Shown here one piece after another: positions 1-64,000 of a DNA stretch of 64,000 nucleotides (positions are counted from its first letter, which is position 1; each line of letters begins with the position of its first letter). Origin of the DNA: Ruminococcus sp. (GTDB taxonomy: Bacteria; Bacillota; Clostridia; Oscillospirales; Ruminococcaceae); assembly GCA_021770655.1 (NCBI GenBank), contig JAETQO010000001.1, positions 62,001 through 126,000 on the forward strand, in the 5' to 3' direction. Made by a program: the position numbers and the translations under genes. Below the pieces are notes generated by a model. It made no database searches. It was not told the origin of the DNA and was given only the letters and a program-made list of their open reading frames with translations.

Positions 1-25
1 GCCAAAACTTAAGGAGCATTAAGAT

Positions 26-286
26 ATGAATGAATTCTTTAAAGATATAATCGGTAAGGTTTGCGACATAGAAACTGACGATAATGATTATAGCAGATAT
101 GTAATTAAAGACATTAACGATAATTGGCTTTTTGCTTCTGATGTTGACAATACTGATGAAACTATTTATCTGAATTTAAGATATGTTTACAGTATATCAC
201 CAATGACAGAAAGCCCCAAAAATGATAAAACAGAAGATGATGATAACGGCGGATTTTTTAAACGCCGCAGAAAGGAAAGATACTGA
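26..286 (+). CDS. Small acidic hypothetical protein
   Basis: An 86-residue protein that I do not recognise. The first 55 residues alternate short hydrophobic and polar stretches (GKVCDIET, YVIKDIND, WLFASDVD, YLNLRYVYSI), a pattern compatible with a small all-beta fold such as an Sm/SH3-like barrel; this is a guess from pattern only. The tail is charged: an acidic run (KTEDDDN) and then a basic end (FKRRRKERY), which could contact nucleic acid. The start follows an AAGGAG SD at 11-16. Its TGA stop overlaps the ATG of the endonuclease IV-like gene (TGATG), so the two are probably translationally coupled. Confidence 0.6.
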   Translation: MNEFFKDIIGKVCDIETDDNDYSRYVIKDINDNWLFASDVDNTDETIYLNLRYVYSISPMTESPKNDKTEDDDNGGFFKRRRKERY

Positions 287-1140
287 TGTCGGCTAAATTC
301 GGACCTGCGGGAAACAGCGAGAGTTTTTCCGCAAAATATAAAACAACTCTTCAAGCTCCGGGTTATCTTGAAGAAATGGGACTTGACCATTACGAATATC
401 AGTGCGGCAGGGGAGTAAAGGTTACTGATAAGACAGCCTTTGCCTTGCGTGACAAAGCCAAAGAGCATAATATTTCTTTATCACTTCATGCGCCGTATTT
501 TATTTCGCTTTCCAGCATTGAGGAGGAAAAGAGAGATAATAGCATTAACTACATTTTGCAGTCCTGTGACGCCGCAAACAGAATGGGTGCAGAAAGAATT
601 GTTATACACAGCGGTTCCTGCGCTAAGATCAGCAGGGAAGAGGCTCTGGAGCTTGCCAAGGACACTTTGACCAGAGCGAGAAAGACTGCTGTGGAGCAAG
701 GATTTGAGCATATTGTGTTCTGTCCCGAAACTATGGGAAAAGTCAATCAGCTTGGAAACCTTACAGAGGTATTGGAGCTTTGTAAGCTTGACGACAGCTT
801 TATACCCTGCATTGATTTTGGACATCTAAACGCAAGAGAGTTTGGTTATATCAAGGGCAAAGCCGAGTATGAAAAAATGCTTGACGAAGTGGAGGATAAA
901 ATCGGTCACGACAGGCTGAAAATTTTCCACAGTCATTTTTCCAAGATAATGTTTACTAATCCGGGCGGTGAGAAAAAGCATTTGACCTTTGAGGACAATC
1001 AGGGCTTTGGACCTGATTATGAGCCGCTTATGGAAATTGTGGCAAAGAAAAATCTTTCGCCGATATTTGTGTGCGAAAGCGCAGGAACTCAGGCAGAGGA
1101 CGCTTTGACCATGAAAAAATATTATGAAAGCCAATTGTAA
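286..1140 (+). CDS. nfo: Endonuclease IV-like AP endonuclease (xylose isomerase-like TIM barrel)
   Basis: A 284-residue protein of the AP endonuclease 2 (endonuclease IV) family, which cleaves abasic sites in base-excision repair using a trinuclear zinc centre. The metal-ligand blocks appear in family order: HAPYFI, VIHSGS, PETMGK, DFGHLNA, FHSHFS and a final CESAG. The length matches the roughly 280 residues of bacterial Nfo. It overlaps the upstream small gene by one base, and aroQ follows after about 145 bases. The N-terminus (KFGPAGNSESF) is slightly unusual, since many Nfo proteins open with an IGAH-type strand, so a related sugar-isomerase-like role cannot be excluded. Confidence 0.85.
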   Translation: MSAKFGPAGNSESFSAKYKTTLQAPGYLEEMGLDHYEYQCGRGVKVTDKTAFALRDKAKEHNISLSLHAPYFISLSSIEEEKRDNSINYILQSCDAANRMGAERIVIHSGSCAKISREEALELAKDTLTRARKTAVEQGFEHIVFCPETMGKVNQLGNLTEVLELCKLDDSFIPCIDFGHLNAREFGYIKGKAEYEKMLDEVEDKIGHDRLKIFHSHFSKIMFTNPGGEKKHLTFEDNQGFGPDYEPLMEIVAKKNLSPIFVCESAGTQAEDALTMKKYYESQL

Positions 1141-1284
1141 AAAATACAGATTCGGGTTTGGCATTTGGGGCTTGGTATTGTTTATTCTTGTGATGATACC
1201 GAGGCGAATATTCCAAATTTGACGGAAGTGCAACTTTTAAAGCTAAGTTTTATAAAATGCACTTGGATTAAAGAGGTAATTGAA

Positions 1285-1746
1285 ATGAAAAAAATTCTTG
1301 TTATACACGGACCAAACTTAAATCTGCTCGGTGAACGTGAACCGGGCGTATATGGAAATGATTCTTATGAATCTATTAATAATGAAATCATAGAGCATGC
1401 AATTAAATATCAGTTCCATTGTGATGTTTTTCAGTCTAATCACGAGGGTGAAATAATCGATCAGCTTCACCTTGCAAGAAAAAAATATGACGGTGTTGTT
1501 CTTAATGCAGGCGCATACACTCACTACAGCTATGCAATCAGAGACGCTATTGCGGCAATCAGGATTCCTGTTATTGAAGTTCATCTGAGCAATATCCACT
1601 CCCGCGACGAGTTCAGACATACATCGGTCATTGCGCCTGTATGCGCAGGACAGATAAGCGGATTCGGTAAATTTTCTTATCTAATGGGGGTTGACGCACT
1701 TAATTATATTTGGAACAGCGGCGAAAGCGGTGAGGATAATGACTAA
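1285..1746 (+). CDS. aroQ: Type II 3-dehydroquinate dehydratase
   Basis: Converts 3-dehydroquinate to 3-dehydroshikimate in the shikimate pathway as a cytoplasmic dodecamer. The protein is 153 residues, the usual type II size. Visible family blocks are [16 protein letters not shown] with the catalytic Tyr, [15 protein letters not shown], and [17 protein letters not shown] with the catalytic His region, followed by [12 protein letters not shown]. The reading frame is open further upstream, but the ATG at 1285 has an AGAGG SD and begins exactly at the conserved [11 protein letters not shown] strand. The 3' end overlaps the start of the M24 peptidase by eight bases, so the two are cotranscribed. 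No other aro gene is in the window. Confidence 0.95.
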
Positions 1747-2803
1747 TCTTGAAAAACTCCAGAGCAGAGTAGCTGAAACAGCAGACTGTGCCGTAATCAC
1801 CGATGACGTAAACAGGCGGTATTTTACCTCGATGAAATCAAGCGCAGGAACGCTTGTGGTTTTTCCTGAATGTTCATACTTCATAATTGATTTTCGTTAT
1901 ATAGAGAAAGCAAGAAAGACTGTTACTTCCTGTGATGTAATATTGCAGGATAGGCTATATGAGCAGATCAATGCTTTGATAAATCGTCATAATGCGAAGT
2001 CTGTTGCGGTAAATTCCGATACCTGTACTTTATCAGAATTGTTGGCATATCAGAAAAAGCTTAACGCTGAGGTGAAAACCGATAATAAGCTTGCTGATAT
2101 AATCAGAAACATAAGAGTTATTAAATCACAGGAAGAAATTGATAAGATCATTACGGCGCAAAGGATCGCAGAAAAAGGCTTTGAGCATATGCTGGATTAC
2201 ATTTGTGAGGGCAGAACTGAACGGGAAATCCAGCTGGAGCTTGATTATTTCATGCTTAGCAACGGTGCGGAAGCGCTTTCTTTCGACACTATAGCTTTGT
2301 CCGGAAAGAACACGTCATTACCTCATGGAGTGCCGTCGGATAAAAAGATAGAAAGCGGAGATTTCGTACTTCTCGATTACGGTGCTGTTTATGACGGCTG
2401 GCACAGCGATATGACCAGAACCATATGCGTCGGTAAGCCGAGCGATGAAATGAAACTGATTTATAATACTGTGCTAAAAGCACAGCTTGCCGCTTTGCAG
2501 GCTGTAAAGGCCGGCATATCCGGGAAGACGTTTGACAGAATCGCACGGGATATTATATCTGATGCCGGCTTCGGAGAGTGTTTCGGACATTCACTAGGTC
2601 ATGGAGTGGGTATGGAAATTCACGAAAGCCCTTATGCTTCTCCAAGCAGGGAGGACATTCTGGAGGAGAACTCAATTGTGACCGTTGAGCCGGGTATTTA
2701 TATTGAAGATGAATTCGGCGTGAGGATAGAGGACTTTGTTGTCGTCACTAAAGGTGGATGTATTAATATGACAAAAGCTCCTAAAGAACTTATCTGTTTG
2801 TAA
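1739..2803 (+). CDS. pepP: M24-family Xaa-Pro aminopeptidase
   Basis: A cytoplasmic metallo-aminopeptidase that removes N-terminal residues preceding proline. It has 354 residues: an N-terminal creatinase-like domain (about 1-125) and a C-terminal pita-bread M24 domain. The dinuclear metal ligands are present: two Asp in [17 protein letters not shown], His in [16 protein letters not shown], and two Glu in [18 protein letters not shown]. The chosen ATG lies inside the end of aroQ, giving an eight-base overlap and probable coupling; an upstream in-frame start would overlap aroQ much more. This gene commonly lies next to efp in Firmicutes, as it does here. The symbol is by family and the exact dipeptide preference is unknown. 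Confidence 0.9.
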
Positions 2804-2841
2804 TTTTTTTCTCTTTTATATAAAAAAGTTTAAAAAAGCCC

Positions 2842-2870
2842 TTGCAATGCACAAATAAATATGGTAAAAT
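2842..2870 (+). promoter_or_regulatory. Probable sigma-A promoter of efp
   Basis: TTGCAA (2842-2847) and TAAAAT (2865-2870) are separated by 17 bases, about 75 bases upstream of the efp start. Confidence 0.6.
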
Positions 2871-2943
2871 AATTATATAAGTATGTGTGATTTATACAGT
2901 CATTCATGCAGATATTCAAGAATATTAATGGAGGTACTAAATA

Positions 2944-3501
2944 ATGGTAACTGCTGGAGATTTTAGAAACGGTGTAACTTTTGAAGAGGACGGCAACGTA
3001 ATGCAGATCGTTGAGTTTCAGCACGTTAAGCCGGGTAAGGGAGCCGCTTTTGTAAGAGCCAAGGTAAGAAATGTAATTTCCGGTTCCGTAGTTGAAAAGA
3101 CTTATAACCCTACTGCAAAATTCCCAACAGCTTATGTTGAGAGAAAGGATATGGAGTATTCCTATAACGACGGAGATCTTTATTATTTCATGGATCCTGA
3201 GAGCTATGAGCTTGTTCCGGTAAATAAGGCTGAGCTTTCCGATAACTTTAAGTTCGTTAAGGAAAACATGGTTTGTAAGATTCTTTCTTATAAAGGCACC
3301 GTATTCGGCGTTGAGCCTCCGTATTTTGTTGACCTTGAGGTTACAGATACTGAGCCGGGCATCAAGGGTGATACGGCAACAAACGCTACAAAGCCTGCAA
3401 CGGTTGAAACCGGTGCGGAGATCAGAGTACCGCTGTTCATAAATACGGGCGATAGGATCAGGATCGATACTCGTACCTGTGAATATATGGAGCGTGCGTA
3501 A
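2944..3501 (+). CDS. efp: Translation elongation factor P
   Basis: EF-P binds between the P and E sites of ribosomes stalled on polyproline stretches and promotes peptide-bond formation. The 185-residue protein has the three-domain arrangement of the family: an N-terminal KOW-like domain opening [17 protein letters not shown], a middle OB domain, and a C-terminal OB domain with [43 protein letters not shown], here spanning about residues 140-184. The loop that carries the modified residue in other bacteria reads [10 protein letters not shown], so Lys is at the tip. A GGAGG SD precedes the ATG. It has its own promoter after pepP and is followed by the CD1247-like gene. Confidence 0.97.
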
Positions 3502-3558
3502 TTAAGGAAGCGCTGATAATAATCCCATTGATAATTTATAAAACGGAGGGAATGTACT

Positions 3559-3996
3559 ATGGAGCTGTCTAATAAGGTTGCATATTTAAAAGGACTTATG
3601 GAAGGTCTCAAAATTGATGATTCCACTAATGAGGGCAAGGTTTTGCTCGCTATGGCTGATGTTCTCGATGAAATGGCTTCAACAGTAGAGGATGTTGCCG
3701 ACGAGGTTGACGAGGCTGTCGAGTTACTTGATATTATTGACGAGGATCTTGGCGAGCTTGAGGACGATCTGTACGGTGACGATGAGTGCGATTGCGATGA
3801 CGACGATTGTTGCTGTGACGATGATGATTACGACGTAGACGATGAAGAAATGTATGAGTGCGTATGTCCCAGCTGTGGCGATACAATAATGCTCGGTGAG
3901 AATATAATCGCCGAAGGCTCCATTGACTGTCCTAATTGCGGAGAAAGCCTTGAATTCGATTTTTCTGAGCTTGACGAAGAAAACGACGAGGATTGA
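3559..3996 (+). CDS. CD1247-like protein with Asp/Cys-rich linker and zinc ribbon
   Basis: A 145-residue protein whose N-terminus (LSNKVAYLKGLMEGLKID) matches the CD1247 N-terminal domain seen in Clostridia, usually just downstream of efp as here. Residues 1-65 look like a long amphipathic, acidic helix region. Residues about 72-95 form a linker that is almost entirely Asp and Cys, including a CDCDDDDCCCDDDD stretch, and residues about 100-130 are a zinc ribbon (CPSCG then CPNCG). The function of the family is not known to me. The strong negative charge and cysteines suggest metal binding or a basic partner, but this is inference. The start is supported by a GGAGGGA SD. Confidence 0.75.
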   Translation: MELSNKVAYLKGLMEGLKIDDSTNEGKVLLAMADVLDEMASTVEDVADEVDEAVELLDIIDEDLGELEDDLYGDDECDCDDDDCCCDDDDYDVDDEEMYECVCPSCGDTIMLGENIIAEGSIDCPNCGESLEFDFSELDEENDED

Positions 3997-4033
3997 TCTC
4001 ATAAAATGTTCAGCTAAAATTCAATAATATGTT

Positions 4034-4152
4034 TCAGGGGTGGTGAGATTCCACACCGGAGGTGAGCAGAGAAAATCTGTAAGTCCTCGACCGCGAAAGC
4101 GCTGATTCGGTGCAAATCCGAAACCGACGGTTAAAGTCCGGATGGAAGAAAC
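4034..4152 (+). ncRNA. FMN riboswitch (RFN element)
   Basis: The sequence follows the RFN consensus: an AGGGGTGGTGAG opening, the CACCGGAGGT block, CCTCGACCGCGAAAGCGC, the GATTCGGTGCAAATCCGAAACCGACGGT block, and the closing AGTCCGGATGGAAGA. It lies just upstream of a riboflavin transporter gene and is followed by an intrinsic terminator, as expected for a transcriptional OFF switch responding to FMN. Confidence 0.96.
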
Positions 4153-4177
4153 GACAGATTAATTTTGCATCTTTTTG

Positions 4178-4206
4178 CGCCCTGAAGTTTATTCAGGGCG
4201 TTTTTG
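4178..4206 (+). terminator. Intrinsic terminator of the FMN riboswitch
   Basis: A 9-bp stem (CGCCCTGAA / TTCAGGGCG) with a 5-base loop and a T-tract, placed between the aptamer and ribU. It is the probable expression platform. Confidence 0.85.
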
Positions 4207-4257
4207 CGTTATTACTGCTGTTTCTCCGATAAATATAATTATTTGGAGGAATTAACT

Positions 4258-4938
4258 ATGAATAGTGTTGTGACGAAAAATAAATTTGATACGAAAAAGC
4301 TTACTGTTCTGGCGATGTTTGTTGCTTTGGGTTATCTGTGTCTTTTTATTTTCAGATTTAAGGTTCAGTTTTTATCTTTTGAAATAAAGGACGTTTTTAT
4401 AACAATGTCCGGATTCATTTTCGGTCCGCTTGTTGCCTTGGGTGTTGCATTTGTAGAGGCAGTTCTTGAAATGATAACTCTTTCCGATACCGGCTTTTAC
4501 GGAGCGGTAATGAATTTTGCAGGAAGCGCTTCCTTTGCAGTTACAGCTTCTCTTATCTATAAGTATAAGAAAAATCTATACGGCGCGGTTCTGGGTCTTT
4601 TATGCGGAGTTGCCGTTATGACAGGCGTTATGATAGTGATGAATATACTTATAACACCTCTGTATATGAAAGCTCCCAGACAAGTGGTAATCGGACTTAT
4701 ACCAACTCTTTTACTGCCGTTTAATATAATAAAAGGCGTGTTTAATTCTGCGGTTTTGTTTGTAATTTATAAACCGCTTTCAAGCGCACTCAAAGGGATA
4801 GGAATGCTGCCTAAAAATGACGACTACAGGCTTGATAAGAAGTCGATAGCTGTTACCGTCATTGCTGCTGCAGTTATGGTTGTGGCTGTTATTGCTCTGA
4901 TATTCTTTATGAAAGGCAGTGTGGAGTGGGGCAGATAG
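4258..4938 (+). CDS. ribU: Riboflavin ECF transporter S component RibU
   Basis: The membrane substrate-binding subunit of an energy-coupling factor transporter that takes up riboflavin; it works with shared EcfA/A'/T subunits, which are not in this window. The 226-residue protein has about six hydrophobic segments, and the N-terminal region (LTVLAMFVALGYLCLF, then FLSFEIKDVFITMSGFIFGP) matches RibU. The ATG at 4258 has a TTGGAGGA SD; an in-frame ATG at 4204 lies inside the riboswitch terminator and is rejected. Control by the upstream FMN riboswitch fits a vitamin B2 uptake gene. It has no operon partner: a bidirectional terminator follows. Confidence 0.92.
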   Translation: MNSVVTKNKFDTKKLTVLAMFVALGYLCLFIFRFKVQFLSFEIKDVFITMSGFIFGPLVALGVAFVEAVLEMITLSDTGFYGAVMNFAGSASFAVTASLIYKYKKNLYGAVLGLLCGVAVMTGVMIVMNILITPLYMKAPRQVVIGLIPTLLLPFNIIKGVFNSAVLFVIYKPLSSALKGIGMLPKNDDYRLDKKSIAVTVIAAAVMVVAVIALIFFMKGSVEWGR

Positions 4939-4976
4939 GCAGATAATACAAATTAAACAATTTAAGCTGAACATAA

Positions 4977-5012
4977 AACGGCGCATCTCGAAAAAAACGA
5001 GGTGCGCCGTTA
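4977..5012. terminator. Bidirectional terminator between ribU and metK
   Basis: A 14-bp stem (AACGGCGCATCTCG paired with CGAGGTGCGCCGTT, one G-U) with an A7 loop. T- and A-rich flanks on the two sides serve the convergent ribU and metK transcripts. Confidence 0.8.
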
Positions 5013-5022
5013 AATATTATTG

Positions 5023-6195
5023 TTATTTTACTGCTTCAAGAAGAGCGTTGATTCTGTCTGTCTTTTCCCAAGCTACGTCAAGATCTTCACGTCCGACATG
5101 ACCGTAAGCGGCAAGTTGTTTATACTGAGGCTTTCTGAGGTCAAGACTATCAATAATTGCGGCAGGTCGTAAATCAAAGACCTTGTTTACCGCTTCGGAA
5201 AGCTTTTCATCAGATACCTTTCCTGTTCCGAAGGTATCAACCATTACGGAAACAGGGTGAGCAACGCCTATTGCGTATGCCAGTTCAACCTCGCACTTTG
5301 AAGCAAGGCCGGAAGCAACGATATTCTTAGCAACATATCTTGCCGCGTATGTTGCAGAACGATCGACCTTTGTAGGGTCTTTGCCGGAAAATGCTCCGCC
5401 GCCGTGACGTGCATATCCGCCGTAAGTGTCAACGATAATTTTTCTTCCGGTAAGACCGCTGTCTCCCTGAGGTCCGCCGACGACAAACCTTCCTGTCGGA
5501 TTTACAAAATATGTTGTATTTTCATCAAGCAGATCGGCAGGTATAACAGTTTTGATAACTTTTTCAATTATGTCCTCTCGTATCTGTTCAAGAGTTATAG
5601 CTCCGTCATGCTGAGAAGAAACAACAACAGCGTCAATTCTCTTAGGCTTTCCGTCATCATATTCTACGGTTACCTGTGTTTTACCGTCGGGTCTGAGATA
5701 GGGAAGTGTTCCGTTTTTTCTTACCTCAGTAAGCTTTTTGGCAAGCTTGTGCGCGAGGGAAATAGGCATTGGCATAAACTCAGGCGTTTCATCACAGGCA
5801 TATCCGAACATAATTCCCTGATCGCCTGCACCTATATCAAATGCGTTCACAGCTCTGCCTTCAAGCGCATTGTCAACGCCCATAGCAATATCAGGCGACT
5901 GCTTGTCTATGGTGGTCATAACTGAGCAAGTATGACCGTCAAATCCGTATTTCGCTCTGTCATATCCAATTTCGATCACAGTATCTCGAACGATCTGTGG
6001 AATATCAACTGATGCTTTAGTGGTGATCTCTCCCATACACATTACAAGACCCGTTGTGGTAACAGTTTCACATGCAACTCTGGACATAGGATCCTGAGCC
6101 AATAAAGCGTCAAGAATAGCGTCTGAAATCTGATCGCAGATTTTATCCGGGTGACCTTCAGTAACGGATTCAGAAGTGAATAAAAGCTTTGACAT
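5023..6195 (-). CDS. metK: S-adenosylmethionine synthetase
   Basis: Makes S-adenosylmethionine from methionine and ATP in the cytoplasm. The 390-residue length is standard. Family signatures are visible: [18 protein letters not shown] near the N-terminus (methionine/ATP site), [12 protein letters not shown] in the middle, and [16 protein letters not shown], the phosphate-binding signature. The C-terminal domain keeps the [16 protein letters not shown] block. The gene is controlled by a SAM-I riboswitch with its own terminator and a perfect -10/-35 promoter upstream, so product feedback is expected. Further along the window (26976) lies ahcY, which recycles the SAM by-product; the two are not in one operon. 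Confidence 0.98.
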
Positions 6196-6243
6196 TTTAA
6201 AAACCTCTTTTCTTAGATTTCGTTAAACCTTATAAACAGCCGT

Positions 6244-6272
6244 AAAAAAAGCGCCTCGTTCCGAAGCGCTTG
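6244..6272 (-). terminator. Intrinsic terminator of the SAM-I riboswitch
   Basis: On the minus strand a GC-rich stem (AGCGCTTCGG ... GAGGCGCT) runs into a T7 tract, between the aptamer and the metK SD. Confidence 0.85.
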
Positions 6273-6287
6273 AAAATTCTTGAATTT

Positions 6288-6385
6288 CCTCATCTTTCGG
6301 AAATAACCGCAGGATTTAGCACCTTAGCTGAAAGCTAGGTTGCCGGGCTTCACAGGACCTGTTTCCTCCACCGCTCTTGATAAGG
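6288..6385 (-). ncRNA. SAM-I (S-box) riboswitch
   Basis: Read on the minus strand, the conserved S-box order is present: P1 strand CCTTATC, CAAGAGCGGTGGAGG, the GAAGCCCGGCAACC core, GGTGCTAAATCCTGC, then GAAAGATGAGG closing P1 (CCTTATC with GATGAGG). It precedes metK and is followed by a terminator, the standard transcriptional OFF arrangement. Confidence 0.97.
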
Positions 6386-6407
6386 CTATTTAATTTTAAC
6401 AATTACA

Positions 6408-6436
6408 ATTATACACCATATATACTTACTTGTCAA
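6408..6436 (-). promoter_or_regulatory. Consensus sigma-A promoter of the SAM riboswitch-metK transcript
   Basis: On the minus strand, TTGACA (6436-6431), a 17-base spacer and TATAAT (6413-6408), about 25 bases before the aptamer. Confidence 0.85.
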
Positions 6437-6558
6437 CACGTTTTTATGTTTTTCACCAAAATTTAAAATTTACAGATTTTCATTGGCAACAAGAGTAAGC
6501 CAAGGCTTTCTCATGCAAGATTTATGCATATACGAACGGATAGCTGTACGGGGTTGTA

Positions 6559-8064
6559 CTAGCTGTTTCCGCCAACCCGTCTTGGTGAATGATTCCAAGT
6601 ATCATTTTTCTTATCTACCCTTTTGAACATATCTTTCCATACTGTGGGATGAAACAGTATAAGCAAGGGGAAAAGCTCTAATCTTCCCGCAAGCATATCA
6701 AAAATCAAAACATATTTTGTAAATACAGAGAAAAACCCGAAATTACAAGACGGTCCGGCCAGTGACAGTCCGGGACCGATGTTGTTTATTGTAGCCGCAA
6801 CAGCCGTGAAGTTGGTAATCAGATCTTGATTTTCAAGAGATACCAGTAAAACTGAGCAGGAAAAAACAAGTACAAAGGTAACGATATACACATTGATCGA
6901 GCGTATGACTTCATGTTCGATAGGCTTTCCTTCGGTTTTTATTTTCTGGATAGATTTTGGATGAATATAAGAGGTTAATTCTTTTTTTAACGTCTTAAAA
7001 AGAACAATAAATCTTGATACCTTTATTCCGCCTCCGGTGCTTCCTGCACAAGCGCCAATGAACATAAGCATTACTATGACTGTTTTGCAGGTTCCGGACC
7101 ACAGATCAAAATCAGTTGTGGAAAAACCTGTTGTAGTAATAATAGATGCTACTTGAAATGCCGCTTTAGTGACAGCGTCTGCAATGTTTTTTGAAGAATC
7201 AAGTATACCTGCAAAAACAATAGCAGTTGAGAAAATTATAATCAGAAAGTAACATCTTACCTCTTCCATTTTAAGGGCTTTTTTTATGTGCTTGTATATA
7301 ATAAGGTAATAAGCGTTGAAATTAACTCCGAACAATATCATAAAAATTGTCGTTACCCATTGTATGTAGGAGGAGTAACCGGCTATGCTGTCGTTTTTTA
7401 TTCCGAAACCGCCTGTTCCCGCAGTGGCAAATGATGTTGCCAGTGAATCATAAAGAGGCATTCCGCCAATAAGCAGAAGTATAATTTGCGCGACAGTCAT
7501 TGCCAAATAAATTATATAGAGTATTCTTGCGGTTTGTTTGACTTTTGGAACAAGCTTTCCTACAGAGGGACCGGGGCTTTCCGCTTTCATAATATTGATA
7601 TGTGATCCTCCGCTTAATGGGATTACCGCCAGCAGAAAGACCAGTACGCCCATACCGCCGATCCAGTGAGTAAAGCATCTCCACATATTAGCGCAGTGTG
7701 AAAGTGATTCAACATCGGAAAGAATAGTAGCGCCTGTTGTTGTAAAGCCTGAAACAGTTTCAAAGAGGGCATCAGTAAAATTGGGTATTTCGCCTGAGAT
7801 CATCAAAGGCAGACATCCTATAAGACTCATTACTATCCAGCTGAGAGAGGTAATGATACAGCCCTCTTTCAGGTAAAAAGTAAAATTTATCGGCTTTTTT
7901 AGCTTTATGAGGAAACCGAGTATAAATGCAAATACAGCCGTTCCAAGATAATATAAACCCTCGGTTTCACCGTAACATATTGCCGTAACGCACGGTACAA
8001 GCATAAGGATTGCTTCGATTTGCATTACATATCCAAGAATATAAGTAATAACGTTTCTGTTCAT
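6559..8064 (-). CDS. trkH: TrkH/KtrB-family potassium uptake membrane subunit
   Basis: The ion-translocating subunit of a Trk/Ktr potassium uptake system in the cytoplasmic membrane. It has 501 residues with the four M1-P-M2 repeats of the superfamily. The selectivity-filter loops are readable: VSGFTTTGATIL, ATAGTGGFG, TTTGFSTTDF and NNIGPGLSL, each with the invariant filter Gly. The C-terminus is short and charged. It starts 11 bases after the stop of trkA, so the pair is one operon with the regulatory subunit first. The length (about 480-500) and pairing with a two-domain TrkA favour TrkH over KtrB. Confidence 0.92.
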   Translation of the reverse strand: MNRNVITYILGYVMQIEAILMLVPCVTAICYGETEGLYYLGTAVFAFILGFLIKLKKPINFTFYLKEGCIITSLSWIVMSLIGCLPLMISGEIPNFTDALFETVSGFTTTGATILSDVESLSHCANMWRCFTHWIGGMGVLVFLLAVIPLSGGSHINIMKAESPGPSVGKLVPKVKQTARILYIIYLAMTVAQIILLLIGGMPLYDSLATSFATAGTGGFGIKNDSIAGYSSYIQWVTTIFMILFGVNFNAYYLIIYKHIKKALKMEEVRCYFLIIIFSTAIVFAGILDSSKNIADAVTKAAFQVASIITTTGFSTTDFDLWSGTCKTVIVMLMFIGACAGSTGGGIKVSRFIVLFKTLKKELTSYIHPKSIQKIKTEGKPIEHEVIRSINVYIVTFVLVFSCSVLLVSLENQDLITNFTAVAATINNIGPGLSLAGPSCNFGFFSVFTKYVLIFDMLAGRLELFPLLILFHPTVWKDMFKRVDKKNDTWNHSPRRVGGNS

Positions 8065-8075
8065 TTTTTCACCTG

Positions 8076-9464
8076 CTATGCCAGAATATCACAAATATCA
8101 TTAAATCCTGTATTGGTAGTTACTATCATAACAGTATCTCCCACCTCAATAGTGTCCTGGCCGCTTGGAATGATTATATTGCCTTTGCGGTTTATAAATG
8201 AAATAAGCAGATTTTTCTTTAAATTCAGATCCATAAGCGGGATCCCTGTTACTTTGGATTTTTCGTCAACAAGGAACTCTATTGCTTCGGCTCTGTTATC
8301 AAACATATGATAGAGCGTTTCGATATTTCCGTCGCCGGAATCCTTTTTTGCCCGGACATAGGCAATGATCGATTCGCAGGTTAAATATTTAGGATAAACT
8401 ACGCTTCCGAGGTCGAGCTTTCCGATTACATCTTTAAAGGCGTTTCTGTTGATTTTTGTAATTATCTTCGCTTTAGAGACCTGCTTTGTAAAAAGGGTGA
8501 GCAAAACGTTTTCTTCATCGATACCTGTAAGGGCAACAAAAGATTCGGCATATTCCAGACCTTCCTCCTTAAGCAGTTCTCCGTCTGTGCCGTCACCATT
8601 AATTATAATAGCGTTTGGCAGAAGTACGCTCAGTTCTTCACATCTTTCTCTGTTCTGCTCGATTATTTTGACGGAAATACCCATTGAAATCAGGCGTTTT
8701 GCAAGATAATAGGCCGCCTTTCCGCCTCCGACGATCATAGTATTTTTTACGCGATTGGTACGCTGGCCAATATCTCCGAGAAAAGCTTTTGTCACATTTC
8801 TGGGAGCTGCAAATGAGATGATGTCGTTAGCCGCAAGTCTGAAATAACCGCCGGGTATATAAACTTCACCATCTCTCTCAATTGCGCATATCAGAATGGA
8901 AGAAGTCGTATTTCTGCTCAGTTCTGCGATCAATAATCCGTCGAGAACACTGTTTTCCGGAATTTTGAATTTAATAAGTTCAGCTTGTCCGCCTGCAAAT
9001 GAATTTACTTCAAGAGCTGTAGGCAGATAAAGTATTCGGGCCGCCTCCAGAGCGGCTTCAAGATCGGGATTGATTATCATAGCTAATCCAAGTTTTTCTC
9101 TGAGGTAATCAATTTCCATACTATAATCAGGGTTTCGCACTCTTGCTATAGCCGCGCAATTTCCCACTCTTTTTGCGATTACGCAGCAAAGCAGGTTTAA
9201 CTCGTCGGATTCGGTAACAGCAATTATCAGATCTGCCTTTTCAATGCCCGCATCCATTTGAACGCTGTAGCTTGCACCGTTTCCGACCATACCCATGATA
9301 TCATACTGATTTGCGATTTCCTGTACTTTATCGGAATTCTGATCGATGATAGTAATGTCATGACCTTCTTTACATAGCTGTTCTACCAGAGTGGCGCCTA
9401 CTTTTCCACAGCCCACTATTATGATATTAAGCCCTTGGTTTGAAAGTCCCTTGGATTTATTCAT
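8076..9464 (-). CDS. trkA: TrkA potassium uptake regulatory protein (two RCK modules)
   Basis: The cytosolic gating ring of the Trk system. The 462-residue protein holds two tandem RCK units. Each starts with a Rossmann nucleotide-binding strand: NIIIVGCGKVGATLVEQL near residue 13 and NTMIVGGGKAAYYLAKRL in the middle. Each is followed by a TrkA_C domain; the last block ends GQDTIEVGDTVMIVTTNTG. The ATG at 9464 has a GGGAGGA SD and begins just before the first Rossmann strand; a longer frame reaching 9539 has no SD and runs into the upstream repeat. Transcription from the promoter at 9750-9778 would carry repeat copy 1 in the 5' leader. Confidence 0.93.
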   Translation of the reverse strand: MNKSKGLSNQGLNIIIVGCGKVGATLVEQLCKEGHDITIIDQNSDKVQEIANQYDIMGMVGNGASYSVQMDAGIEKADLIIAVTESDELNLLCCVIAKRVGNCAAIARVRNPDYSMEIDYLREKLGLAMIINPDLEAALEAARILYLPTALEVNSFAGGQAELIKFKIPENSVLDGLLIAELSRNTTSSILICAIERDGEVYIPGGYFRLAANDIISFAAPRNVTKAFLGDIGQRTNRVKNTMIVGGGKAAYYLAKRLISMGISVKIIEQNRERCEELSVLLPNAIIINGDGTDGELLKEEGLEYAESFVALTGIDEENVLLTLFTKQVSKAKIITKINRNAFKDVIGKLDLGSVVYPKYLTCESIIAYVRAKKDSGDGNIETLYHMFDNRAEAIEFLVDEKSKVTGIPLMDLNLKKNLLISFINRKGNIIIPSGQDTIEVGDTVMIVTTNTGFNDICDILA

Positions 9465-9522
9465 ATATTTTTCCTCCCAATTAAGACATCCGTGTATCCT
9501 GATTTGGAAATATCTCATATAC

Positions 9523-9712
9523 TTAAGGCAACACTGCACAATTACCGCCTAACGGCTTTGTGAATGTCTAACTTGCCAATTTTCCGTTATCTTGCACAGA
9601 AACTCCTTGAAAGACACAAGTATTCCTGCGTCGTTTCTATACAATCTAACGAAAACTAACGAAAAATTTTCTGCGTTATTCGCACACAATAGTTGTGCGG
9701 TGTTACCTTAAA
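9523..9712 (-). repeat. TTAA-ended structured repeat, copy 1 (190 bp)
   Basis: The ends are inverted copies: TTAAGGCAACACTGCACAA at the left and TTGTGCGGTGTTACCTTAA at the right. The interior matches copies 2 and 3 nearly base for base. Strand is assigned as the one whose RNA folds with G-U pairs. This copy is longer than the others (190 against 179) because of an extra 11-base unit: CTAACGAAAA occurs twice in tandem around 9647-9666. It lies between the trkA promoter and the trkA SD, so it is transcribed in the structured orientation as part of the trkA leader. Confidence 0.85.
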
Positions 9713-9749
9713 TAATTATGATATGATCGTGCAATAAAAGACCAGTCTA

Positions 9750-9778
9750 ATTATATCACCTTTGTCATAGTGTGTCAA
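9750..9778 (-). promoter_or_regulatory. Consensus promoter of trkA-trkH
   Basis: On the minus strand, TTGACA (9778-9773), 17 bases, TATAAT (9755-9750). The predicted leader of about 280 nt contains repeat copy 1. Confidence 0.8.
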
Positions 9779-9836
9779 GAATTATATTAAACAAGATAAT
9801 GCGGAATGTTAATTACAATTTATTGTGCAAAAAAGC

Positions 9837-9865
9837 TTGACAAGTATTACAAAAAGTAGTATAAT
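9837..9865 (+). promoter_or_regulatory. Consensus promoter of tRNA-Leu
   Basis: TTGACA (9837-9842), a 17-base spacer, TATAAT (9860-9865), ending 17 bases before the tRNA. Confidence 0.85.
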
Positions 9866-9882
9866 AATTAAGCAATATTTTT

Positions 9883-9969
9883 GCCGCTGTGGCGGAACAG
9901 GCAGACGCAAGGGACTTAAAATCCCTCGGTAGCAATACCGTACCGGTTCAAGTCCGGTTAGCGGCACCA
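9883..9969 (+). tRNA. tRNA-Leu (anticodon UAA)
   Basis: An 87-base class II tRNA with a 7-bp acceptor stem (GCCGCTG / TAGCGGC, one wobble), D arm, anticodon stem AGGGA/TCCCT around loop CTTAAAA giving anticodon UAA, a long variable arm (TCGGTAGCAATACCGTA), T arm CCGGTTCAAGTCCGG, and encoded CCA after the discriminator A. It reads UUA codons. Confidence 0.97.
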
Positions 9970-9976
9970 GTCACTC

Positions 9977-10018
9977 GCCGTGACGGGCTTATCCCGTTAC
10001 GGCATTTTTGTATTTTTT
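9977..10018 (+). terminator. Terminator of tRNA-Leu
   Basis: An 11-bp stem (GCCGTGACGGG / CCCGTTACGGC, one wobble) with loop CTTAT, followed by a T-rich tract. Confidence 0.85.
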
Positions 10019-10071
10019 AGTTAGTTCCCGCTGAGAGAACTTTCATCTATTTTATAGTTACAATACATAAA

Positions 10072-10099
10072 AGCTCGATTTTATCGGGCTTTTTCTTTT
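10072..10099 (+). terminator. Short terminator-like hairpin
   Basis: An 8-bp stem AGCTCGAT / ATCGGGCT (one wobble) with a T3 loop and a T-rich tail. It may be a second terminator after the tRNA or belong to a lost gene. Confidence 0.5.
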
Positions 10100-10120
10100 A
10101 TCTGCTGAAGAATATGCAGA

Positions 10121-10193
10121 CAGACGCACTAGCCTTATGAACAGTTTTAAGGCTGCTTTCGGCTAAAATGCGCTGCCGTAATCAGTGCGTCTG
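10121..10193. repeat. Structured intergenic inverted repeat
   Basis: CAGACGCACT (10121-10130) pairs with AGTGCGTCTG (10184-10193). Inside sits a second hairpin, AGCCTTA ... TAAGGCT (10131-10154), and a small GC hairpin (GCTTTCGGC), which together could make a multi-branched fold. No T-tract follows and no known RNA class was recognised. Confidence 0.5.
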
Positions 10194-10220
10194 CCGGTTA
10201 TATATTCATATAAAGAAAAG

Positions 10221-10255
10221 ATCCGCAGGCAATCCTGCGGATTTTGTTGTTTTTA
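10221..10255. terminator. Bidirectional terminator at the edge of the recombinase remnant
   Basis: A perfect 9-bp stem ATCCGCAGG / CCTGCGGAT with loop CAAT. A T-rich tract follows on the plus strand, and on the minus strand (CTTTTCTT) just after the stop codon of the recombinase remnant. Confidence 0.7.
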
Positions 10256-10564
10256 TGCAATCTCCCAGTCATATTCCGGTTCAATAAACACGCTGACCGT
10301 TCCGTTGAATTCTCCGTTTATCTTGAATCTGATGTCTAGACTTTTATCTTAGTTCTGATGTATTAAAACCTTCTTGACCGGCATTCTCAGATTGATGTCT
10401 GATGTCGTGCCTTCGGATAAGCTTTCATCAAGTATCTGAGTTGTGTTTTTAAGCTGTTCTTTCCGTTGTTTGCATATCTTACTATATTCTCTCAGGTCGG
10501 CTTTTTCTTTACTCAATCCTTGACGATCTTGTTGTAGCGTTCGCTTTCTGCAAACGTAAACCAC
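10256..10564 (-). pseudogene. C-terminal remnant of a serine site-specific recombinase
   Basis: The minus strand encodes a Lys/Arg-rich coiled coil (ADLREYSKICKQRKEQLK), then DESLSEGTTSDINLRMPVKKVLIHQN, an in-frame TAA stop at about 10349, and then in the same frame LDIRFKINGEFNGTV ending at an EYDWEIA stop at 10256. Coiled coil, a 'VEKVLIH'-like strand, then an 'IRFKINGEF' strand is the usual C-terminal architecture of large serine recombinases of clostridial elements. The catalytic N-terminus is absent, so this is a dead fragment. A second fragment of the same coding region lies at 15527-15602 on the other side of the phosphonate module. Assignment to the serine recombinase family is by pattern and unconfirmed. 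Confidence 0.65.
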
Positions 10565-10727
10565 ATTCGCTGTACAGCAACGTGCAGACCGGATGGACAG
10601 TTCAAATTTGAGCTGTCCGTTTTACTTACATATTACAAAGGTTTCATTTGCTTTTGCTTGTTTTTACAGCAATAACATGATAAAATCAATATCCAAACAG
10701 CAAAAACAAGCAAAGGAGAATACAGTA

Positions 10728-11537
10728 ATGAATACTGATAAAATCAGTCTTGTCGTTTTCGATTGGGCAGGAACTACCGTTGATTACGGTTCATCCGCAC
10801 CGATGGTTGTATTTGAAAAGGTATTTGCCGAGGCTGGAATAAAACTCAGCCGCAGTGAGATCAACGGTCCTATGGGAATGGAAAAGAAAGCGCATATCCG
10901 CTCTTTGCTTTTACTGGAAACCGCTTCAAAGCAGTGGAAAGAAAAATACGGCAAAGCTTGGGACGAAAACGATGTTGAGATGCTTTACGAAAAATTTGAG
11001 GATACACTTGCAAAGGTCGTTGCAGAATATAGTGTTCCTATTGAAGGCGTTACCGAAACAGTTGAAAAACTCAGGAAAATGAATATTAAGATTGGCTCGA
11101 CGACAGGTTACACATCAGAGATGATGGAAAATGTTATTCCTCGTGCAGAATCGGCCGGATATTCGCCTGACTGTGTAGTGACTCCTGATATAACAGGAAT
11201 GGGCAGACCGTCACCGTTTATGCTTTACGAATGTATGAGATTATTCGGTGTTTATCCTGCAAAGCTTGTTGTAAAGGTCGGCGATACAGTTACCGATATT
11301 GCAGAGGGTAAAAATGCGGGAGCGTGGAGCATAGGTATTCTTAAAGGTTCTAATCTTCTCGGACTTACGGAATATGAATACAACGCTCTGTCCGCCGAAG
11401 AACTTGCAGAATATAAAGCAAAAGCAAGGCAGAAATATCTTGATGCAGGTGCAGATATGGTGATTGACAGTATAGGAGAGATGCCGAATGTCATAGAGGA
11501 AATCAACCGCAAGCTTGAAAGGAGTGCAGACAATTGA
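10728..11537 (+). CDS. phnX: Phosphonoacetaldehyde hydrolase (phosphonatase)
   Basis: Hydrolyses phosphonoacetaldehyde to acetaldehyde and phosphate, the C-P bond-breaking step of 2-aminoethylphosphonate use. The 269-residue protein is a HAD-superfamily member with the PhnX-specific features: nucleophile Asp12 in VVFDWAGTTVDYG, Schiff-base Lys53 in GPMGMEKKAHIR, a GSTTGYTSEMM motif II, and VKVGDTVTDIAEG for Mg2+ binding. The ATG at 10728 has an AAGGAGA SD; the longer open frame upstream has none. It opens the phosphonate module. The partner transaminase PhnW, which would make its substrate, is not present. A truncated alcohol dehydrogenase follows in the same frame directly after the TGA stop. 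Confidence 0.95.
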   Translation: MNTDKISLVVFDWAGTTVDYGSSAPMVVFEKVFAEAGIKLSRSEINGPMGMEKKAHIRSLLLLETASKQWKEKYGKAWDENDVEMLYEKFEDTLAKVVAEYSVPIEGVTETVEKLRKMNIKIGSTTGYTSEMMENVIPRAESAGYSPDCVVTPDITGMGRPSPFMLYECMRLFGVYPAKLVVKVGDTVTDIAEGKNAGAWSIGILKGSNLLGLTEYEYNALSAEELAEYKAKARQKYLDAGADMVIDSIGEMPNVIEEINRKLERSADN

Positions 11538-12077
11538 ACAGCTCACGCTATTGAAAGCTACTGGGCAAACGGCTCAAATATTATTTCAAAGGCATTGGCT
11601 CTGGGCGCAGTAAGGACTATAATGGGACATATTGATTCGCTTCTTGATGGAGAAAAAAACGCGCACGCATACATGGCACAGGGCAGCGTGACAGCAGGAA
11701 TGGCTTTCAGCTCCACTAAAACTACAGCTTGTCACTCAATTTCATATCCCCTGACTATGAAGCACGGTATTCCTCACGGTACGGCGGTAAGTATGCTGCT
11801 TGCCTCTGTTATGGAGATAAACAGTTCTTCCGTTGCCGACTACAACTCTCTTCTTGATGCGCTTGGAGTAAACAGCGCAGAGGAGCTGGGAGTCAAGATA
11901 AGAAATATCCTTACACGTGCAGAGATACCTTGCTCCTTGAAAGCATGGGGAGTAAAAAAGGACGAGCTTCCCTGTCTTGCCGCACTTGGCATTACAAAAG
12001 GAAGAGCCGATAATAATCCTGTTGAATTTACGGAAGAAACTATTCTTTCCGTACTTGAAAAAATATACACTGAGTGA
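11538..12077 (+). pseudogene. Truncated iron-containing alcohol dehydrogenase (phosphonoacetaldehyde reductase-like)
   Basis: The translated frame immediately after the phnX stop begins TAHAIESYWANGSN, which is the middle of a group III alcohol dehydrogenase, and continues through the iron-ligand region ACHSISYPLTMKHGIPHG to a normal C-terminus (LEKIYTE). The first half of the protein (about 190 residues with the GGGS cofactor site) is missing, and no start with a good SD is present (a TTG at 11595 is the first candidate). The junction therefore looks like a deletion fusing the end of phnX to the dehydrogenase interior. Phosphonoacetaldehyde reductases of this family neighbour phn genes in other bacteria. 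About 180 codons remain open, so the loss may be recent. Confidence 0.75.
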
Positions 12078-12098
12078 TCGAAAAGGAGTAAAAAAGTT

Positions 12099-13037
12099 AT
12101 GAAAAAGAATATCAAGCGTTATATTTGTGCAATTACAGCGGCTATGTGTATTTCTGCGTTCGCTACAGGCTGTTCTGATACAGCTGAGCCGAAAGCATCT
12201 TCCGCAGGCGGTGAGGACGGCGTATTTACTATTGCCTATGCTCCCAATGAATCAACCGATCAGAGCACAGATGCAAGAAACGGTCTTGCAAAGGATCTTG
12301 AAGAGCTTCTCGGATGCGAGGTTGAGGAAATTCAGGCGAGTGATTACAATGCAATCATTGAGGCGCTCAGAACAGGTAAAGCAGACATGGCTTATATGGG
12401 AGCTCTTGCACTGGCGTTGGGTTCGGAAAGATCCGAAATTGAACCTATCGTTATGAATGCAGAGGACGGCGACCGTGAAAAAGCCGTATATCATTCTGTA
12501 CTTATCACTTCGTCTTCAAATTCTGAAATAAACAGCATTAACGATATAAAGGGAAAAACAATGGCATTTGTTGATCCTGATTCCACTTCGGGCAACCTTG
12601 TTCCTACTGCAGAAATAATGAAAGCATTTCCCGATGAGGACCTCAATTCTGAAAAACTGCATACTAACGGAGATTTCTTTGAAGCTGTAAGCTTTTCGGG
12701 TTCTCATCAGGCAGGACTTCAGGCTGTGATCAAGGGTGACGTTGATGTCGTTCCGATTTCAGATCAGATACTTGCATCCGAAATATCAAAGGGCAGCGCA
12801 AATGAAGGTGACGTGAAAATTATTCACCAATCCGGAGCTATTCCGGCTGAGGCAATGGTAGTTGCAAAGTCTGTTGATGATGAAACACGCAAGAAGCTGA
12901 CAGATTTCCTTGTAGCATATGATAATCAGGCATACTTTACCGATGTAATTAAAAAGGACAATGCAAGATTTATCGCTTGCAGCATAGATGATTATAAGGA
13001 TATTATCGAACTGAATAATATCATCAACAACGAATAA
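12099..13037 (+). CDS. phnD: Phosphonate ABC transporter substrate-binding lipoprotein
   Basis: The extracytoplasmic binding protein of a phosphonate importer. It has 312 residues: a lipoprotein signal peptide with lipobox AFATGC (Cys at about residue 25), then a PhnD/TauA-type periplasmic fold with FTIAYAPNESTDQSTDARNG at the ligand pocket and the family blocks ADMAYMGALALAL and AFVDPDSTSGNLVPTAEIM. The STSGN serine/threonine loop is the typical phosphonate-contacting segment. The start follows an AAAAGGAG SD. It is followed by phnC and two phnE genes with tight spacing, a complete importer. With PhnX present, 2-aminoethylphosphonate or a related phosphonate is the likely substrate. Confidence 0.92.
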   Translation: MKKNIKRYICAITAAMCISAFATGCSDTAEPKASSAGGEDGVFTIAYAPNESTDQSTDARNGLAKDLEELLGCEVEEIQASDYNAIIEALRTGKADMAYMGALALALGSERSEIEPIVMNAEDGDREKAVYHSVLITSSSNSEINSINDIKGKTMAFVDPDSTSGNLVPTAEIMKAFPDEDLNSEKLHTNGDFFEAVSFSGSHQAGLQAVIKGDVDVVPISDQILASEISKGSANEGDVKIIHQSGAIPAEAMVVAKSVDDETRKKLTDFLVAYDNQAYFTDVIKKDNARFIACSIDDYKDIIELNNIINNE

Positions 13038-13055
13038 TTATCTGCGGTGAAACAA

Positions 13056-13838
13056 ATGGATAGTATTTTAAAGTTTGACAATGTATCAAAGATCTATTCC
13101 AATGGTACACAGGCACTGAAAAATGTATCATTCAGCGTAAACGAGGGAGAGTTTATCTCTGTTATCGGGCCTTCCGGTTCGGGGAAATCTACAATACTTC
13201 GTTCGATTAACAAGCTTATTGATATAAGCTCCGGAGAGATATATTTTGACGGAGATACCGTTTCGGTGCAGAAGGGTAAAAATCTTCGTCATATGCGCAG
13301 GAAAATTGGAATGATATTTCAGAATTATAACCTTGTGTACAGTCTTTCGGTACTTCAAAATGTACTGCACGGCTGCCTCGGCTATATGAATGGAATCAGC
13401 GGAGTTTTAGGTAATTATTCCGAAGAGGACAAGAAAAGGGCGCTCTCGCTTCTTCAGGAACTGGGTATGAAGCAATTCTGTTACAATAGAGCCTCCGATC
13501 TGTCGGGCGGACAGAAGCAGCGTGTCGGAATAGCAAGAGCAATAATGCAGAATCCCAAGCTTTTGCTTTGCGATGAGCCTATCGCTTCCCTCGATCCGTC
13601 AAGCGCCAAAACAATAATGGATCTTCTCAAGGATATGACCCATAAAAGAAACATCGCCTGCATAGTTAATCTTCATCAGCTTGATGCGGCATTAAAATAT
13701 TCTACCCGCATAATCGGACTGTCAAAGGGTACGGTCATATTTGACGGTGCTCCGTCCGAAATGACAGACGACGTTATAGAGAGCATTTACGGTACATCAC
13801 GTGAAAATCTGATGATGGGAGGCGCTGAGAATGAATAA
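13056..13838 (+). CDS. phnC: Phosphonate ABC transporter ATP-binding protein
   Basis: The ATPase of the phosphonate importer. The 260-residue protein has Walker A GPSGSGKST, Q-loop IFQNYNLV, signature LSGGQKQR and Walker B LLLCDEPIASLDP, followed by the PhnC-type H-loop NLHQLDAALKY. The ATG at 13056 is chosen over the upstream in-frame GTG at 13047 because a GGTG SD-like element sits six bases before it and the protein then opens at MDSILKFDNVSKIY as usual. It overlaps the downstream permease by eight bases, which indicates translational coupling. Confidence 0.93.
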   Translation: MDSILKFDNVSKIYSNGTQALKNVSFSVNEGEFISVIGPSGSGKSTILRSINKLIDISSGEIYFDGDTVSVQKGKNLRHMRRKIGMIFQNYNLVYSLSVLQNVLHGCLGYMNGISGVLGNYSEEDKKRALSLLQELGMKQFCYNRASDLSGGQKQRVGIARAIMQNPKLLLCDEPIASLDPSSAKTIMDLLKDMTHKRNIACIVNLHQLDAALKYSTRIIGLSKGTVIFDGAPSEMTDDVIESIYGTSRENLMMGGAENE

Positions 13839-14631
13839 AAAAATTCCTGTTATCGCCAAAAACCAGAAAATAGTTTATACTGCTTTTATTATAGTGGCAA
13901 TAATTTTGTTCGTCCTCACTTCTCTTTATACGAAATTCAACATTTTCACGCTTTTAAAAAACAGTGATGAATTCTGGTCTTTTATCGTCAACGATTTTCT
14001 TCCTCCTGCACTACCGAAAGCAAGCAGTATAGGCGGTGTGCTTTCAAGTGTTCTTGTGACTCTTGCTCTTGCAATGGCATCAACTACCGTTGCGGCAATT
14101 CTTGCTTTTTTCGTTGCACTTTTCGGAAGTGAAAAAATCTCACCGTTTCCGAAGCTTGCAAAATATGTTAGAGCTGTTGCAACCTTTCTGCGAAATATTC
14201 CTGCGCTTGTATGGGCGTTTATACTGTTTTCATCACTTGGAATAGGAACAGGAGTAGGCTTTGTAGCGTTGTGCATCACCAGCTTTGCATTTATGGTAAG
14301 AGCATTTGTAGAAACTATGGACGATGTATCCAACGACAGCGTGGAAAGTCTGCTTACAGTGGGTGCAGGCTTTCCGCAGAGAGTTGCTCAGGCTATTGTG
14401 CCTTCATGTCTGAGCGGATTTCTGTCGTGGTTTCTCTACTGTATTGAGGTCAATATCAGAGCTTCAACCATTGTCGGAATGGTCGGTGGCGGAGGAGTCG
14501 GTTTAACGTTGTTTTCGTACATAAAGGGCTTTCAGTACGATGTTGCGCTTAGTATTATTCTGCTGATAGCATTGATGATAATCGTTGTTGACCGCATTAC
14601 TGCAATGCTTAGAAAGGAGCTTCAGAAATAA
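13831..14631 (+). CDS. phnE: Phosphonate ABC transporter permease (first PhnE)
   Basis: A 266-residue membrane protein with about six transmembrane segments and the ABC permease coupling loop: the EAA-type stretch ESLLTVGAGFPQRVAQAIVPS followed by the characteristic NIRASTIVGMVGGGGVGLTLF. This GGGGVG block and the position beside PhnC and PhnD identify PhnE. It overlaps phnC by eight bases and the second permease by one (ATG inside TAATGG). Two separate PhnE-type subunits probably form the heterodimeric channel. Confidence 0.9.
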   Translation: MNKKIPVIAKNQKIVYTAFIIVAIILFVLTSLYTKFNIFTLLKNSDEFWSFIVNDFLPPALPKASSIGGVLSSVLVTLALAMASTTVAAILAFFVALFGSEKISPFPKLAKYVRAVATFLRNIPALVWAFILFSSLGIGTGVGFVALCITSFAFMVRAFVETMDDVSNDSVESLLTVGAGFPQRVAQAIVPSCLSGFLSWFLYCIEVNIRASTIVGMVGGGGVGLTLFSYIKGFQYDVALSIILLIALMIIVVDRITAMLRKELQK

Positions 14632-15467
14632 TGGAAAATACGCTTACAAATTCAGATATATACACAGATTCCGGCAATCTGTCACCTCGGAAAATTACTG
14701 TGGGCTGCAAGGATAAAAACAAATTTATACCGAGATTCATGATAGGAGTACTTTTACTTGCAGTAGTAAGCCTTGTATATCTTAATATAGACTGGCTGAA
14801 AATAGCCGGAAGGATTCCACAGATAGGTACAGTATTCTTCAAGCTTGCACATTTTGATTTCGGAAATATCGGACTTATCGGCAGCGCAATATTGGAAACA
14901 GTATCAATTGCGGTTTTATCGCTTCTTTATAGTCTTGTTCTTGGAATAGTTTTCGGAATGCTGGCTGCAAGAAATATTACAAAAATAAAATGGTTTTCCG
15001 TGGCAACACAGTCATTTTTCACCTTCCTGCGTGCTGTTCCAACGCCTATTTGGGTACTTCTGATGCTTGTCTGTCTCGGAATGGGTCCGGAAGCAGGCGT
15101 TGCAGGTCTGTGTGTTCATACAACTGCATTTTTTACCAAATCCTTTGCACAGAGCTTTGAAAGCATATCTGATGAAACGTTAGAAGCTTTGGAGGTCACA
15201 GGAACCGGAAGATTGAGCGTATTTACAAATGCTGTTATTCCTGCAGCGTTCTCACAGATCATTGCTTGGACAGGTATGCGTCTGGAAACAAACTTTTCCG
15301 AATGTGCAATTCTCGGTATGGTAGGTGCAGGCGGTGTAGGCTTTGTAATTTCCCGAAATCTTCAGAATTATCAATACGGAACGGCAGGACTGGCAATTCT
15401 GTTTGTATTCATTATTGCATATCTGATAGAAAGATTATTTGTGGCAATCAAGAAGAAAATACAGTAA
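14631..15467 (+). CDS. phnE: Phosphonate ABC transporter permease (second PhnE)
   Basis: A 278-residue PhnE-family permease with a longer cytoplasmic N-terminus (about 40 residues) than the first. Transmembrane segments follow, then the coupling region EALEVTGTGRLSVFTNAVIPA and NFSECAILGMVGAGGVGFVIS. It overlaps the first permease by one base. The operon ends at a terminator six bases downstream. The two permeases share family blocks but are clearly diverged, so this is an old duplication within the module. Confidence 0.9.
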   Translation: MENTLTNSDIYTDSGNLSPRKITVGCKDKNKFIPRFMIGVLLLAVVSLVYLNIDWLKIAGRIPQIGTVFFKLAHFDFGNIGLIGSAILETVSIAVLSLLYSLVLGIVFGMLAARNITKIKWFSVATQSFFTFLRAVPTPIWVLLMLVCLGMGPEAGVAGLCVHTTAFFTKSFAQSFESISDETLEALEVTGTGRLSVFTNAVIPAAFSQIIAWTGMRLETNFSECAILGMVGAGGVGFVISRNLQNYQYGTAGLAILFVFIIAYLIERLFVAIKKKIQ

Positions 15468-15472
15468 AATCA

Positions 15473-15508
15473 ACCGAATTTCCAGAATCAAAAACGGGAA
15501 TTCGGTTT
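15473..15508 (+). terminator. Terminator of the phosphonate module
   Basis: An 11-base stem (ACCGAATTTCC / GGGAATTCGGT, one wobble) with a 12-base loop and a T6 tract. Confidence 0.8.
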
Positions 15509-15526
15509 TTTCTCGAAAATGTTGAT

Positions 15527-15602
15527 TTAAGCTGTTCTTTCCGCTGCTTGCATATCTTATCATATTCACGCAAGTCGGCGATTCGCTCTACTAACAGGTG
15601 AG
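15527..15602 (-). pseudogene. Second fragment of the recombinase gene
   Basis: The minus strand encodes LLVERIADLREYDKICKQ followed by RKEQLKS, matching the 10256-10564 remnant (ADLREYSKICKQRKEQLK) at protein level and at most bases over about 50 bp. It is only about 25 codons long. The two fragments have the same orientation and flank the phosphonate module, about 5.1 kb apart. Confidence 0.7.
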
Positions 15603-15648
15603 TGACCATATAGTTATTGTTTTATTTTACATAAAACTTGCTTTTTTA

Positions 15649-15677
15649 TTGAACATCTGATAAAAATATGATAAAAT
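15649..15677 (+). promoter_or_regulatory. Probable promoter of the AraC-family gene
   Basis: TTGAAC (15649-15654), 17 bases, TAAAAT (15672-15677), 22 bases before the GTG start. Confidence 0.6.
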
Positions 15678-15699
15678 ATAAGCAGGAGGAGGGAGTGCC

Positions 15700-16503
15700 G
15701 TGAGTATTATAGAACATTTCTGCGAATATGAGGATATTCCTCAGTGCTTTTCAGAAGATAGGCATACAAGCTGCGAATTTTTGTATTTGCGCGAGGGAAG
15801 CATCGATCTTCATTGCGGTGAAGACGTATATCATATAAATGATTCTATGATTTATCTGATACCGAGCGGCGTTATGCATCTGCCGGAGCTGAAAAGGCAT
15901 GACATTTACAAGCGCACGCTGGTCTTTGTCAATCCGTGGTCATATTGCGGTATATATTTTTCGCCGATGCCCTGTGATATACTTATGGGAGTTTCCGTGA
16001 TGAAACCGCTTGTTGCAAAGGACGATTTCGGCTGCGTCGGGTTACTAAGGAAGTTAAAGTGCGAGCTTGATAAGAACGATCCTTTGTGCGATGATATGGT
16101 AATGAGCATTGTAACCGAGATACTTGTTAATATAGCAAGACAAAATCCCGATATGTTTGCTTTGAAGGAAAAACCAAACTTTATTGTTGCACAGGCAAGA
16201 AAATATCTGTTGGATCATTGTACCGAGCCGGTGAAAATATCTGAACTTGCGGACAGATTTTACATAAACAAATACTATTTCAGTCATATTTTCAGAGAGC
16301 AGGCAGGAATGTCCCCACGGCAGTTTCTAACCTTTTGCCGTGTATCAAAAGCGTACAATCTGCTTCTGGAAACGGATATGCAGCTTACCGAAATATCTCA
16401 GATATGCGGTTTTTCAAGTCCGAGCGATTTATCAAAAAAATTCCGCGAGCGTTTTGGAGTATCGCCTTCCGAGATGAGAAAAAAGACAAGTAATATTCAA
16501 TGA
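15700..16503 (+). CDS. AraC-family transcriptional regulator with cupin sensor domain
   Basis: A 267-residue DNA-binding regulator. Residues 1-100 form a cupin-like effector domain (FLYLREGSIDLHCGEDVYHI ... MIYLIPSGVMH). Residues about 165-265 are the double helix-turn-helix AraC domain: ISELADRFYINKYYFSHIFREQ and LTEISQICGFSSPSDLSKKFRERFGVSPSEMRK. The start is GTG, supported by a strong AGGAGGAGGGAG SD. It lies directly upstream of and codirectional with the GH59 gene, so control of that glycosidase by a sugar is the simplest guess; the phosphonate module upstream is the other candidate target. Confidence 0.88.
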   Translation: MSIIEHFCEYEDIPQCFSEDRHTSCEFLYLREGSIDLHCGEDVYHINDSMIYLIPSGVMHLPELKRHDIYKRTLVFVNPWSYCGIYFSPMPCDILMGVSVMKPLVAKDDFGCVGLLRKLKCELDKNDPLCDDMVMSIVTEILVNIARQNPDMFALKEKPNFIVAQARKYLLDHCTEPVKISELADRFYINKYYFSHIFREQAGMSPRQFLTFCRVSKAYNLLLETDMQLTEISQICGFSSPSDLSKKFRERFGVSPSEMRKKTSNIQ

Positions 16504-16521
16504 AAAGCAATTCCTTTATAG

Positions 16522-16572
16522 TATTTATTTATATTAAGTGATATGCTGTTATTAGCATGATATAAATAAATA
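16522..16572. promoter_or_regulatory. Perfect 13-bp inverted repeat upstream of the GH59 gene
   Basis: TATTTATTTATAT (16522-16534) and ATATAAATAAATA (16560-16572) are exact inverted copies. Inside is a smaller hairpin (ATGCT / AGCAT). It ends 20 bases before the GH59 ATG, so it could be an operator, or a leader hairpin close to the SD (ACGGAG). Confidence 0.5.
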
Positions 16573-16592
16573 TTGAACGGAGTTGGTTTATT

Positions 16593-19500
16593 ATGAAAAA
16601 AGCAAGAATTTATTCGGCAATGACTGCGGCTGCTATGCTTGCCGCAACCATAACGATAATTCCTGCAAGTGCAGAAAAAGCTCTTGAACCTACCGGAGAA
16701 ACGAGAAAATTTCAACTCGGAACGACGGATTACGGCGGAACGGGCGTTGAAAACGGCGGTAAGAACTGGGTAAAGGTCGTTCAGAACTCCAATAATAAGA
16801 GGCTGTTTTCAAACGTTGCTCCCGGAACCGATGTAGCAGCACTTCAGGTTACTTTTGATATTACCGACTGGTCGGGCAAGGAGTTTGATGTGACTTGGGG
16901 AGCAAATATCGATTTTATCGGCGACAGCGGAACGACATGGTGCGGTACGTCTGCGTTTGCCGGAATATCGGAATACAAGATCGACGGAAACGGAGAATAT
17001 ACTGTTACCTGCGATCTGGCGAAGCTTGCGGAATCAAAAGGCAAAGCGGGAATCTCTTATCTTCAGACTTGTGAGATGGTAATTGTTGGAGTAGAGGAAG
17101 GGGATACGACAATGATAAATGTCAAAAAGGCGGTCATATACGAACCGGGTGATGATGTGCCGTCTGACGGCTTTACTACCGATATAAGCGATGATGACAG
17201 CGGCTCCGGAAGCGGCAGTCAGTCCGGACAGCCTTCAGATACACAGAGGCTTAGCAAAGAACTGAATATAGACGGCGATAACGCCAACGTCGCTGAGAAT
17301 ATGCTCTACAGAGGTCAGGGAATGATAAGCGCAAACAATTCTTCAAGGCTTCTGCTTGACTATAAGACTGAGAACCCCGATAAGTACTGGGAGATAATGA
17401 ATTACCTGTTCGGAGAGGACGGCCTCGGAATGACGCATCTGAAAGTAGAAATGGGTGCGGACATCAACTCTTCTTCCGGAACGGAACCTGCCGTAAAGCG
17501 TTCGGCTGATGAACCTGCCGACGTTACAAGGGGAGCGGCATATCAGATCGCAGCAGACGCAAAGTCGATAAATCCCGATCTTACGCTCGATATGCTTTGG
17601 TGGAGTGAACCTAAGTGGGTATCAAGTGCGTCAGACGTTTATGCGGCAAGATACCGTTGGTATAAGGAAACCCTTGACGCTGCCTATAATACCTATGGTA
17701 TTAAGTTTGATTATGTCAGCGCAGTGCAGAATGAGCGTGCTTATGATGCAGACTGGATAAAATATCTTGCTGCTCACCTTGACAACGAAACAGACGCTCC
17801 TTATGACTATTCGCAGATAAAGATCGTTGCAGGTGACGAGGTATGCTCGTGGAACATCTGTGATGAAATGATGAAAGACGAGGAGCTGCGGAATGCAATA
17901 GATGTTATCGGAAGTCATTACACAAGCTGGTCCAGTACTAACGCACGGAAGCTTGCAAATGAATACGGCAAGGAGCTGTGGTTCAGCGAGGCAAGTTCTC
18001 CTATGACCTATTCTCAGGGAGCTGCGGCATATGACGGAAAAGGCTCCGGACTTGCAGACATAGGCGGAACGCTCGATATTGCAAACAGAATCATCACTAT
18101 GTATCCCGGCGGAGGTATGACGCTTTATGAATATCAGCCTGCCGTTGCCGCTTATTATGATGGAGTTACTTATTGCAGAAAGCAGCTTATAAAAGCTGAC
18201 GAGCCGTGGAGCGGAGCCTATGAGTTTGACAGCGGCTACTATATGGGACTGCATTTTTCTAAGTTTATCAAAAAGGGCTGGGCATTTGTTGACGGAGCTT
18301 GTTACGCTGACGGAAAGGCAGGCGGCGACGGTCATGCTATAGTTGATGCAGTATACAGCTATGTAACCCTTACCGACACGGATACGGGGGATTACAGCAC
18401 CGTTATCTGCAACACCACCGATAAAGAGATAACATATAATTTCAATGTCACCAATCTGGGCAAGGCCGCCGAAAAGGTATATGTTTGGGAAACAAGAGGC
18501 TCTGACGGCGACAATTATGACGAAAACTATTTTAAGAAAATCAATGAGATAACTCCTGCTGCGGACAACGGAAAGTATACTTACAGCGTAACGCTGAAGC
18601 CTTATTCCCTCGTAACGGTTTCTACCCTTGATGTTGCTGAACAGCAGTATTCCGGCAGTGAGTCGGGAACTCTTGAACTTCCGTATTCGGACGATTATGA
18701 GTATGAAGGATATGCATCGGATTATCTTTCTTCAAGAGGCGGCGCACCCAGATATACTACCGATGAGGGCGGTGCGTTTGAAGTAGTAAACGTTGACGGA
18801 AACAACGTGGTTATGCAGAAAATAACTTCTGCAAACAAGGCTAACGAGTGGGGTTCTTCTCCTGATCCGACCACAAATTTCGGAGACGACAGATGGTTTA
18901 ATTACAGCGTTTCGGCAGATGTTAATCTGGAAGTAAGCGGAGATTCTTCAAATTACGCAGGCGTTGGTCTTAGATACAGAATGGGCGGCAACGGTAAGAG
19001 CGGTTACTGGGCGAAACTCAATGAAGACGGCAAGATTTCGCTTGTGCGAAACAGCGCTGAGATAGTTTCGGCAGAACTTGAGAATTTTGACAAATCGGCT
19101 TGGAACAATCTGAAAGTCGAGGCTGTTCAGAATGTTATCAAAGTTTATGTAAACGGCGAATGTGTGATTGAATATGTCTGCACGGAAGATTCGCTTCTCG
19201 GCGCAGGACGTGCGGCATATTTCAGCTCGTACAACAACAATTGCTTCGACAATTTCAAGGCAGAGGTAATTGACGACATCGGTGCGTATGTTGAAAGATT
19301 CGATGATATGGATAAGCTTATGAGCTACAGCGGCAGCTGGAACTTTACTACCACAGGCAGCTGGAAGAATTTCAACCGAACGAACTCAAAAGGCTCGGAA
19401 GGCGCAATTGCATCATTCAGCTTCACAGGAACAGGCTTCACGGTATTCGGCGACAACAACAAAGGCTCTGAGCTTGAAATAACCGTTGACGGAACTGTTG

Positions 19501-19931
19501 TTAACGACGATTTTATAACAGTCAAGAGCGGCAGCCGTGAGGTTTCATATTACAAATATGGTCTTGAGGACGGGAAACATACCGTACAGATAAAAGTGCT
19601 TAGCGGAAGCTATAACATTGACGGCGTGGAGATAGTAAACGGAAATTCCATCAGCGCAGAGGCTTCCGGTCTTGACCCTGATGAAGACGACAATAAACCT
19701 AACGACAGCAAGCCTGATGATAACCTGCAGGAAGGCAACGAGCCAGGTGATAACAATTCTGATGACGAAGCTCAGGGTTCTGACAGCAACTCACAGAAGG
19801 ATAATGAGAATAAGACAGATGACACTGTAAATGATAACCCGAAAACTGGAGCAGCGATGTCTTCTCTTGCTGCGGCATCATTGTTCGGTCTGGCAGCTGT
19901 GGTCTCCAAGAAAAAATCAAATAAAGAATAG
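16593..19931 (+). CDS. Secreted, sortase-anchored family GH59 glycosidase (galactocerebrosidase/beta-galactosidase type)
   Basis: An 1112-residue exported enzyme. Residues 1-27 are a signal peptide ending ASA. Residues about 30-200 are a beta-rich, possibly carbohydrate-binding domain, then a Ser/Gly linker. Residues about 215-690 match GH59: RGQGMISANNSSRLLLDY, HLKVEMGADINSSSGTEP, acid/base Glu381 in QNERAYDADW, and nucleophile Glu466 in LWFSEASSP, in the same order as animal galactocerebrosidase (NERSYNANY, LWSSEDFS). A LamG-like domain (about 710-905), another beta domain (about 910-1030), an acidic Asp/Asn/Pro linker, and a cell-wall sorting signal NPKTG at 1082-1086 followed by a hydrophobic segment and KKK complete it. 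The likely role is release of beta-linked galactose from host or plant glycans at the cell surface. Confidence 0.85.
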   Translation: MKKARIYSAMTAAAMLAATITIIPASAEKALEPTGETRKFQLGTTDYGGTGVENGGKNWVKVVQNSNNKRLFSNVAPGTDVAALQVTFDITDWSGKEFDVTWGANIDFIGDSGTTWCGTSAFAGISEYKIDGNGEYTVTCDLAKLAESKGKAGISYLQTCEMVIVGVEEGDTTMINVKKAVIYEPGDDVPSDGFTTDISDDDSGSGSGSQSGQPSDTQRLSKELNIDGDNANVAENMLYRGQGMISANNSSRLLLDYKTENPDKYWEIMNYLFGEDGLGMTHLKVEMGADINSSSGTEPAVKRSADEPADVTRGAAYQIAADAKSINPDLTLDMLWWSEPKWVSSASDVYAARYRWYKETLDAAYNTYGIKFDYVSAVQNERAYDADWIKYLAAHLDNETDAPYDYSQIKIVAGDEVCSWNICDEMMKDEELRNAIDVIGSHYTSWSSTNARKLANEYGKELWFSEASSPMTYSQGAAAYDGKGSGLADIGGTLDIANRIITMYPGGGMTLYEYQPAVAAYYDGVTYCRKQLIKADEPWSGAYEFDSGYYMGLHFSKFIKKGWAFVDGACYADGKAGGDGHAIVDAVYSYVTLTDTDTGDYSTVICNTTDKEITYNFNVTNLGKAAEKVYVWETRGSDGDNYDENYFKKINEITPAADNGKYTYSVTLKPYSLVTVSTLDVAEQQYSGSESGTLELPYSDDYEYEGYASDYLSSRGGAPRYTTDEGGAFEVVNVDGNNVVMQKITSANKANEWGSSPDPTTNFGDDRWFNYSVSADVNLEVSGDSSNYAGVGLRYRMGGNGKSGYWAKLNEDGKISLVRNSAEIVSAELENFDKSAWNNLKVEAVQNVIKVYVNGECVIEYVCTEDSLLGAGRAAYFSSYNNNCFDNFKAEVIDDIGAYVERFDDMDKLMSYSGSWNFTTTGSWKNFNRTNSKGSEGAIASFSFTGTGFTVFGDNNKGSELEITVDGTVVNDDFITVKSGSREVSYYKYGLEDGKHTVQIKVLSGSYNIDGVEIVNGNSISAEASGLDPDEDDNKPNDSKPDDNLQEGNEPGDNNSDDEAQGSDSNSQKDNENKTDDTVNDNPKTGAAMSSLAAASLFGLAAVVSKKKSNKE

Positions 19932-19948
19932 CAAGTAGCTACTACCGC

Positions 19949-19990
19949 AAACAACGCATTACAGATTGCTCTGCAATGCGTTGTTTCCAA
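19949..19990. terminator. Terminator after the GH59 gene
   Basis: A long stem AAACAACGCATT / AATGCGTTGTTT with an imperfect apical CAG/CTG extension. Moderate T-richness follows; it may also serve the convergent dehydrogenase operon. Confidence 0.65.
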
Positions 19991-20040
19991 TGTTTATTTA
20001 TTACAGTGATCATAATTCCTGCATTTGAGCATTTCCGGAT

Positions 20041-21171
20041 TTAAAGCGCCTGCTCATAAAGCTTAGCAATTCCGTCTTTATCAAAAAGCATCGGATGATT
20101 TTTGATACTTGCCTCGGAAACCTTAAAACAATTTTCCGTCAACCATGGAATGTCGTCTTTGGTAATGCATTGTTCCGAAAGCTTAATGTTAAGGTCAACG
20201 CTTTGAAGAAGATTTCTTATCATATCACCGCATTCGGAAGCGGTTTTGCCGCCCAGAAGTCTGGATATGACCTCATACTTCTCAGGCGCACCGGAAAAGC
20301 TTGCATCTGTGATCACCGGAGTAAGCGCGGCAAGCCCTCTACCGTGGACTATGTTTTTTAAGCCGCTTGCAGGGTGCTCCATACCGTGAGGAAGTGTAAC
20401 CCCTGCCGTGTGTATGACCATTCCGCCAATAGTGCTTGCCCACGTTACGGCGTCCCATTTTTCCGGCTCCTGTGACCCATTATACAAATCAATCAAGTTT
20501 TCCGATATGGATTTTATCGCTTGTAATGACATATATTCCGTAAGCGGCTGGTTCAGTCTGGAAAGGTATGCCTCCATAGAATGACAAAGTGCGTCAAAAC
20601 AAACTGAGGATAAAACGTGTTTCGGCATAGTCTGCATAAGCTCGGAATCTATGATAGAAAGTGCCGGGATAATCGAATTTCTCCGCAGGGATTTTTTATC
20701 TCCGCTTTCGGCATTGGTAAGTACCGCAAAGCCGTTTCCCTCGCTTCCGGTTCCGCAGGTTGTTGGAACAGCGATGATCGGCAGGGCAGTTTCTCCTGTA
20801 ATGCGGTTAAAAATATAGTCGTTGATATCGCCGCCGTTTTCAGCAAGAAATGCTATTGCTTTCGCACAATCCATAATACTTCCGCCGCCAAGTCCAATGA
20901 CTGAATTACAGCTATAATCCCTTGCGATTTCTGCTCCGATTACCGCCGTTGCAGTAAGCGGATTTTGTGTGACCTTGTCAAATACTACGCTGTAAACTCC
21001 CTCGGATTCAAGATATGTACGCACTCTGTCAAGTAATCCTGACTTTTTGGAACTGTTTTCTCCTGTGACTATAAGCGTGCGCTGCCCGTACTTTGATGCG
21101 GCTTTTCCGACTTCTGATACTTTGCCTCTGCCGAACAGAAGGTTTACAGGCAGATAATATTGAAATTCCAT
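20041..21171 (-). CDS. Iron-containing (group III) alcohol dehydrogenase
   Basis: A 376-residue cytoplasmic NAD(P)H-dependent dehydrogenase. The N-terminal Rossmann-like half carries GLGGGSIMDCAKAIAF for the cofactor and PTTCGTGSE after it. The C-terminal half has the iron ligands: the His of FDALCHSMEAYLS, then GVTLPHGMEHPASGL and NIVHGRGLAALTP. It is the last gene of a six-gene operon with an aminotransferase and an amino-acid importer, and overlaps the previous gene by one base (TAATG). It probably reduces an aldehyde produced by that aminotransferase to an alcohol. It is not a duplicate of the truncated dehydrogenase at 11538-12077, from which its iron-binding blocks differ clearly. Confidence 0.88.
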   Translation of the reverse strand: MEFQYYLPVNLLFGRGKVSEVGKAASKYGQRTLIVTGENSSKKSGLLDRVRTYLESEGVYSVVFDKVTQNPLTATAVIGAEIARDYSCNSVIGLGGGSIMDCAKAIAFLAENGGDINDYIFNRITGETALPIIAVPTTCGTGSEGNGFAVLTNAESGDKKSLRRNSIIPALSIIDSELMQTMPKHVLSSVCFDALCHSMEAYLSRLNQPLTEYMSLQAIKSISENLIDLYNGSQEPEKWDAVTWASTIGGMVIHTAGVTLPHGMEHPASGLKNIVHGRGLAALTPVITDASFSGAPEKYEVISRLLGGKTASECGDMIRNLLQSVDLNIKLSEQCITKDDIPWLTENCFKVSEASIKNHPMLFDKDGIAKLYEQAL

Positions 21172-21806
21172 TATTCTATCAATCCTTTGATTTTAAGATA
21201 AGATTTTATTAAATCCACACATTCGTTAATACCCACTTTTTCGCTGTTTAAAGTCATGTCGTAGTTTATTGGATTTGTCCAGTAGTTTCCGTGGGTATAG
21301 TATTCGTAATATTCCGCTCTGTATTTGTCGGTGTTCTTGATAGTCGCAACAGCAACCTCTTCTGTCACGCCCATATTCTCCATAGTGCGTTTTATGCAGA
21401 AATCACGGGGAGCCTCAATATACACGCTTACAACATTCGGTCTGCCTGCAAGAATATAGTCTGCACATTTACCTACGATCACGCAGGATTCCGTGTCCGC
21501 AAGATTTTTGATGATCTGTTTCTGATAGTCAAAAAGCGTATCGTCCGAAACGAACTTTTCATTTCTTGCAATGTATTTTTTTGCCCGAGGAAGACCTTTC
21601 ATAAGTCCTGCAAAGGAGTTTCCGGAAGCGTGTAATTTTTCATTTACCGCCTGAAACATTTCTTCGTCCAGTCCGCTGAGCTGTGCGGCAAGGGTAAGGA
21701 TCCTGTTTTCATAGCAGTGGATTCCAAGGTCCTTTGCAAGCTTTGAAGCGATAACCTTTCCGCCTGTGCCGAAACCTCTTGCGAAAGTTACTACAAAATT
21801 ATTCAT
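21171..21806 (-). CDS. Cytidylate kinase-like family protein
   Basis: A 211-residue P-loop-fold protein of the cytidylate kinase-like family common in Firmicutes. The N-terminal loop reads ARGFGTGGKVIASKLAKDLG, a glycine-rich variant lacking the usual GKS/T lysine context, followed by CYENRILTLAAQLSG and the LID-like region SVYIEAPRDFCIKRTMEN. The second ATG (21806) is preferred because GGAGG lies nine bases upstream; the first (21812) is only three bases from it. True CMP kinases act in nucleotide metabolism, but proteins of this branch are often found beside transporters and dehydrogenases and their substrate is unknown. It sits between the ABC ATPase and the alcohol dehydrogenase genes. 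Confidence 0.75.
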   Translation of the reverse strand: MNNFVVTFARGFGTGGKVIASKLAKDLGIHCYENRILTLAAQLSGLDEEMFQAVNEKLHASGNSFAGLMKGLPRAKKYIARNEKFVSDDTLFDYQKQIIKNLADTESCVIVGKCADYILAGRPNVVSVYIEAPRDFCIKRTMENMGVTEEVAVATIKNTDKYRAEYYEYYTHGNYWTNPINYDMTLNSEKVGINECVDLIKSYLKIKGLIE

Positions 21807-21821
21807 AGTCATACGCCTCCG

Positions 21822-22574
21822 TCAATTTGAAAAAAATCTGCTCAGAAATTCTTTTGCACGGGGATGCTGAGGATTTGTAAAGAATTCGGACGGCGGAGCG
21901 TCTTCAACAATATAGCCCTTGTCCATAAAAAGAACTCTGTTGGAAACGTCCCTTGCAAAATCCATTTCGTGTGTAACGATGATCATTGTAAGGTTTTCTC
22001 CTGCAAGCTTTTTCATTACATTAAGAACATCGCCGACCATTTCCGGATCGAGAGCAGAAGTGGGCTCGTCAAAAAGCAGTACCTCTGGGTTCATGCAAAG
22101 ACCCCTTGCTATTGCAACACGCTGTTTCTGTCCTCCCGAAAGCTGTGAGGGGTATGCGTTGATAAACGGCGCCATGCCCACGGATTTCAGATGTGAAATT
22201 GCTCTTTTGTGAGCCTCGTCTTTTGAAAGGTGAAGAACCTTTCTTGTACCCTCCATACAATTTTTCAAAACTGTCTTGTTATTGAAAAGATTAAATGACT
22301 GGAACACCATTCCAACCTTTGATCGGTACTCGTTGGTTTCTTTTTGCTTTTTGCCAAGCTCTTTACCGTGGAAAAAAATCTTGCCGTAAGTCTGGGTCTC
22401 AAGCTGATTAATACATCGAAGAAGTGTGGATTTTCCTGATCCGGACGAGCCGAGAATACAGATAACGTCGCCCTTGTTTACGGTAAAATCAATTTTTCTG
22501 AGTACCTGATGCTCGCCGAAGGATTTACTCAGCTCTTCGACTCTGATGATTTCGTTTTCAGATTGTTTAGTCAT
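21822..22574 (-). CDS. Polar amino-acid ABC transporter ATP-binding protein
   Basis: A 250-residue GlnQ/HisP-type ATPase: Walker A GSSGSGKST, Q-loop VFQSFNLFNNKTVLKNC, signature LSGGQKQRVAIARGL, Walker B VLLFDEPTSALDPEMVGDVL and H-loop IVTHEMDFAR, ending with the family-typical PPSEFFTNPQHPRAKEFLSRFF. The start has a GGAGG SD. It lies 14 bases after the permease gene in the same operon. Amino acids or amino-acid analogues are the expected cargo. Confidence 0.92.
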   Translation of the reverse strand: MTKQSENEIIRVEELSKSFGEHQVLRKIDFTVNKGDVICILGSSGSGKSTLLRCINQLETQTYGKIFFHGKELGKKQKETNEYRSKVGMVFQSFNLFNNKTVLKNCMEGTRKVLHLSKDEAHKRAISHLKSVGMAPFINAYPSQLSGGQKQRVAIARGLCMNPEVLLFDEPTSALDPEMVGDVLNVMKKLAGENLTMIIVTHEMDFARDVSNRVLFMDKGYIVEDAPPSEFFTNPQHPRAKEFLSRFFSN

Positions 22575-22588
22575 GAGCGTTCGCCTCC

Positions 22589-23344
22589 TTACTGTGTATT
22601 TTCCATATATTCAACTGCCAGTCCGTAGTTCTTCTGCTGTGACATTTTCTTTTCCGCAAAAAGGAAAATACGGTTGAATACAAAGCAGAGCACAAAATAT
22701 ATGATTGCAATTACAAGGTACGATTCAAAGTATTTGTAGTATGTGCCGCCAGCTGTCTTTGCCATAAGGAAAAGCTCCTGAACGCCGATTACATTCAACA
22801 CTGACGTCATTTTCAAGTTTGTCAAAAACGTATTTGCCATTTCGGGAACAATATTTTTGAACGCCTGAGGAAGAATGATGTTAAACATGGTGGAAATGGG
22901 GGACATTCCCAGGGCGAGAGCACCTTCACGCTGCCCAATGTCAATAGACTTAATACCGGCACGAACAGTTTCAGACATATAAGCGCCCGTGTTGAGCAAG
23001 GTAACAAGTATTGCCGCAGGAATAGGCTCAATAGCAAAACCTGCCAGCTTGATACCAAAATAAATAACCATTGCCTGAACGATCATAGGAGTATCCCTGA
23101 AAACCTCCACATAAATCTTGGAGATCACCTTAAGCAGTCCCAAAATAGCTTTCTTGATTATATTATCTTCCTTGTTGATTTTGGTGTCTTCAATAATTCC
23201 TATGATATATCCCAAAACGAAGCCGATAAGTGTACCGCTCACGGAAATAAGCAGTGTAAGCCATGTTCCTCTTATAAATAGATCCGAATATTTCTCGGCA
23301 ATGAAGCCTATCCACTCTAATGTGGTATTTGGAGTATCTGTCAT
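22589..23344 (-). CDS. Polar amino-acid ABC transporter permease
   Basis: A 251-residue HisM/GlnP-type permease with an N-terminal periplasmic start, about five transmembrane segments, and the family blocks FRDTPMIVQAMVIYFG and GAYMSETVRAGIKSIDIGQREGALALGMS, followed by ILPQAFKNIVPEMANTFLTNLKMTSV. The importer has one permease gene and probably works as a homodimer. A stem-loop (23370-23404) separates it from the upstream binding-protein gene. Confidence 0.92.
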   Translation of the reverse strand: MTDTPNTTLEWIGFIAEKYSDLFIRGTWLTLLISVSGTLIGFVLGYIIGIIEDTKINKEDNIIKKAILGLLKVISKIYVEVFRDTPMIVQAMVIYFGIKLAGFAIEPIPAAILVTLLNTGAYMSETVRAGIKSIDIGQREGALALGMSPISTMFNIILPQAFKNIVPEMANTFLTNLKMTSVLNVIGVQELFLMAKTAGGTYYKYFESYLVIAIIYFVLCFVFNRIFLFAEKKMSQQKNYGLAVEYMENTQ

Positions 23345-23369
23345 ACTATTTGCTCCCTTCTGAATGAAA

Positions 23370-23404
23370 ATCGCTTCGTCGCTTTTGCTTTACGGCGAAG
23401 CGAT
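23370..23404 (-). promoter_or_regulatory. Intercistronic stem-loop between binding protein and permease genes
   Basis: ATCGCTTCG / CGAAGCGAT form a 9-bp stem around a 17-base loop, with a short TTTTC tract after it on the minus strand. Such hairpins commonly stabilise or partly terminate mRNA so that the binding protein is made in excess; that role is inferred here. Confidence 0.5.
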
Positions 23405-23421
23405 ATCCAAATTACTTAAAA

Positions 23422-24303
23422 TCAGTTAGCCGCAGGCTGTAAAGATACTGCCGTTTTCATAAGCTCGTCCATAGCCGACTTGTCGTTCCAGCCGATGTCG
23501 TCCATTGCCTTTTGCAGTTTGTCACGGAACTTTGTATCGTCCTTTCTCGTGGCAATGCAGACGTTAGTCATTTCCTCATCGCCAACAAATGAATCGGAAG
23601 GATCCGGAGTTATAATTACAAGATCAGAGTTGGTGAGCTGTGCGGACTCTGCCGTAGGAAGATCGATAACAGCCACATCAGCCGTATCGTTTGAAATTGC
23701 CATAAACACTTCTGCGGTAGTTTCATAGTTTGAACCCAGCGTTGCGTCCGGGATCTGGTCAAGAAGATTTACCCAGCCTGTGCCGAGCTGTGTCGTTACC
23801 GTAACGTTCTTGCCTGCAAAATCAGAAAGCCCCTTTACGTTTTCATATTCCGAGCCTTTTTTTACAACAATGCAATTATCTCTGTGATAGTAGGGTTCTG
23901 TGAATGAGTAAGATTGTTCTCTTTCGGCTGTACGACCCATACCTGCTATAATGCAGTCATACTCGTTTGCGTCAAGTGCAAGACCGATCGAATCCCATTC
24001 AACCTTGTGAACTTCAAGCGTCATACCCATTTCATCTGCAAGCTTTTGTGCTACCATAACGTCATATCCGTAAGCATAATCACTGCTTCCGTAGATTGGA
24101 ACAGCCTTGCTTCCGTCGGGAACATCTTCGGAAACCTGAGTCCAGTTAAAGGGTGCATATGCACATTCCATACCAACTCTGAGTACTCCTCCTTCATTTC
24201 CCGAATCAGAACTGCTGTCCGACTTTCCGCATCCGCTGAAAGTAATTGTCATAAGGCTTAACGACAGTGCCACACACATTACTCTTTTCGCAAACTTTTT
24301 CAT
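23422..24303 (-). CDS. Amino-acid ABC transporter substrate-binding lipoprotein
   Basis: A 293-residue binding protein of the SBP_bac_3 family. It has a lipoprotein signal peptide with lipobox TFSGC (Cys about residue 25), a Ser/Asp-rich linker, then LRVGMECAYAPFNW, the family's substrate-entry strand, plus GYDVMVAQKLADEMG and DCIIAGMGRTAEREQSYSFTEPYY. The pocket contains the usual Arg (GRTAEREQ) and Asp positions for an alpha-amino-acid headgroup, so the cargo is probably a free amino acid rather than a simple amine. It is the second gene in the operon, right after the aminotransferase. Confidence 0.9.
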   Translation of the reverse strand: MKKFAKRVMCVALSLSLMTITFSGCGKSDSSSDSGNEGGVLRVGMECAYAPFNWTQVSEDVPDGSKAVPIYGSSDYAYGYDVMVAQKLADEMGMTLEVHKVEWDSIGLALDANEYDCIIAGMGRTAEREQSYSFTEPYYHRDNCIVVKKGSEYENVKGLSDFAGKNVTVTTQLGTGWVNLLDQIPDATLGSNYETTAEVFMAISNDTADVAVIDLPTAESAQLTNSDLVIITPDPSDSFVGDEEMTNVCIATRKDDTKFRDKLQKAMDDIGWNDKSAMDELMKTAVSLQPAAN

Positions 24304-24336
24304 ATATATCTTTCCTTTCTTAAATTAGATTTTAAC

Positions 24337-25554
24337 TTATTCTGCCGCCGCTTCCTCAACTGCCGACTTAATGATTTCGTAAGCCTTATCACAGTCTTTT
24401 TCGGTAATAATCAGCGGCGGTACCATACGAATTACATTTGAGCCGATCGCCGTTATCAGCAGTTTTCGGTCAAAACACTTGTGCTTGATCTCTACGCTGT
24501 TCAGACCGTCAAACTCAACGCCGATCAAAAGTCCCTGCCCTCTTACTTCCTTAACATGGGGGAGAGCTTTCAGCTTCTCGGAGAAATATGCACCCATTTT
24601 CTTTGCGTTACCTGCAAGGCCTTTGTCGAGCATTTCTTCGATCGCCGCAAGAGATGCCGCACAGCATACAGGGTGTCCGCCAAAGGTAGTTCCGTGAGAT
24701 CCCGGCGTAAACGCCTTGGAGACCTCTTCGGTTGCACAAATTGCGGCGATCGGCATTCCGCCGCCCATAGCTTTTGCCATTGAAACAATATCGGGCTTAA
24801 CTCCGTAATTCATATAAGACATGATCGCCCCCGTTCTGCACCAACCTGTCTGCACCTCGTCAAGCAGGAGAAGAATACCATTTTCATCGCAGAACTTTCT
24901 CAGACCCGTCATAAACTCTACAGTAGCGGGATTAACTCCGCCCTCGCCCTGAACCGGTTCGATCATTATTGCGATCGTATTTTCGGTGCAGGCATTTTTA
25001 AATGCCTCCAGATCGTTATATGGAGCGTATGTAAATCCCGGAGTCATATCGCCGAAACCAATCTGGCAGGCATTGTCCGGCTGGCCTGTCGCACTCATTG
25101 CACCGAATGTTCTTCCGTGAAATGATTTTTCCGCGGTAACAATATTATACTTATTAGGTCCGTACTTTTCAACGCCGTATTTTCTTGCCATTTTTATCAT
25201 AGCCTCGTTGGCTTCGGTTCCTGAATTCTGGTAGAAAATTTTATCCATACCGATCGTAGTGCAAATCTTTTCGGCGAGTAACGCCTGCGGTACGGTGTAA
25301 GGATAGTTAAACGACTGCATAATTGTTTCAGCTTGTTTCTGGACTGCCGCAACAACTTTTTCATTGCAGTTTCCGACTGAGTTTACGGCAATTCCCGCAT
25401 AAAAGTCGAGATAAGGGTCGCCTTTTTCATCATACATATAAACGCCCTTGGCACTGTCGGCAAGGAAATCAAAACGCTCGTAAGTTTCGATAATATACTT
25501 TGACGCCTTTGCCTTAAGTTCCTGTACCGTAAGTCCTGTGTCTGCTAATTTCAT
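24337..25554 (-). CDS. Class III PLP-dependent aminotransferase (acetylornithine/omega-amino acid type)
   Basis: A 405-residue fold-type I aminotransferase. The landmarks are FYAGIAVNSVGNCN, QNSGTEANEAMIKMARK binding the phosphate, SFHGRTFGAMSATGQ, the Asp of LLLDEVQTGWCRTG that contacts the PLP nitrogen, the Schiff-base Lys in IVSMAKAMGGGMPI, and HGTTFGGHPVCCAA. It resembles ArgD most, but there is no arginine biosynthesis gene nearby. Its operon (amino-acid importer, kinase-like protein, alcohol dehydrogenase) suggests catabolism of an imported omega-amino acid to an aldehyde. The second ATG (25554) has AAGGAG nine bases upstream, whereas the first (25563) touches the SD. Confidence 0.85.
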   Translation of the reverse strand: MKLADTGLTVQELKAKASKYIIETYERFDFLADSAKGVYMYDEKGDPYLDFYAGIAVNSVGNCNEKVVAAVQKQAETIMQSFNYPYTVPQALLAEKICTTIGMDKIFYQNSGTEANEAMIKMARKYGVEKYGPNKYNIVTAEKSFHGRTFGAMSATGQPDNACQIGFGDMTPGFTYAPYNDLEAFKNACTENTIAIMIEPVQGEGGVNPATVEFMTGLRKFCDENGILLLLDEVQTGWCRTGAIMSYMNYGVKPDIVSMAKAMGGGMPIAAICATEEVSKAFTPGSHGTTFGGHPVCCAASLAAIEEMLDKGLAGNAKKMGAYFSEKLKALPHVKEVRGQGLLIGVEFDGLNSVEIKHKCFDRKLLITAIGSNVIRMVPPLIITEKDCDKAYEIIKSAVEEAAAE

Positions 25555-25597
25555 CTGAACCATCTCCTTGAAAAGTAAAAAACATCAGAAAATAAAA

Positions 25598-25637
25598 AAA
25601 CAGACAATGACATCTTCATTGACGTCATTGTCTGTTA
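25598..25637 (-). terminator. Strong leader terminator upstream of the aminotransferase operon
   Basis: On the minus strand a 16-bp stem (AACAGACAATGACGTC / GATGTCATTGTCTGTT, one G-U) with loop AATGAA runs straight into T7. It lies about 20 nt after the predicted start site of the promoter at 25662-25690 and before the aminotransferase SD, so it must be read through or bypassed for the operon to be expressed. Confidence 0.8.
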
Positions 25638-25661
25638 TATTTTCTTGTTTTTGATGCTTTC

Positions 25662-25690
25662 ATACTAGCACAAAAATAATCCAAAGTCAA
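25662..25690 (-). promoter_or_regulatory. Promoter of the aminotransferase operon
   Basis: On the minus strand, TTGACT (25690-25685), a 17-base spacer, TAGTAT (25667-25662). Confidence 0.7.
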
Positions 25691-25870
25691 TAGATTTTTT
25701 ATTATTTTTCTGTATTTCACAAAGCTGATGTTGTTTGTTTGAAATAAACTATTAAAAATAGATGATGCGCAAAAGCTCGATCATCGTATATTTATTTTGG
25801 AAGAGAATCCGAAACCGAAATTCCGAAACCTTTGGCACATTCAGCGTAACAGGGCTTTTGCGGTGTTGAC

Positions 25871-26569
25871 CTAAAAATCATCATTGTCCGTCCGCTTACC
25901 GCTTTTGCTGATCTTTTTGTTCAGTAAAAGCGAAAAAGCAAGCGTAGCGACAATAAGTGCGATCATGACAAGTACCGATTTCAGCGTAAGATGTTTCAGC
26001 TGTGCGCCGATGTAGGTCTGCACGAGCATTTCCGGGAGGACGCCCATTATAGAACCCAAAAGATATGGACGGTAGGGCATTCTGAGCGCACCGTGTATCA
26101 TCGATACAAGATCACCCGGAACGACCACCACGGCGCGTGAAATATAAGACGCAAATAAATTATTGTCGTGTCCGTAGCAGACAAGCTTTTGCGCCTTGGG
26201 ATATTTATGCTCAATGGTCTTGACCAGTCCTCCGCCCGAGATACGTCCGACAAGATATGGAATCGTAAAGCAGACCGCAAGCCCTATGATATCAAGCCCT
26301 ATGATATTAAGAGCAACAGCTATTCCATAAGGATATATCGCACCGATAGCTACAAAAATTGCCGCAAGCGGAAATACAACAGACAGCGATTTCAATGCAT
26401 AAAATCCTAAAAACACCAATGCCGCCAGATACAAATTGTCAGGACGATAGCTTAATATCTCATCAAAATCATGATTTATAAGAAAAACGGCGCAGAAAAT
26501 AATTATCAGTATGGTTAGCAGAAACGGAACATACCGTCCGAATTTCCTGATAAATTCGTTGAGTTTCAT
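25871..26569 (-). CDS. TVP38/TMEM64-family membrane protein (VTT domain)
   Basis: A 232-residue integral membrane protein of the VTT (SNARE-associated/DedA-like) group. After a short basic N-terminus there are about five to six hydrophobic segments; the VTT core is visible as FPLAAIFVAIGAIYPYGIAVALNIIGLDIIGLAVCF, then the re-entrant PGDLVSMIHGALRMPYRPYLLGSIMGVLPEML stretch. DedA/VTT proteins are linked to lipid scrambling and membrane homeostasis; the exact role is unknown. The start has a GGAGGCG SD. It is monocistronic, with its own promoter at 26605-26633. Its TAG stop lies in a sequence resembling a decayed end of the TTAA repeat (25856-25875). Confidence 0.85.
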   Translation of the reverse strand: MKLNEFIRKFGRYVPFLLTILIIIFCAVFLINHDFDEILSYRPDNLYLAALVFLGFYALKSLSVVFPLAAIFVAIGAIYPYGIAVALNIIGLDIIGLAVCFTIPYLVGRISGGGLVKTIEHKYPKAQKLVCYGHDNNLFASYISRAVVVVPGDLVSMIHGALRMPYRPYLLGSIMGVLPEMLVQTYIGAQLKHLTLKSVLVMIALIVATLAFSLLLNKKISKSGKRTDNDDF

Positions 26570-26604
26570 TGGTCGCCTCCTGTCTTTCGCATTTTGTCAG
26601 CATT

Positions 26605-26633
26605 ATTATAGCATAATTCTATTAAAAAAGCAA
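26605..26633 (-). promoter_or_regulatory. Promoter of the VTT-domain gene
   Basis: On the minus strand, TTGCTT (26633-26628), 17 bases, TATAAT (26610-26605). Confidence 0.65.
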
Positions 26634-26687
26634 TTATTTTGACAGCAGGTATTCTGAAAAAATTGCGACTAAGGAAAAAATAATAAT

Positions 26688-26866
26688 TTAAGGTAACACC
26701 GCACAACTATTGTGTGCGGATAACGCGGAAAATTTTTCGTTAGATTGTATAGAAACGACGCAGGAATACTTGTGTCTTTCAAGGAGTTTCTGTGCAAGAT
26801 AACGGAAAATTGGCAAGTTAGACGTGCTCAAAGCTGTTAGGCGGTAGTTGTGCGGTTTTGCCTTAA
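26688..26866 (+). repeat. TTAA-ended structured repeat, copy 2 (179 bp)
   Basis: The same element as copies 1 and 3, here with the structured strand on plus. Ends: TTAAGGTAACACCGCACAAC and GTTGTGCGGTTTTGCCTTAA. Internal order: a terminal palindrome (CCGCACA ... TGTGCGG), GATAACGCGGAAAATT, CGTTAGATTGTATAGAAAC, GACGCA-GGAATACT-TGTGTC, GTTTCTGTGCAAGATAACG, GGAAAATTGGCAAGTTAGAC, and the right terminal repeat. It sits between the divergent promoters of the VTT-domain gene and ahcY, outside both predicted transcripts. Confidence 0.88.
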
Positions 26867-26907
26867 GGCTATAAGTATCGGACAGTATTTCATTTTGTCT
26901 TTTACTC

Positions 26908-26936
26908 TTGCAAAAGTGTGGAAAATAGGTTATAAT
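26908..26936 (+). promoter_or_regulatory. Promoter of ahcY
   Basis: TTGCAA (26908-26913), 17 bases, TATAAT (26931-26936), 40 bases before the ATG. Confidence 0.7.
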
Positions 26937-26975
26937 ATAATCGTTATTAAAAAATATACGGAAGGATCTGATAAA

Positions 26976-28220
26976 ATGAGCGAAATACGCGATGAAAGCT
27001 TGTGGGAAAGCGGAAAAAGAAAAATCGAATGGGTCAGACAGAATATGTCTCTCCTAAGAAGTGTTGAGGAAGATTTTAAAAGAGAACAGCCTTTTAAGGG
27101 TTTGAAGGTTGCCCTTTCTATTCACCTTGAAGCGAAAACCGCCTATCTCTGCAAGGTGCTTGCCGCCGGCGGCGCTGAAATGTACATCACAGGCAGTAAT
27201 CCTCTCTCAACTCAGGACGACGTTGCCGCAGGTCTTGTGCATGACGGACTGAATGTTTACGCTTGGCACGGCGCAACTCCGGAGGAGTATCACAGACATA
27301 TTTCCGAGGTCGTAAAAGTCGGTCCTAATATTATTATCGACGACGGCGGCGATCTGGTAAATCTGATACACAATGAGTATCCTCAGCTTATTCCCGGCGT
27401 GATAGGCGGCTGTGAGGAAACCACTACGGGAATTATCCGCCTTATTGCAATGAATAAGGACGGGCAGCTAAAATTCCCAATGATGCTTGTAAATAATGCG
27501 AAATGCAAATATCTTTTTGATAATCGTTACGGTACCGGTCAATCGGTCTGGGACGGCATAAACAGAACCACAAATCTTATCGTCGCAGGCAAAAACGTTG
27601 TTGTAGCAGGCTACGGCTGGTGCGGTAAGGGAGTCGCTATGAGAGCGAAAGGTCTCGGTGCAAGCGTTATAATCTGCGAGGTAGATCCTATCAAGGCTAT
27701 GGAGGCTGTCATGGACGGCTTCAAGGTCATGAAAATGGAGGAGGCCGCAAAGGTCGGAGACTTTTTCGTTACTGTTACAGGCTGTAAGGACGTTATAACC
27801 GAAAAGTCTTTTGTGAATATGAAAAACGGTGCGATTCTCTGTAACGCAGGTCATTTCGACTGTGAAGTAGACGTAGCAGGACTAAAAAAGCTTGCGGTTG
27901 AAAGCAAGCTGGCAAGAAACAATATCGACGGTTACAAGCTTCCTAACGGCAACTGGCTGTATGTTATCGGCGAGGGCAGACTTGTTAATCTTGCCGCAGG
28001 CGACGGTCACCCCGCAGAAATCATGGATATGTCCTTTGCTATCCAGGCGCTTTCGGCCGCTTATCTTGTAAAAAATAAGGACAAGCTTACAGATAAGGTC
28101 ATTTATGTTCCCGATGAGATAGACAAAGAGGTTGCGAACCGTAAGCTGAAATTCTGGGATCTGGAGATCGATACTCTTACCGAAGAGCAGGAAAAATATC
28201 TTAACAGCTGGCAGGTATAA
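26976..28220 (+). CDS. ahcY: Adenosylhomocysteinase (S-adenosylhomocysteine hydrolase)
   Basis: Cleaves S-adenosylhomocysteine, the by-product of SAM-dependent methylation, to adenosine and homocysteine using tightly bound NAD. The 414-residue length matches the short (bacterial) form. Family blocks: SIHLEAKTAYLCKVLAAGGAE, the HGATPEEYH substrate region, the catalytic Lys/Asp segment FPMMLVNNAKCKYLFDNRYGTGQS, Rossmann NAD loop VVAGYGWCGKGVAMRAKG, and NAGHFDCEVDV. The ATG at 26976 has a GGAAGGA SD; the longer open frame begins inside repeat copy 2. No riboswitch is visible in its short leader, although metK in this window is SAM-controlled. Confidence 0.97.
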   Translation: MSEIRDESLWESGKRKIEWVRQNMSLLRSVEEDFKREQPFKGLKVALSIHLEAKTAYLCKVLAAGGAEMYITGSNPLSTQDDVAAGLVHDGLNVYAWHGATPEEYHRHISEVVKVGPNIIIDDGGDLVNLIHNEYPQLIPGVIGGCEETTTGIIRLIAMNKDGQLKFPMMLVNNAKCKYLFDNRYGTGQSVWDGINRTTNLIVAGKNVVVAGYGWCGKGVAMRAKGLGASVIICEVDPIKAMEAVMDGFKVMKMEEAAKVGDFFVTVTGCKDVITEKSFVNMKNGAILCNAGHFDCEVDVAGLKKLAVESKLARNNIDGYKLPNGNWLYVIGEGRLVNLAAGDGHPAEIMDMSFAIQALSAAYLVKNKDKLTDKVIYVPDEIDKEVANRKLKFWDLEIDTLTEEQEKYLNSWQV

Positions 28221-28276
28221 AAAAGCGCAGAATACACGACTGCAATGTGTGTAATTGTCGGTACGGGCTTGCATTG

Positions 28277-28305
28277 AGGACGGTGTATCTGCCGTCCTTT
28301 CTTAT
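28277..28305 (+). terminator. Terminator after ahcY
   Basis: A 7-bp stem AGGACGG / CCGTCCT with an 8-base loop and a short T-rich tail. Confidence 0.65.
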
Positions 28306-28392
28306 TTCCAAAAATTAATTTTCAATATTCGTTTTAATCCCGTGAAATCTGTACATTTTAATAGTATAAGATATTTTAGGGAGGATAAACAA

Positions 28393-28839
28393 GTGAGGGA
28401 ACAGGCTCTGAAATTCATGACCGTTTTTACCGTGGGCTGTTTATGTTACGGCTTTATGGAGATACTTAACAGGGGATTTACACATATTACAATGGGACTG
28501 CTCGGCGGTATTTCGATGCTGGTAATTCACACTCTTAACGGCGAACGGGGCAGGGGAGTGAGCCTTCTGTCGGTGCTGATCGTTTCGGCTCTTTTCATAA
28601 CCTCTATAGAGTTTCTTGCCGGCGAATATCTTAACCGTTATCTCGGTATGGGAATCTGGAGCTATGAGGATATGCCGCTGAATTTTGACGGACAGATCTG
28701 TCTGCCCTTCGCTTTTCTTTGGCTCGGTCTTTCATATATCGGTGTTCTGGCGGATAATTTCTTGCGCCGCCGTATATTCCTTGAAACTCATTTCTTGCCC
28801 GAAGGCGGACGCCGAGAAAAAATATCTGTTACGGTCTAA
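28393..28839 (+). CDS. Putative ABC-transporter type IV/DUF1113-like small membrane protein
   Basis: A 148-residue integral membrane protein with about four hydrophobic segments (CLCYGFMEILNRGF, MGLLGGISMLVIHTLN, LIVSALFITSIEFLAGEY, LPFAFLWLGLSYIGVL) and a basic tail. The pattern YGFMEILNRGFTH with GIWSYEDMPLNFDGQICL resembles the 'putative ABC-transporter type IV' family (PF06541) of Firmicutes, whose function is unknown. A GTG start is chosen because AGGGAGGAT lies seven bases upstream; an open frame extends further upstream without an SD. It is a single gene between two terminators. Confidence 0.7.
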   Translation: MREQALKFMTVFTVGCLCYGFMEILNRGFTHITMGLLGGISMLVIHTLNGERGRGVSLLSVLIVSALFITSIEFLAGEYLNRYLGMGIWSYEDMPLNFDGQICLPFAFLWLGLSYIGVLADNFLRRRIFLETHFLPEGGRREKISVTV

Positions 28840-28857
28840 ATGAATCTGTACAAAAAT

Positions 28858-28905
28858 ACGGACTGAAAAGAACTGTCATGAATTCTTTTTAGTCCGTTTT
28901 TTTGT
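28858..28905. terminator. Terminator between the DUF1113-like gene and the GH113 gene
   Basis: ACGGACTGAAAAGAA pairs with TTCTTTTTAGTCCGT (wobbles and one bulge), followed by T7. It lies between convergent genes. Confidence 0.75.
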
Positions 28906-28906
28906 A

Positions 28907-29872
28907 CTATTTTGTGTACCACTTTTTCAGAGTGCTTTCGGCAAGCTTGCCGTACACAGTGAAATCACGGTTCTCATGAGCTTTCTCAACGGGAGGAAGA
29001 ACGGCTTTCCAATCCCACCAGAAATATCCGCAGAACCAATCTTTATCCCAGGTCGCTTCCATTGCCGTATCGTAAAAATCGGCTTGTTCCTGTTCGTCCG
29101 TTGGCTTGTCGGGTCTGTCGTGAAAATCCCAAGGGTACTGAGTACAGCCTTCTTCATTTCTCACTCCAATCTCCGCAAACATAATAGGCTTTCGGTAGTG
29201 CCTATGCGCTGCTTCAAGGACCTCAACGCGCTTGTTCCATTCGTTCAGCATATGCTCTCTGCTCCTGCTTACGCCGTCGGTGACGGGATAGTAAGCCGAA
29301 ATGCCGATAATATCAACATCTCCGAGCCAGTCAAACCGCAGCTCGTCGCCGTGATTGATGTTGTGCATAACTATGCCGCCGTAAACCTTTCTCACTTCGG
29401 AAATAAGCTTTCTGCATCTTTCCGACTGCTTGTCCATTCCTGCCATTTCACAGCCGGTGCAGAGCATTTCACAGCCGATTTTCTCGGCAAGCTTTGCATA
29501 GTGGAGCATGAATGCAGTATAGGATCCGAACCACTTGTCCCAGTATTCCGGGTTTTCCGCAGGAAAATCGATCCTCGCTCTCCACGATCTGTCCAGACAA
29601 TCTACCATTGGTTTCAGGCAAACCTTAAGACCTAGGGACTTAGCTTTTTTCACCGCAAATTCAATGTCTTCGTCTGTTTGTGTTTTGTGATAATCACAGA
29701 ACACTCTGGTGCTTGCAAAGCTTTCCTGCCACGCATTTGCAGGAATACATATCCAGTTCAGCCCGTTTGACGCAAGTCTTTCCATAGAGCGTTCGGCGGC
29801 TTTGGTGCGGAAAACTCCGCTCGGAGAGAAAAATCCCCATGTATAGCCTTTGCAGAAAATATCCTTATTCAT
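28907..29872 (-). CDS. Family GH113 glycoside hydrolase (probable beta-mannanase)
   Basis: A 321-residue TIM-barrel glycosidase without a signal peptide, so probably cytoplasmic and acting on imported oligosaccharides. The start (KGYTWGFFSPSGVFRT), the length, and the position of two Glu fit GH113, a clan GH-A family of mannan endo-hydrolases: acid/base Glu142 in LCTGCEMAGMD and nucleophile Glu234 in MFAEIGVRN. Further barrel blocks are IGISAYYPV and GYFWWDWK near the end. Its ATG follows the stop of rlmA directly (TAAATG), making a two-gene operon, although no functional link with an rRNA methyltransferase is obvious. Specificity for mannan is inferred from the family. Confidence 0.82.
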   Translation of the reverse strand: MNKDIFCKGYTWGFFSPSGVFRTKAAERSMERLASNGLNWICIPANAWQESFASTRVFCDYHKTQTDEDIEFAVKKAKSLGLKVCLKPMVDCLDRSWRARIDFPAENPEYWDKWFGSYTAFMLHYAKLAEKIGCEMLCTGCEMAGMDKQSERCRKLISEVRKVYGGIVMHNINHGDELRFDWLGDVDIIGISAYYPVTDGVSRSREHMLNEWNKRVEVLEAAHRHYRKPIMFAEIGVRNEEGCTQYPWDFHDRPDKPTDEQEQADFYDTAMEATWDKDWFCGYFWWDWKAVLPPVEKAHENRDFTVYGKLAESTLKKWYTK

Positions 29873-30706
29873 TTAAAACCCTCGTTTCTTAGTAAATATT
29901 CTTATTGAAAATCCACAGGTAAGTTCAAGTCTGTCTATGGATTCAAGCCGTTTTGCTGCCTCGGCCGATGTTTTGTAGCAATACGGAGTCATAGAATACA
30001 GATTTAAAATATCCTCTCTGCTTTCAATTGTAATGGGATATTCAAAAATTATTTCTCTGTCCTCAGTAAATTTATTCAGTCCATATACGTTTGGCTTGTT
30101 TTCATAGGGCTTTTCGTACAAAAGGGCTTTCAGCTCAAAAAGATGTCTCGGCGACGGCGAGACCACAACAAGCTTTCCTCCTGATTTGAGCGTCCTTGCG
30201 TATTCGTCGTTGGATACGGGTGCAAAAGTACAGACGATAAGGTCGGCAAAACCGTCCATAAAAGGAAGCTCAAAGGAGGAAGCCACCGCAAAGGAGCAGT
30301 TTGTCACGTTCGCGGTGTGAACTCTTGTCATGCAATGAGCGACAGCATTCTTTGATATATCGATTCCGAAGAATTGTGCGTCGGGCAGTGCTTTTGCATA
30401 ATTCACGGTATAAAAGCCTTCTCCGCATCCGCTGTCGATAATATGCGGATCTTTACAGCTTGTAAGCAGTTCGGAAATGATCTCACCCGTTTTTCCGGCA
30501 AGCGGCAGATAATATCCTTTGTCAAGAAAATCGGTTCTTGCTTTTACCATTTCTTTGTTATCTCCGGCGTTTTTGGGATTTCGTCCCGCCGTAGTAAGAA
30601 GATTGACATAGCCCTTTCTGGCAATATCAAAGCTGTGACCGTTTTGACAATGCCATACATTATCAAGCTTTTTCAGCCTTTTTTTGCATATCGGACAAAC
30701 ATACAT
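29873..30706 (-). CDS. rlmA: 23S rRNA (guanine-N1) methyltransferase RlmA
   Basis: A SAM-dependent methyltransferase that modifies a 23S rRNA guanine in the hairpin at positions 745/748. The 277-residue protein has the diagnostic N-terminal zinc finger (CPICKK ... CQNGHSFD), followed by the conserved GYVNLL and KARTDFLDKGYYLPL segment, then the Rossmann motif I IIDSGCGEGFY, FFGIDISKNAV and VCTFAPVSNDEYARTLKSGGKLVVVSP. In Gram-positive RlmA(II) enzymes the target is G748, and changes alter tylosin/mycinamicin susceptibility. It is divergent from the T-box/alaS transcript and shares an operon with the GH113 gene. Confidence 0.93.
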   Translation of the reverse strand: MYVCPICKKRLKKLDNVWHCQNGHSFDIARKGYVNLLTTAGRNPKNAGDNKEMVKARTDFLDKGYYLPLAGKTGEIISELLTSCKDPHIIDSGCGEGFYTVNYAKALPDAQFFGIDISKNAVAHCMTRVHTANVTNCSFAVASSFELPFMDGFADLIVCTFAPVSNDEYARTLKSGGKLVVVSPSPRHLFELKALLYEKPYENKPNVYGLNKFTEDREIIFEYPITIESREDILNLYSMTPYCYKTSAEAAKRLESIDRLELTCGFSIRIFTKKRGF

Positions 30707-30864
30707 AATTCATCACCAAAGACATTATAACATCTTTGTCGGATATTTTCAACTGTTTTTTGAGGTGTTGCTTTAATTTCTGTATTCCGTGCCAAACACC
30801 GTTTCACCTTGATTAAAATATTCTATTGTCAAAACTGATTTCCGTGCATTTTATCAAAAAATGC

Positions 30865-30893
30865 TTGACAATCGCTGTCGGATAGATTATAAT
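30865..30893 (+). promoter_or_regulatory. Perfect consensus promoter of the T-box-alaS transcript
   Basis: TTGACA (30865-30870), exactly 17 bases, TATAAT (30888-30893). Confidence 0.88.
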
Positions 30894-30899
30894 TATCGT

Positions 30900-31130
30900 A
30901 TATTGTAAATGCTGTGACGGAATTATCCGGTTTATGCGTCGGTGCAGAGAAAAGACGGTTGGTGAAAGTCTTTGCGGCGTGGTCGGTGGCTAACCCGAGC
31001 GGCGCTGAAAACAGCGACGTATGTCCTGCGTTAAAGGATTTCGAGCGGTCGGGCGTTCGTCCGGCAATTTGGGTGGTAACACGGAACCTGCGGTTTCGTC
31101 CCATATTCAGGGACGAGCCGTTTTTTATTG
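30900..31130 (+). ncRNA. T-box leader (alanine)
   Basis: The antiterminator T-box sequence AATTTGGGTGGTAACACGG is at 31066-31084. Upstream, GCAGAGAAAAGACGGTTGGTG followed by AAGTC resembles the Stem I apical region. A possible specifier codon is GCU at 30989-30991 (GGTGGCTAAC), which would fit alanine; this is tentative. The terminator follows at 31091-31127 and alaS starts at 31185, so uncharged tRNA-Ala is expected to promote readthrough. Confidence 0.9.
31091..31127 (+). terminator. T-box terminator hairpin
   Basis: CGGTTTCGTCCC pairs with GGGACGAGCCG (wobble/bulge) and leads into T6. The 5' arm starts just after the T-box sequence, so it competes with the antiterminator. Confidence 0.85.
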
Positions 31131-31184
31131 CGTTGCTGTAAAAGTCTCAGCATTGATTGATTAATTTGGGAAGGATTTGAAAAT

Positions 31185-33842
31185 ATGGAATGGACAGGAC
31201 TTAACGATCTGCGTGAATCTTATCTGAAATTCTTTGAGGAGAAAGGCTGTCTGAGGCATAAGAGCTATCCTCTTGTTCCTCAGAACGACAACAGCTTACT
31301 GCTTATAGTTGCTGGAATGGCTCCTTTGAAGCCTTACTTTACAGGACAGGAAACTCCTCCGAGAACGAGAATGACTACCTGCCAGAAATGTATCAGAACA
31401 GGCGACATTGAAAATGTCGGTAAAACCGCAAGACACGGCACATATTTTGAAATGCTCGGAAACTTTTCTTTTGGCGATTATTTCAAGAAAGAGGCTATTT
31501 CCTGGGCTTGGGAATATGTGACTAAGGTGCTGAAACTTCCGGAGGACAGACTTTATGTGTCCGTCTATGAGGAGGACGACGAGGCTGAAAAGATATGGCA
31601 CGAGGACATCGGAGTTCCTATGGATCATATTGTGAGAATGGGCAAGGAGGATAACTTCTGGGAGGCAGGAACGGACGGTCCCTGCGGTCCGTGCTCAGAG
31701 ATATATTTCGACAGAGGAGAGAAGTACGGCTGCGGCAAGCCTGATTGTAAAGTAGGCTGTGACTGCGACAGATATATGGAATTCTGGAACCTTGTTTTCA
31801 CTCAGTTCGAGAGACACGAGGACGGAACATATACTCCGCTGAAACAGAAGAACATCGATACAGGAATGGGGCTTGAAAGACTTGCGTCTATTATGCAGGA
31901 TGTTGATTCCATTTTTGACGTCGATACGGTTAAGGCGATCAGAGATCACGTTTGTAAAATTGCCGGCTGTGAATACGGCAAGGAGTATAAAAAGGACGTT
32001 TCAATAAGAGTTATCACGGATCATATCAGATCCGTTACTTTCCTTGCAGGCGACGGGGTTCTTCCGTCCAACGAGGGCAGAGGCTATGTTATGAGACGTC
32101 TGCTCAGACGGGCTGTTCGTCACGGAAAGCTTCTCGGCATAAACGGACTGTTCCTTAAAGATCTGGTAAGAACTGTAGTTGACTGCAACAAGTGCGAGTA
32201 TAACGAGCTTGAAGAAAAGTATGACTATATAGTAAAGGTACTTACTACCGAGGAGAAGAACTTCAATTCCACTATTGACAGAGGAATGAAGATACTTGAC
32301 GACTATGTTTCTCAGATGAAGGCTGAGGGCAAAACTGAGTTGGACGGCGAAAGCTGTTTTAAGCTTTCAGACACATACGGTTTCCCGATAGACCTAACAA
32401 GAGAGATACTTGAAGAAAAGGGCTTTACCTGTGACGAAGAAGGCTACGCCGCTTGTTATGAAGAACAGAGAAAGACTGCCAAGAGCGCTCATGCGGCTAC
32501 AAAGTATATGGGCGCTGATGAGACTGTTTTCCATAAAATAGACAAGGAGTTCCACACCGAATTTATCGGCTATGACCGTTTCGAGGGCGACAGCGAAATT
32601 TCCTTTATCGCTACGGACGACGAGCTTATCGACAGCGCCTGCGCAGGAGACGAAGTTTATATCGTATCTGCGCAAACACCGTTTTATGCAGAGAGCGGCG
32701 GACAGGTAGGAGATGTGGGAGTTATCGTTACCGAAAGCGGCAAATGCACCGTTACGGATACCCAGAAAGTGGTAGCCGGTAAATTCGCACACAAGGTAAC
32801 GGTGGAAGAGGGTACTGTTTCCGTAGGACAGAAAGCTCATTTTGCAGTTGACAGGAAAAACCGCTACTCTGTTATGAGAAACCACAGCTGCGCTCACCTT
32901 CTTCAGGCAGCGCTCAGAAAGGTTCTCGGAGATCACGTTCATCAGGCAGGCCAGCTTGTTGACGCACACAGACTCAGATTTGACTTTTCTCATTTCAGCG
33001 CAATGACTCAGGAGGAAAAGATCAGAGTAGAGGCACTGGTAAACACCTATATCCTCCGGGCTCTGGACATCACAATGAAAGAAATGCCTATAGACGAGGC
33101 CCGCGGACTTGGCGCAATGGCGTTGTTCGGCGAGAAGTACGGCGACGTTGTAAGAGTTGTAACAATGGGCGAGGGCGACGAGACGGCTTCTATCGAATTC
33201 TGCGGCGGTACTCACCTCGACAATACTTCAAGGATCGGTCTGTTCAAGATAGTTTCTGAAAGTTCCGTAGCTTCCGGTGTAAGAAGGATCGAGGCAGTCA
33301 CGGGCAGAGGCGTTCTTGAGCTTATGGAAGAGAATGCCGATACTATTAAGAAAGCGGCTGATACTCTCAAGCTGGCAAATCCTATGGATATCGTAAACAG
33401 ATGTCATGCCCTTATGCAGGAGATCAAGACCCTTGAAAAAGAAAGAGACGGCTTGCAGGCGGAGATCACAAATCTTAAAACCAAATCGCTGTTTGATAAT
33501 CCTTTCGTTGTTAACGGCGTAAAGGTCGTTACCGCTATGGTGACGAATACCAGACCCGATATGCTAAGAAAAATGGGCGACGAGATAAAGGCAAGAGAGA
33601 CTGATGCGGTCGCAGTCATCGCGGGAGTTGACGGTGACAAGGCAAATCTTGTTGCCGTATGCGGAAAGAACGCGGTTGCCAAGGGCGCGCACGCAGGCAA
33701 GATCGCAGGCAAGGTGGCGGCTCTCACCGGAGGAAAGGGCGGCGGACGTCCTGATTCCGCTATGGCAGGCGTAGGCGACAGATTTAAGATCGACGAGGCT
33801 CTCGATAAGGTAAACGATATCGTAGCAGAGTTTGTTAAATAA
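31185..33842 (+). CDS. alaS: Alanyl-tRNA synthetase
   Basis: Charges tRNA-Ala. At 885 residues it is full length: a class II catalytic core beginning WTGLNDLRESYLKFFEEKGC with GMAPLKPYFTGQ, TTCQKCIRTGDIENVG and the GTDGPCGPCSEIYFD motif; an editing domain with the zinc/editing His-Cys set (NHSCAHLLQAALRKVLG and IEFCGGTHLDNTSRIG); and a C-Ala domain ending GGKGGGRPDSAMAGVGD. A GGAAGG SD precedes the ATG. Expression is governed by the T-box leader. A HIT-family gene follows after 18 bases and is probably cotranscribed. Confidence 0.98.
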   Translation: MEWTGLNDLRESYLKFFEEKGCLRHKSYPLVPQNDNSLLLIVAGMAPLKPYFTGQETPPRTRMTTCQKCIRTGDIENVGKTARHGTYFEMLGNFSFGDYFKKEAISWAWEYVTKVLKLPEDRLYVSVYEEDDEAEKIWHEDIGVPMDHIVRMGKEDNFWEAGTDGPCGPCSEIYFDRGEKYGCGKPDCKVGCDCDRYMEFWNLVFTQFERHEDGTYTPLKQKNIDTGMGLERLASIMQDVDSIFDVDTVKAIRDHVCKIAGCEYGKEYKKDVSIRVITDHIRSVTFLAGDGVLPSNEGRGYVMRRLLRRAVRHGKLLGINGLFLKDLVRTVVDCNKCEYNELEEKYDYIVKVLTTEEKNFNSTIDRGMKILDDYVSQMKAEGKTELDGESCFKLSDTYGFPIDLTREILEEKGFTCDEEGYAACYEEQRKTAKSAHAATKYMGADETVFHKIDKEFHTEFIGYDRFEGDSEISFIATDDELIDSACAGDEVYIVSAQTPFYAESGGQVGDVGVIVTESGKCTVTDTQKVVAGKFAHKVTVEEGTVSVGQKAHFAVDRKNRYSVMRNHSCAHLLQAALRKVLGDHVHQAGQLVDAHRLRFDFSHFSAMTQEEKIRVEALVNTYILRALDITMKEMPIDEARGLGAMALFGEKYGDVVRVVTMGEGDETASIEFCGGTHLDNTSRIGLFKIVSESSVASGVRRIEAVTGRGVLELMEENADTIKKAADTLKLANPMDIVNRCHALMQEIKTLEKERDGLQAEITNLKTKSLFDNPFVVNGVKVVTAMVTNTRPDMLRKMGDEIKARETDAVAVIAGVDGDKANLVAVCGKNAVAKGAHAGKIAGKVAALTGGKGGGRPDSAMAGVGDRFKIDEALDKVNDIVAEFVK

Positions 33843-33860
33843 AGAAAGGCGGAATATAAA

Positions 33861-34202
33861 ATGGAGGATTGTCTGTTTTGTAAAATTATTTCCGGGGAAA
33901 TACCCTCGAAAAAAATCTATGAGGACGAGTTGACCTATGTTTTTGAGGATATAGAGCCTACCGCGCCTATCCATTATCTTGTTATTCCCAAACAGCATAT
34001 TTCAAAGCTTGACGAGATTACGCCTGAGAACAGCGCAGTTATCGCTCATATTTACGAAGTTATTTCAAAGCTTGCAAAAGACCTTGATCTTAAGGACGGA
34101 TTCAGAGTGGTTTCCAACTGCGGCGAGCAGGCGGGACAGAGCGTATTCCATATTCATTTTCATCTTCTTGCCGGCAGACCGTTCCAGTGGCCCGCAGGCT
34201 AA
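33861..34202 (+). CDS. hinT: HIT-family (HinT-like) nucleotide hydrolase
   Basis: A 113-residue purine nucleoside phosphoramidase-type protein. It opens with the zinc-associated pair DCLFCKIISGEIPSKK and YEDELTYVFEDI, and carries the catalytic histidine triad in QSVFHIHFHLLAGRPFQWP. HinT hydrolyses AMP-lysine and aminoacyl-adenylates, which fits its position 18 bases after alaS: it may clear aminoacyl-AMP released by tRNA synthetases. The functional link is inferred. A GAAAGG SD is present. Confidence 0.93.
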   Translation: MEDCLFCKIISGEIPSKKIYEDELTYVFEDIEPTAPIHYLVIPKQHISKLDEITPENSAVIAHIYEVISKLAKDLDLKDGFRVVSNCGEQAGQSVFHIHFHLLAGRPFQWPAG

Positions 34203-34229
34203 GGACACGCTGATTAAATCAGAAAATTA

Positions 34230-34254
34230 CGGGCGGGTAAGTTTTATCCGCCCG
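34230..34254. terminator. GC-rich hairpin after hinT
   Basis: A 10-bp stem CGGGCGGGTA / TATCCGCCCG (one wobble) around a short T-rich loop. There is no T-tract on the plus strand, so termination is uncertain. Confidence 0.45.
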
Positions 34255-34263
34255 CATCTGTAA

Positions 34264-34313
34264 TTAAGGCAGAGCCGCCGGAATCGCTTTACGGCTTTGT
34301 GCGGTATTGTCTT
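34264..34313. repeat. Short (about 50 bp) derivative of the TTAA-ended repeat
   Basis: The left end TTAAGGCAGAGCCGC and right end GTGCGGTATTGTCTTAA match the termini of the 179-bp element. Only TTACGGCTTTGTG of the left interior remains, joined to the right end at a shared TTGTG. It lies between hinT and comEC, ending 25 bases before the comEC start. Confidence 0.65.
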
Positions 34314-34338
34314 AAACCGAAGAAAGGCTGTGTGCAAA

Positions 34339-36345
34339 ATGGTAAGAAAATCCTGCTTTATAGGCTTTGCGTATTTTGCCGGACTTTTTTCCTGCACTAT
34401 CGGCTGGGGGAGGAATAATCTTGTTTTTGCTTTGGCGGCGGTATGCGTTTCTGCGGCGGCTTTTGTGGCTCTGAAAAAATACCGCAGATATATAATCGCC
34501 TGCACAGCCGCCTTTCTTGCGGCCGTCGCTGTAAATACGGCGTATACAAAACTCAGCTATGACAGGCTTTGCGCACTTGACGGAGAAACTGTTTCGGTCA
34601 AGGGCAGTATAACTGATTTCAGCTATATAGGTTCCGATACCTGCATTGTAACGGTAAAGGGAAAGGCGGACGGGATAAACGCAAAGCTGTCGTTTTTTGT
34701 AGCGGATATGGATTTTGATTACTATGATAACATTACGGCAAAGGTTAAGGTAAAGAAAATATACGATACGATCAGTTTTCAGTCTGAAAGCTATAACAGA
34801 CCGAAGGGCGTCTTTCTCAGCGGTACGGCTGTCGAAGTTGTTGAGCATGAGGATAATGACAGACTCTTTTTGCTAAGAGGCATAAAGCGTTACAGAGATC
34901 ATCTTTTTGAGAAGATAAACAAAATAATCGGCGGCGACGAGGGCGCATTTGCCGCGGCAATGCTCTGCGGCGATAAATCGGAAATGTCTTCTCAAACCAA
35001 AACTCTTATATACCGCAGCGGTATAGGTCATATCTTTTCTGTTTCCGGAACGCACGTTATAATAATCAGCAGTATGTTCGGTTGGATTCTGAAAAGGCTG
35101 TGCAAAAGGAAAAGTGTGATATTTGCTGTTCAAATGACTGTAGTGTGGGCGTTTGCCGTGTTTGCGGGATTTTCCGTGCCGGTAGTTAGAGCGGCTGCAA
35201 TGCTTACCGCAGTAAGCGCGGCGCCGCTGTTTTTCAGACGCCCCGATCCAGCCAGTTCGCTGGGACTTTGCGTTGTTGTTATGTTGACAGTTTCTCCTTA
35301 TGCTGCGGCAGACTGTTCGTTTTTGCTGTCGTTCACAGCGGCTTTTGTAATAGGCGTGATTTGCCCGAAAGTATCGGGACTTGTCAAGCTCGGCGGCAAA
35401 GCTGGAGGAGCGGCAAAAGCGGTAGTAAACGCCGTTACGGTTTTGCTATGCACTATGCCTGTACAGCTGATGTTCTTTAATGAGATATCTATTATCGCGC
35501 CGCTGTCGAATATACTGCTAGTGCCGATCTGCACGACTGCGCTGGGGATAACTGTATTGACCGCAGTTACCGGTGGGGCAACTGTTATCGCATATCCTGT
35601 GTTGACAGCAGTGAAATATCTCCTTAAAGCAGTGATACTTCTTGCGGATATTTTTGCAAAACTGCCTTTTGCTTACGTTGCAAGGGGAGTAAAACCCATG
35701 AGCCTCTTAATGCTTTTGACCTGCCTTATTCCGGTATTTTTAGGGCTGAGAAAAAAGTCTGTAAAAATCGGCGGAGCTTTGACGGCTTGTGTACTGCTTT
35801 GCTGGAGCGCGGTGTACAACTTTTCACTGCACCTGAACGGTCAAAACATAAAAATAATGGTCCTGCCTTACGGAAAGAATATGCAGGCTGTAATGTTCAG
35901 CGGCAGGAGCGGAGCAGTGTTTGACATCGGCTGTAAAGGCAAGCTGAATAAAGGCATGGAGCGGTTTATGGAATACGAGGGCATATCGGATCTGAAATGC
36001 GCCTTTATAAGCGATGAACAGTATTATACTCTTGCTAAAAACGAAAAAGATATGACCATACTTCCCGATAACTATTACATAAACGGAATTGCCGATGAGG
36101 ACGGCGTTTATTCGTTTACAGACGGCGCTGTACTTGAATGGTCGGGCGTGCATATAAAAGCGCTTGAGGACGGCTATGAAATAAGTGCAGGAGACTGTAA
36201 CGTGACTCTTGCAGGAGGCACTGTCTCGGTGAACGGAAAGAAATCGGATATGTCTGAGGAAGAATATCCGTTTGTAATAGATATTAAAAACGGTGAGATA
36301 AGGAGGACGAATTATGGCTTTGCTTACGGCTTCGGCACTTGGTAA
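34339..36345 (+). CDS. comEC: ComEC/Rec2-family DNA uptake membrane protein with degenerate C-terminal domain
   Basis: A 668-residue membrane protein of the competence channel family. Residues about 60-170 form the N-terminal DUF4131/OB-like region, then the competence domain begins at AMLCGDKSEMSSQTKTLIYR with the hallmark GIGHIFSVSGTHVIIIS (usually SGLH), followed by about eight membrane segments. The C-terminal region (about 530-668) occupies the place of the metallo-beta-lactamase nuclease domain but lacks its metal-binding motifs: the DVGQGD position reads LPYGKN and the THxHxDH position ISDEQYYTL. The ATG at 34339 has a GAAAGG SD; its 5' flank is the short TTAA repeat. It overlaps holA by 32 bases, the usual comEC-holA neighbourhood. 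Confidence 0.85.
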   Translation: MVRKSCFIGFAYFAGLFSCTIGWGRNNLVFALAAVCVSAAAFVALKKYRRYIIACTAAFLAAVAVNTAYTKLSYDRLCALDGETVSVKGSITDFSYIGSDTCIVTVKGKADGINAKLSFFVADMDFDYYDNITAKVKVKKIYDTISFQSESYNRPKGVFLSGTAVEVVEHEDNDRLFLLRGIKRYRDHLFEKINKIIGGDEGAFAAAMLCGDKSEMSSQTKTLIYRSGIGHIFSVSGTHVIIISSMFGWILKRLCKRKSVIFAVQMTVVWAFAVFAGFSVPVVRAAAMLTAVSAAPLFFRRPDPASSLGLCVVVMLTVSPYAAADCSFLLSFTAAFVIGVICPKVSGLVKLGGKAGGAAKAVVNAVTVLLCTMPVQLMFFNEISIIAPLSNILLVPICTTALGITVLTAVTGGATVIAYPVLTAVKYLLKAVILLADIFAKLPFAYVARGVKPMSLLMLLTCLIPVFLGLRKKSVKIGGALTACVLLCWSAVYNFSLHLNGQNIKIMVLPYGKNMQAVMFSGRSGAVFDIGCKGKLNKGMERFMEYEGISDLKCAFISDEQYYTLAKNEKDMTILPDNYYINGIADEDGVYSFTDGAVLEWSGVHIKALEDGYEISAGDCNVTLAGGTVSVNGKKSDMSEEEYPFVIDIKNGEIRRTNYGFAYGFGTW

Positions 36346-37372
36346 GAAAATCAAGGATAACGAGATCGACAGTCTGTATTATTTTTACGGACACGATACC
36401 GCGGCGCTTGAAAGCTTTACAAAAAGGCTGATAAACAAGCTTTGTCCCGGCGACGCGCAGATGATGAATTTTCATAAGCTGGACGGCAAAAACCTTGATA
36501 TACCGCGTCTTGCGGACGCTTGCCAGGCTTTGCCGTTTATGGCGGAGCGTGTTGTAGTTGCAATAAACGATCTTAATATGGATACAGTTTTAAAGGACGA
36601 CGGCGACGATCTGAAAAAAATACTGGGTGACCTTGGCGAAGCCACTACGGTAATAATTTATGCCACAGGCGTTGATCTGTTCAAGAATAAGAAGTATCTT
36701 ACCGATAAAAATAAGCGATTTGCGGATTTTTGTGAAAAACACGGCACAGTCTGTGATTTTGCATATAAAAGAGCGTCGGACTTAGGAAAATCCATTGCGG
36801 CGTATCTGTCAAAAAGCGGCTGTCAGATCAGTAAAAACAACGCCGAGTATCTTGCAAATCTTTGCCTTTGTGATACGGCTTTTATACAGCAGGAGCTTGA
36901 AAAGCTTGCCGCTTATGCTCAGGGCAGGGAAGTCACCAGAGAGGATATAGATCTGCTTTGCATAAGAAGAATAGAGTCGGACGGATATTCTCTTGCGATA
37001 AATATTCTTCGCGGCAATGCGGGAATGGTCTTTACAAGATTGCAGGAGCTTGATATGCAGAATTATGAAGCCTTTGAAATTCTGGGAATTATCGGGTTCT
37101 CTCTGACGGATATTTACAGAACCAAGCTTGCCCGTTCATCGGGGCTTGGCTATGCCGATGTTGCAAAGGATTTCAAGTATCCCAGAAACAGAGAGTTTGC
37201 CGTGAAAAACGCCTATTCAGAATGCGGAAACATTTCTGCCGAAAGAATAAGGCAAACGCTGGAAATACTTTCGCAGACTGATCTTCAGCTTAAAACCCGT
37301 TCACAGGGCAAGAGCGGAGATATGCTCACTCTGGAGCAGGGATTGGCGAGATCAATGGCGTTAAGGTGCTGA
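36314..37372 (+). CDS. holA: DNA polymerase III delta subunit
   Basis: The clamp-loader subunit that opens the beta sliding clamp. The 352-residue protein has the family's opening DSLYYFYGHDTAALESFTKRLI, the MMNFHKLDGKNLDIPRLADACQALPFMAERVVVAIND block, and the C-terminal collar helices. The P-loop is degenerate, as is normal for delta. The start lies inside the 3' end of comEC with an AAGGAGGA SD. It is followed by the RNase M5-like gene after 45 bases. Replication-associated holA directly after comEC is a conserved Firmicute arrangement. Confidence 0.93.
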   Translation: MALLTASALGKKIKDNEIDSLYYFYGHDTAALESFTKRLINKLCPGDAQMMNFHKLDGKNLDIPRLADACQALPFMAERVVVAINDLNMDTVLKDDGDDLKKILGDLGEATTVIIYATGVDLFKNKKYLTDKNKRFADFCEKHGTVCDFAYKRASDLGKSIAAYLSKSGCQISKNNAEYLANLCLCDTAFIQQELEKLAAYAQGREVTREDIDLLCIRRIESDGYSLAINILRGNAGMVFTRLQELDMQNYEAFEILGIIGFSLTDIYRTKLARSSGLGYADVAKDFKYPRNREFAVKNAYSECGNISAERIRQTLEILSQTDLQLKTRSQGKSGDMLTLEQGLARSMALRC

Positions 37373-37417
37373 AAACCATGCCGAAATCGTATCACCGAAA
37401 GGAGCGTTCTTACTTAG

Positions 37418-38026
37418 ATGGAAAAGCTGAAAATTTCCCGGGCAATAATCGTTGAGGGAAAATATGATAAAATAAAGCTGTCATCGATTATCGACGGAGT
37501 GATAATCGTGACGAACGGTTTCGGTGTGTACAAGGACCCGGATACGGCGGCGCTGATAAGGTTCTATGCGGAGAAAAGCGGTATCATAATCCTTACCGAT
37601 TCCGATTCCGCCGGCTTTCGTATAAGAGGGCATATAAAAAGCATCGTGCCGAAGGGCAATATAGTAAATGTGTATATCCCTGAGATATTCGGAAAGGAAA
37701 AGCGCAAGAGCGAGCCTTCAAAGGAAGGTATGCTGGGCGTAGAGGGAGTATCTGCGGATATTATCAGAGAGGCTTTTGAAAAAGCGGGAGTTATAGGCGA
37801 AAGGGTCCGTGACAGAGAAAAAATAACCAAAATGGACTTTTACGATCTGGGACTGAGCGGCGGAGAAAACAGCGCGTCGCTCAGAAAAAGACTTTCCGAA
37901 AGTTTGACTTTGCCCTCGCGGCTTACGACCGGCGCACTGCTTGAAACAGTAAACGCAATGTTTGACAGACAGGATTTTTTTGATTACTTAAAAACTTTGG
38001 ATAATAAGGAGCAGGAAATTGGTTAG
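37418..38026 (+). CDS. rnmV: RNase M5-like Toprim protein
   Basis: A 202-residue protein with an N-terminal Toprim domain (residues about 8-100): AIIVEGKYDKIKLSSII carries the Glu, and GIIILTDSDSAGFRIRGHI carries the DxD metal site, as in RNase M5, the 5S rRNA maturase. The C-terminal part (EGVSADIIREAFEKAGV ... TKMDFYDLGLSGGENSASLRKRL) matches the DUF4093 region attached to RNase M5 in many Clostridia. The SD (AAAGGAG) is 13 bases upstream, a little far. Its last codons overlap the MBOAT start by eight bases. Confidence 0.85.
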   Translation: MEKLKISRAIIVEGKYDKIKLSSIIDGVIIVTNGFGVYKDPDTAALIRFYAEKSGIIILTDSDSAGFRIRGHIKSIVPKGNIVNVYIPEIFGKEKRKSEPSKEGMLGVEGVSADIIREAFEKAGVIGERVRDREKITKMDFYDLGLSGGENSASLRKRLSESLTLPSRLTTGALLETVNAMFDRQDFFDYLKTLDNKEQEIG

Positions 38027-39407
38027 TATAGAGTTTCTTTATTTCTTCCTCCCCGTGTTTATGGGGCTGTATGCGATCGCCGGTACACGGTTCAGGTCGG
38101 TGATATTTCTGCTGGGTACGGTAGTTTTGACCTTGTGGCTATCCCCTTGGGGACTTGTTCCGATGACGGTCTGTTCGGTTTCGTCTTATGTTTTCGGACG
38201 GCTTATTGAAAGGTCTGCGGATAAGAAAAAGCTTAAAAAGCTTTGGCTCGTGTTGTCAGCGGTTATAAATGTTTCGGCATTCGTATTGTTTTTCCGCTCG
38301 AATTATTTGACTGCCGATATATTTCAGATATTTACGGGTGAAAGCGAGAATTTCAAGATCTTTGCCGTTTGGGGCACAGGAGTTTTCACCCTGCACGGTA
38401 TCTCTTATTGTGCAGACATCTGTAGAGGGGAGATAGACAGTGAGCACAGCTTCCTGTTAACGGCTCAATATATTTGCTTTTTTCCTTGTATGACCTGCGG
38501 TCCTCTGCTGAGATTCAGGGACGTAAGCGATACTCTGCACAAACCCCTGATTTCGTCGGCAAAGCTGGCCGAGGGCATAAAGCTTCTTCTGTTCGGTTAT
38601 GTTGAAAAGCTTTTGCTGTCAAATTCAATGTATGAGCTGTGGGAGCATATCAACAGCGTAAATGTTAATTCTTTGTCTGCCGCCTGTGCGTGGCTCGGAA
38701 TAATCGCTTTTTCATTCAGCTTTTATTACGAATACAGAGCTTTTTCCGATATTGCAAGAGGAATAGGACTTATGACGGGCTTTGAGCTTCCCGAAAACTT
38801 TGATCAGCCCTTTATGTCCGGCGGATTCAACGAGTTCATCAAGCGTTTCTGTACGACTTTGTATCGGTGGGTAAGGGATTACGTATATGTTCCGCTTTGC
38901 CGTGGAAAAAATGAAAAGCTGTCTTTATGGGCGATGTTCCTTTCTGTTTTTATCGCTTGTATGTGGTTCGGGTTCGGCAGGCGAACTCTTTTGTTTGCCG
39001 CTTTTATATGTTTTATGCTCGGTATGGAGTTTATTCTGAAAAGAGTTATTGTGGTTATTCCGAACATTTTAAGGTGCGCATTCATGAACATATTGTTTCT
39101 GCTGGGGCTGCCGTTGTTTGCTTTTCCCGATGCGGAAAAAGCGGCGGGATATATAATGTCAATGTTTGGTTCGGCAAAGTTCTCCGGAGATGTTCTGGTG
39201 ATTTATGTTATAAAGACAAGCGCGGTCATGCTTTTGATCTGCGGGTTCTTTGCTACAAATATCGGCAGGTTTGTCAAGAAAAAAATCACTTCGGCAAACA
39301 GTAATATTGCCGTTGTTGTCGTTCCTTTGATAGAAATCGGTTTCTTGCTGTTATGTACTGCTTTTTTGGTCGGCGGCGGACGTCATCTTACCGGCTTTTT
39401 GTTTTAG
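38019..39407 (+). CDS. MBOAT-family membrane acyltransferase-like protein lacking catalytic histidines
   Basis: A 462-residue multi-pass protein of the AlgI branch of MBOAT O-acyltransferases, which move acyl groups onto exported polysaccharides. Family blocks are clear: LHGISYCADICRGEIDSEHSF, CFFPCMTCGPLLRFRDV, YYEYRAFSDIARGIGLMTGFELPENFDQPFMS and LYRWVRDYVYVPL. However, the invariant histidines are replaced: FWRRWHISL reads FIKRFCTTL (Cys278), LWHGASW reads MWFGFGR (Phe317), and the following GLxHG reads ICFMLG. Acyl transfer is therefore doubtful. TTG is the start, with AAGGAG seven bases upstream, overlapping the RNase M5-like gene. The DHHW-family partner follows after 12 bases. Confidence 0.82.
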   Translation: MVSIEFLYFFLPVFMGLYAIAGTRFRSVIFLLGTVVLTLWLSPWGLVPMTVCSVSSYVFGRLIERSADKKKLKKLWLVLSAVINVSAFVLFFRSNYLTADIFQIFTGESENFKIFAVWGTGVFTLHGISYCADICRGEIDSEHSFLLTAQYICFFPCMTCGPLLRFRDVSDTLHKPLISSAKLAEGIKLLLFGYVEKLLLSNSMYELWEHINSVNVNSLSAACAWLGIIAFSFSFYYEYRAFSDIARGIGLMTGFELPENFDQPFMSGGFNEFIKRFCTTLYRWVRDYVYVPLCRGKNEKLSLWAMFLSVFIACMWFGFGRRTLLFAAFICFMLGMEFILKRVIVVIPNILRCAFMNILFLLGLPLFAFPDAEKAAGYIMSMFGSAKFSGDVLVIYVIKTSAVMLLICGFFATNIGRFVKKKITSANSNIAVVVVPLIEIGFLLLCTAFLVGGGRHLTGFLF

Positions 39408-39419
39408 GAGGTGCGGCAA

Positions 39420-40517
39420 ATGAAAAAAATAGCAGATTGCTTGACTGTTGCGGCTTTTTTCATAATCATAGTCATGTTTGCGGCCCGTACTTTGCTTTTC
39501 GGGAAAACAGCTGCGGCAAATGAAACGGAAAATATGAATATCAGACAAAAGACGGAAACCTATGTGGACGGTAATTTTCCGTTAAGTGCAAACTGGAAGT
39601 CGCTGAGAACGACCATGCTGGTAATGACGGGAAAAAACGAGTTTGACAACGTGTATATCCTGCAAAAACGGCTTGTCGATACAAGCTGTGATTATGATAA
39701 GGAGAAGTTTTTGGAAAGCGTTGAGGATATTAACAAATTTGCGGCAGGAACATCTGCGCAGACATACGTAATGCTCGTTCCCACAGCGGCCGGGATATAT
39801 TCCTCGCAGCTGCCCGCATACGCTCAGGACATTGACCAGAGAGAGCTTATCGACCGTATATATTATGCGCTGAATAAAGACATAAGCACTATAGATACTT
39901 TTTATCCGCTCTATTCCGCAAGGAGCAATTATATATACTATCGCACGGATAAAAAGTGGACTTCGTTCGGAGCGTATTACGCTTATGCAGAGGGTATAAA
40001 GCAAATGGGCTTTGAGCCTGTGGCTCTGTCAAATTACGACCAGGAATACGCATCAGATTCATTTTACGGAAACCTCTATTCCAAGCTTTGCTACAGCCGT
40101 ATACCTGCCGACAGAGTTAATATATTCCGTTCCAAATATCAAAGTACGGTGGAGTCGGTAGAACTTTACAGCGGCGAACAGATGTTGACTGCAAAATCCG
40201 TATATTTCCGTTCGGCTTTGAAAACTTCAGATAAGAGCAATATCTTTTTGCAGGGCGACAATTTCACAAAAGCAACGGTAAAAACTACTCTTGAAGACGG
40301 TCCTAAACTGTTGCTTGTAAAGGGGAGCTACGCCAATACTTTCGTACCCTTTCTTACGCCGCACTACAGTGAGATAACTCTTGTAGATCCCGATAAGCTC
40401 GAAGAAGAGGGGAAAACTCTTTCCGATACAGTTAATCCCGACGATTACGATCAGGTGCTTTTTCTTTACGACTGTGATGAATTTTTGGAAACGAATAATT
40501 TTGATCTGCTGAAATAA
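39420..40517 (+). CDS. DHHW-family (AlgJ/AlgX-like) protein with altered motif
   Basis: A 365-residue protein with an N-terminal membrane anchor (residues about 5-28) and an extracytoplasmic SGNH-like domain, the usual partner of AlgI-type MBOAT proteins. The diagnostic segment YYRTDKKWTSFGAYYAY is the family's TDHHW motif with both histidines replaced by lysine (Asp177-Lys-Lys-Trp180). The C-terminal block LLVKGSYANTFVPFLTPHY keeps the likely nucleophile Ser303. The D/H pair used with that Ser in AlgJ/AlgX is thus incomplete. ATG 39420 is preferred over the GTG at 39411 by its AGGAGG SD. The cell-envelope polymer bound or modified is unknown. Confidence 0.8.
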   Translation: MKKIADCLTVAAFFIIIVMFAARTLLFGKTAAANETENMNIRQKTETYVDGNFPLSANWKSLRTTMLVMTGKNEFDNVYILQKRLVDTSCDYDKEKFLESVEDINKFAAGTSAQTYVMLVPTAAGIYSSQLPAYAQDIDQRELIDRIYYALNKDISTIDTFYPLYSARSNYIYYRTDKKWTSFGAYYAYAEGIKQMGFEPVALSNYDQEYASDSFYGNLYSKLCYSRIPADRVNIFRSKYQSTVESVELYSGEQMLTAKSVYFRSALKTSDKSNIFLQGDNFTKATVKTTLEDGPKLLLVKGSYANTFVPFLTPHYSEITLVDPDKLEEEGKTLSDTVNPDDYDQVLFLYDCDEFLETNNFDLLK

Positions 40518-40539
40518 GCAGGGAAATAAGTATTCGCTC

Positions 40540-40568
40540 TTGAAAAGTGTAAGGTAATGTGTTATAAT
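40540..40568 (+). promoter_or_regulatory. Promoter of pyrB
   Basis: TTGAAA (40540-40545), 17 bases, TATAAT (40563-40568), about 100 bases before the ATG. The leader has a short CGTATT/AATACG hairpin but no convincing attenuator. Confidence 0.65.
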
Positions 40569-40670
40569 TATTCTCGGCACATTGAGAAATCGTATTCTGT
40601 TTTTTAATACGGTTTCCGAATTAATGATAAAAGGCTTATGACTGTAAAAATTTTTGAAAGGGTGCATAAT

Positions 40671-41759
40671 ATGGGCAATCAAAACAGCAGATTAAATCTT
40701 ATCGATCTTAACGATTATCCGGTTTCTTGGTGGCTGAAGCTTTTGGAGCTGGGACATAGGATCGTTTCGGATCCTTCGGAATACAGCGAGGCATGTAAAG
40801 GCAAAATAATGGGAACGCTTTTCTATGAGCCTTCAACGAGAACACAGATGTCCTTTCAGACAGCAATGCTCAGGCTTGGCGGAACGATAATCGGCTTTGA
40901 CAATCCTGCTACTTCATCGGTCGCAAAGGGTGAAAATATCAAGGATACTACTAAGATCGTTTCAGGCTATGCCGATATAATGGTTATGAGGCACCCTGTT
41001 GCCGGTTCAGTGAAAGCCGCCGCACTTACTGCCGATTGCCCGGTGATAAACGCAGGCGACGGCGGACATCTTCATCCGACGCAGACGCTTACCGATCTGC
41101 TTACCCTGAAAGAAGAAAAAGGAACGCTTGAGGGTTTGACTATCGGCTTTTGCGGCGATCTGAAAAACGGCAGGACCGTCCATTCGCTCATTAAGGCAAT
41201 GTCTTGCTTTCCGGATAATAAATTCGTGCTTATCTCCACGCCTGAGCTTGCGCTGCCCGTATATATAAAGGATGTGCTTTCAGCAAGCGGTCTAGAGTAT
41301 AAGGAGGTAACAGATCTTGAAAAGGTCATCGGTGAGCTTGACGTGCTTTATATGACAAGGATACAGAGAGAGCGTTTCGCTTCAGACGAGGAATATGAGG
41401 CTCAGAGCGGAAACTACATACTTGACGCAAAAAAGCTTGCCAAATCAAAGCTTGATCTTATAGTGCTTCACCCTCTGCCAAGAGTTGACGAGATCGCTGT
41501 TGAGGTCGATGACGACAGCAGAGCGCTTTACTTTAAGCAGGCAAAGTACGGAATGTATATAAGAATGGCGCTCATTCTCACGATAATAAACGGCTGGGGA
41601 ACTCCTTTGCCTGTAATGAAAGGAAAGATCCACCAGCATATCGAATGTTCAAATCCGAAATGTATAACGCATCAGGAACGCTATCTGCCGCATTGGTTCA
41701 GGGGAGAAGGAACTACTCTGGTATGTGAATACTGCGACGAAAGAACTCTGGTGGAGTAA
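40671..41759 (+). CDS. pyrB: Aspartate carbamoyltransferase with a fused PyrI-type zinc tail
   Basis: Condenses carbamoyl phosphate with aspartate, the committed step of pyrimidine synthesis. The catalytic chain (residues about 1-315) has FYEPSTRTQMSFQTAMLRLGG (carbamoyl phosphate loop), VMRHPVAGS, NAGDGGHLHPTQTLTDLLT and VLHPLPRVDEI. It then continues into a 40-residue tail with CSNPKC (Cys326, Cys331), ITHQER, and CEYC (Cys352, Cys355). This matches the zinc domain of the regulatory chain PyrI, which in enterics reads C-x4-C ... C-x2-C, but the nucleotide-binding allosteric domain is absent. The ATG at 40671 has a GAAAGGG SD. No other pyr gene is adjacent; pyrG lies 16 kb further on. Confidence 0.93.
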   Translation: MGNQNSRLNLIDLNDYPVSWWLKLLELGHRIVSDPSEYSEACKGKIMGTLFYEPSTRTQMSFQTAMLRLGGTIIGFDNPATSSVAKGENIKDTTKIVSGYADIMVMRHPVAGSVKAAALTADCPVINAGDGGHLHPTQTLTDLLTLKEEKGTLEGLTIGFCGDLKNGRTVHSLIKAMSCFPDNKFVLISTPELALPVYIKDVLSASGLEYKEVTDLEKVIGELDVLYMTRIQRERFASDEEYEAQSGNYILDAKKLAKSKLDLIVLHPLPRVDEIAVEVDDDSRALYFKQAKYGMYIRMALILTIINGWGTPLPVMKGKIHQHIECSNPKCITHQERYLPHWFRGEGTTLVCEYCDERTLVE

Positions 41760-41775
41760 GTATGTAAAACATATG

Positions 41776-41819
41776 GGGTCATAAAAACAGGTCGATCTGT
41801 TTTTATGACCCTCTTTCGT
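41776..41819 (+). terminator. Terminator after pyrB
   Basis: A perfect 15-bp stem GGGTCATAAAAACAG / CTGTTTTTATGACCC with a 6-base loop and a T-containing tail. Confidence 0.85.
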
Positions 41820-41912
41820 TAAAATGCTGTGCAAAGTGTTGTTTGTGATTGCGCCTGAATGCGGAAATGTATACAATATGACTAAATTTTATCCTGCGTT
41901 TCTTTAATCGGG

Positions 41913-41941
41913 TTGAAATGACAGGCTTGATATGATATAAT
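41913..41941 (+). promoter_or_regulatory. Promoter of the amidase gene
   Basis: TTGAAA (41913-41918), 17 bases, TATAAT (41936-41941). Confidence 0.7.
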
Positions 41942-41976
41942 AAATTGATGTAATAAAAAAACAGGAGCTTTGATTG

Positions 41977-42999
41977 ATGAACACAATTTCAGATGAAGAG
42001 TTTGAACGCATATACGGCCGCAAACCGGTAAGACGAGTTGTAAGAAAGAAAAAAATTTATTGGAACAGGATCATCATTGCGCTGATAATTTTTGCGGCAG
42101 TCATTTTCGGTATCGTTCAGCTTATAGGTATCGTAGTTTCAAAAATCAAAGGGGATAACACAGAAAAAACAAATACAACGTTGAAAAATACGGTATCTTC
42201 ACAGGCTGTCAAGGACAGTTCCTCAGAATTCGAGGAAGTCGTTGCTCCAAAACCGCCGGCATATTCCGATATGGATTTTACCGTGTGTATAGACGCAGGT
42301 CACGGCGATTTCGACGGCGGCACGACCGATGCGTCGGGTATGCGGTATGAAAAGGACGATAACCTTAAAATCGCTCTTGAAGTACAGAAATATCTGGAGT
42401 CTTTCGGAGTGAACGTAGTGATGATAAGGGAGGACGATTCATTCCTTGAGCTTGGTGAAAGATGCGAGATTGCCAACAACTCCAAGGCGGATATGTTTGT
42501 TTCTTTGCATAGGAACAGCTACGACGGAGACATTTCGGGCGTAGAGGTATGGGTAAATAACGCTGAACCACAGTATGATACAAAGCTTGCGGAAAATATT
42601 CTCGGAAAGCTTGACGAGGTTGGAATATCCGATGACAGAGGTGTTCAGTACGGTTATGTGGGAAATCCATACATAAATTATTATGTTAATGTTGATACGG
42701 TCATGCCGAGCTGTCTTGTGGAGCTTGGATTTATTACCGAGGAAATCGACAACAAGCTTTTTGACCTGCACCTTACCGAATACGGTGAAGCTATTGCCGA
42801 GGGCATTGTTCAGACGGCGATGGACATTGGTCTTGTGGACGAAAGCGGAAAGCGGCTAATGTCCGAAGAGCTTATCTCTCCCGAAAAGCCTGTTAATCGC
42901 GATGATTCGTCTTCTTCTGCCGATAATCTCACGGAACCTGCCGTTACCGATCCGTCTAACGATGTGTATAACACGCAGGAAAACGAGTGGTACGGCTGA
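41977..42999 (+). CDS. Membrane-anchored N-acetylmuramoyl-L-alanine amidase (Amidase_3)
   Basis: A 340-residue peptidoglycan hydrolase. A basic cytoplasmic start (PVRRVVRKKKIYWNR) precedes one transmembrane segment (about residues 28-52), a Ser/Thr/Lys linker, then the Amidase_3 domain (about 95-285). The zinc-ligand landmarks are CIDAGHGDFDGGTTDASGM (first His), the Glu/Asp of RYEKDDNLKIALEV, MFVSLHRNSYDGDISGVEVWV (second His, where many homologues have SIHxN), and catalytic Glu in SCLVELGFITEEIDN. The C-terminal 45 residues are Ser/Asp/Pro-rich and disordered. The ATG is two codons inside a TTG-started frame and has an AGGAGC SD. It is monocistronic. Confidence 0.9.
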   Translation: MNTISDEEFERIYGRKPVRRVVRKKKIYWNRIIIALIIFAAVIFGIVQLIGIVVSKIKGDNTEKTNTTLKNTVSSQAVKDSSSEFEEVVAPKPPAYSDMDFTVCIDAGHGDFDGGTTDASGMRYEKDDNLKIALEVQKYLESFGVNVVMIREDDSFLELGERCEIANNSKADMFVSLHRNSYDGDISGVEVWVNNAEPQYDTKLAENILGKLDEVGISDDRGVQYGYVGNPYINYYVNVDTVMPSCLVELGFITEEIDNKLFDLHLTEYGEAIAEGIVQTAMDIGLVDESGKRLMSEELISPEKPVNRDDSSSSADNLTEPAVTDPSNDVYNTQENEWYG

Positions 43000-43055
43000 T
43001 TGTCGGAATTTCAGGACAGCAACGACACAATAGATAAGGGCTGTATAAAAAACTA

Positions 43056-43092
43056 ACGGCGTCTGTCAAGCTGTACAGACGCCGCTTTTTGT
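43056..43092. terminator. Bidirectional terminator after the amidase gene
   Basis: A near-perfect stem CGGCGTCTGT / ACAGACGCCG with T-tracts on both strands, shared by the amidase gene and the convergent small gene at 43160-43441. Confidence 0.8.
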
Positions 43093-43107
43093 TTGCTTTC
43101 GTGCAAA

Positions 43108-43165
43108 TTATAACACCGCACAAAATTGCCGGACGGCTTTGCGTGGTGCTGAATTTGTGTTATAA
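43108..43165. repeat. Short derivative of the TTAA-type repeat with perfect 9-bp ends
   Basis: TTATAACAC (43108-43116) and GTGTTATAA (43157-43165) are exact inverted copies. Inside, CACCGCACAAAATTGCC, GGACGGCTTTGCG and TGGTGCTGA follow the layout of the 34264-34313 element (terminal CACCGCACAA, CGGCTTTGTG, GCGGTGTTG). It supplies the TAA stop of the minus-strand gene at 43160 and lies between that gene and its terminator. Confidence 0.6.
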
Positions 43166-43441
43166 AGTTTTTCTTATCTGCTTGTATTTTTCAAATTCTT
43201 CCGTTAGGTCGCTGATCGCTTTTTCAAGTCCCTCAGGCGAAAACGGCTCATGAAATTCTGCGGCAAAATCCTTTACTTTTGTAATACATTCGGTGCCGTA
43301 CCACACTTTTACATCGAGCTCGCTTTCATCGCCTTTTATGGGTTCGATCCGATAGTTGAATGTGGTGTAAAGACTGCCGCACCAGATGTTTTTTTCGTCA
43401 AAAAAAGTAAAGGTCGGAAGGTCAAAATATCCGTGAAGCAT
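43160..43441 (-). CDS. Hypothetical protein, 93 residues
   Basis: A small soluble protein that I do not recognise. It opens MLHGYFDLPTFTFFDEKNIWCGSLYTTFNYRIEP, a beta-rich look, has a central YGTECITKVKDFAAEFHEPFSPEGL and ends in a helical, charged stretch (ISDLTEEFEKYKQIRKTL). The start at 43441 is chosen because AAAGGA lies nine bases upstream; a longer frame to 43507 has no SD. There is no signal peptide or membrane segment. The gene stands alone and convergent to the amidase gene; its stop codon is made from the repeat at 43108-43165. Confidence 0.65.
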   Translation of the reverse strand: MLHGYFDLPTFTFFDEKNIWCGSLYTTFNYRIEPIKGDESELDVKVWYGTECITKVKDFAAEFHEPFSPEGLEKAISDLTEEFEKYKQIRKTL

Positions 43442-43582
43442 TGTATCATTCCTTTCGGTTTTATTCTTTATCAAATTAATTATATCATATCTTCGGACTT
43501 TTTTCAAGCCGGTTTAAATAATATGAAACCTGATTAAGTAAAAACGCTGAAAAAACGTTTACAAATTTGTAAGGAATGTATA

Positions 43583-43611
43583 TTGGAGAAAGCTTAAAAA
43601 TATGTTATAAT
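43583..43611 (+). promoter_or_regulatory. Promoter of the LacI-family gene
   Basis: TTGGAG (43583-43588), 17 bases, TATAAT (43606-43611). A partial cre-like stretch, AAAACGTTTACAAA, lies just upstream around 43551-43566. Confidence 0.6.
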
Positions 43612-43667
43612 AAAATATTATATAAGCTGTTTTTACGGAGTTTTTCACCGTAGGAAAGGATAAAAAG

Positions 43668-44663
43668 ATGAGTGTTACAATAAAAGACGTGGCAAAAGAA
43701 GCGGGCGTTTCTGTCGCAACTGTTTCAAGAGTTCTCAACGGAAGCTGTAACGTTTCTGATGAATCTACTAAAAAGGTAAATGAAACCATTAGCAGGTTGA
43801 ATTATTCCCCCAATTTTTTAGGCAGAAATCTCAGGAAGTGTGAAACTAACGTTATTCTGGTCATTATGCCTACTTCGGAGCACTCTCTGTATTCCAAGAT
43901 AGTTATGGGTATGCAGAGTTATGCTAGCAAGGTCGGATATGATATTATTACTGCTGTTTCTTATTCTACCTCTACTGCGGAGATAAGACAGATGAATATG
44001 CTTTATAACCGTACGGTGGACGGCGTTGTTCTGCTTGGCACTCAGTTTGATGCCGATTCGCTTAACAAGCTGGCAGAAAACTATAATGTGGCGCTCTGCT
44101 GTGAAGGCATTCACGGAGCGAATGTTCTTACTGTTGCCGTCAATGACGAGCAGGCAGGCTACGATGCAGTTTGCGCATTGATAAAAAAAGGACACAGAAA
44201 AATCGGCTTTATCGGAACGAATATATCCGCAATTTCTTCCACAGACCGTGAAAACGGCTATCTGAGAGCGCTGAGAGAGCATGATATAGAGGTAGATCCG
44301 CGCTATATATATAAAGAAACTTATGACTATGAATGCGGTGGAAGAGCCTTCGAGTATTTCTGCTCCCTTGAAGAAAGACCTACTGCAATTTTTGCAATTT
44401 CCGATCTGCTTGCTATTTCGGCTATACATACTGCTGAGAATATGGGAGTAAGGGTAGGTAAGGATATTGCTATTATGGGCTTTGATAATATTTCTATGTG
44501 CGAATGGATGATGCCTACGGTTTCTACCGTGGAACAGCCCTGTGCAAAAATGGGCGAAATGGTAGTCGCAAAGCTTATTGAAAATATGAATAAGGCAACA
44601 AAGGACAATCACTATTATACCGTTGAGCATAAGGTAATTCTTCGCCAATCAACCGGCGATTGA
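43668..44663 (+). CDS. LacI/GalR-family transcriptional regulator
   Basis: A 331-residue regulator. The N-terminal HTH is textbook: TIKDVAKEAGVSVATVSRVLNG with hinge helix SPNFLGRNLRKCETN. The periplasmic-binding-protein-like effector domain follows (VILVIMPTSEHSLYSKIVMGMQ, DGVVLLGTQFD, GFIGTNISAISSTDRENGYLRAL, AIFAISDLLAISAIHTAENMGV, IMGFDNISMCEWMMPTVSTVEQP). Sequences of this type bind cre-like palindromes. A perfect one overlaps the promoter of the sugar-binding protein gene at 46334, making that gene a plausible target; CcpA-type global control is the alternative. The AGCS symporter follows on the same strand after 56 bases. Confidence 0.92.
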   Translation: MSVTIKDVAKEAGVSVATVSRVLNGSCNVSDESTKKVNETISRLNYSPNFLGRNLRKCETNVILVIMPTSEHSLYSKIVMGMQSYASKVGYDIITAVSYSTSTAEIRQMNMLYNRTVDGVVLLGTQFDADSLNKLAENYNVALCCEGIHGANVLTVAVNDEQAGYDAVCALIKKGHRKIGFIGTNISAISSTDRENGYLRALREHDIEVDPRYIYKETYDYECGGRAFEYFCSLEERPTAIFAISDLLAISAIHTAENMGVRVGKDIAIMGFDNISMCEWMMPTVSTVEQPCAKMGEMVVAKLIENMNKATKDNHYYTVEHKVILRQSTGD

Positions 44664-44719
44664 CAAAAAATGTTTTACCGGGTAGAAAACATTCAACAGG
44701 GAAAGGATTTTGTCATGTA

Positions 44720-46180
44720 ATGGAAAAATTTACGAAGATACTGGAACAAATAGACGCATATGTGTGGGGAATTCCTCTTATCGTTCTCATCTTATCCGTA
44801 GGAATTTACCTTACGATACGTTTAAAACTTCTTCAAGTTTTTCATCTTCCGAAAGCGCTGAAGTTTATGTTTCAGAACGAGGGCAACGGTAAGGGCGAAA
44901 TATCCAGCTTTGCCGCACTTTGCACCGCTCTTTCCGCAACTATAGGAACAGGTAATATCGTAGGCGTTGCAACGGCAGTGGGAATTCTTTCAGGCGGACC
45001 GGGCGCATTGCTGTGGATGTGGGTCGCCGCACTGTTCGGAATGGCTACAAAGTATTCCGAAGGATTTCTTGCTATTAAGTACAGAAAGATCGACGCCGAC
45101 GGTCACGTCTGCGGAGGTCCTTTCTATTATATAGAATACGGAATGGGCAGAAAATGGAAATGGATGGCTAAGGTGTTTGCCTTTTTCGGTGCTTGTGTAG
45201 GTATTTTCGGAATAGGAACATTTTCTCAGATAAACGGTATCTCATCTGCCGTACAGACCTTCTTCGATCCGAAAAGAGAGCATACGGTAAGTATATTCGG
45301 CAACGAATACACCTGGGCGGTAGTGATCTCCGGACTTGTTGTTACCGTGTTTGCCGCTTTGGTTATCATAGGCGGGATCAAGAGAATTTCCGGCGTTTCA
45401 CAGATCGTTGTACCGTTTATGGCGGTCATCTATATTCTTGCGTGCATTACGCTGATAGTAATAAATATCGGTAAGCTCCCGCACGCTATCGTACTGGTGT
45501 TTGAAGAAGCATTCAGCCTCAAAGCTGTGGCAGGCGGCTCAATGCCTACAATTTTTCTGGCAATACAAAAGGGCGTTGCCAGAGGAATTTTCTCAAATGA
45601 GGCAGGACTTGGTTCTGCACCTATAGCTGCTGCGGCGGCGCAGACAAAGGAACCTGTTAGACAAGGTCTTGTTTCAATGTGCGGTACGTTCATAGACACT
45701 ATCATTGTATGTACGATGACCGGACTGTCCATTGTTATGATGGGAAGCTATCAGGCAGTGAATCCTGTAACCGGCAAACCTTTTGAGGGAGTAGAAGTGA
45801 CGACCCATGCTTTCCAGCAGGGTTTTTCATTCCTTCCTGAGAAGATACCTGCGTTCATATTAATGATCTGTCTGGTGTTCTTTGCATTCACTACCATTCT
45901 TGGCTGGAACTATTACGGCGAAAGATGTATGGAATATCTTGTCGGCGGCAGAATGAAAGCTGTCATGACATACAGATACCTGTATATCCTTGCAGTATTT
46001 ATCGGTCCGTATATGACTGTTTCGGCAGTATGGACAATAGCTGATATATTCAACGGTCTTATGGCATTGCCTAACCTCGTCGCCTTGCTGGCGCTGAGCG
46101 GCGTTATATCAAAAGATACGCGGCGGTATGTCGCAAAGTATTCACGGGCAAAGAAAATAAACCGGCTTGCAAGAGCATAA
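44720..46180 (+). CDS. Sodium:alanine/glycine symporter (AGCS family)
   Basis: A 486-residue membrane transporter importing alanine or glycine with Na+. About ten to eleven hydrophobic segments are visible. The family signatures are GTGNIVGVATAVGILSGGPGALLWMWVAALFGMATKYSEGFLA and FYYIEYGMG, then GVARGIFSNEAGLGSAPIAAAAAQTKEPVRQGL, and GWNYYGERCMEYL. The ATG at 44720 has a GAAAGGA SD; the longer frame overlapping lacI is rejected. It is codirectional with the LacI-family gene and may share its transcript, then ends at a terminator. Confidence 0.93.
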   Translation: MEKFTKILEQIDAYVWGIPLIVLILSVGIYLTIRLKLLQVFHLPKALKFMFQNEGNGKGEISSFAALCTALSATIGTGNIVGVATAVGILSGGPGALLWMWVAALFGMATKYSEGFLAIKYRKIDADGHVCGGPFYYIEYGMGRKWKWMAKVFAFFGACVGIFGIGTFSQINGISSAVQTFFDPKREHTVSIFGNEYTWAVVISGLVVTVFAALVIIGGIKRISGVSQIVVPFMAVIYILACITLIVINIGKLPHAIVLVFEEAFSLKAVAGGSMPTIFLAIQKGVARGIFSNEAGLGSAPIAAAAAQTKEPVRQGLVSMCGTFIDTIIVCTMTGLSIVMMGSYQAVNPVTGKPFEGVEVTTHAFQQGFSFLPEKIPAFILMICLVFFAFTTILGWNYYGERCMEYLVGGRMKAVMTYRYLYILAVFIGPYMTVSAVWTIADIFNGLMALPNLVALLALSGVISKDTRRYVAKYSRAKKINRLARA

Positions 46181-46193
46181 TAAAGTATATTAT

Positions 46194-46232
46194 AAGACGG
46201 CGGGTGTTATATCCTCCGTCTTAATTTTATTT
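46194..46232 (+). terminator. Terminator after the symporter gene
   Basis: AAGACGG ... CCGTCTT stem with additional G-C pairs and a T-rich tail. Confidence 0.7.
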
Positions 46233-46333
46233 AGGAAATGTGCGTCGATAGTCTTAATCACCAAAATGAAAGTATATAAATTGTTAGAATAGCCAAAAAT
46301 TATTTTTAGGCTGTTACAGTTATTGTAACCTTA

Positions 46334-46349
46334 TTGACAACGATTACAT
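46334..46349 (+). promoter_or_regulatory. cre-like operator overlapping the -35 box
   Basis: TTGACAACGATTACAT matches the catabolite-responsive-element consensus WTGNNARCGNWWWCAW at every position. It covers the -35 hexamer, so a bound LacI/CcpA-type regulator would repress. Confidence 0.75.
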
Positions 46350-46362
46350 TCGGTGATATAAT
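46334..46362 (+). promoter_or_regulatory. Consensus promoter of the sugar-binding lipoprotein gene
   Basis: TTGACA (46334-46339), 17 bases, TATAAT (46357-46362). The leader holds a small CTGTTC/GAACAG hairpin (46385-46403). Confidence 0.85.
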
Positions 46363-46429
46363 GATTTTATCAAATATAATGCCGCTGTTCAGGCAAAGAA
46401 CAGTTGATAATTAACGGAGGTTATTTGTA

Positions 46430-47848
46430 ATGAAAAATTCAAAGCGCGTTATCGCCGGTGCGGTAGCTTTGCTTTCCGCTTTGAGCGTCGCTTCCTGCGG
46501 AAGTTCATCCAATTCAAGCTCAAGCTCCTATGTGGAAAAAGTAAAGGTCGCAAGCACCGATGATATTTCAAAGATTCCGGAAGGCTCGCAAACAGAGCTT
46601 GAGTGGCTCTCTTATTTCGATATTAACCCGACGAAGAAAGAACCTGAAAAGAGAACAGACCTTACTCTTTTCGAGGAAAAGGGCGGTACCATCAAGTATT
46701 CTCAGGTATCTTCCGTAAACAAATACGATAAGCTTGCGGCAAGACTGATGTCCAACGATCCGCCGGATATGTTCTGGTATGAGCAGAAAATGACGTTCCC
46801 TGCAAACTGTATAAAGGAAATGTTCCAGCCTGTTGATGATATTGTTGATTTTGACAGCCCAATGTGGAGCGATGTCAAGGACGTTGCCGAGCAGTTTACT
46901 CTTAACGGAAAGCATTATGTTGCTCCGGTCAAGTTCCTGCCTAATTCGATTCTTACATATGATAGGTCTATCATTGATGCGGCAGGTCTCGACGATCCGT
47001 ATGAGCTTTATCAGGACGGAGAATGGGATTGGAATACATGGTATGATATGATGGACGAGTATTGCTCGGGTGCGGCTGCCGATGAGGAAAGATATGGTAT
47101 TAACGGCTGGTTTGCTCCGTTTATTTTCCAGTCAACAGGTAAAACACTTATTAAATATGATGCTGAAAAAGACGAGTATGTTTCTAACCTTAACGATGCG
47201 GATTTTGTAAGAGCTACCGACGTTCTGTACGATATTTCCAAGAACGGTATGTACTATCCCGACTGGGTAGGTCAGGCAGGCGATGCGTTCAAGAAGAATA
47301 TCCTCTTCTACGCTATGGGACCTTGGGCTTCCACCGGCTCTCATTCTCCGAAGGAGAGCGACAACTGGGGCGTTGTTCCAATGCCGAAGGATCCTAACTC
47401 AGATACGCTTTACACTACCGTTGAAATGAACGCATATATGTGGGTAAAGGGTTCTGATAAGAACGACGCTATGAAGTGCTGGCTTGAATGCGCTAAGATT
47501 GTTCAGACTCAGGATTCCTATAAGGAAGTTGAAAGAGAAAAGTTCTTTGTAAACAATCCATATTGGACTGATGAAATGTACGATGTTGCATATGTTGAGC
47601 CTGTTACCGAAAAGTATACAAAGCTTTTCGATCCCGGTTACGGTATTTCTACCGCTTTGTCCGATGACGACGCCGCAACTAACGATACTAAGGAAGCTAT
47701 CATTCCATACCTCTATACTTCCGTTATGAAGACAGACGAGAACGGTTCACAGTATACATGGACACAGCTTAAAGAAACCTATGAAACTACCGTTGAATCC
47801 GAGCTTAAAACATTCAACGATCAGTATCACGCTTATATCAAAAAGTAA
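46430..47848 (+). CDS. Orphan extracellular sugar-binding lipoprotein (ABC importer type)
   Basis: A 472-residue solute-binding protein. It has a lipoprotein signal peptide with lipobox SVASC (Cys23), a Ser/Asn-rich linker, and a large two-lobe fold of the family-1 (sugar) type. Aromatic, sugar-stacking residues are abundant (DPPDMFWYEQKM, DGEWDWNTWYDMM, YAMGPWASTGSH), and NDADFVRATDVLYDISKNGMYYPD is typical of polysaccharide-binding members. A strong GGAGG SD and perfect promoter suggest high expression. No permease or ATPase genes are adjacent, so it must use components encoded elsewhere. The upstream cre-like palindrome suggests repression by carbon status. Confidence 0.87.
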   Translation: MKNSKRVIAGAVALLSALSVASCGSSSNSSSSSYVEKVKVASTDDISKIPEGSQTELEWLSYFDINPTKKEPEKRTDLTLFEEKGGTIKYSQVSSVNKYDKLAARLMSNDPPDMFWYEQKMTFPANCIKEMFQPVDDIVDFDSPMWSDVKDVAEQFTLNGKHYVAPVKFLPNSILTYDRSIIDAAGLDDPYELYQDGEWDWNTWYDMMDEYCSGAAADEERYGINGWFAPFIFQSTGKTLIKYDAEKDEYVSNLNDADFVRATDVLYDISKNGMYYPDWVGQAGDAFKKNILFYAMGPWASTGSHSPKESDNWGVVPMPKDPNSDTLYTTVEMNAYMWVKGSDKNDAMKCWLECAKIVQTQDSYKEVEREKFFVNNPYWTDEMYDVAYVEPVTEKYTKLFDPGYGISTALSDDDAATNDTKEAIIPYLYTSVMKTDENGSQYTWTQLKETYETTVESELKTFNDQYHAYIKK

Positions 47849-47856
47849 TTTTCGCA

Positions 47857-47898
47857 AAAAACACACGAACGGATATTTTTCCGTTCGTGTGTTTTTTT
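47857..47898 (+). terminator. Terminator of the sugar-binding protein gene
   Basis: A 15-bp stem AAAACACACGAACGG / CCGTTCGTGTGTTTT with loop ATATTTTT and a T7 run. Confidence 0.88.
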
Positions 47899-48033
47899 GT
47901 TGAAATTATCGGAGGTTTGTGGTATAATTGTCCTTGCGGTAACCGCTTTAAGAATTAATTAAGATTTATATTAAGCTGATTTTAAAAAAAGTGTTATATA
48001 CTATAAAACGTGGAAGAAAGGATCGTGCAAAAG

Positions 48034-48741
48034 ATGGATATTAAAAATCCGACGATTTTGGTTGTGGACGATGACAGAGATATTGTGGGGGCTATTGCAA
48101 AGCTCCTTGAGCTTGAGGGTTACAGCGTTATAAAGGCATACGACGGTCTTGAAGCGCTGGAGAAGCTAACAGAAAACAGTATTCAGCTTATACTCATTGA
48201 CGTCATGATGCCTAAGCTGGACGGACTGTCCACAATGATGAAAATAAGAGCCACTGAAAATATCCCGATATTGATTCTGTCTGCAAAATCGGAGGACACC
48301 GATAAGGTGCTGGGACTTTCTATGGGAGCAGATGATTACATAACAAAGCCCTATAATCCTATGGAGCTTGTGGCAAGAGTAAGGAGTAATCTCAGAAGAT
48401 ATATGCAGCTCGGCGCGATCGATACAACAAACAAAACGGATATAATAGAGATCGGCGGATTGGCGCTTGATACGGCGGCGAGGAGCCTTACGGTGGACGG
48501 AGAACCCGTAAAGCTCACCGCTACCGAACTTAAAATTCTGGAGCTTTTAATGACAAACGCCGGAAAAATTTTCTCGGCGGAGGAGATCTATTCAAAAGTG
48601 TGGAACGAGGACGCATATGCAGTAGAGAACACCGTAATGGTGCATATTCGTCACATCAGAGAGAAAATAGAGATAAATCCCAGAGAGCCGAAGTATCTGA
48701 AGGTGGTGTGGGGAATTGGCTACAAAATCGAAAAAATTTGA
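48034..48741 (+). CDS. OmpR/PhoB-family response regulator
   Basis: A 235-residue DNA-binding response regulator. The receiver domain (1-120) has the acidic pair in LVVDDDRDIV, phospho-acceptor Asp56 in LILIDVMMPKLDG, the conserved Ser/Ala in ILILSAKSE and Lys in DYITKPYNPMEL. The winged-helix domain (about 140-232) shows LTATELKILELLMTNAGKIF, NTVMVHIRHIREKIE and a terminal VWGIGYKIE. ATG 48034 has AGAAAGGA about 12 bases upstream. Its end overlaps the histidine kinase gene by 26 bases, so the pair is coupled. Confidence 0.93.
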   Translation: MDIKNPTILVVDDDRDIVGAIAKLLELEGYSVIKAYDGLEALEKLTENSIQLILIDVMMPKLDGLSTMMKIRATENIPILILSAKSEDTDKVLGLSMGADDYITKPYNPMELVARVRSNLRRYMQLGAIDTTNKTDIIEIGGLALDTAARSLTVDGEPVKLTATELKILELLMTNAGKIFSAEEIYSKVWNEDAYAVENTVMVHIRHIREKIEINPREPKYLKVVWGIGYKIEKI

Positions 48742-51181
48742 GCAGAGCGGCTGGTTCAGATTCCTGTCGGGAAATAAGCCGCGGACAGTGGCGTTTCTGC
48801 TGTCTTGTCTTTTTGCCGGAGTGTTTATTCTGGAAACGGCTTTGCTGATCTATAGCGGAGTCGATAACGAAAACAGTAAGAATTATCTTAAATCGGAAAG
48901 CTATAAGTACGATTCAGCTGAAATGTATGAAAGGCTGTGCGTTACGGCATCAGCATATCTCAGAAACGTTGACGACGATTGGAATTTTACCGAAAAAAAA
49001 CATTTGCTCACCGATTATTTGTATTATCTGGACTACAATGATTATAAGTACAAAAAAACGGACAACGGAATAGTTCTTATAAGCAGTATGTTCGATTATT
49101 ACGTTAGCTTTAACGACGGAGAAAGCGTAAGATATATAACAAATATAAGCTACGTTAAAGGTACAGAAGATGAGAACGAACGTCTTGACGAACTGAAATC
49201 CGATTACAAAAATTATATTATGCGGCGCAACAACGAAGTTTCAAGCGATATGACTTCGTCGGGACAGATAAGGGATTATTATTACAATAACGCAGACTTT
49301 CTTGAAACTTGTACAGAGGAATTTTATGCCGATAATCTTATGCCCGTAGGCGGTTCTTATCATGACAGCTACGGTAGAAATTTTTATAATTACGGTAACT
49401 ATGACGAAATAGTTTTTTATGATTCCGACCCTTCATATAATGCCAGAACAGGTCTTGATCTGAGAGCAGGTATACAATATGCGGACAGAATATCTGATGA
49501 AGATTATTATGACGGTGAATATGATGAGGCCTATGTATTTTTTGATGATTACGGAAACGCTTGGCACAGTTCAGTTCCGATCATTTATCAGGACGATTAC
49601 AAGGCTGAGAACAATGACGACGGGGGAATAACCGTTTTTATGGCGCCAAAGACGGAAAAAATTGCCGCAATGCAGGATAATTACGACAAGGCTCGTTCAA
49701 CTGTCAAGCAAGCCAAAATATTGATGACAATACTTGGTTGTTTTGAACTTCTGTTTGTGTGCTATATGACCGTTTTCTGCGCTTATAATCCTGATCCTGC
49801 CGATGAGCGCCGCTGGGCGGTAAAAAGCTTTCTGAGAAAGATACCCACTGAGATATATTTCCTCTTTATGATAATTGTGTTTTTGACGGCAGGAACGATT
49901 TTCGCTTGCTGGCGTTCTTTCAGCAAACTTTTCGCATCGCTGTTTGAGAGCGGACTGTTAGAAGTATTCGTTAGAAATGCTCTTTTCATAACGATATTTG
50001 CGCTGCTCTATGCGTTAGGCTTTGGCTCGTTTGTCGAAATTGTCGGAAAGATAAAAACACGGTGCATTTTTAAGGACAGCCTTATCTGCAAATTCGTAAG
50101 ATTTATCTTGAGAAAGTTCAAGGAAACCTCATTTTATCACTATATGCACGGACTTCCGCTGGGCGTCAAGCTTACGATAAGAACGGTTCTTATTGGTTTG
50201 CTCATGGTATTTGTGGAATTTACAGCATATTACATATTAGCAAGTCAACTGGTGTGTTTTTTGATCATCATGTTCTTACTCATACTCAATATACGGGATT
50301 ATACACAGCTTTCCAAGCTCAGCAGGCAGATAGATTGTCTGGGAGAGGACGAACCGTATGAAGGCAAAATAAAGAAACACTCGCCGGTATACGCAGAGTC
50401 ACAGAAGCTCAATTCGATCCATGACAAAATAAAGGAATCGGTTGAACAGCAGATCCAGTCCGAACGGCTTAAAATCGAGCTTGTAACAAACGTTTCCCAC
50501 GATTTGAAAACTCCGCTGACTTCAATAATAAGCTATATCGATCTGCTTAAAAAGCTTGACCTTGACGACGAGGCACGGAGCTATGTAAAGATCATAGACA
50601 AAAAAGCTCAGAAACTAAAAGGCATAGTAGCGGACGTGTTCAGCATTGCCAAAGCCACGAGCGGAGTTGACGTAAATCTTGATAAGCTGGACTTTATCAT
50701 GCTCCTTAATCAGTGTATTGCCGACGCCGAGGACAAGATAAACGACAGCGGCAAGACAGTCAAAATAAATATAGTATCTGATTCCGCTATGGTCATGGGC
50801 GACGGCGATAAGCTTTACAGAGTGTTCCAGAATCTTGTCGACAATGCGCTGAATTACTCTATGGAAGGAACGAGAATCTTCCTCGATGTGTACAAAAATT
50901 CGGACAGCGTAGTTTTCTCGGCGAAAAACGTATCGGCTGAACCGATAAACTTTACAGAGGACGAGATAATTGAACGTTTTGTACGGGGAGATAAATCCCG
51001 TACGGACGGCGGCAGCGGTCTGGGACTTTCTATAGCTAAAAGCTTTACCGAGTCCTGCGGCGGAACTTTCAGAATTGACATTGACGGAGATATGTTCAAA
51101 GCGATAGTCACAATGCCGATTATCAAAGACGAACCCGAGGATAACGACAGTCCGGAGAACGAGAACGAAGAAAAAGAATAA
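48716..51181 (+). CDS. Large multi-pass sensor histidine kinase
   Basis: An 821-residue membrane kinase. Residues about 24-45 are the first transmembrane segment, then a roughly 280-residue extracytoplasmic region very rich in Tyr, Asp and Asn (for example DYLYYLDYNDYKYK, YYDGEYDEAYVFFDDYG). More membrane segments follow at about 330-350, 378-400, 420-440 and 490-525. The cytoplasmic kinase has HisKA with His595 in NVSHDLKTPLTSIISYIDLLKK (split over the DHp helix), N box QNLVDNALNY and G boxes SRTDGGSGLGLSIAKSF. It ends in an acidic tail. TTG is the apparent start, preceded by GGTGTGGGG inside the regulator gene. The ligand is unknown. Confidence 0.85.
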   Translation: MATKSKKFEQSGWFRFLSGNKPRTVAFLLSCLFAGVFILETALLIYSGVDNENSKNYLKSESYKYDSAEMYERLCVTASAYLRNVDDDWNFTEKKHLLTDYLYYLDYNDYKYKKTDNGIVLISSMFDYYVSFNDGESVRYITNISYVKGTEDENERLDELKSDYKNYIMRRNNEVSSDMTSSGQIRDYYYNNADFLETCTEEFYADNLMPVGGSYHDSYGRNFYNYGNYDEIVFYDSDPSYNARTGLDLRAGIQYADRISDEDYYDGEYDEAYVFFDDYGNAWHSSVPIIYQDDYKAENNDDGGITVFMAPKTEKIAAMQDNYDKARSTVKQAKILMTILGCFELLFVCYMTVFCAYNPDPADERRWAVKSFLRKIPTEIYFLFMIIVFLTAGTIFACWRSFSKLFASLFESGLLEVFVRNALFITIFALLYALGFGSFVEIVGKIKTRCIFKDSLICKFVRFILRKFKETSFYHYMHGLPLGVKLTIRTVLIGLLMVFVEFTAYYILASQLVCFLIIMFLLILNIRDYTQLSKLSRQIDCLGEDEPYEGKIKKHSPVYAESQKLNSIHDKIKESVEQQIQSERLKIELVTNVSHDLKTPLTSIISYIDLLKKLDLDDEARSYVKIIDKKAQKLKGIVADVFSIAKATSGVDVNLDKLDFIMLLNQCIADAEDKINDSGKTVKINIVSDSAMVMGDGDKLYRVFQNLVDNALNYSMEGTRIFLDVYKNSDSVVFSAKNVSAEPINFTEDEIIERFVRGDKSRTDGGSGLGLSIAKSFTESCGGTFRIDIDGDMFKAIVTMPIIKDEPEDNDSPENENEEKE

Positions 51182-51185
51182 TAAA

Positions 51186-51222
51186 AGCGCCTCCCGAGGT
51201 AAATCCCACGGGAGGCGGTTTT
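51186..51222. terminator. Bidirectional terminator after the histidine kinase gene
   Basis: CGCCTCCC / GGGAGGCG stem between convergent genes; T-rich on the plus side (GGTTTTATT) and A-rich upstream. Confidence 0.75.
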
Positions 51223-51251
51223 ATTAAAGGAAGATATGAAATCATACAGAA

Positions 51252-51917
51252 TCAGGGCTGTTTCATCAATTTTTTTCCTGAGCCGATCTCAAAGTGATAC
51301 ATAACGATACCTAAATCTACTTTGGAATAAAAGCCTCCGGTGGGTTTTACGGAAACTCTGTCGCCGTTAAGCGTAAACAGAAACTTTTGCTGATTCATTG
51401 CGGTAGGTGCAAGAGCTGCACATTCCATTCCTTTTCTGAACCAGTCGGGCATATCTCCTTTTACATTGCAAAGCTGTTCAATGGGTTTGCTCTTGTGGGC
51501 TGTACCCTGTGTTTCTCCATATCCAAGAGACAGAACGCAAATAAGTTTTTCTCCGCTTTCTGTAATGCACTTGCTTTTTCGTTTGCTGAACGACATAGCT
51601 ACCCAACATGTGTTCAGCCCCAGCTGTTGTGCTTTGATTGCAAGACGTTCTCCGTAATATCCGAGTTTTACGTCAAGCTCTGATGATTTTTCTCCAATGA
51701 GCGCAATGTAATTTTTTACCCCGCTGAATTTTCCGTAATGAGCCATAAACCCGCTGAAAGCCTCAGGCTCGTCGGTGACCAGCTGAATATGCAGTCCGCC
51801 TTCATCGTTACAAAGTGAGATCTCGCTTTCAAGCTCGGAAATAATGTCCGCAGGAATAGGTTTGTTAAGATAGCTTCTTACCGAATGACGTTTTTTGATT
51901 GCTTCATAAATGTCCAT
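51252..51917 (-). CDS. Nitroreductase-family protein
   Basis: A 221-residue FMN-dependent oxidoreductase-type protein: it opens MDIYEAIKKRHSVRSYLNKPIP, the FMN-binding arginine-serine block of nitroreductases. GYYGERLAIKAQQLGLNTCWV and ALAPTAMNQQKFLF are the other family blocks. Its substrate is unknown. It is the second gene of an operon with an ArsR-family regulator 19 bases upstream and has an AAGGAG SD. Redox or xenobiotic detoxification controlled by that regulator is a reasonable inference. Confidence 0.85.
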   Translation of the reverse strand: MDIYEAIKKRHSVRSYLNKPIPADIISELESEISLCNDEGGLHIQLVTDEPEAFSGFMAHYGKFSGVKNYIALIGEKSSELDVKLGYYGERLAIKAQQLGLNTCWVAMSFSKRKSKCITESGEKLICVLSLGYGETQGTAHKSKPIEQLCNVKGDMPDWFRKGMECAALAPTAMNQQKFLFTLNGDRVSVKPTGGFYSKVDLGIVMYHFEIGSGKKLMKQP

Positions 51918-51936
51918 AAAAAACTCCTTTGTCTTA

Positions 51937-52314
51937 TTATTCTTCTTCGCCCAGATGATTATTGGGGTAATTGATTTCTGTCGCTCGGGGGATGATTTCG
52001 TTGATATGGTCTATAAGCTTTTTCAACTTCTTCCATTGAGTGCTGTCTGCGCTGACGAAGTAGAAATTCATGGTTCCTTTCCTTCTCATAGATACGATAC
52101 CTGCGTCCTTTAATATCTGCAAATGATGAGATACCGCAGGGCGTGATAAATGTGTTTTCTCTGTGATTTCACCCACACGGCATCCAATCTTTTCGCTCAT
52201 CAGAAGCGTCATCAGGATACTTTGTCTCGTTTCATCACCCAGTGCAATTATCGCTTTCCGGCATTGCAGGAATTCATTTGCAAGAAGCTGTCGTTCTTCC
52301 GCACACTTATCCAT
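51937..52314 (-). CDS. ArsR-family winged-helix regulator
   Basis: A 125-residue small DNA-binding repressor. The core reads ALGDETRQSILMTLLMSEKIGCRVGEITEKTHLSRPAVSHHLQILKDAGIVSMRRKGTMNFYFV across residues about 24-90, with the recognition helix LSRPAVSHHLQIL. The ELCVCDL metal motif of true arsenic sensors is absent (a single Cys sits in GCRVGE), so it probably senses something other than arsenite. GGAGGA SD. It is first in an operon with the nitroreductase gene, which is probably its target. Confidence 0.88.
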   Translation of the reverse strand: MDKCAEERQLLANEFLQCRKAIIALGDETRQSILMTLLMSEKIGCRVGEITEKTHLSRPAVSHHLQILKDAGIVSMRRKGTMNFYFVSADSTQWKKLKKLIDHINEIIPRATEINYPNNHLGEEE

Positions 52315-52452
52315 ATCATTCCTCCGTTCGATAGTTTATTTACTTAAACCATTATACCATACTTTTAACGAAATTGTTCAATGGTAAAGAAAATAAAGAC
52401 GATTAATTTTTGAAATCAGTCAATTTGAAATATAGTATAACGTTTATAAATT

Positions 52453-52500
52453 AAGCCGACGGTCATTATGCTCTTTGACAATGACCGACGGCTTTTAGTA
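52453..52500. terminator. Terminator after copA
   Basis: A perfect 15-bp stem AAGCCGACGGTCATT / AATGACCGACGGCTT with a 12-base loop. It lies 20 bases beyond the copA stop on the minus strand and can also act on the plus strand. Confidence 0.82.
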
Positions 52501-52513
52501 TTTCGTGAATAAA

Positions 52514-52720
52514 CTATTCAATACCCTTTACTTCATACCCTGCGTTCGTTACAGCTTTTATCAGCGTGTCATCAGATACGTTTCCATCAATATCGAGATA
52601 AGCGCATTTTTCCTCCAGCGAGACCTCGGCCTTAACGCCGTCGATCGCATTCAGTACCTTGGAAACCGTACCTGTGCAGTGGTTGCACATCATTCCTTCG
52701 ATTTTCATTACCTTTTTCAT
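52514..52720 (-). CDS. copZ: Nested copper chaperone (CopZ-like) within the 3' end of copA
   Basis: An internal in-frame ATG at 52720 (copA residue 772) has a perfect GGAGG SD eight bases upstream (52733-52729). Starting there gives a 68-residue protein, the normal size of CopZ, beginning MKKVMKIEGMMCNHCTGTV with the copper-binding MxCxxC motif and a full beta-alpha-beta-beta-alpha-beta HMA domain. It would be made as a free chaperone in addition to the C-terminal domain of the 839-residue ATPase. That it is translated separately is inferred from the SD. Confidence 0.65.
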   Translation of the reverse strand: MKKVMKIEGMMCNHCTGTVSKVLNAIDGVKAEVSLEEKCAYLDIDGNVSDDTLIKAVTNAGYEVKGIE

Positions 52721-55033
52721 TTTAACGTCCTCCGTTTCAATAGTAGTGTTTATTGTTTTATCTGAGTAGGTATTTCTGCCGTCCTTGAAGAAATTAAGCC
52801 GCAGAGCGTTTGTCACAACGCAGACCGAGCTCAGGCTCATTGCCGCCGCGGCGAACATGGGATTCAACTTCCAGCCCAGCAGGGAATAGAATACTCCCGC
52901 CGCCAGAGGAATGCCCAAAGCGTTGTATATAAGCGCCCAGAAAAGGTTTTCCTTGATGTTTTTCATTACCTTGCGGCTAAGCTTTACGGCGGTGACAGCG
53001 TCATTAAGATCGCTCTTCATCAGCACAATATCAGCCGATTCTAAGGCAATATCCTGTCCTGCGCCTATTGCTATTCCCACGTCGGCGGAGGTAAGTGCAG
53101 GAGCGTCGTTTATGCCGTCGCCGATCATAGCCGTCTTCTTGCCCTCGCTTTGAAGTTCACTGATGATCTTTGCCTTGTCTTCAGGCATGAGCTGAGATCT
53201 TACCTTGTCTATTCCAAGCTTTTTCTGTATTGCCTTTGCGGTTTTGTCATTGTCGCCCGTAAGCATAATGGTTTCAATTCCCATTCGGTGAAAATCCTCG
53301 ACAGCCTGCTTGCTGGAATCCTTTATCTTATCGGCGATGAACAATATACCGGCAAGCTTTCCGTCAACAGCCGCGTAAAGCGGGATCTCTCCCTGCTCAG
53401 CGCCGCTCTCGGCAAGTGCCGCTACTTCCGACATATCAATTCTGTTTTCCTGCATAAGTCTGCTGTTGCCAATAAAGACTCTTTTGCAGTCTGTTAAGGC
53501 TGAAATACCGCCGCCTGCCGTTTCGGAATAATCGTCTGCCTGAATAAGTGCGTATCCTTTTTCGGCGCAGTGATCGGCGATCGCTTTGGCAAGAGGGTGT
53601 GAAGAACCGCTTTCTGCGGAGTAACAAAGCTTCATAAGCTCGTCCTTGTCATATCCGTTTGCTGTCTGAACGGATATAAGTCTAGGTCTGCCCTCTGTGC
53701 AGGTGCCGGTCTTGTCAAGCACTACCGTATCCACCGAATGTGCGGTCTCAAGGCTTTCGGCAGACTTGATAAGAACGCCGAACTGAGCTGCCTTTCCCGT
53801 TCCCACCATTATAGCCGTTGGAGTAGCAAGCCCCAAGGAGCAGGGGCAGGAAATTACCAGAACAGAAATAGCCATGTTGAGCGCAAAAGCAAATCCGTAC
53901 CCCAGCGCTAGCCATATTGTCAATGACAGCAGAGCGATGATTATTACCGCAGGAACAAACACCGCGCTTATTTTATCCGCAAGACGGGCGACAGGAGCCT
54001 TTGTAGCGGACGCCTCCTCCACAAGAGCGATTATCTGAGAAAGCGTCGAGTCCTTAGCAGGCTTTTCGCATCGGCATTTTGCAAAACCTCCTGCGTTCAC
54101 GCTTGCGCTCATAACCCTGTCGCCCTCCGACTTGTCAACGGGAATGCTTTCACCCGTAAGCGCCGATTGGTCTATGGTACATCTTCCTTCGATTATTACT
54201 CCGTCGCATGGAACAGACCAGCCTGCTTTCAGCAGAAAAATGTCCCCCGTCATAACGCTGTCGGCAGGTATCTCCTCCTCCTTACCGTCCCGTATCACAA
54301 CTGCATTTTTAGGCGCAAGACTGATAAGCTTTTTGACGGCGTCGGCAGTTTTTCCTTTTGACCTTGCTTCAAGATATTTTCCGACCGTGATAAGCGTTAA
54401 TATCATTCCGCAGGATTCATAGTATAAATTCATCATATATTCGTGAGCTGACGAAAAATCGCCTCTACCCATATGATAAGCCATCATATATGTGCCGAAT
54501 ATACTGTAAACAAATGAAGCCGCCGCGCCGAGAGCGATAAGACTGTCCATATTCGGCGTGCGGTGAAAAAGATTTTTAAAGCCGTTTGTAAAGTAGTGAA
54601 AGTTTATCGCGATTATGGGAACTGTGAGCAGAAGCTGAGTCAAGGCATATATCATCATGTTTTTATGCCCTGTAAAAACAGGCGGAATGGGTATGCCCGC
54701 CATATGTCCCATGCAAATATAAAACAGCGGAACTAAGAATCCCACGGACCACCAAAGCCGCTTTTTCATAACCTCGATTTCATCCTGCCGAGTGGTTGTA
54801 GATTGCCTCTGAGCGTTTTCTGATATTTCGCTTGCGCCGTAGCCGGCACCCTCAACGGCGGCAATGATTTTTTGCGGTTCGGTTATGCTTTCGTCATAAT
54901 CCACCGACATTTTGTTTGCCAGAAGATTGACCGAAACGCTGTCAACCCCCTCCGCTTTTGCGACTGCTTTTTCAACATGCCCTTGGCAGGCGGCACAGCT
55001 CATACCCGTTACATTGAATTTTGCATTTTTCAT
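52514..55033 (-). CDS. copA: Copper-exporting P1B-type ATPase with N- and C-terminal HMA domains
   Basis: An 839-residue membrane pump that exports Cu+. The N-terminal HMA domain carries GMSCAACQGHV; membrane helices follow, with the copper-site motif SCPCSLGLATPTA. The actuator has the TGE loop in ALTGESIPVDK, the phosphorylation site is VLDKTGTCTEG, the nucleotide domain has SSHPLAKAI and the hinge GDGINDAPAL. After the last membrane segments a second HMA domain is fused at residues about 772-839. Most CopA proteins have HMA only at the N-terminus, and the C-terminal one has its own SD (see nested copZ). The gene starts 18 bases after csoR and is in its operon. Confidence 0.95.
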   Translation of the reverse strand: MKNAKFNVTGMSCAACQGHVEKAVAKAEGVDSVSVNLLANKMSVDYDESITEPQKIIAAVEGAGYGASEISENAQRQSTTTRQDEIEVMKKRLWWSVGFLVPLFYICMGHMAGIPIPPVFTGHKNMMIYALTQLLLTVPIIAINFHYFTNGFKNLFHRTPNMDSLIALGAAASFVYSIFGTYMMAYHMGRGDFSSAHEYMMNLYYESCGMILTLITVGKYLEARSKGKTADAVKKLISLAPKNAVVIRDGKEEEIPADSVMTGDIFLLKAGWSVPCDGVIIEGRCTIDQSALTGESIPVDKSEGDRVMSASVNAGGFAKCRCEKPAKDSTLSQIIALVEEASATKAPVARLADKISAVFVPAVIIIALLSLTIWLALGYGFAFALNMAISVLVISCPCSLGLATPTAIMVGTGKAAQFGVLIKSAESLETAHSVDTVVLDKTGTCTEGRPRLISVQTANGYDKDELMKLCYSAESGSSHPLAKAIADHCAEKGYALIQADDYSETAGGGISALTDCKRVFIGNSRLMQENRIDMSEVAALAESGAEQGEIPLYAAVDGKLAGILFIADKIKDSSKQAVEDFHRMGIETIMLTGDNDKTAKAIQKKLGIDKVRSQLMPEDKAKIISELQSEGKKTAMIGDGINDAPALTSADVGIAIGAGQDIALESADIVLMKSDLNDAVTAVKLSRKVMKNIKENLFWALIYNALGIPLAAGVFYSLLGWKLNPMFAAAAMSLSSVCVVTNALRLNFFKDGRNTYSDKTINTTIETEDVKMKKVMKIEGMMCNHCTGTVSKVLNAIDGVKAEVSLEEKCAYLDIDGNVSDDTLIKAVTNAGYEVKGIE

Positions 55034-55051
55034 TTATACTGTACACTCCTG

Positions 55052-55378
55052 TTATTTCAGCTTTTTTACTAATTCAATAGCTTCGTCTATGACATTGGTA
55101 TTGCCCTTTTCTATCTCTTCGGTCATACAGGTTTTCATGTGATCCTGTAAGATCAGATAGCCAAAACTTTGCAGTGCGCTTTCCACAGCGGCAACTTGTA
55201 TAAGAATATCTCCGCAGTATCGGTTATCGTCAAGCATTTTGACGATTCCGTTTATCTGTCCTGATATTCTGTTGAGTCTGTTTTTCAGCTGTTTGACTTC
55301 CCGGGCGTTTCTCGGCGTATGTTTGTGCCTGCAATGCTCGCACATTTCGTCTGTTTTATTTTTATTGGCTTTATCCAT
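55052..55378 (-). CDS. csoR: CsoR-family copper-sensing repressor
   Basis: A 108-residue all-helical repressor released from DNA by Cu+. The family core is LKNRLNRISGQINGIVKMLDDNRYCGDILIQVAAVESAL, with the Cu+ ligand set Cys (NRYCGD), His (QDHMKTC) and Cys (MKTCM) in the C-H-C order of CsoR. The N-terminal extension CEHCRHKHTP adds a further Cys/His cluster. GGGAGG SD. It heads the csoR-copA operon; a palindrome suited to CsoR (55394-55410) lies between promoter and start. Confidence 0.93.
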   Translation of the reverse strand: MDKANKNKTDEMCEHCRHKHTPRNAREVKQLKNRLNRISGQINGIVKMLDDNRYCGDILIQVAAVESALQSFGYLILQDHMKTCMTEEIEKGNTNVIDEAIELVKKLK

Positions 55379-55393
55379 AATGTACCTCCCAAC

Positions 55394-55410
55394 ATACCCC
55401 TATAGGGTAT
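55394..55410. promoter_or_regulatory. Candidate CsoR operator
   Basis: ATACCCCTATAGGGTAT is a near-perfect inverted repeat (ATACCC / GGGTAT) of the G-tract/C-tract type used by CsoR. It lies between the csoR -10 box and SD, where binding would block transcription. Confidence 0.75.
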
Positions 55411-55422
55411 TTGCTGTATTAC

Positions 55423-55451
55423 ATTATATATCCTATCGAGATATTTGTCAA
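55423..55451 (-). promoter_or_regulatory. Consensus promoter of csoR-copA
   Basis: On the minus strand, TTGACA (55451-55446), 17 bases, TATAAT (55428-55423). Confidence 0.85.
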
Positions 55452-55486
55452 GAACTTCTTGTCAATTATTATTTATCGCAGAAACA

Positions 55487-55517
55487 AAAAAATACCCCGT
55501 TTACAAAAAACGGGGTA
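55487..55517 (-). terminator. Terminator of the LCP-family gene, displaced by repeat copy 3
   Basis: On the minus strand TACCCCGTTT pairs with AAACGGGGTA around a short loop and leads into T6-7. It lies about 190 bases beyond the LCP stop, with repeat copy 3 in between. Confidence 0.8.
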
Positions 55518-55529
55518 AGAGCATTTATA

Positions 55530-55708
55530 TTAAGTCAGTACCGCATAACTACCGCCTAACGGCTTTGTGTACGTCTAACTTGCCAATTTTCCGTTATCTT
55601 GCACACAAACTCCTTGAAAGACACTAGTATTCCTGCGTCGTTTCTATACAATCTAACGAAAAATTTTCTGCGTTATCCGCACACATTAGTTGTGCGGTGT
55701 TGCCTTAA
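55530..55708 (-). repeat. TTAA-ended structured repeat, copy 3 (179 bp)
   Basis: Ends TTAAGTCAGTACCGCATAAC and GTTGTGCGGTGTTGCCTTAA-type; interior near-identical to copies 1 and 2. Its right-hand TTAA contributes the TAA stop of the LCP gene. The structured strand is minus, the same direction as LCP transcription, so the element should be present in the 3' UTR. Small differences from copy 2 include ACTAGTGTC for ACTTGTGTC and GTTTGTGTG for GTTTCTGTG. Confidence 0.86.
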
Positions 55709-57057
55709 TATCCGTAGCCGTTTCCTCCGGCATAGGCATTTTCATTCTGATATTGTTCAACAGCTTCTTCGATATTCTTGCAGGTACCATAGATTATATA
55801 CTGCATAAACGCCGAGTTAGCGGTATAATCAGGATTAAGTACCTGCATACCGTAAATATATTCGTCGGTGAAATATCCGTCCGCCGGGATTCTGAGTTGC
55901 TGTACGTCATATTCCATATAATCAAAGGCATTGAGCAGGAGATTTGCGATCTCACCGTCGGTCAAGTCGGTGTGTACCTCAGGAAGTACTTTGTTGAGCA
56001 GTTTATCCAGCTGAATAAGGTTAAGATTCTTTGCATTTTTGATTATCTCAGATATAACTCTTCTCTGGCGTTCGGTTCTTTCGTAATCTGCATTGCCGAC
56101 GTATCTCAGACGTGCAAAAGCAAGGGCTTGATTTCCGTTAAGATGGATCTTTCCTCCCTTGTCAAGATAATCCGTACCTTTTTTGTTGCCAAGATATTTG
56201 TTCTGCTCGGCAAGCGGAGCCTTCATACCTTCTGCTTCAGCGTCCGTTACCTCCATGTCTATACCGCCGACAGTTTCGACAATATCTATAAATGAGTAGA
56301 AATTAACGCTGGCATACCTGTCTATCTCGATTCCGAAATAATCCTCGATACACTCTTCAAGATATTCGCATCCGCCGTGCCAGTACGCCGTGTTAAGACG
56401 GTTTCCTTCGTTGAACTGCGCCATATAAATGTACATATCTCTCATAAGAGAAGTCATAGTAATGGTCTTGTTTTTGGTGTTTATGGAAATTATCATCATA
56501 ACATCAGTATTTCCGCGGCTTTGATCCTCGGTATCTCTCAGATCCTCACCGATAAGAAGAATGTTTGTAACATCCTCGCTGGAAATTTTAGTCGATTGCT
56601 TTTGAAGCTGTGCTTTTAGCTCGTTTTCCTTTTCTTTAGCGTTAAAAGTATCCGATTCGTCATGCAGCTCGCTGGAATTTATAGGAGCCTTGCCGGAGTT
56701 TATTTTGGTATCCTTGTCTCTGTTGAGCAATCCGGTATAGTGAAAAAACATTCCGACTATTATCGCGATAATGATAACGAAAACCACAAATACGATACCA
56801 AGCGCAACGCCGGTCTTTTTTTTCTTGCTCCAGCCCCTTTTGCGTGAGGCTTTCTTTTTGCCTCCGTCTTTATCCGTTTCAGCTTTCGGAGACGTTTTTT
56901 TCTGAGGCAGAGGAATATTGCCCGTCATTCCGGGAGCGCTTGACGTATCAAGAATTTTTTTGTTTTCAATAGCGTTTGAAATCAGCGACTGCAATTCCTC
57001 GTCACCTTTATTATTAACAGGATTAACCGGCTGACCGTTAAGTCTGTCTTTATCCAT
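55705..57057 (-). CDS. LytR-CpsA-Psr (LCP) family cell-envelope protein
   Basis: A 450-residue membrane-anchored phosphotransferase-type protein that attaches wall polymers (teichoic acid or capsule) to peptidoglycan. The cytoplasmic N-terminus (1-88) is charged and ends in basic KKKASRKRGWSKKK; one transmembrane segment follows at about 89-111; the LCP domain spans about 160-390. Landmarks are ILLIGEDLRDTEDQSRGNTDVMMIISINTK, TMTSLMRDMYIYM, GGIDMEVTDAEA, LNGNQALAFARLRYVGNADYERTERQRRVI, with the conserved Arg and Asp residues. The C-terminus is Gly/Tyr-rich (NAYAGGNGYGY), and its stop codon lies in repeat copy 3. The final residues might have been altered by that insertion. Confidence 0.92.
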   Translation of the reverse strand: MDKDRLNGQPVNPVNNKGDEELQSLISNAIENKKILDTSSAPGMTGNIPLPQKKTSPKAETDKDGGKKKASRKRGWSKKKKTGVALGIVFVVFVIIIAIIVGMFFHYTGLLNRDKDTKINSGKAPINSSELHDESDTFNAKEKENELKAQLQKQSTKISSEDVTNILLIGEDLRDTEDQSRGNTDVMMIISINTKNKTITMTSLMRDMYIYMAQFNEGNRLNTAYWHGGCEYLEECIEDYFGIEIDRYASVNFYSFIDIVETVGGIDMEVTDAEAEGMKAPLAEQNKYLGNKKGTDYLDKGGKIHLNGNQALAFARLRYVGNADYERTERQRRVISEIIKNAKNLNLIQLDKLLNKVLPEVHTDLTDGEIANLLLNAFDYMEYDVQQLRIPADGYFTDEYIYGMQVLNPDYTANSAFMQYIIYGTCKNIEEAVEQYQNENAYAGGNGYGY

Positions 57058-59099
<2,042 letters not shown>

Positions 59100-59107
59100 T
59101 GTATATT

Positions 59108-59147
59108 ATCGGGACTTGCGTTATAGCGCTTGTCCCGATTTTTTTTA
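59108..59147 (+). terminator. Terminator of pyrG
   Basis: ATCGGGACTTGCG pairs with CGCTTGTCCCGAT (bulged) around TTATAG, followed by T8. Confidence 0.85.
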
Positions 59148-59178
59148 TAAGTTATATGTGAAATTTAACGAAAAGCTA

Positions 59179-59206
59179 TTGACTTTTGACGATGTTATGG
59201 TATAAT
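59179..59206 (+). promoter_or_regulatory. Promoter of rubrerythrin
   Basis: TTGACT (59179-59184), 16 bases, TATAAT (59201-59206), about 50 bases before the ATG. Confidence 0.72.
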
Positions 59207-59256
59207 ATATATAAATGCGGGCAGTATTTAATTAATTTGTAAAGGAGTTAATTACT

Positions 59257-59796
59257 ATGGTTGATTTAAAGGGTACAAAAACTGAGGCTAATCTTTTGAC
59301 TGCTTTTGCCGGCGAATCTCAGGCAAGAAACAAGTATACATATTATGCCAGCAAAGCTAAAAAGGACGGTTATGTTCAGATAGCAAATATTTTTGAGGAA
59401 ACCGCCGCTAATGAAAAAGAACACGCTAAGATCTGGTTCAAGCTTCTTCATGACGGTATTCCTTCTACAGTTGAGAATCTGAAGGACGCCGCCGCAGGCG
59501 AAAACTATGAGTGGACTGATATGTATGCCGGCTTTGCCAAGGACGCAAGGGAAGAAGGTTTTGATGATATTGCCGATCTGTTTGAGAAAGTCGGCGCTAT
59601 CGAAAAGGAGCATGAGGAAAGATATAAAAAGCTTCTTGCAAATATCGAAGGAGATCTTGTATTTTCCAAGGACGGCGACTGCGTATGGCAGTGCATCAAC
59701 TGCGGACATATCGTGATCGGCAAAAATGCTCCGGAAGTTTGCCCCGTATGCGCTCATCCTCAGTCTTATTTCCAGATCAAGGCTACAAATTATTGA
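59257..59796 (+). CDS. rbr: Rubrerythrin
   Basis: A non-haem iron peroxidase that protects anaerobes from hydrogen peroxide. Its 179 residues form a four-helix di-iron domain (1-140) with the ligand Glu residues in [30 protein letters not shown] and [15 protein letters not shown], then a C-terminal rubredoxin-like FeS4 domain with CINCG ... CPVCAHP. The GAGTTAAT SD region (AAGGAGTT) is at the usual distance. It is monocistronic between terminators, under its own promoter. Confidence 0.97.
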
Positions 59797-59811
59797 TAGT
59801 AAATATACTTC

Positions 59812-59845
59812 AACAGGCAGGCTGGCAAACCGGTCTGCTTGTTTT
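59812..59845 (+). terminator. Terminator of rubrerythrin
   Basis: AACAGGCAGGCTGG pairs with CCGGTCTGCTTGTT through several wobbles; a T-run follows. Confidence 0.7.
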
Positions 59846-59856
59846 TGCTTTATGTG

Positions 59857-59985
59857 ATACATGAAAATCAATTTTCAAAATACATTACAGAAGTTACTGT
59901 AATGTAGATGATAATTTTATATGTTTGTTGTCCTGTATAAAAATATGCTGTTTAGCCTTAATGATCAAAATTGATTTTCGTGTAT
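59857..59985. repeat. Long inverted repeat with inner hairpin upstream of recG
   Basis: ATACATGAAAATCAATTTTCA (its first 20 bases at 59857-59876) and the inverted copy TCAAAATTGATTTTCGTGTA at about 59965-59984 differ at two positions. Each arm is itself close to palindromic (TGAAAAT-CA-ATTTTCA). Between them is a 9-bp hairpin ACATTACAG / CTGTAATGT (59882-59905). The right arm ends 16 bases before the recG -35 box. Confidence 0.6.
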
Positions 59986-60000
59986 ATGATAAAGCTGCCC

Positions 60001-60029
60001 TTGAAATATAGAAGTAAATGTGTTATTAT
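60001..60029 (+). promoter_or_regulatory. Promoter of recG
   Basis: TTGAAA (60001-60006), 17 bases, TATTAT (60024-60029). Confidence 0.6.
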
Positions 60030-60066
60030 TATATAGTAAAGAAAAACAGATAAAGGGGGCGGTAAC

Positions 60067-62118
60067 TTGATAAGCGAACTTACGAAATCTGTTGAGTATC
60101 TTAAAGGCATAGGTCCTAAAAGAGCGGAATGCTATGAGAAAATGGGGATAAAAACAGTATATGATCTGCTTAATCATTTTCCAAGAAACTATATCGACTA
60201 TACCGACCCCGTCCCTATAGGTAAAGCGCCTGTAAACGAACCGTGCATAGTAAAGGGCAGGGTAGTAAAAAAATTTCCTGAGGCTCGTATAAGAGAAGGG
60301 CTTTCTGTGTATAAGGCTATTTTCACCGATGACGTTACCGACCTGGTCATTGTGATTTATAACAGCGAATACCTTTTTAAACAGCTGGAGCCTGATAAGG
60401 AGTATTACCTTTGCGGCAGAATAACAGGAAAACGTGTGCGTAAAGAAATGAACTCGCCGATAGTGCTTTCAGCCGATACAGAAGAAAAGATTCAGCCTGT
60501 TTACCGATTGACCGAGGGTCTGAGCCAGTCTATGCTTAGACAGACTATACGTAATGCGCTTACCGTCTTTAACAGGAACATCTACGAACCTTTGCCCAAA
60601 AGCGTTATGCAGGAAAATAGTTTTTGTTCGCTGGACTATGCAATGGAGAATATTCACTTTCCTAAAGATATGCACGCCTGCGAACTTGCAAAGCACAGAC
60701 TTGTATTTGACGAACTGTTGGTGCTGCAGCTTGGTATGCTTTTGATGAAAGGCAGAAGCCGCGACAGAAGCGGCTGTGTTCTGAAAAAAGTCGATATGAG
60801 CGAGTATTACAACAGTCTTCCGTTTAAGCTTACCGACGGGCAGCTCGGCGCAATAGATGACTGTATTAACGATATGCAAAGAGATTTTCCTATGAACAGA
60901 CTTGTTCAGGGAGACGTAGGCTCAGGTAAAACCGCCGTTGCGGCAGGCGCGGCATATTTCGTGTATAAAAACGGTTGCCAGACAGCTTTAATGGCGCCTA
61001 CCGAGATACTTGCCGCTCAGCATTACGATACGCTGAAAGGCTTTCTTGAACCCCTCGGCGTTAAGGTAGCACTGTTGACAGGCTCGATGACCGCAAAGCA
61101 GAAAAAATCGGTGAAAGAAGGCTTGGAGAGCGGGGAGTATTCCGTTGCCGTGGGAACTCACGCATTGGTCCAGCAGTCAACGAAGTTCTCTGATCTTGCC
61201 CTTGTTATTACAGACGAACAGCATCGTTTCGGCGTAGAACAGAGAGCGGTCTTGGCTTCAAAGGGAAATAATCCGCATAAGCTTGTAATGTCCGCAACGC
61301 CGATACCCAGAACTCTTGCGCTTATGATCTACGGCGATCTGGATATATCCATTCTGAAAGAACTTCCGAAAGGAAGACAGCCGATAGAAACCTACGCCGT
61401 AACGGGTAAGCTCAGAGAGCGGGCGTTCAATTATGTAAGACAGCATCTTGACGAAGGAAGACAGGGCTATATTGTCTGTCCGATGATAGAAGAGAACGAC
61501 AGGGAACTTCAGGACGTGAAAACTTACGCTAAAAAACTGTCCGAGGGAGATTTTAAAGGCTATAATATAGGTCTGCTCCACGGAAGAATGAACGGTGCTC
61601 AGAAAGAACAGATAATGCAGGATTTCAAAGAGCATAAGATTGATCTGCTTGTTTCGACTACCGTGGTGGAAGTCGGAGTGGACGTTCCGAACGCAACCGT
61701 TATGGTTATTGAAAACGCCGACCGTTTCGGACTTTCCCAGCTCCACCAGCTGAGAGGAAGGGTGGGCAGAGGACAGTATAAATCAAGCTGTATCCTTATT
61801 ACCGATAACGTAAATGAGGAAAGCGTAAAACGTCTGAAAATTCTGTCAAAAACCACCGACGGTTTCAAGATCTCCGAGGAGGACCTGAAACTAAGAGGAC
61901 CGGGAGATTTTTTCGGAAGTCGCCAGCACGGTCTGCCGGCTCTGAAAATCGCCGATATGTCACAGGATATGGACGTTCTGAGAGACGCCCAGAATGCAGC
62001 AAAAAAAATAATCGCCGCCGATCCTTTACTTGAACATAAAGAAAATTCTTATCTGCGGGAACTTGTGGATAAGCTTTTTGAAAAAAAATTTATCCGACAA
62101 TTAGGAAAGTGTGATTAA
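60067..62118 (+). CDS. recG: ATP-dependent DNA helicase RecG
   Basis: Branch-migrates and reverses stalled replication forks and Holliday junctions. The 683-residue protein has an N-terminal wedge/OB domain (KSVEYLKGIGPKRAECYEKMGI, then ETVKGRV-like strand IVKGRVVKKF), and helicase motifs: Walker A QGDVGSGKTAVAAGAA, motif II ITDEQHRFGVEQR, motif III MSATPIPRTLAL, then VSTTVVEVGVDVPNATVMVIENADRFGLSQLHQLRGRVGRG. The C-terminus keeps EEDLKLRGPGDFFGSRQHGLP. AGGGGGCGGT precedes a TTG start at 60067. It is followed after 47 bases by the LUD-domain gene, probably in one transcript. Confidence 0.97.
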   Translation: MISELTKSVEYLKGIGPKRAECYEKMGIKTVYDLLNHFPRNYIDYTDPVPIGKAPVNEPCIVKGRVVKKFPEARIREGLSVYKAIFTDDVTDLVIVIYNSEYLFKQLEPDKEYYLCGRITGKRVRKEMNSPIVLSADTEEKIQPVYRLTEGLSQSMLRQTIRNALTVFNRNIYEPLPKSVMQENSFCSLDYAMENIHFPKDMHACELAKHRLVFDELLVLQLGMLLMKGRSRDRSGCVLKKVDMSEYYNSLPFKLTDGQLGAIDDCINDMQRDFPMNRLVQGDVGSGKTAVAAGAAYFVYKNGCQTALMAPTEILAAQHYDTLKGFLEPLGVKVALLTGSMTAKQKKSVKEGLESGEYSVAVGTHALVQQSTKFSDLALVITDEQHRFGVEQRAVLASKGNNPHKLVMSATPIPRTLALMIYGDLDISILKELPKGRQPIETYAVTGKLRERAFNYVRQHLDEGRQGYIVCPMIEENDRELQDVKTYAKKLSEGDFKGYNIGLLHGRMNGAQKEQIMQDFKEHKIDLLVSTTVVEVGVDVPNATVMVIENADRFGLSQLHQLRGRVGRGQYKSSCILITDNVNEESVKRLKILSKTTDGFKISEEDLKLRGPGDFFGSRQHGLPALKIADMSQDMDVLRDAQNAAKKIIAADPLLEHKENSYLRELVDKLFEKKFIRQLGKCD

Positions 62119-62165
62119 AGCAAATCTTACTTGATCAGCAGTATTTTAGTCAGGAGGTAATATCA

Positions 62166-62834
62166 ATGGATAATTGTGTAAAGGAAGTCATTAAAAAGAG
62201 ATTGGAAAAAACCGCAGAGGCTCTCCGAAGAAACAATATGGAAGCTTATGTGACGGAGAACAGCGCGGAGGCTGTCGAAAAGGTCAGGGAACTTCTTCAT
62301 AAGGGCGACAGCATTTCCTGCGGCGGAACGGTCACTCTTGAAGAATGCGGAGTAAAGGAACTTATGAGAAGCGGCGATTATGATTTTATCGATCGTTCAA
62401 AAGCGCAGACTCCGGAAGAAGCAGAGGAGGTTTACCGCCGTACATTCTGCTGTGATACATTCCTTACTTCCGCAAATGCAGTTACGGAATGCGGAGAGAT
62501 CTATAACGTTGACGGAAATTCCAACAGAGTTGCGGCTATCGCATACGGACCTAAGAATGTTATATTTGTCGTTGGCTATAATAAAATAGTGCCTACTATT
62601 GCCGACGCTGTGACAAGAGTAAAGAAAGTATGCGCGCCTGCAAACGGAGCAAGACTCGGTACAGGAACTCCATGTGAAAAAACAGGGGAGTGTATATCCT
62701 GCAAAACAGGAGGAGATGTGGCAAAGGGCTGCCTGTCGGAAAGAAGAATGTGCTGTAACTATCTCGTGTCCGCATATCAGAGACATAAGAACAGATTCAA
62801 GGTAATTCTTGTGGCTGAGGAGTTAGGATATTAA
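62166..62834 (+). CDS. LUD-domain protein (LutC/DUF162-like)
   Basis: A 222-residue protein of the lactate-utilisation (LUD) domain family. Residues about 30-150 fit the fold: AVEKVRELLHKGDSISCGGTVTLEECGVKELM, FLTSANAVTECGEIYNVDGNSNRVAAIAYGP and FVVGYNKIVPTIADAVTRVKKV. The C-terminus is rich in Cys (PCEKTGECISCKTGG ... CLSERRMCCNY), suggesting an Fe-S or zinc site. The single-domain form is common in Clostridia, where lutAB partners are often missing, as here, so lactate oxidation is not implied. A CAGGAGGT SD is present. It probably shares a transcript with recG. Confidence 0.85.
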   Translation: MDNCVKEVIKKRLEKTAEALRRNNMEAYVTENSAEAVEKVRELLHKGDSISCGGTVTLEECGVKELMRSGDYDFIDRSKAQTPEEAEEVYRRTFCCDTFLTSANAVTECGEIYNVDGNSNRVAAIAYGPKNVIFVVGYNKIVPTIADAVTRVKKVCAPANGARLGTGTPCEKTGECISCKTGGDVAKGCLSERRMCCNYLVSAYQRHKNRFKVILVAEELGY

Positions 62835-62918
62835 GTGTAACGTTATAAAGCTTTACGGATAATATTTTGCCGAATGGTGTCAAGCTGATTGGCTTTTCAA
62901 TGAAAGCGGGAGAAAATT

Positions 62919-63497
62919 ATGAATTCATTAAAATTTCTGGGATATATATTCGCAAGAATCGGGCTGATGATAATTCTGGCGGTATTCGGAGCGTTTACGG
63001 GAGTAATATTGTTCCCGTCCATTGTTACATTATTGCCGTCGTCGATGATGAGCGTAAAAACGTTCATGATAAACCCTAACGTCGAGTCGGCTATCGCATT
63101 TATTATAATGACTGTATTTTTCCTGAGGATATTCTATGACGACGGAAAGCGTCACGCCGCATATGAAAGCTGGAGCAGTGTAAGCATCACGATAGTTTAT
63201 CTTCTTATGCTGGTTGTGTATTTTATTCCTGTAATATTCAGGGATTCTTTCAGTGCCGAGGGTAAAGGCGACGTGTTTTATCTGATTTATTATTACCCCT
63301 GTCATTGGCTCAGCGAAGGATTGGGACTTGATTATATGATAGGCGTGCTTGTCGGCATGGGCGCGTTGCTTGCAATGTCCTATGCTGTTTATCTGCTTGC
63401 GTTCAGAATTTATGTTCATAAGCATCCCGTTATTCTCAAAAGCATAACAGTTCCTATCGTTGCGGAGGACGAGGAAAATTCAGGGGAAACATCATAA
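62919..63497 (+). CDS. Hypothetical four- to five-pass membrane protein
   Basis: A 192-residue integral membrane protein that I cannot assign. Hydrophobic segments lie at about 14-42 (ARIGLMIILAVFGAFTGVIL), 57-72, 88-108 (VSITIVYLLMLVVYFIPVIF), 120-130 and 140-166 (YMIGVLVGMGALLAMSYAVYL); the C-terminus is acidic (EDEENSGETS) and probably cytoplasmic. There is an SD-like AAAGCGGGAG upstream. It follows the LUD-domain gene by 84 bases and may end that transcript. No conserved motif stands out beyond the charged HKHP loop. Confidence 0.7.
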   Translation: MNSLKFLGYIFARIGLMIILAVFGAFTGVILFPSIVTLLPSSMMSVKTFMINPNVESAIAFIIMTVFFLRIFYDDGKRHAAYESWSSVSITIVYLLMLVVYFIPVIFRDSFSAEGKGDVFYLIYYYPCHWLSEGLGLDYMIGVLVGMGALLAMSYAVYLLAFRIYVHKHPVILKSITVPIVAEDEENSGETS

Positions 63498-63782
63498 TTC
63501 TGAATTTTTTTGCTTGTTTTTTATTAGGTTCAGGTAATATTTTGCTATAAAAAGTCTGTGAAAGCAGCAAAAATATTAATTTTCTTACAAATAGTTATAA
63601 GAATTATTATATTTGTACAAAATCGATAAAAATAAAGTAATTATTTTGTGAATAAAATTTTTAAAAAACGCACTTAATGACTTGCTAAAAGTTGAAAATA
63701 ATGTTATAATTATAAAAATACGTTTTGTGTGAATTAGGTGAAAACACAGAATGTACAAATAAGTGGAGGTGTATCTACATAT
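63498..63782 (+). promoter_or_regulatory. AT-rich intergenic region with promoter of the pilC/gspF-like gene
   Basis: TTGCTA (63682-63687), 17 bases, TATAAT (63705-63710). The roughly 65-nt leader then runs to a GGAGGTG SD at 63764-63770. Nothing else is recognised in the 285-base gap; I see no clear terminator for the preceding gene. Confidence 0.6.
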
Positions 63783-64000
63783 ATGAAGAAATATTCCTAT
63801 GTTGCTAAGGATACCTCAGGAAAGACCATAAAGGGTATCTATGAGGCGGAGGATGCACAGGAAGTACTGGACAAGATCCACGAGCAGGGTTTGTTCTGTA
63901 TAAGCTACAGCGAAGCGCTTGGTACGACCAAACAGTCGTCACATAAGTTTAATACCAAAGAGCTGGCTTTTTGCTGCAGACAGCTTGCCGCAATGATGAC
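63783..64000 (+). CDS. Type II secretion/type IV pilus inner-membrane protein (PilC/GspF), 5' part
   Basis: The first 72 codons of a gene cut by the window edge. The translation MKKYSYVAKDTSGKTIKG followed by IYEAEDAQEVLDKIHEQGLF and FNTKELAFCCRQLAAMMT is the N-terminal signature of the T2SS_F family: a short beta-strand opening ('Y-A-D-G-K-G'), the 'AEDAQEVL...L' helix and the start of the first F domain (K-EL--F-RQLA-M). The protein is the platform of a type IV pilus or Com pilus. A promoter and a strong GGAGGTG SD precede it, so it may open an operon that continues outside the window. Confidence 0.85.
   Translation, partial: MKKYSYVAKDTSGKTIKGIYEAEDAQEVLDKIHEQGLFCISYSEALGTTKQSSHKFNTKELAFCCRQLAAMM

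Follow-up and report, generated by a model that had tools for sequence, protein, structure and literature searches.

The repeat at position 9523 of the window (the whole 64,000-nucleotide stretch that was analyzed, 62001-126000 of a Ruminococcus sp. contig) and its two relatives there are copies of a single element, for which the following description is well supported: it is an IS5-type MITE, one strand of which folds, and this strand-specific fold is under selection at the level of spreading lineages.

Copies of the element in the window

The first-pass annotation of this DNA reported three copies, the second of them inverted, and all three are present in that arrangement; the end it gave for copy 1 (9712) lies one base too far and should read 9711. 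It also described TTAA-bounded ends with inverted repeats of about 20 bp. The terminal inverted repeats are real and form part of a near-complete palindrome, but the TTAA is the duplicated target and not the end of the element. The strand given below for each copy is the one that folds (plus for copy 2, minus for copies 1 and 3).

9523..9711, minus strand: copy 1 with the TTAA target duplication on either side; the element itself occupies 9527-9707 (181 bp)
9598..9638, minus strand: hairpin module of copy 1 (covariance model R1, 50.1 bits)
26688..26866, plus strand: copy 2 with the TTAA target duplication on either side; the element itself occupies 26692-26862 (171 bp)
26719..26725, plus strand: first direct repeat GATAACG of copy 2, from the sequence
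26751..26791, plus strand: hairpin module of copy 2 (R1, 50.1 bits, the sequence belonging to the R1 seed; 29-nt core 26757-26785)
26798..26804, plus strand: second direct repeat GATAACG of copy 2, from the sequence
26833..26842, plus strand: side hairpin, GCT-GTTA-GGC, within the 3' arm of copy 2; the forms seen between species are GCC-GTYA-GGC and GGC-GTYA-GCC
55530..55708, minus strand: copy 3 with the TTAA target duplication on either side; the element itself occupies 55534-55704 (171 bp) and has one decayed end
55605..55645, minus strand: hairpin module of copy 3 (R1, 48.1 bits)

Copy 1 is 10 bp longer by virtue of a short internal duplication (TTTTCGTTAG), and the GATAACG repeats that had been noticed on either side of the hairpin are real, as placed above for copy 2. 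Elsewhere in the window there are Rfam matches at the gathering score to an FMN riboswitch (4026-4157), a SAM riboswitch (6287-6386, minus strand) and a tRNA (9883-9966).

Copy number, target duplications and shorter forms

Searching the full genome (2.66 Mb in 92 contigs) with the element sequence, as the first-pass annotation had suggested, yielded approximately 130 places, or one per roughly 20 kb. With at most three mismatches, a core pattern matched 75 times, a right-end pattern 107 times and a left-end pattern 99 times, and the same patterns reversed gave no match in this genome at that tolerance. The 130 places are clusters of the 75 core matches, 100 of the 107 right-end matches and the 99 left-end matches, taken with flanks of up to 700 bp per side.

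By script, both ends are present in 101 of the 130 places. The 4-bp flanks of these are identical in 84 cases, one base off in 12 and two or more bases off in 5. Nine different words occur among the identical flanks: TTAA (61), TATA (10), TTTA (4), TAAA (3), TTAG (2), and CTAA, ATAA, CTTG and TTAT once each. Since the duplicated words are not confined to TTAA, we regard TTAA as the preferred target, lying outside the element. Measured from GG to CC, the copies fall into length classes of 155-190 bp (53), 110-154 bp (7), 80-109 bp (30) and less than 80 bp (9). Two places (L120 and L165, 280 and 283 bp) were excluded from the size range because the script had paired the wrong right end; the other 99 of the 101 two-ended places span 46-181 bp, which leaves no room for a transposase gene.

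Many places are internally deleted, and a deletion between the two GATAACG repeats would yield a form of 92 bp. When 18 short and 41 long copies were compared over 92 shared columns, the nearest-neighbour value was 0.378 against 0.295 expected (p 0.215). As the short copies are not clearly closer to each other than to long ones, the 92-bp forms do not clearly constitute a separate lineage, and likely arise by recurrent deletion in place. Duplications of 4 bp flank short forms too (25 of the 30 in the 80-109 bp class and 8 of the 9 below 80 bp), and movement of the short forms is therefore possible; as these derivatives include ones that have no module, the ends alone may suffice for it.

At most 29 of the 130 places have a single end; two of them are at contig edges, and in at least two (L073 and L092) a decayed second end can be seen by eye. 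In some one-ended places, such as L089, L104 and L187, one end is intact and the other side breaks off beside the hairpin. The truncated side of L104 adjoins what by eye appears to be one half of a tRNA, the 3' one; the only tRNA that ARAGORN reported is a tRNA-Lys further off, at 1163-1238 of that locus. We also noticed by eye a second family of short palindromes next to several copies, L099, L100, L102 and L088 among them, built around CCGCCGTACGGCGG with arms TCTTTCCCG/CGGGAAAGA, which has a REP-like look.

IS5-family transposons with the same or similar ends

The ends of the element read GGYAACACCGCACAA. Sister species contain IS5-family elements with ends identical or almost identical to these and with TTAA, CTAA or CTAG duplications, and on this ground the classification of our element as an IS5-type MITE is supported. 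In one such genome (G002), the element at 1360-2495 of locus L194 encodes a 325-aa IS5-family transposase that scores 320.8 bits against NF033581 (cut-off 140) and also matches PF01609 and PF05598; the ends of this element are GGCAACACCGCATAT and GGCAACACCGCACAG, with CTAA at each side. A second genome (G022) has two homologues with GGCAACACCGCACAA at both ends, flanked by TTAA or CTAA, and a further copy, its gene in pieces, with CTAG at each side. A third (G023) has one copy with ends GGCAACACCGCGCAA and GGCAACACCGCACAA and CTAA at each side. For the homologues in G022 the identity is 58-59% along most of the protein's length. Ends are common to the element and the IS5-family loci L194, L368, L369, L373 and L375, and the tip module described below is absent from these five loci.

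Together with the 4-bp duplications, these transposons bear out the earlier proposal of a MITE-like mobile element. The transposase with matching ends, for which a search had also been suggested, was found in sister species (G002, G022 and G023) and not in the element's own genome. The element shares with IS5-family insertion sequences the ends (GGCAACACCGCACAA, the same or nearly so) and the 4-bp TTAA, CTAA or CTAG duplications, and differs from them in having no transposase gene and in an interior that folds and bears a conserved tip module.

A matching transposase in the same genome is usual for an IS5-type element, if not strictly required; none was found in the element's own genome, where the best protein reaches 22% identity (E 2.4e-4). 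The sole DDE_Tnp_1 match there (L203, E 4.3e-7) was considered as a partner and rejected, the element ends being absent from its 3.3-kb locus. Among 29 genomes of the genus, the module is present in 14 (with 83 matches in the element's own genome) and a strong transposase match in the three named above, none of which has the module; the 14 genomes with the module have a weak transposase match at best (G013, 35% identity, E 1.6e-15). The element and its presumed transposase thus never occur in one genome of the 29. Given that module and strong transposase lie in separate genomes, and that no partner is found at home, the elements in the window are probably stranded, or served by some other transposase.

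A strand-specific fold conserved between lineages

The plus strand of copy 2 has a predicted folding energy of -82.2 kcal/mol, compared with a mean of -42.9 for 200 shuffles (z -10.7), whereas the opposite strand reaches -44.6 kcal/mol (z -4.4). We aligned 39 elements: the three window copies, six other copies from the same genome and 30 from other genomes or contigs. Five entries were left out by length, as were loci with no recognizable end and near-duplicates. Eight rows come from one MAG (Lapin-021__bin38) and nine from the element's own genome, so that cells of the alignment are not independent.

RNAalifold predicted 54 pairs from these rows, and double compensatory changes occur in 36 of the 54; a lack of compensatory change had been named in the first-pass annotation as a refuting outcome, and such changes are present. 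Standard pairs fill 97.5% of cells; shuffles reach 82.9%, and sliding the partner gives no more than 46.6%. There are 282 double-change cells against 78 in shuffles; none of 500 shuffles reached the observed value on any of five measures, the structure scored having been predicted from the same 39-row alignment, which is a favourable bias. Over all rows the paired cells comprise 1812 Watson-Crick, 227 G-U, 19 A-C and 34 other combinations. The 30 rows from elsewhere contain 183 G-U against 7 A-C cells, or 87 against 7 in columns where a Watson-Crick pair is the most frequent one. A ratio of 183 to 7 is far from the 1:1 expected if either strand would do, and so points to strand specificity, although the cells are not independent. 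The asymmetry between strands that had earlier been read from the wobble pairs is therefore confirmed, both by energy and by this count.

A mutational origin for the pairing has to be weighed at this point. An ordinary MITE might have a fold of no function, its arms being kept complementary by replication slippage or template switching. Such correction of palindrome arms is a known mutational process, and it fits both the near-complete palindrome and the free decay of single copies. It should yield perfect pairs, however, and offers no reason for the excess of G-U over A-C. Nor does it explain the side hairpin, both sides of which lie within the 3' arm and whose middle pair is CG in 21 sequences and GC in 15, or the occurrence of a single module on elements with different arms (see below). 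We consider this account quite improbable.

Decay of the fold in resident copies

Among 49 long copies in the element's own genome, rare changes (those in at most two copies) at Watson-Crick pairs produced G-U 29 times, A-C 39 times and other combinations 52 times, and the first two figures do not differ significantly (p 0.27). With shared variants included, the changes were 90 G-U, 73 A-C and 60 other. The rate of change per copy was 0.041 at paired and 0.024 at unpaired sites. From the excess of G-U between lineages and its absence among rare changes within the genome, the fold seems to be selected in spreading lineages, with no sign of upkeep at single insertion sites; we conclude from these comparisons that the decay of resident copies is largely indifferent to the fold.

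These figures also bear on the proposal that the copies serve the host as regulatory RNA where they lie, in the manner of the Neisseria CREE/NEMIS hairpins, and are kept by selection at single sites. Roles of this kind have been proposed for other bacterial MITEs (PMC2229807, PMC2649163), and the dense spacing of the copies would suit them. Using 125 of the 130 places, with neighbours defined by the longest open stretch rather than by real gene calls, we found the left neighbour on the opposite strand in 66 cases and on the same strand in 41 (p 0.02, uncorrected), and the right neighbour on the same strand in 57 and the opposite in 61 (p 0.78). Such counts are not enough to claim a role in untranslated regions, and we set that idea aside. 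Against regulation by resident copies, the rare changes break pairs with no preference for G-U, mutation is at least as frequent at paired sites as at unpaired ones, and places that have lost an end or part of the interior are frequent. We therefore judge host regulation to be improbable.

Alternatively, the functional form of the folded strand may be single-stranded DNA and not RNA. In the template of the lagging strand, for example, when DNA is replicated or repaired, the hairpin would aid re-priming or access by the transposase. G-T pairs would be tolerated there too, so the strand bias could be accommodated, and there is no clear bias in gene orientation (25 of the 125 places lie along both neighbours and 36 against both). 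IS5-type transposition, on the other hand, is thought to proceed via double-stranded DNA. We regard this alternative as unlikely, if less so than the two discussed above. Of the original proposal of selection at the RNA level, selection of a one-strand fold is supported by the many doubly changed pairs and by the excess of wobble pairs over A-C mismatches between lineages; the selected form may be RNA or single-stranded DNA.

The hairpin tip module

The rod formed by the folded strand is capped by a tip module with the layout GACGCAGG-stem-loop-TCAAGGA. The pairing of GACGCA with TGTGTC that had been drawn for the tip is possible, and is that of minimum energy in the element's own lineage, but a different pairing is conserved between species: GGNNNNC-NNNN-GNNNNUC, with GACGCA and AAGGA opposed and unpaired.

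To follow the module more widely we scanned GTDB for GACGCAGGNNNNCYNNNGNNNNTCAAGGA, which gave at least 115 stretches, 80 of them taken as loci. Three of the 80 (two from Acidobacteria and one from Methyloceanibacter) look like chance matches in coding DNA. Among the matches listed, the remaining loci are mostly labelled Clostridia, many of them from rumen or gut, with one labelled Bacteroides; the records with relatives of the element are labelled mostly Ruminococcus, Oscillospiraceae, Ruminiclostridium or Clostridia.

We aligned 52 distinct 41-nt module sequences from the scan loci and the genus together with that of the window, for a total of 53. In this alignment 91.7% of cells are paired against 68.0% in shuffles and the covariation is 0.584 against 0.195, whereas double-change pairs (10 against 8.6) and further pair types (23 against 22.1) are not clearly above shuffles; as the scan pattern fixed about 17 positions, loop letters included, invariance at those positions is partly built in, and the four inner stem pairs were free. 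The inner stem occurs as AAUAC/GUAUU, CUUAC/GUAAG, AAGGC/GCCUU and CGGGC/GCCCG. The construction of a covariance model had been recommended at the outset, and the one built for the tip module (R1) does find matches in related genomes. For the class, 41 of 391 genomes match, spread over 24 of the 223 genera sampled, and in a sample of the phylum 4 of 398 genomes do, the element's own genome counted and one of the four (L404) being coding-like by eye. In IMG/VR the pattern is found in six contigs, one of which (L361) is likewise coding-like by eye.

We considered whether the folded strand could be a short gene, with AAGGAG followed by GTG or ATG, and rejected this, since by eye the frame and the start vary between species. 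In Clostridiaceae bacterium strain 9 a group II intron match (L248, 231-307) lies about 2.3 kb from an element that bears the module.

The module on elements with other ends

The module is also carried by elements with other ends. Palindromic carriers next to TA have the ends GGAAACACTGATTAAATC, GGGCACCTCTAAAAACC, TACTAAGTATCC and TACTAATCCTTGATAAAAA; further carriers end in TATAGTCGACGC, TATACTCCTTAACGG or CTAGTG; and carriers of approximately 275 bp, with TA at their tips, have ends such as TAGCCTTAGCAACC, TACCCTCTATTAACAATG, TAGCCGTCGGAG and TAGTCCAACGGG. Repeated copies with clear boundaries are available for TACCCTCTATT (seven aligned, G332) and TAGCCTTAGC (four, G365). Because the ends and target words differ, these carriers presumably use other transposases.

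All 30 trimmed elements of the short families (154-192 bp) fold better on the module strand. In the long families (275-281 bp) that strand has the lower energy in 11 of 20, no clear preference, for a total of 41 of 50 trimmed elements; the module strand was favoured in 15 hand-chosen loci with untrimmed flanks as well. The strand bias therefore belongs to the short elements, and the module to both.

Several of the long elements have ends of a different kind. In one genome (G455) three module-bearing elements of 273-275 bp (L403 1440-1714, minus; L407 1440-1712, minus; L410 1331-1603, plus) have terminal stretches of about 10 bases that vary between copies and are near-complementary within each copy, which is unlike the work of a transposase with one fixed end sequence; their 3' end resembles a tRNA T-arm (GGGTTCNACTCCC). 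The L410 locus also gives a sub-threshold match to a T-box leader (1271-1749, minus strand; 47.2 bits against a gathering score of 93, E 1.5e-7). As this match spans 479 bases and the model 219, the element there seems to be inserted in a T-box leader. By eye, five TA-flanked elements of approximately 275 bp (L240, L247, L256, L349 and L356) have ends like the 3' part of a tRNA, with a TTCGANTC-like loop and a stem. ARAGORN, run on 28 plus 5 loci to test a tRNA-like origin of some ends, nevertheless found nothing, and so gave no tRNA for these five elements.

We know of no other tip module that is common to repeat families with different ends. We tentatively suggest, with rather less than even confidence, that the module is a portable RNA or single-strand part that was acquired separately by unrelated mobile elements of the Clostridia, and that one widespread host factor favours the spread of its carriers. 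These would comprise the IS5-type MITEs (at TTAA), short TA-flanked elements, CTAG-flanked elements and the TA-flanked elements of approximately 275 bp, with terminal stems that vary between families. If this is true, DNA parasites that use different transposases would have one handle in common.

Relation to known families

The first-pass annotation had recognized no known family, and among RNA families this holds: at the curated score, Rfam 15 gave no match on any element, whether in the window, at 12 module loci or at 20 more. The same was true of seven further loci (E up to 0.01), and a lax search with copy 2 (E up to 10) found only a microRNA family, at E 1.3. Literature searches with the end and core sequences gave matches for the 11-base word ACACCGCACAA alone, none about bacterial repeats by title, and searches for MITEs in Ruminococcus with inverted repeats, or tied to the IS5 family, gave nothing; supplements and most subscription journals lay outside the scope of both.

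Small, multi-copy, non-coding mobile repeats with transcripts predicted to fold include bcr1 of the Bacillus cereus group. The main text of a paper on new bacterial RNAs (PMC11109978) has neither "Ruminococ" nor "inverted repeat" nor "repeat element". MITEs whose transcripts fold are well documented in bacteria (PMC2229807, PMC2649163). RNase III can bind and cut the CREE/NEMIS hairpins of Neisseria. The Correia/NEMIS/CREE repeats, as described in those two papers, resemble our element in their length of 100-200 bp, terminal inverted repeats, target duplication, longer and shorter forms, and transcripts predicted to form long stem-loops; they differ, in a comparison by description only, in their hosts and in having TA at their termini. 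ERIC of enterobacteria, RUP of pneumococcus and YPAL of Yersinia are likewise mobile repeats of small size that encode no protein and occur in many copies, again with transcripts for which folding is predicted (PMC2229807). ERIC and RUP differ from our element in the TA at their termini, again by description only, and YPAL in duplications of variable size (PMC2229807).

Proposed mechanism

We infer, as our best mechanism, that the tip of the fold is a handle for a shared host factor. We lean slightly towards the corresponding reading of the whole: an IS5-type MITE is moved in trans, and its one-strand fold is bound at the tip module by a common host factor, aiding survival or multiplication. 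The element would insert at TTAA-like sites with duplication of 4 bp and would be mobilized by an IS5-family transposase that recognizes the same ends, as the ends, the duplications and the partners in sister species suggest. Between the ends, one strand would fold into a rod with the small side hairpin and the tip module, and would act most likely as RNA, with single-stranded DNA at replication forks as a second possibility. The tip may then be bound by a factor that these hosts share, and this binding may help the element to survive or to multiply. The tip would in this way be a portable handle, carried by elements with other ends too.

Significance

Bacteria commonly carry small palindromic repeats, which are usually taken as debris or, in a few cases, as regulators. 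In the present family two levels of selection can be separated, as lineages preserve the fold and resident copies lose it. That one hairpin motif recurs on elements with ends of many kinds suggests recognition of something besides the transposase, and the question of why many bacterial MITEs fold well on one strand becomes directly testable.
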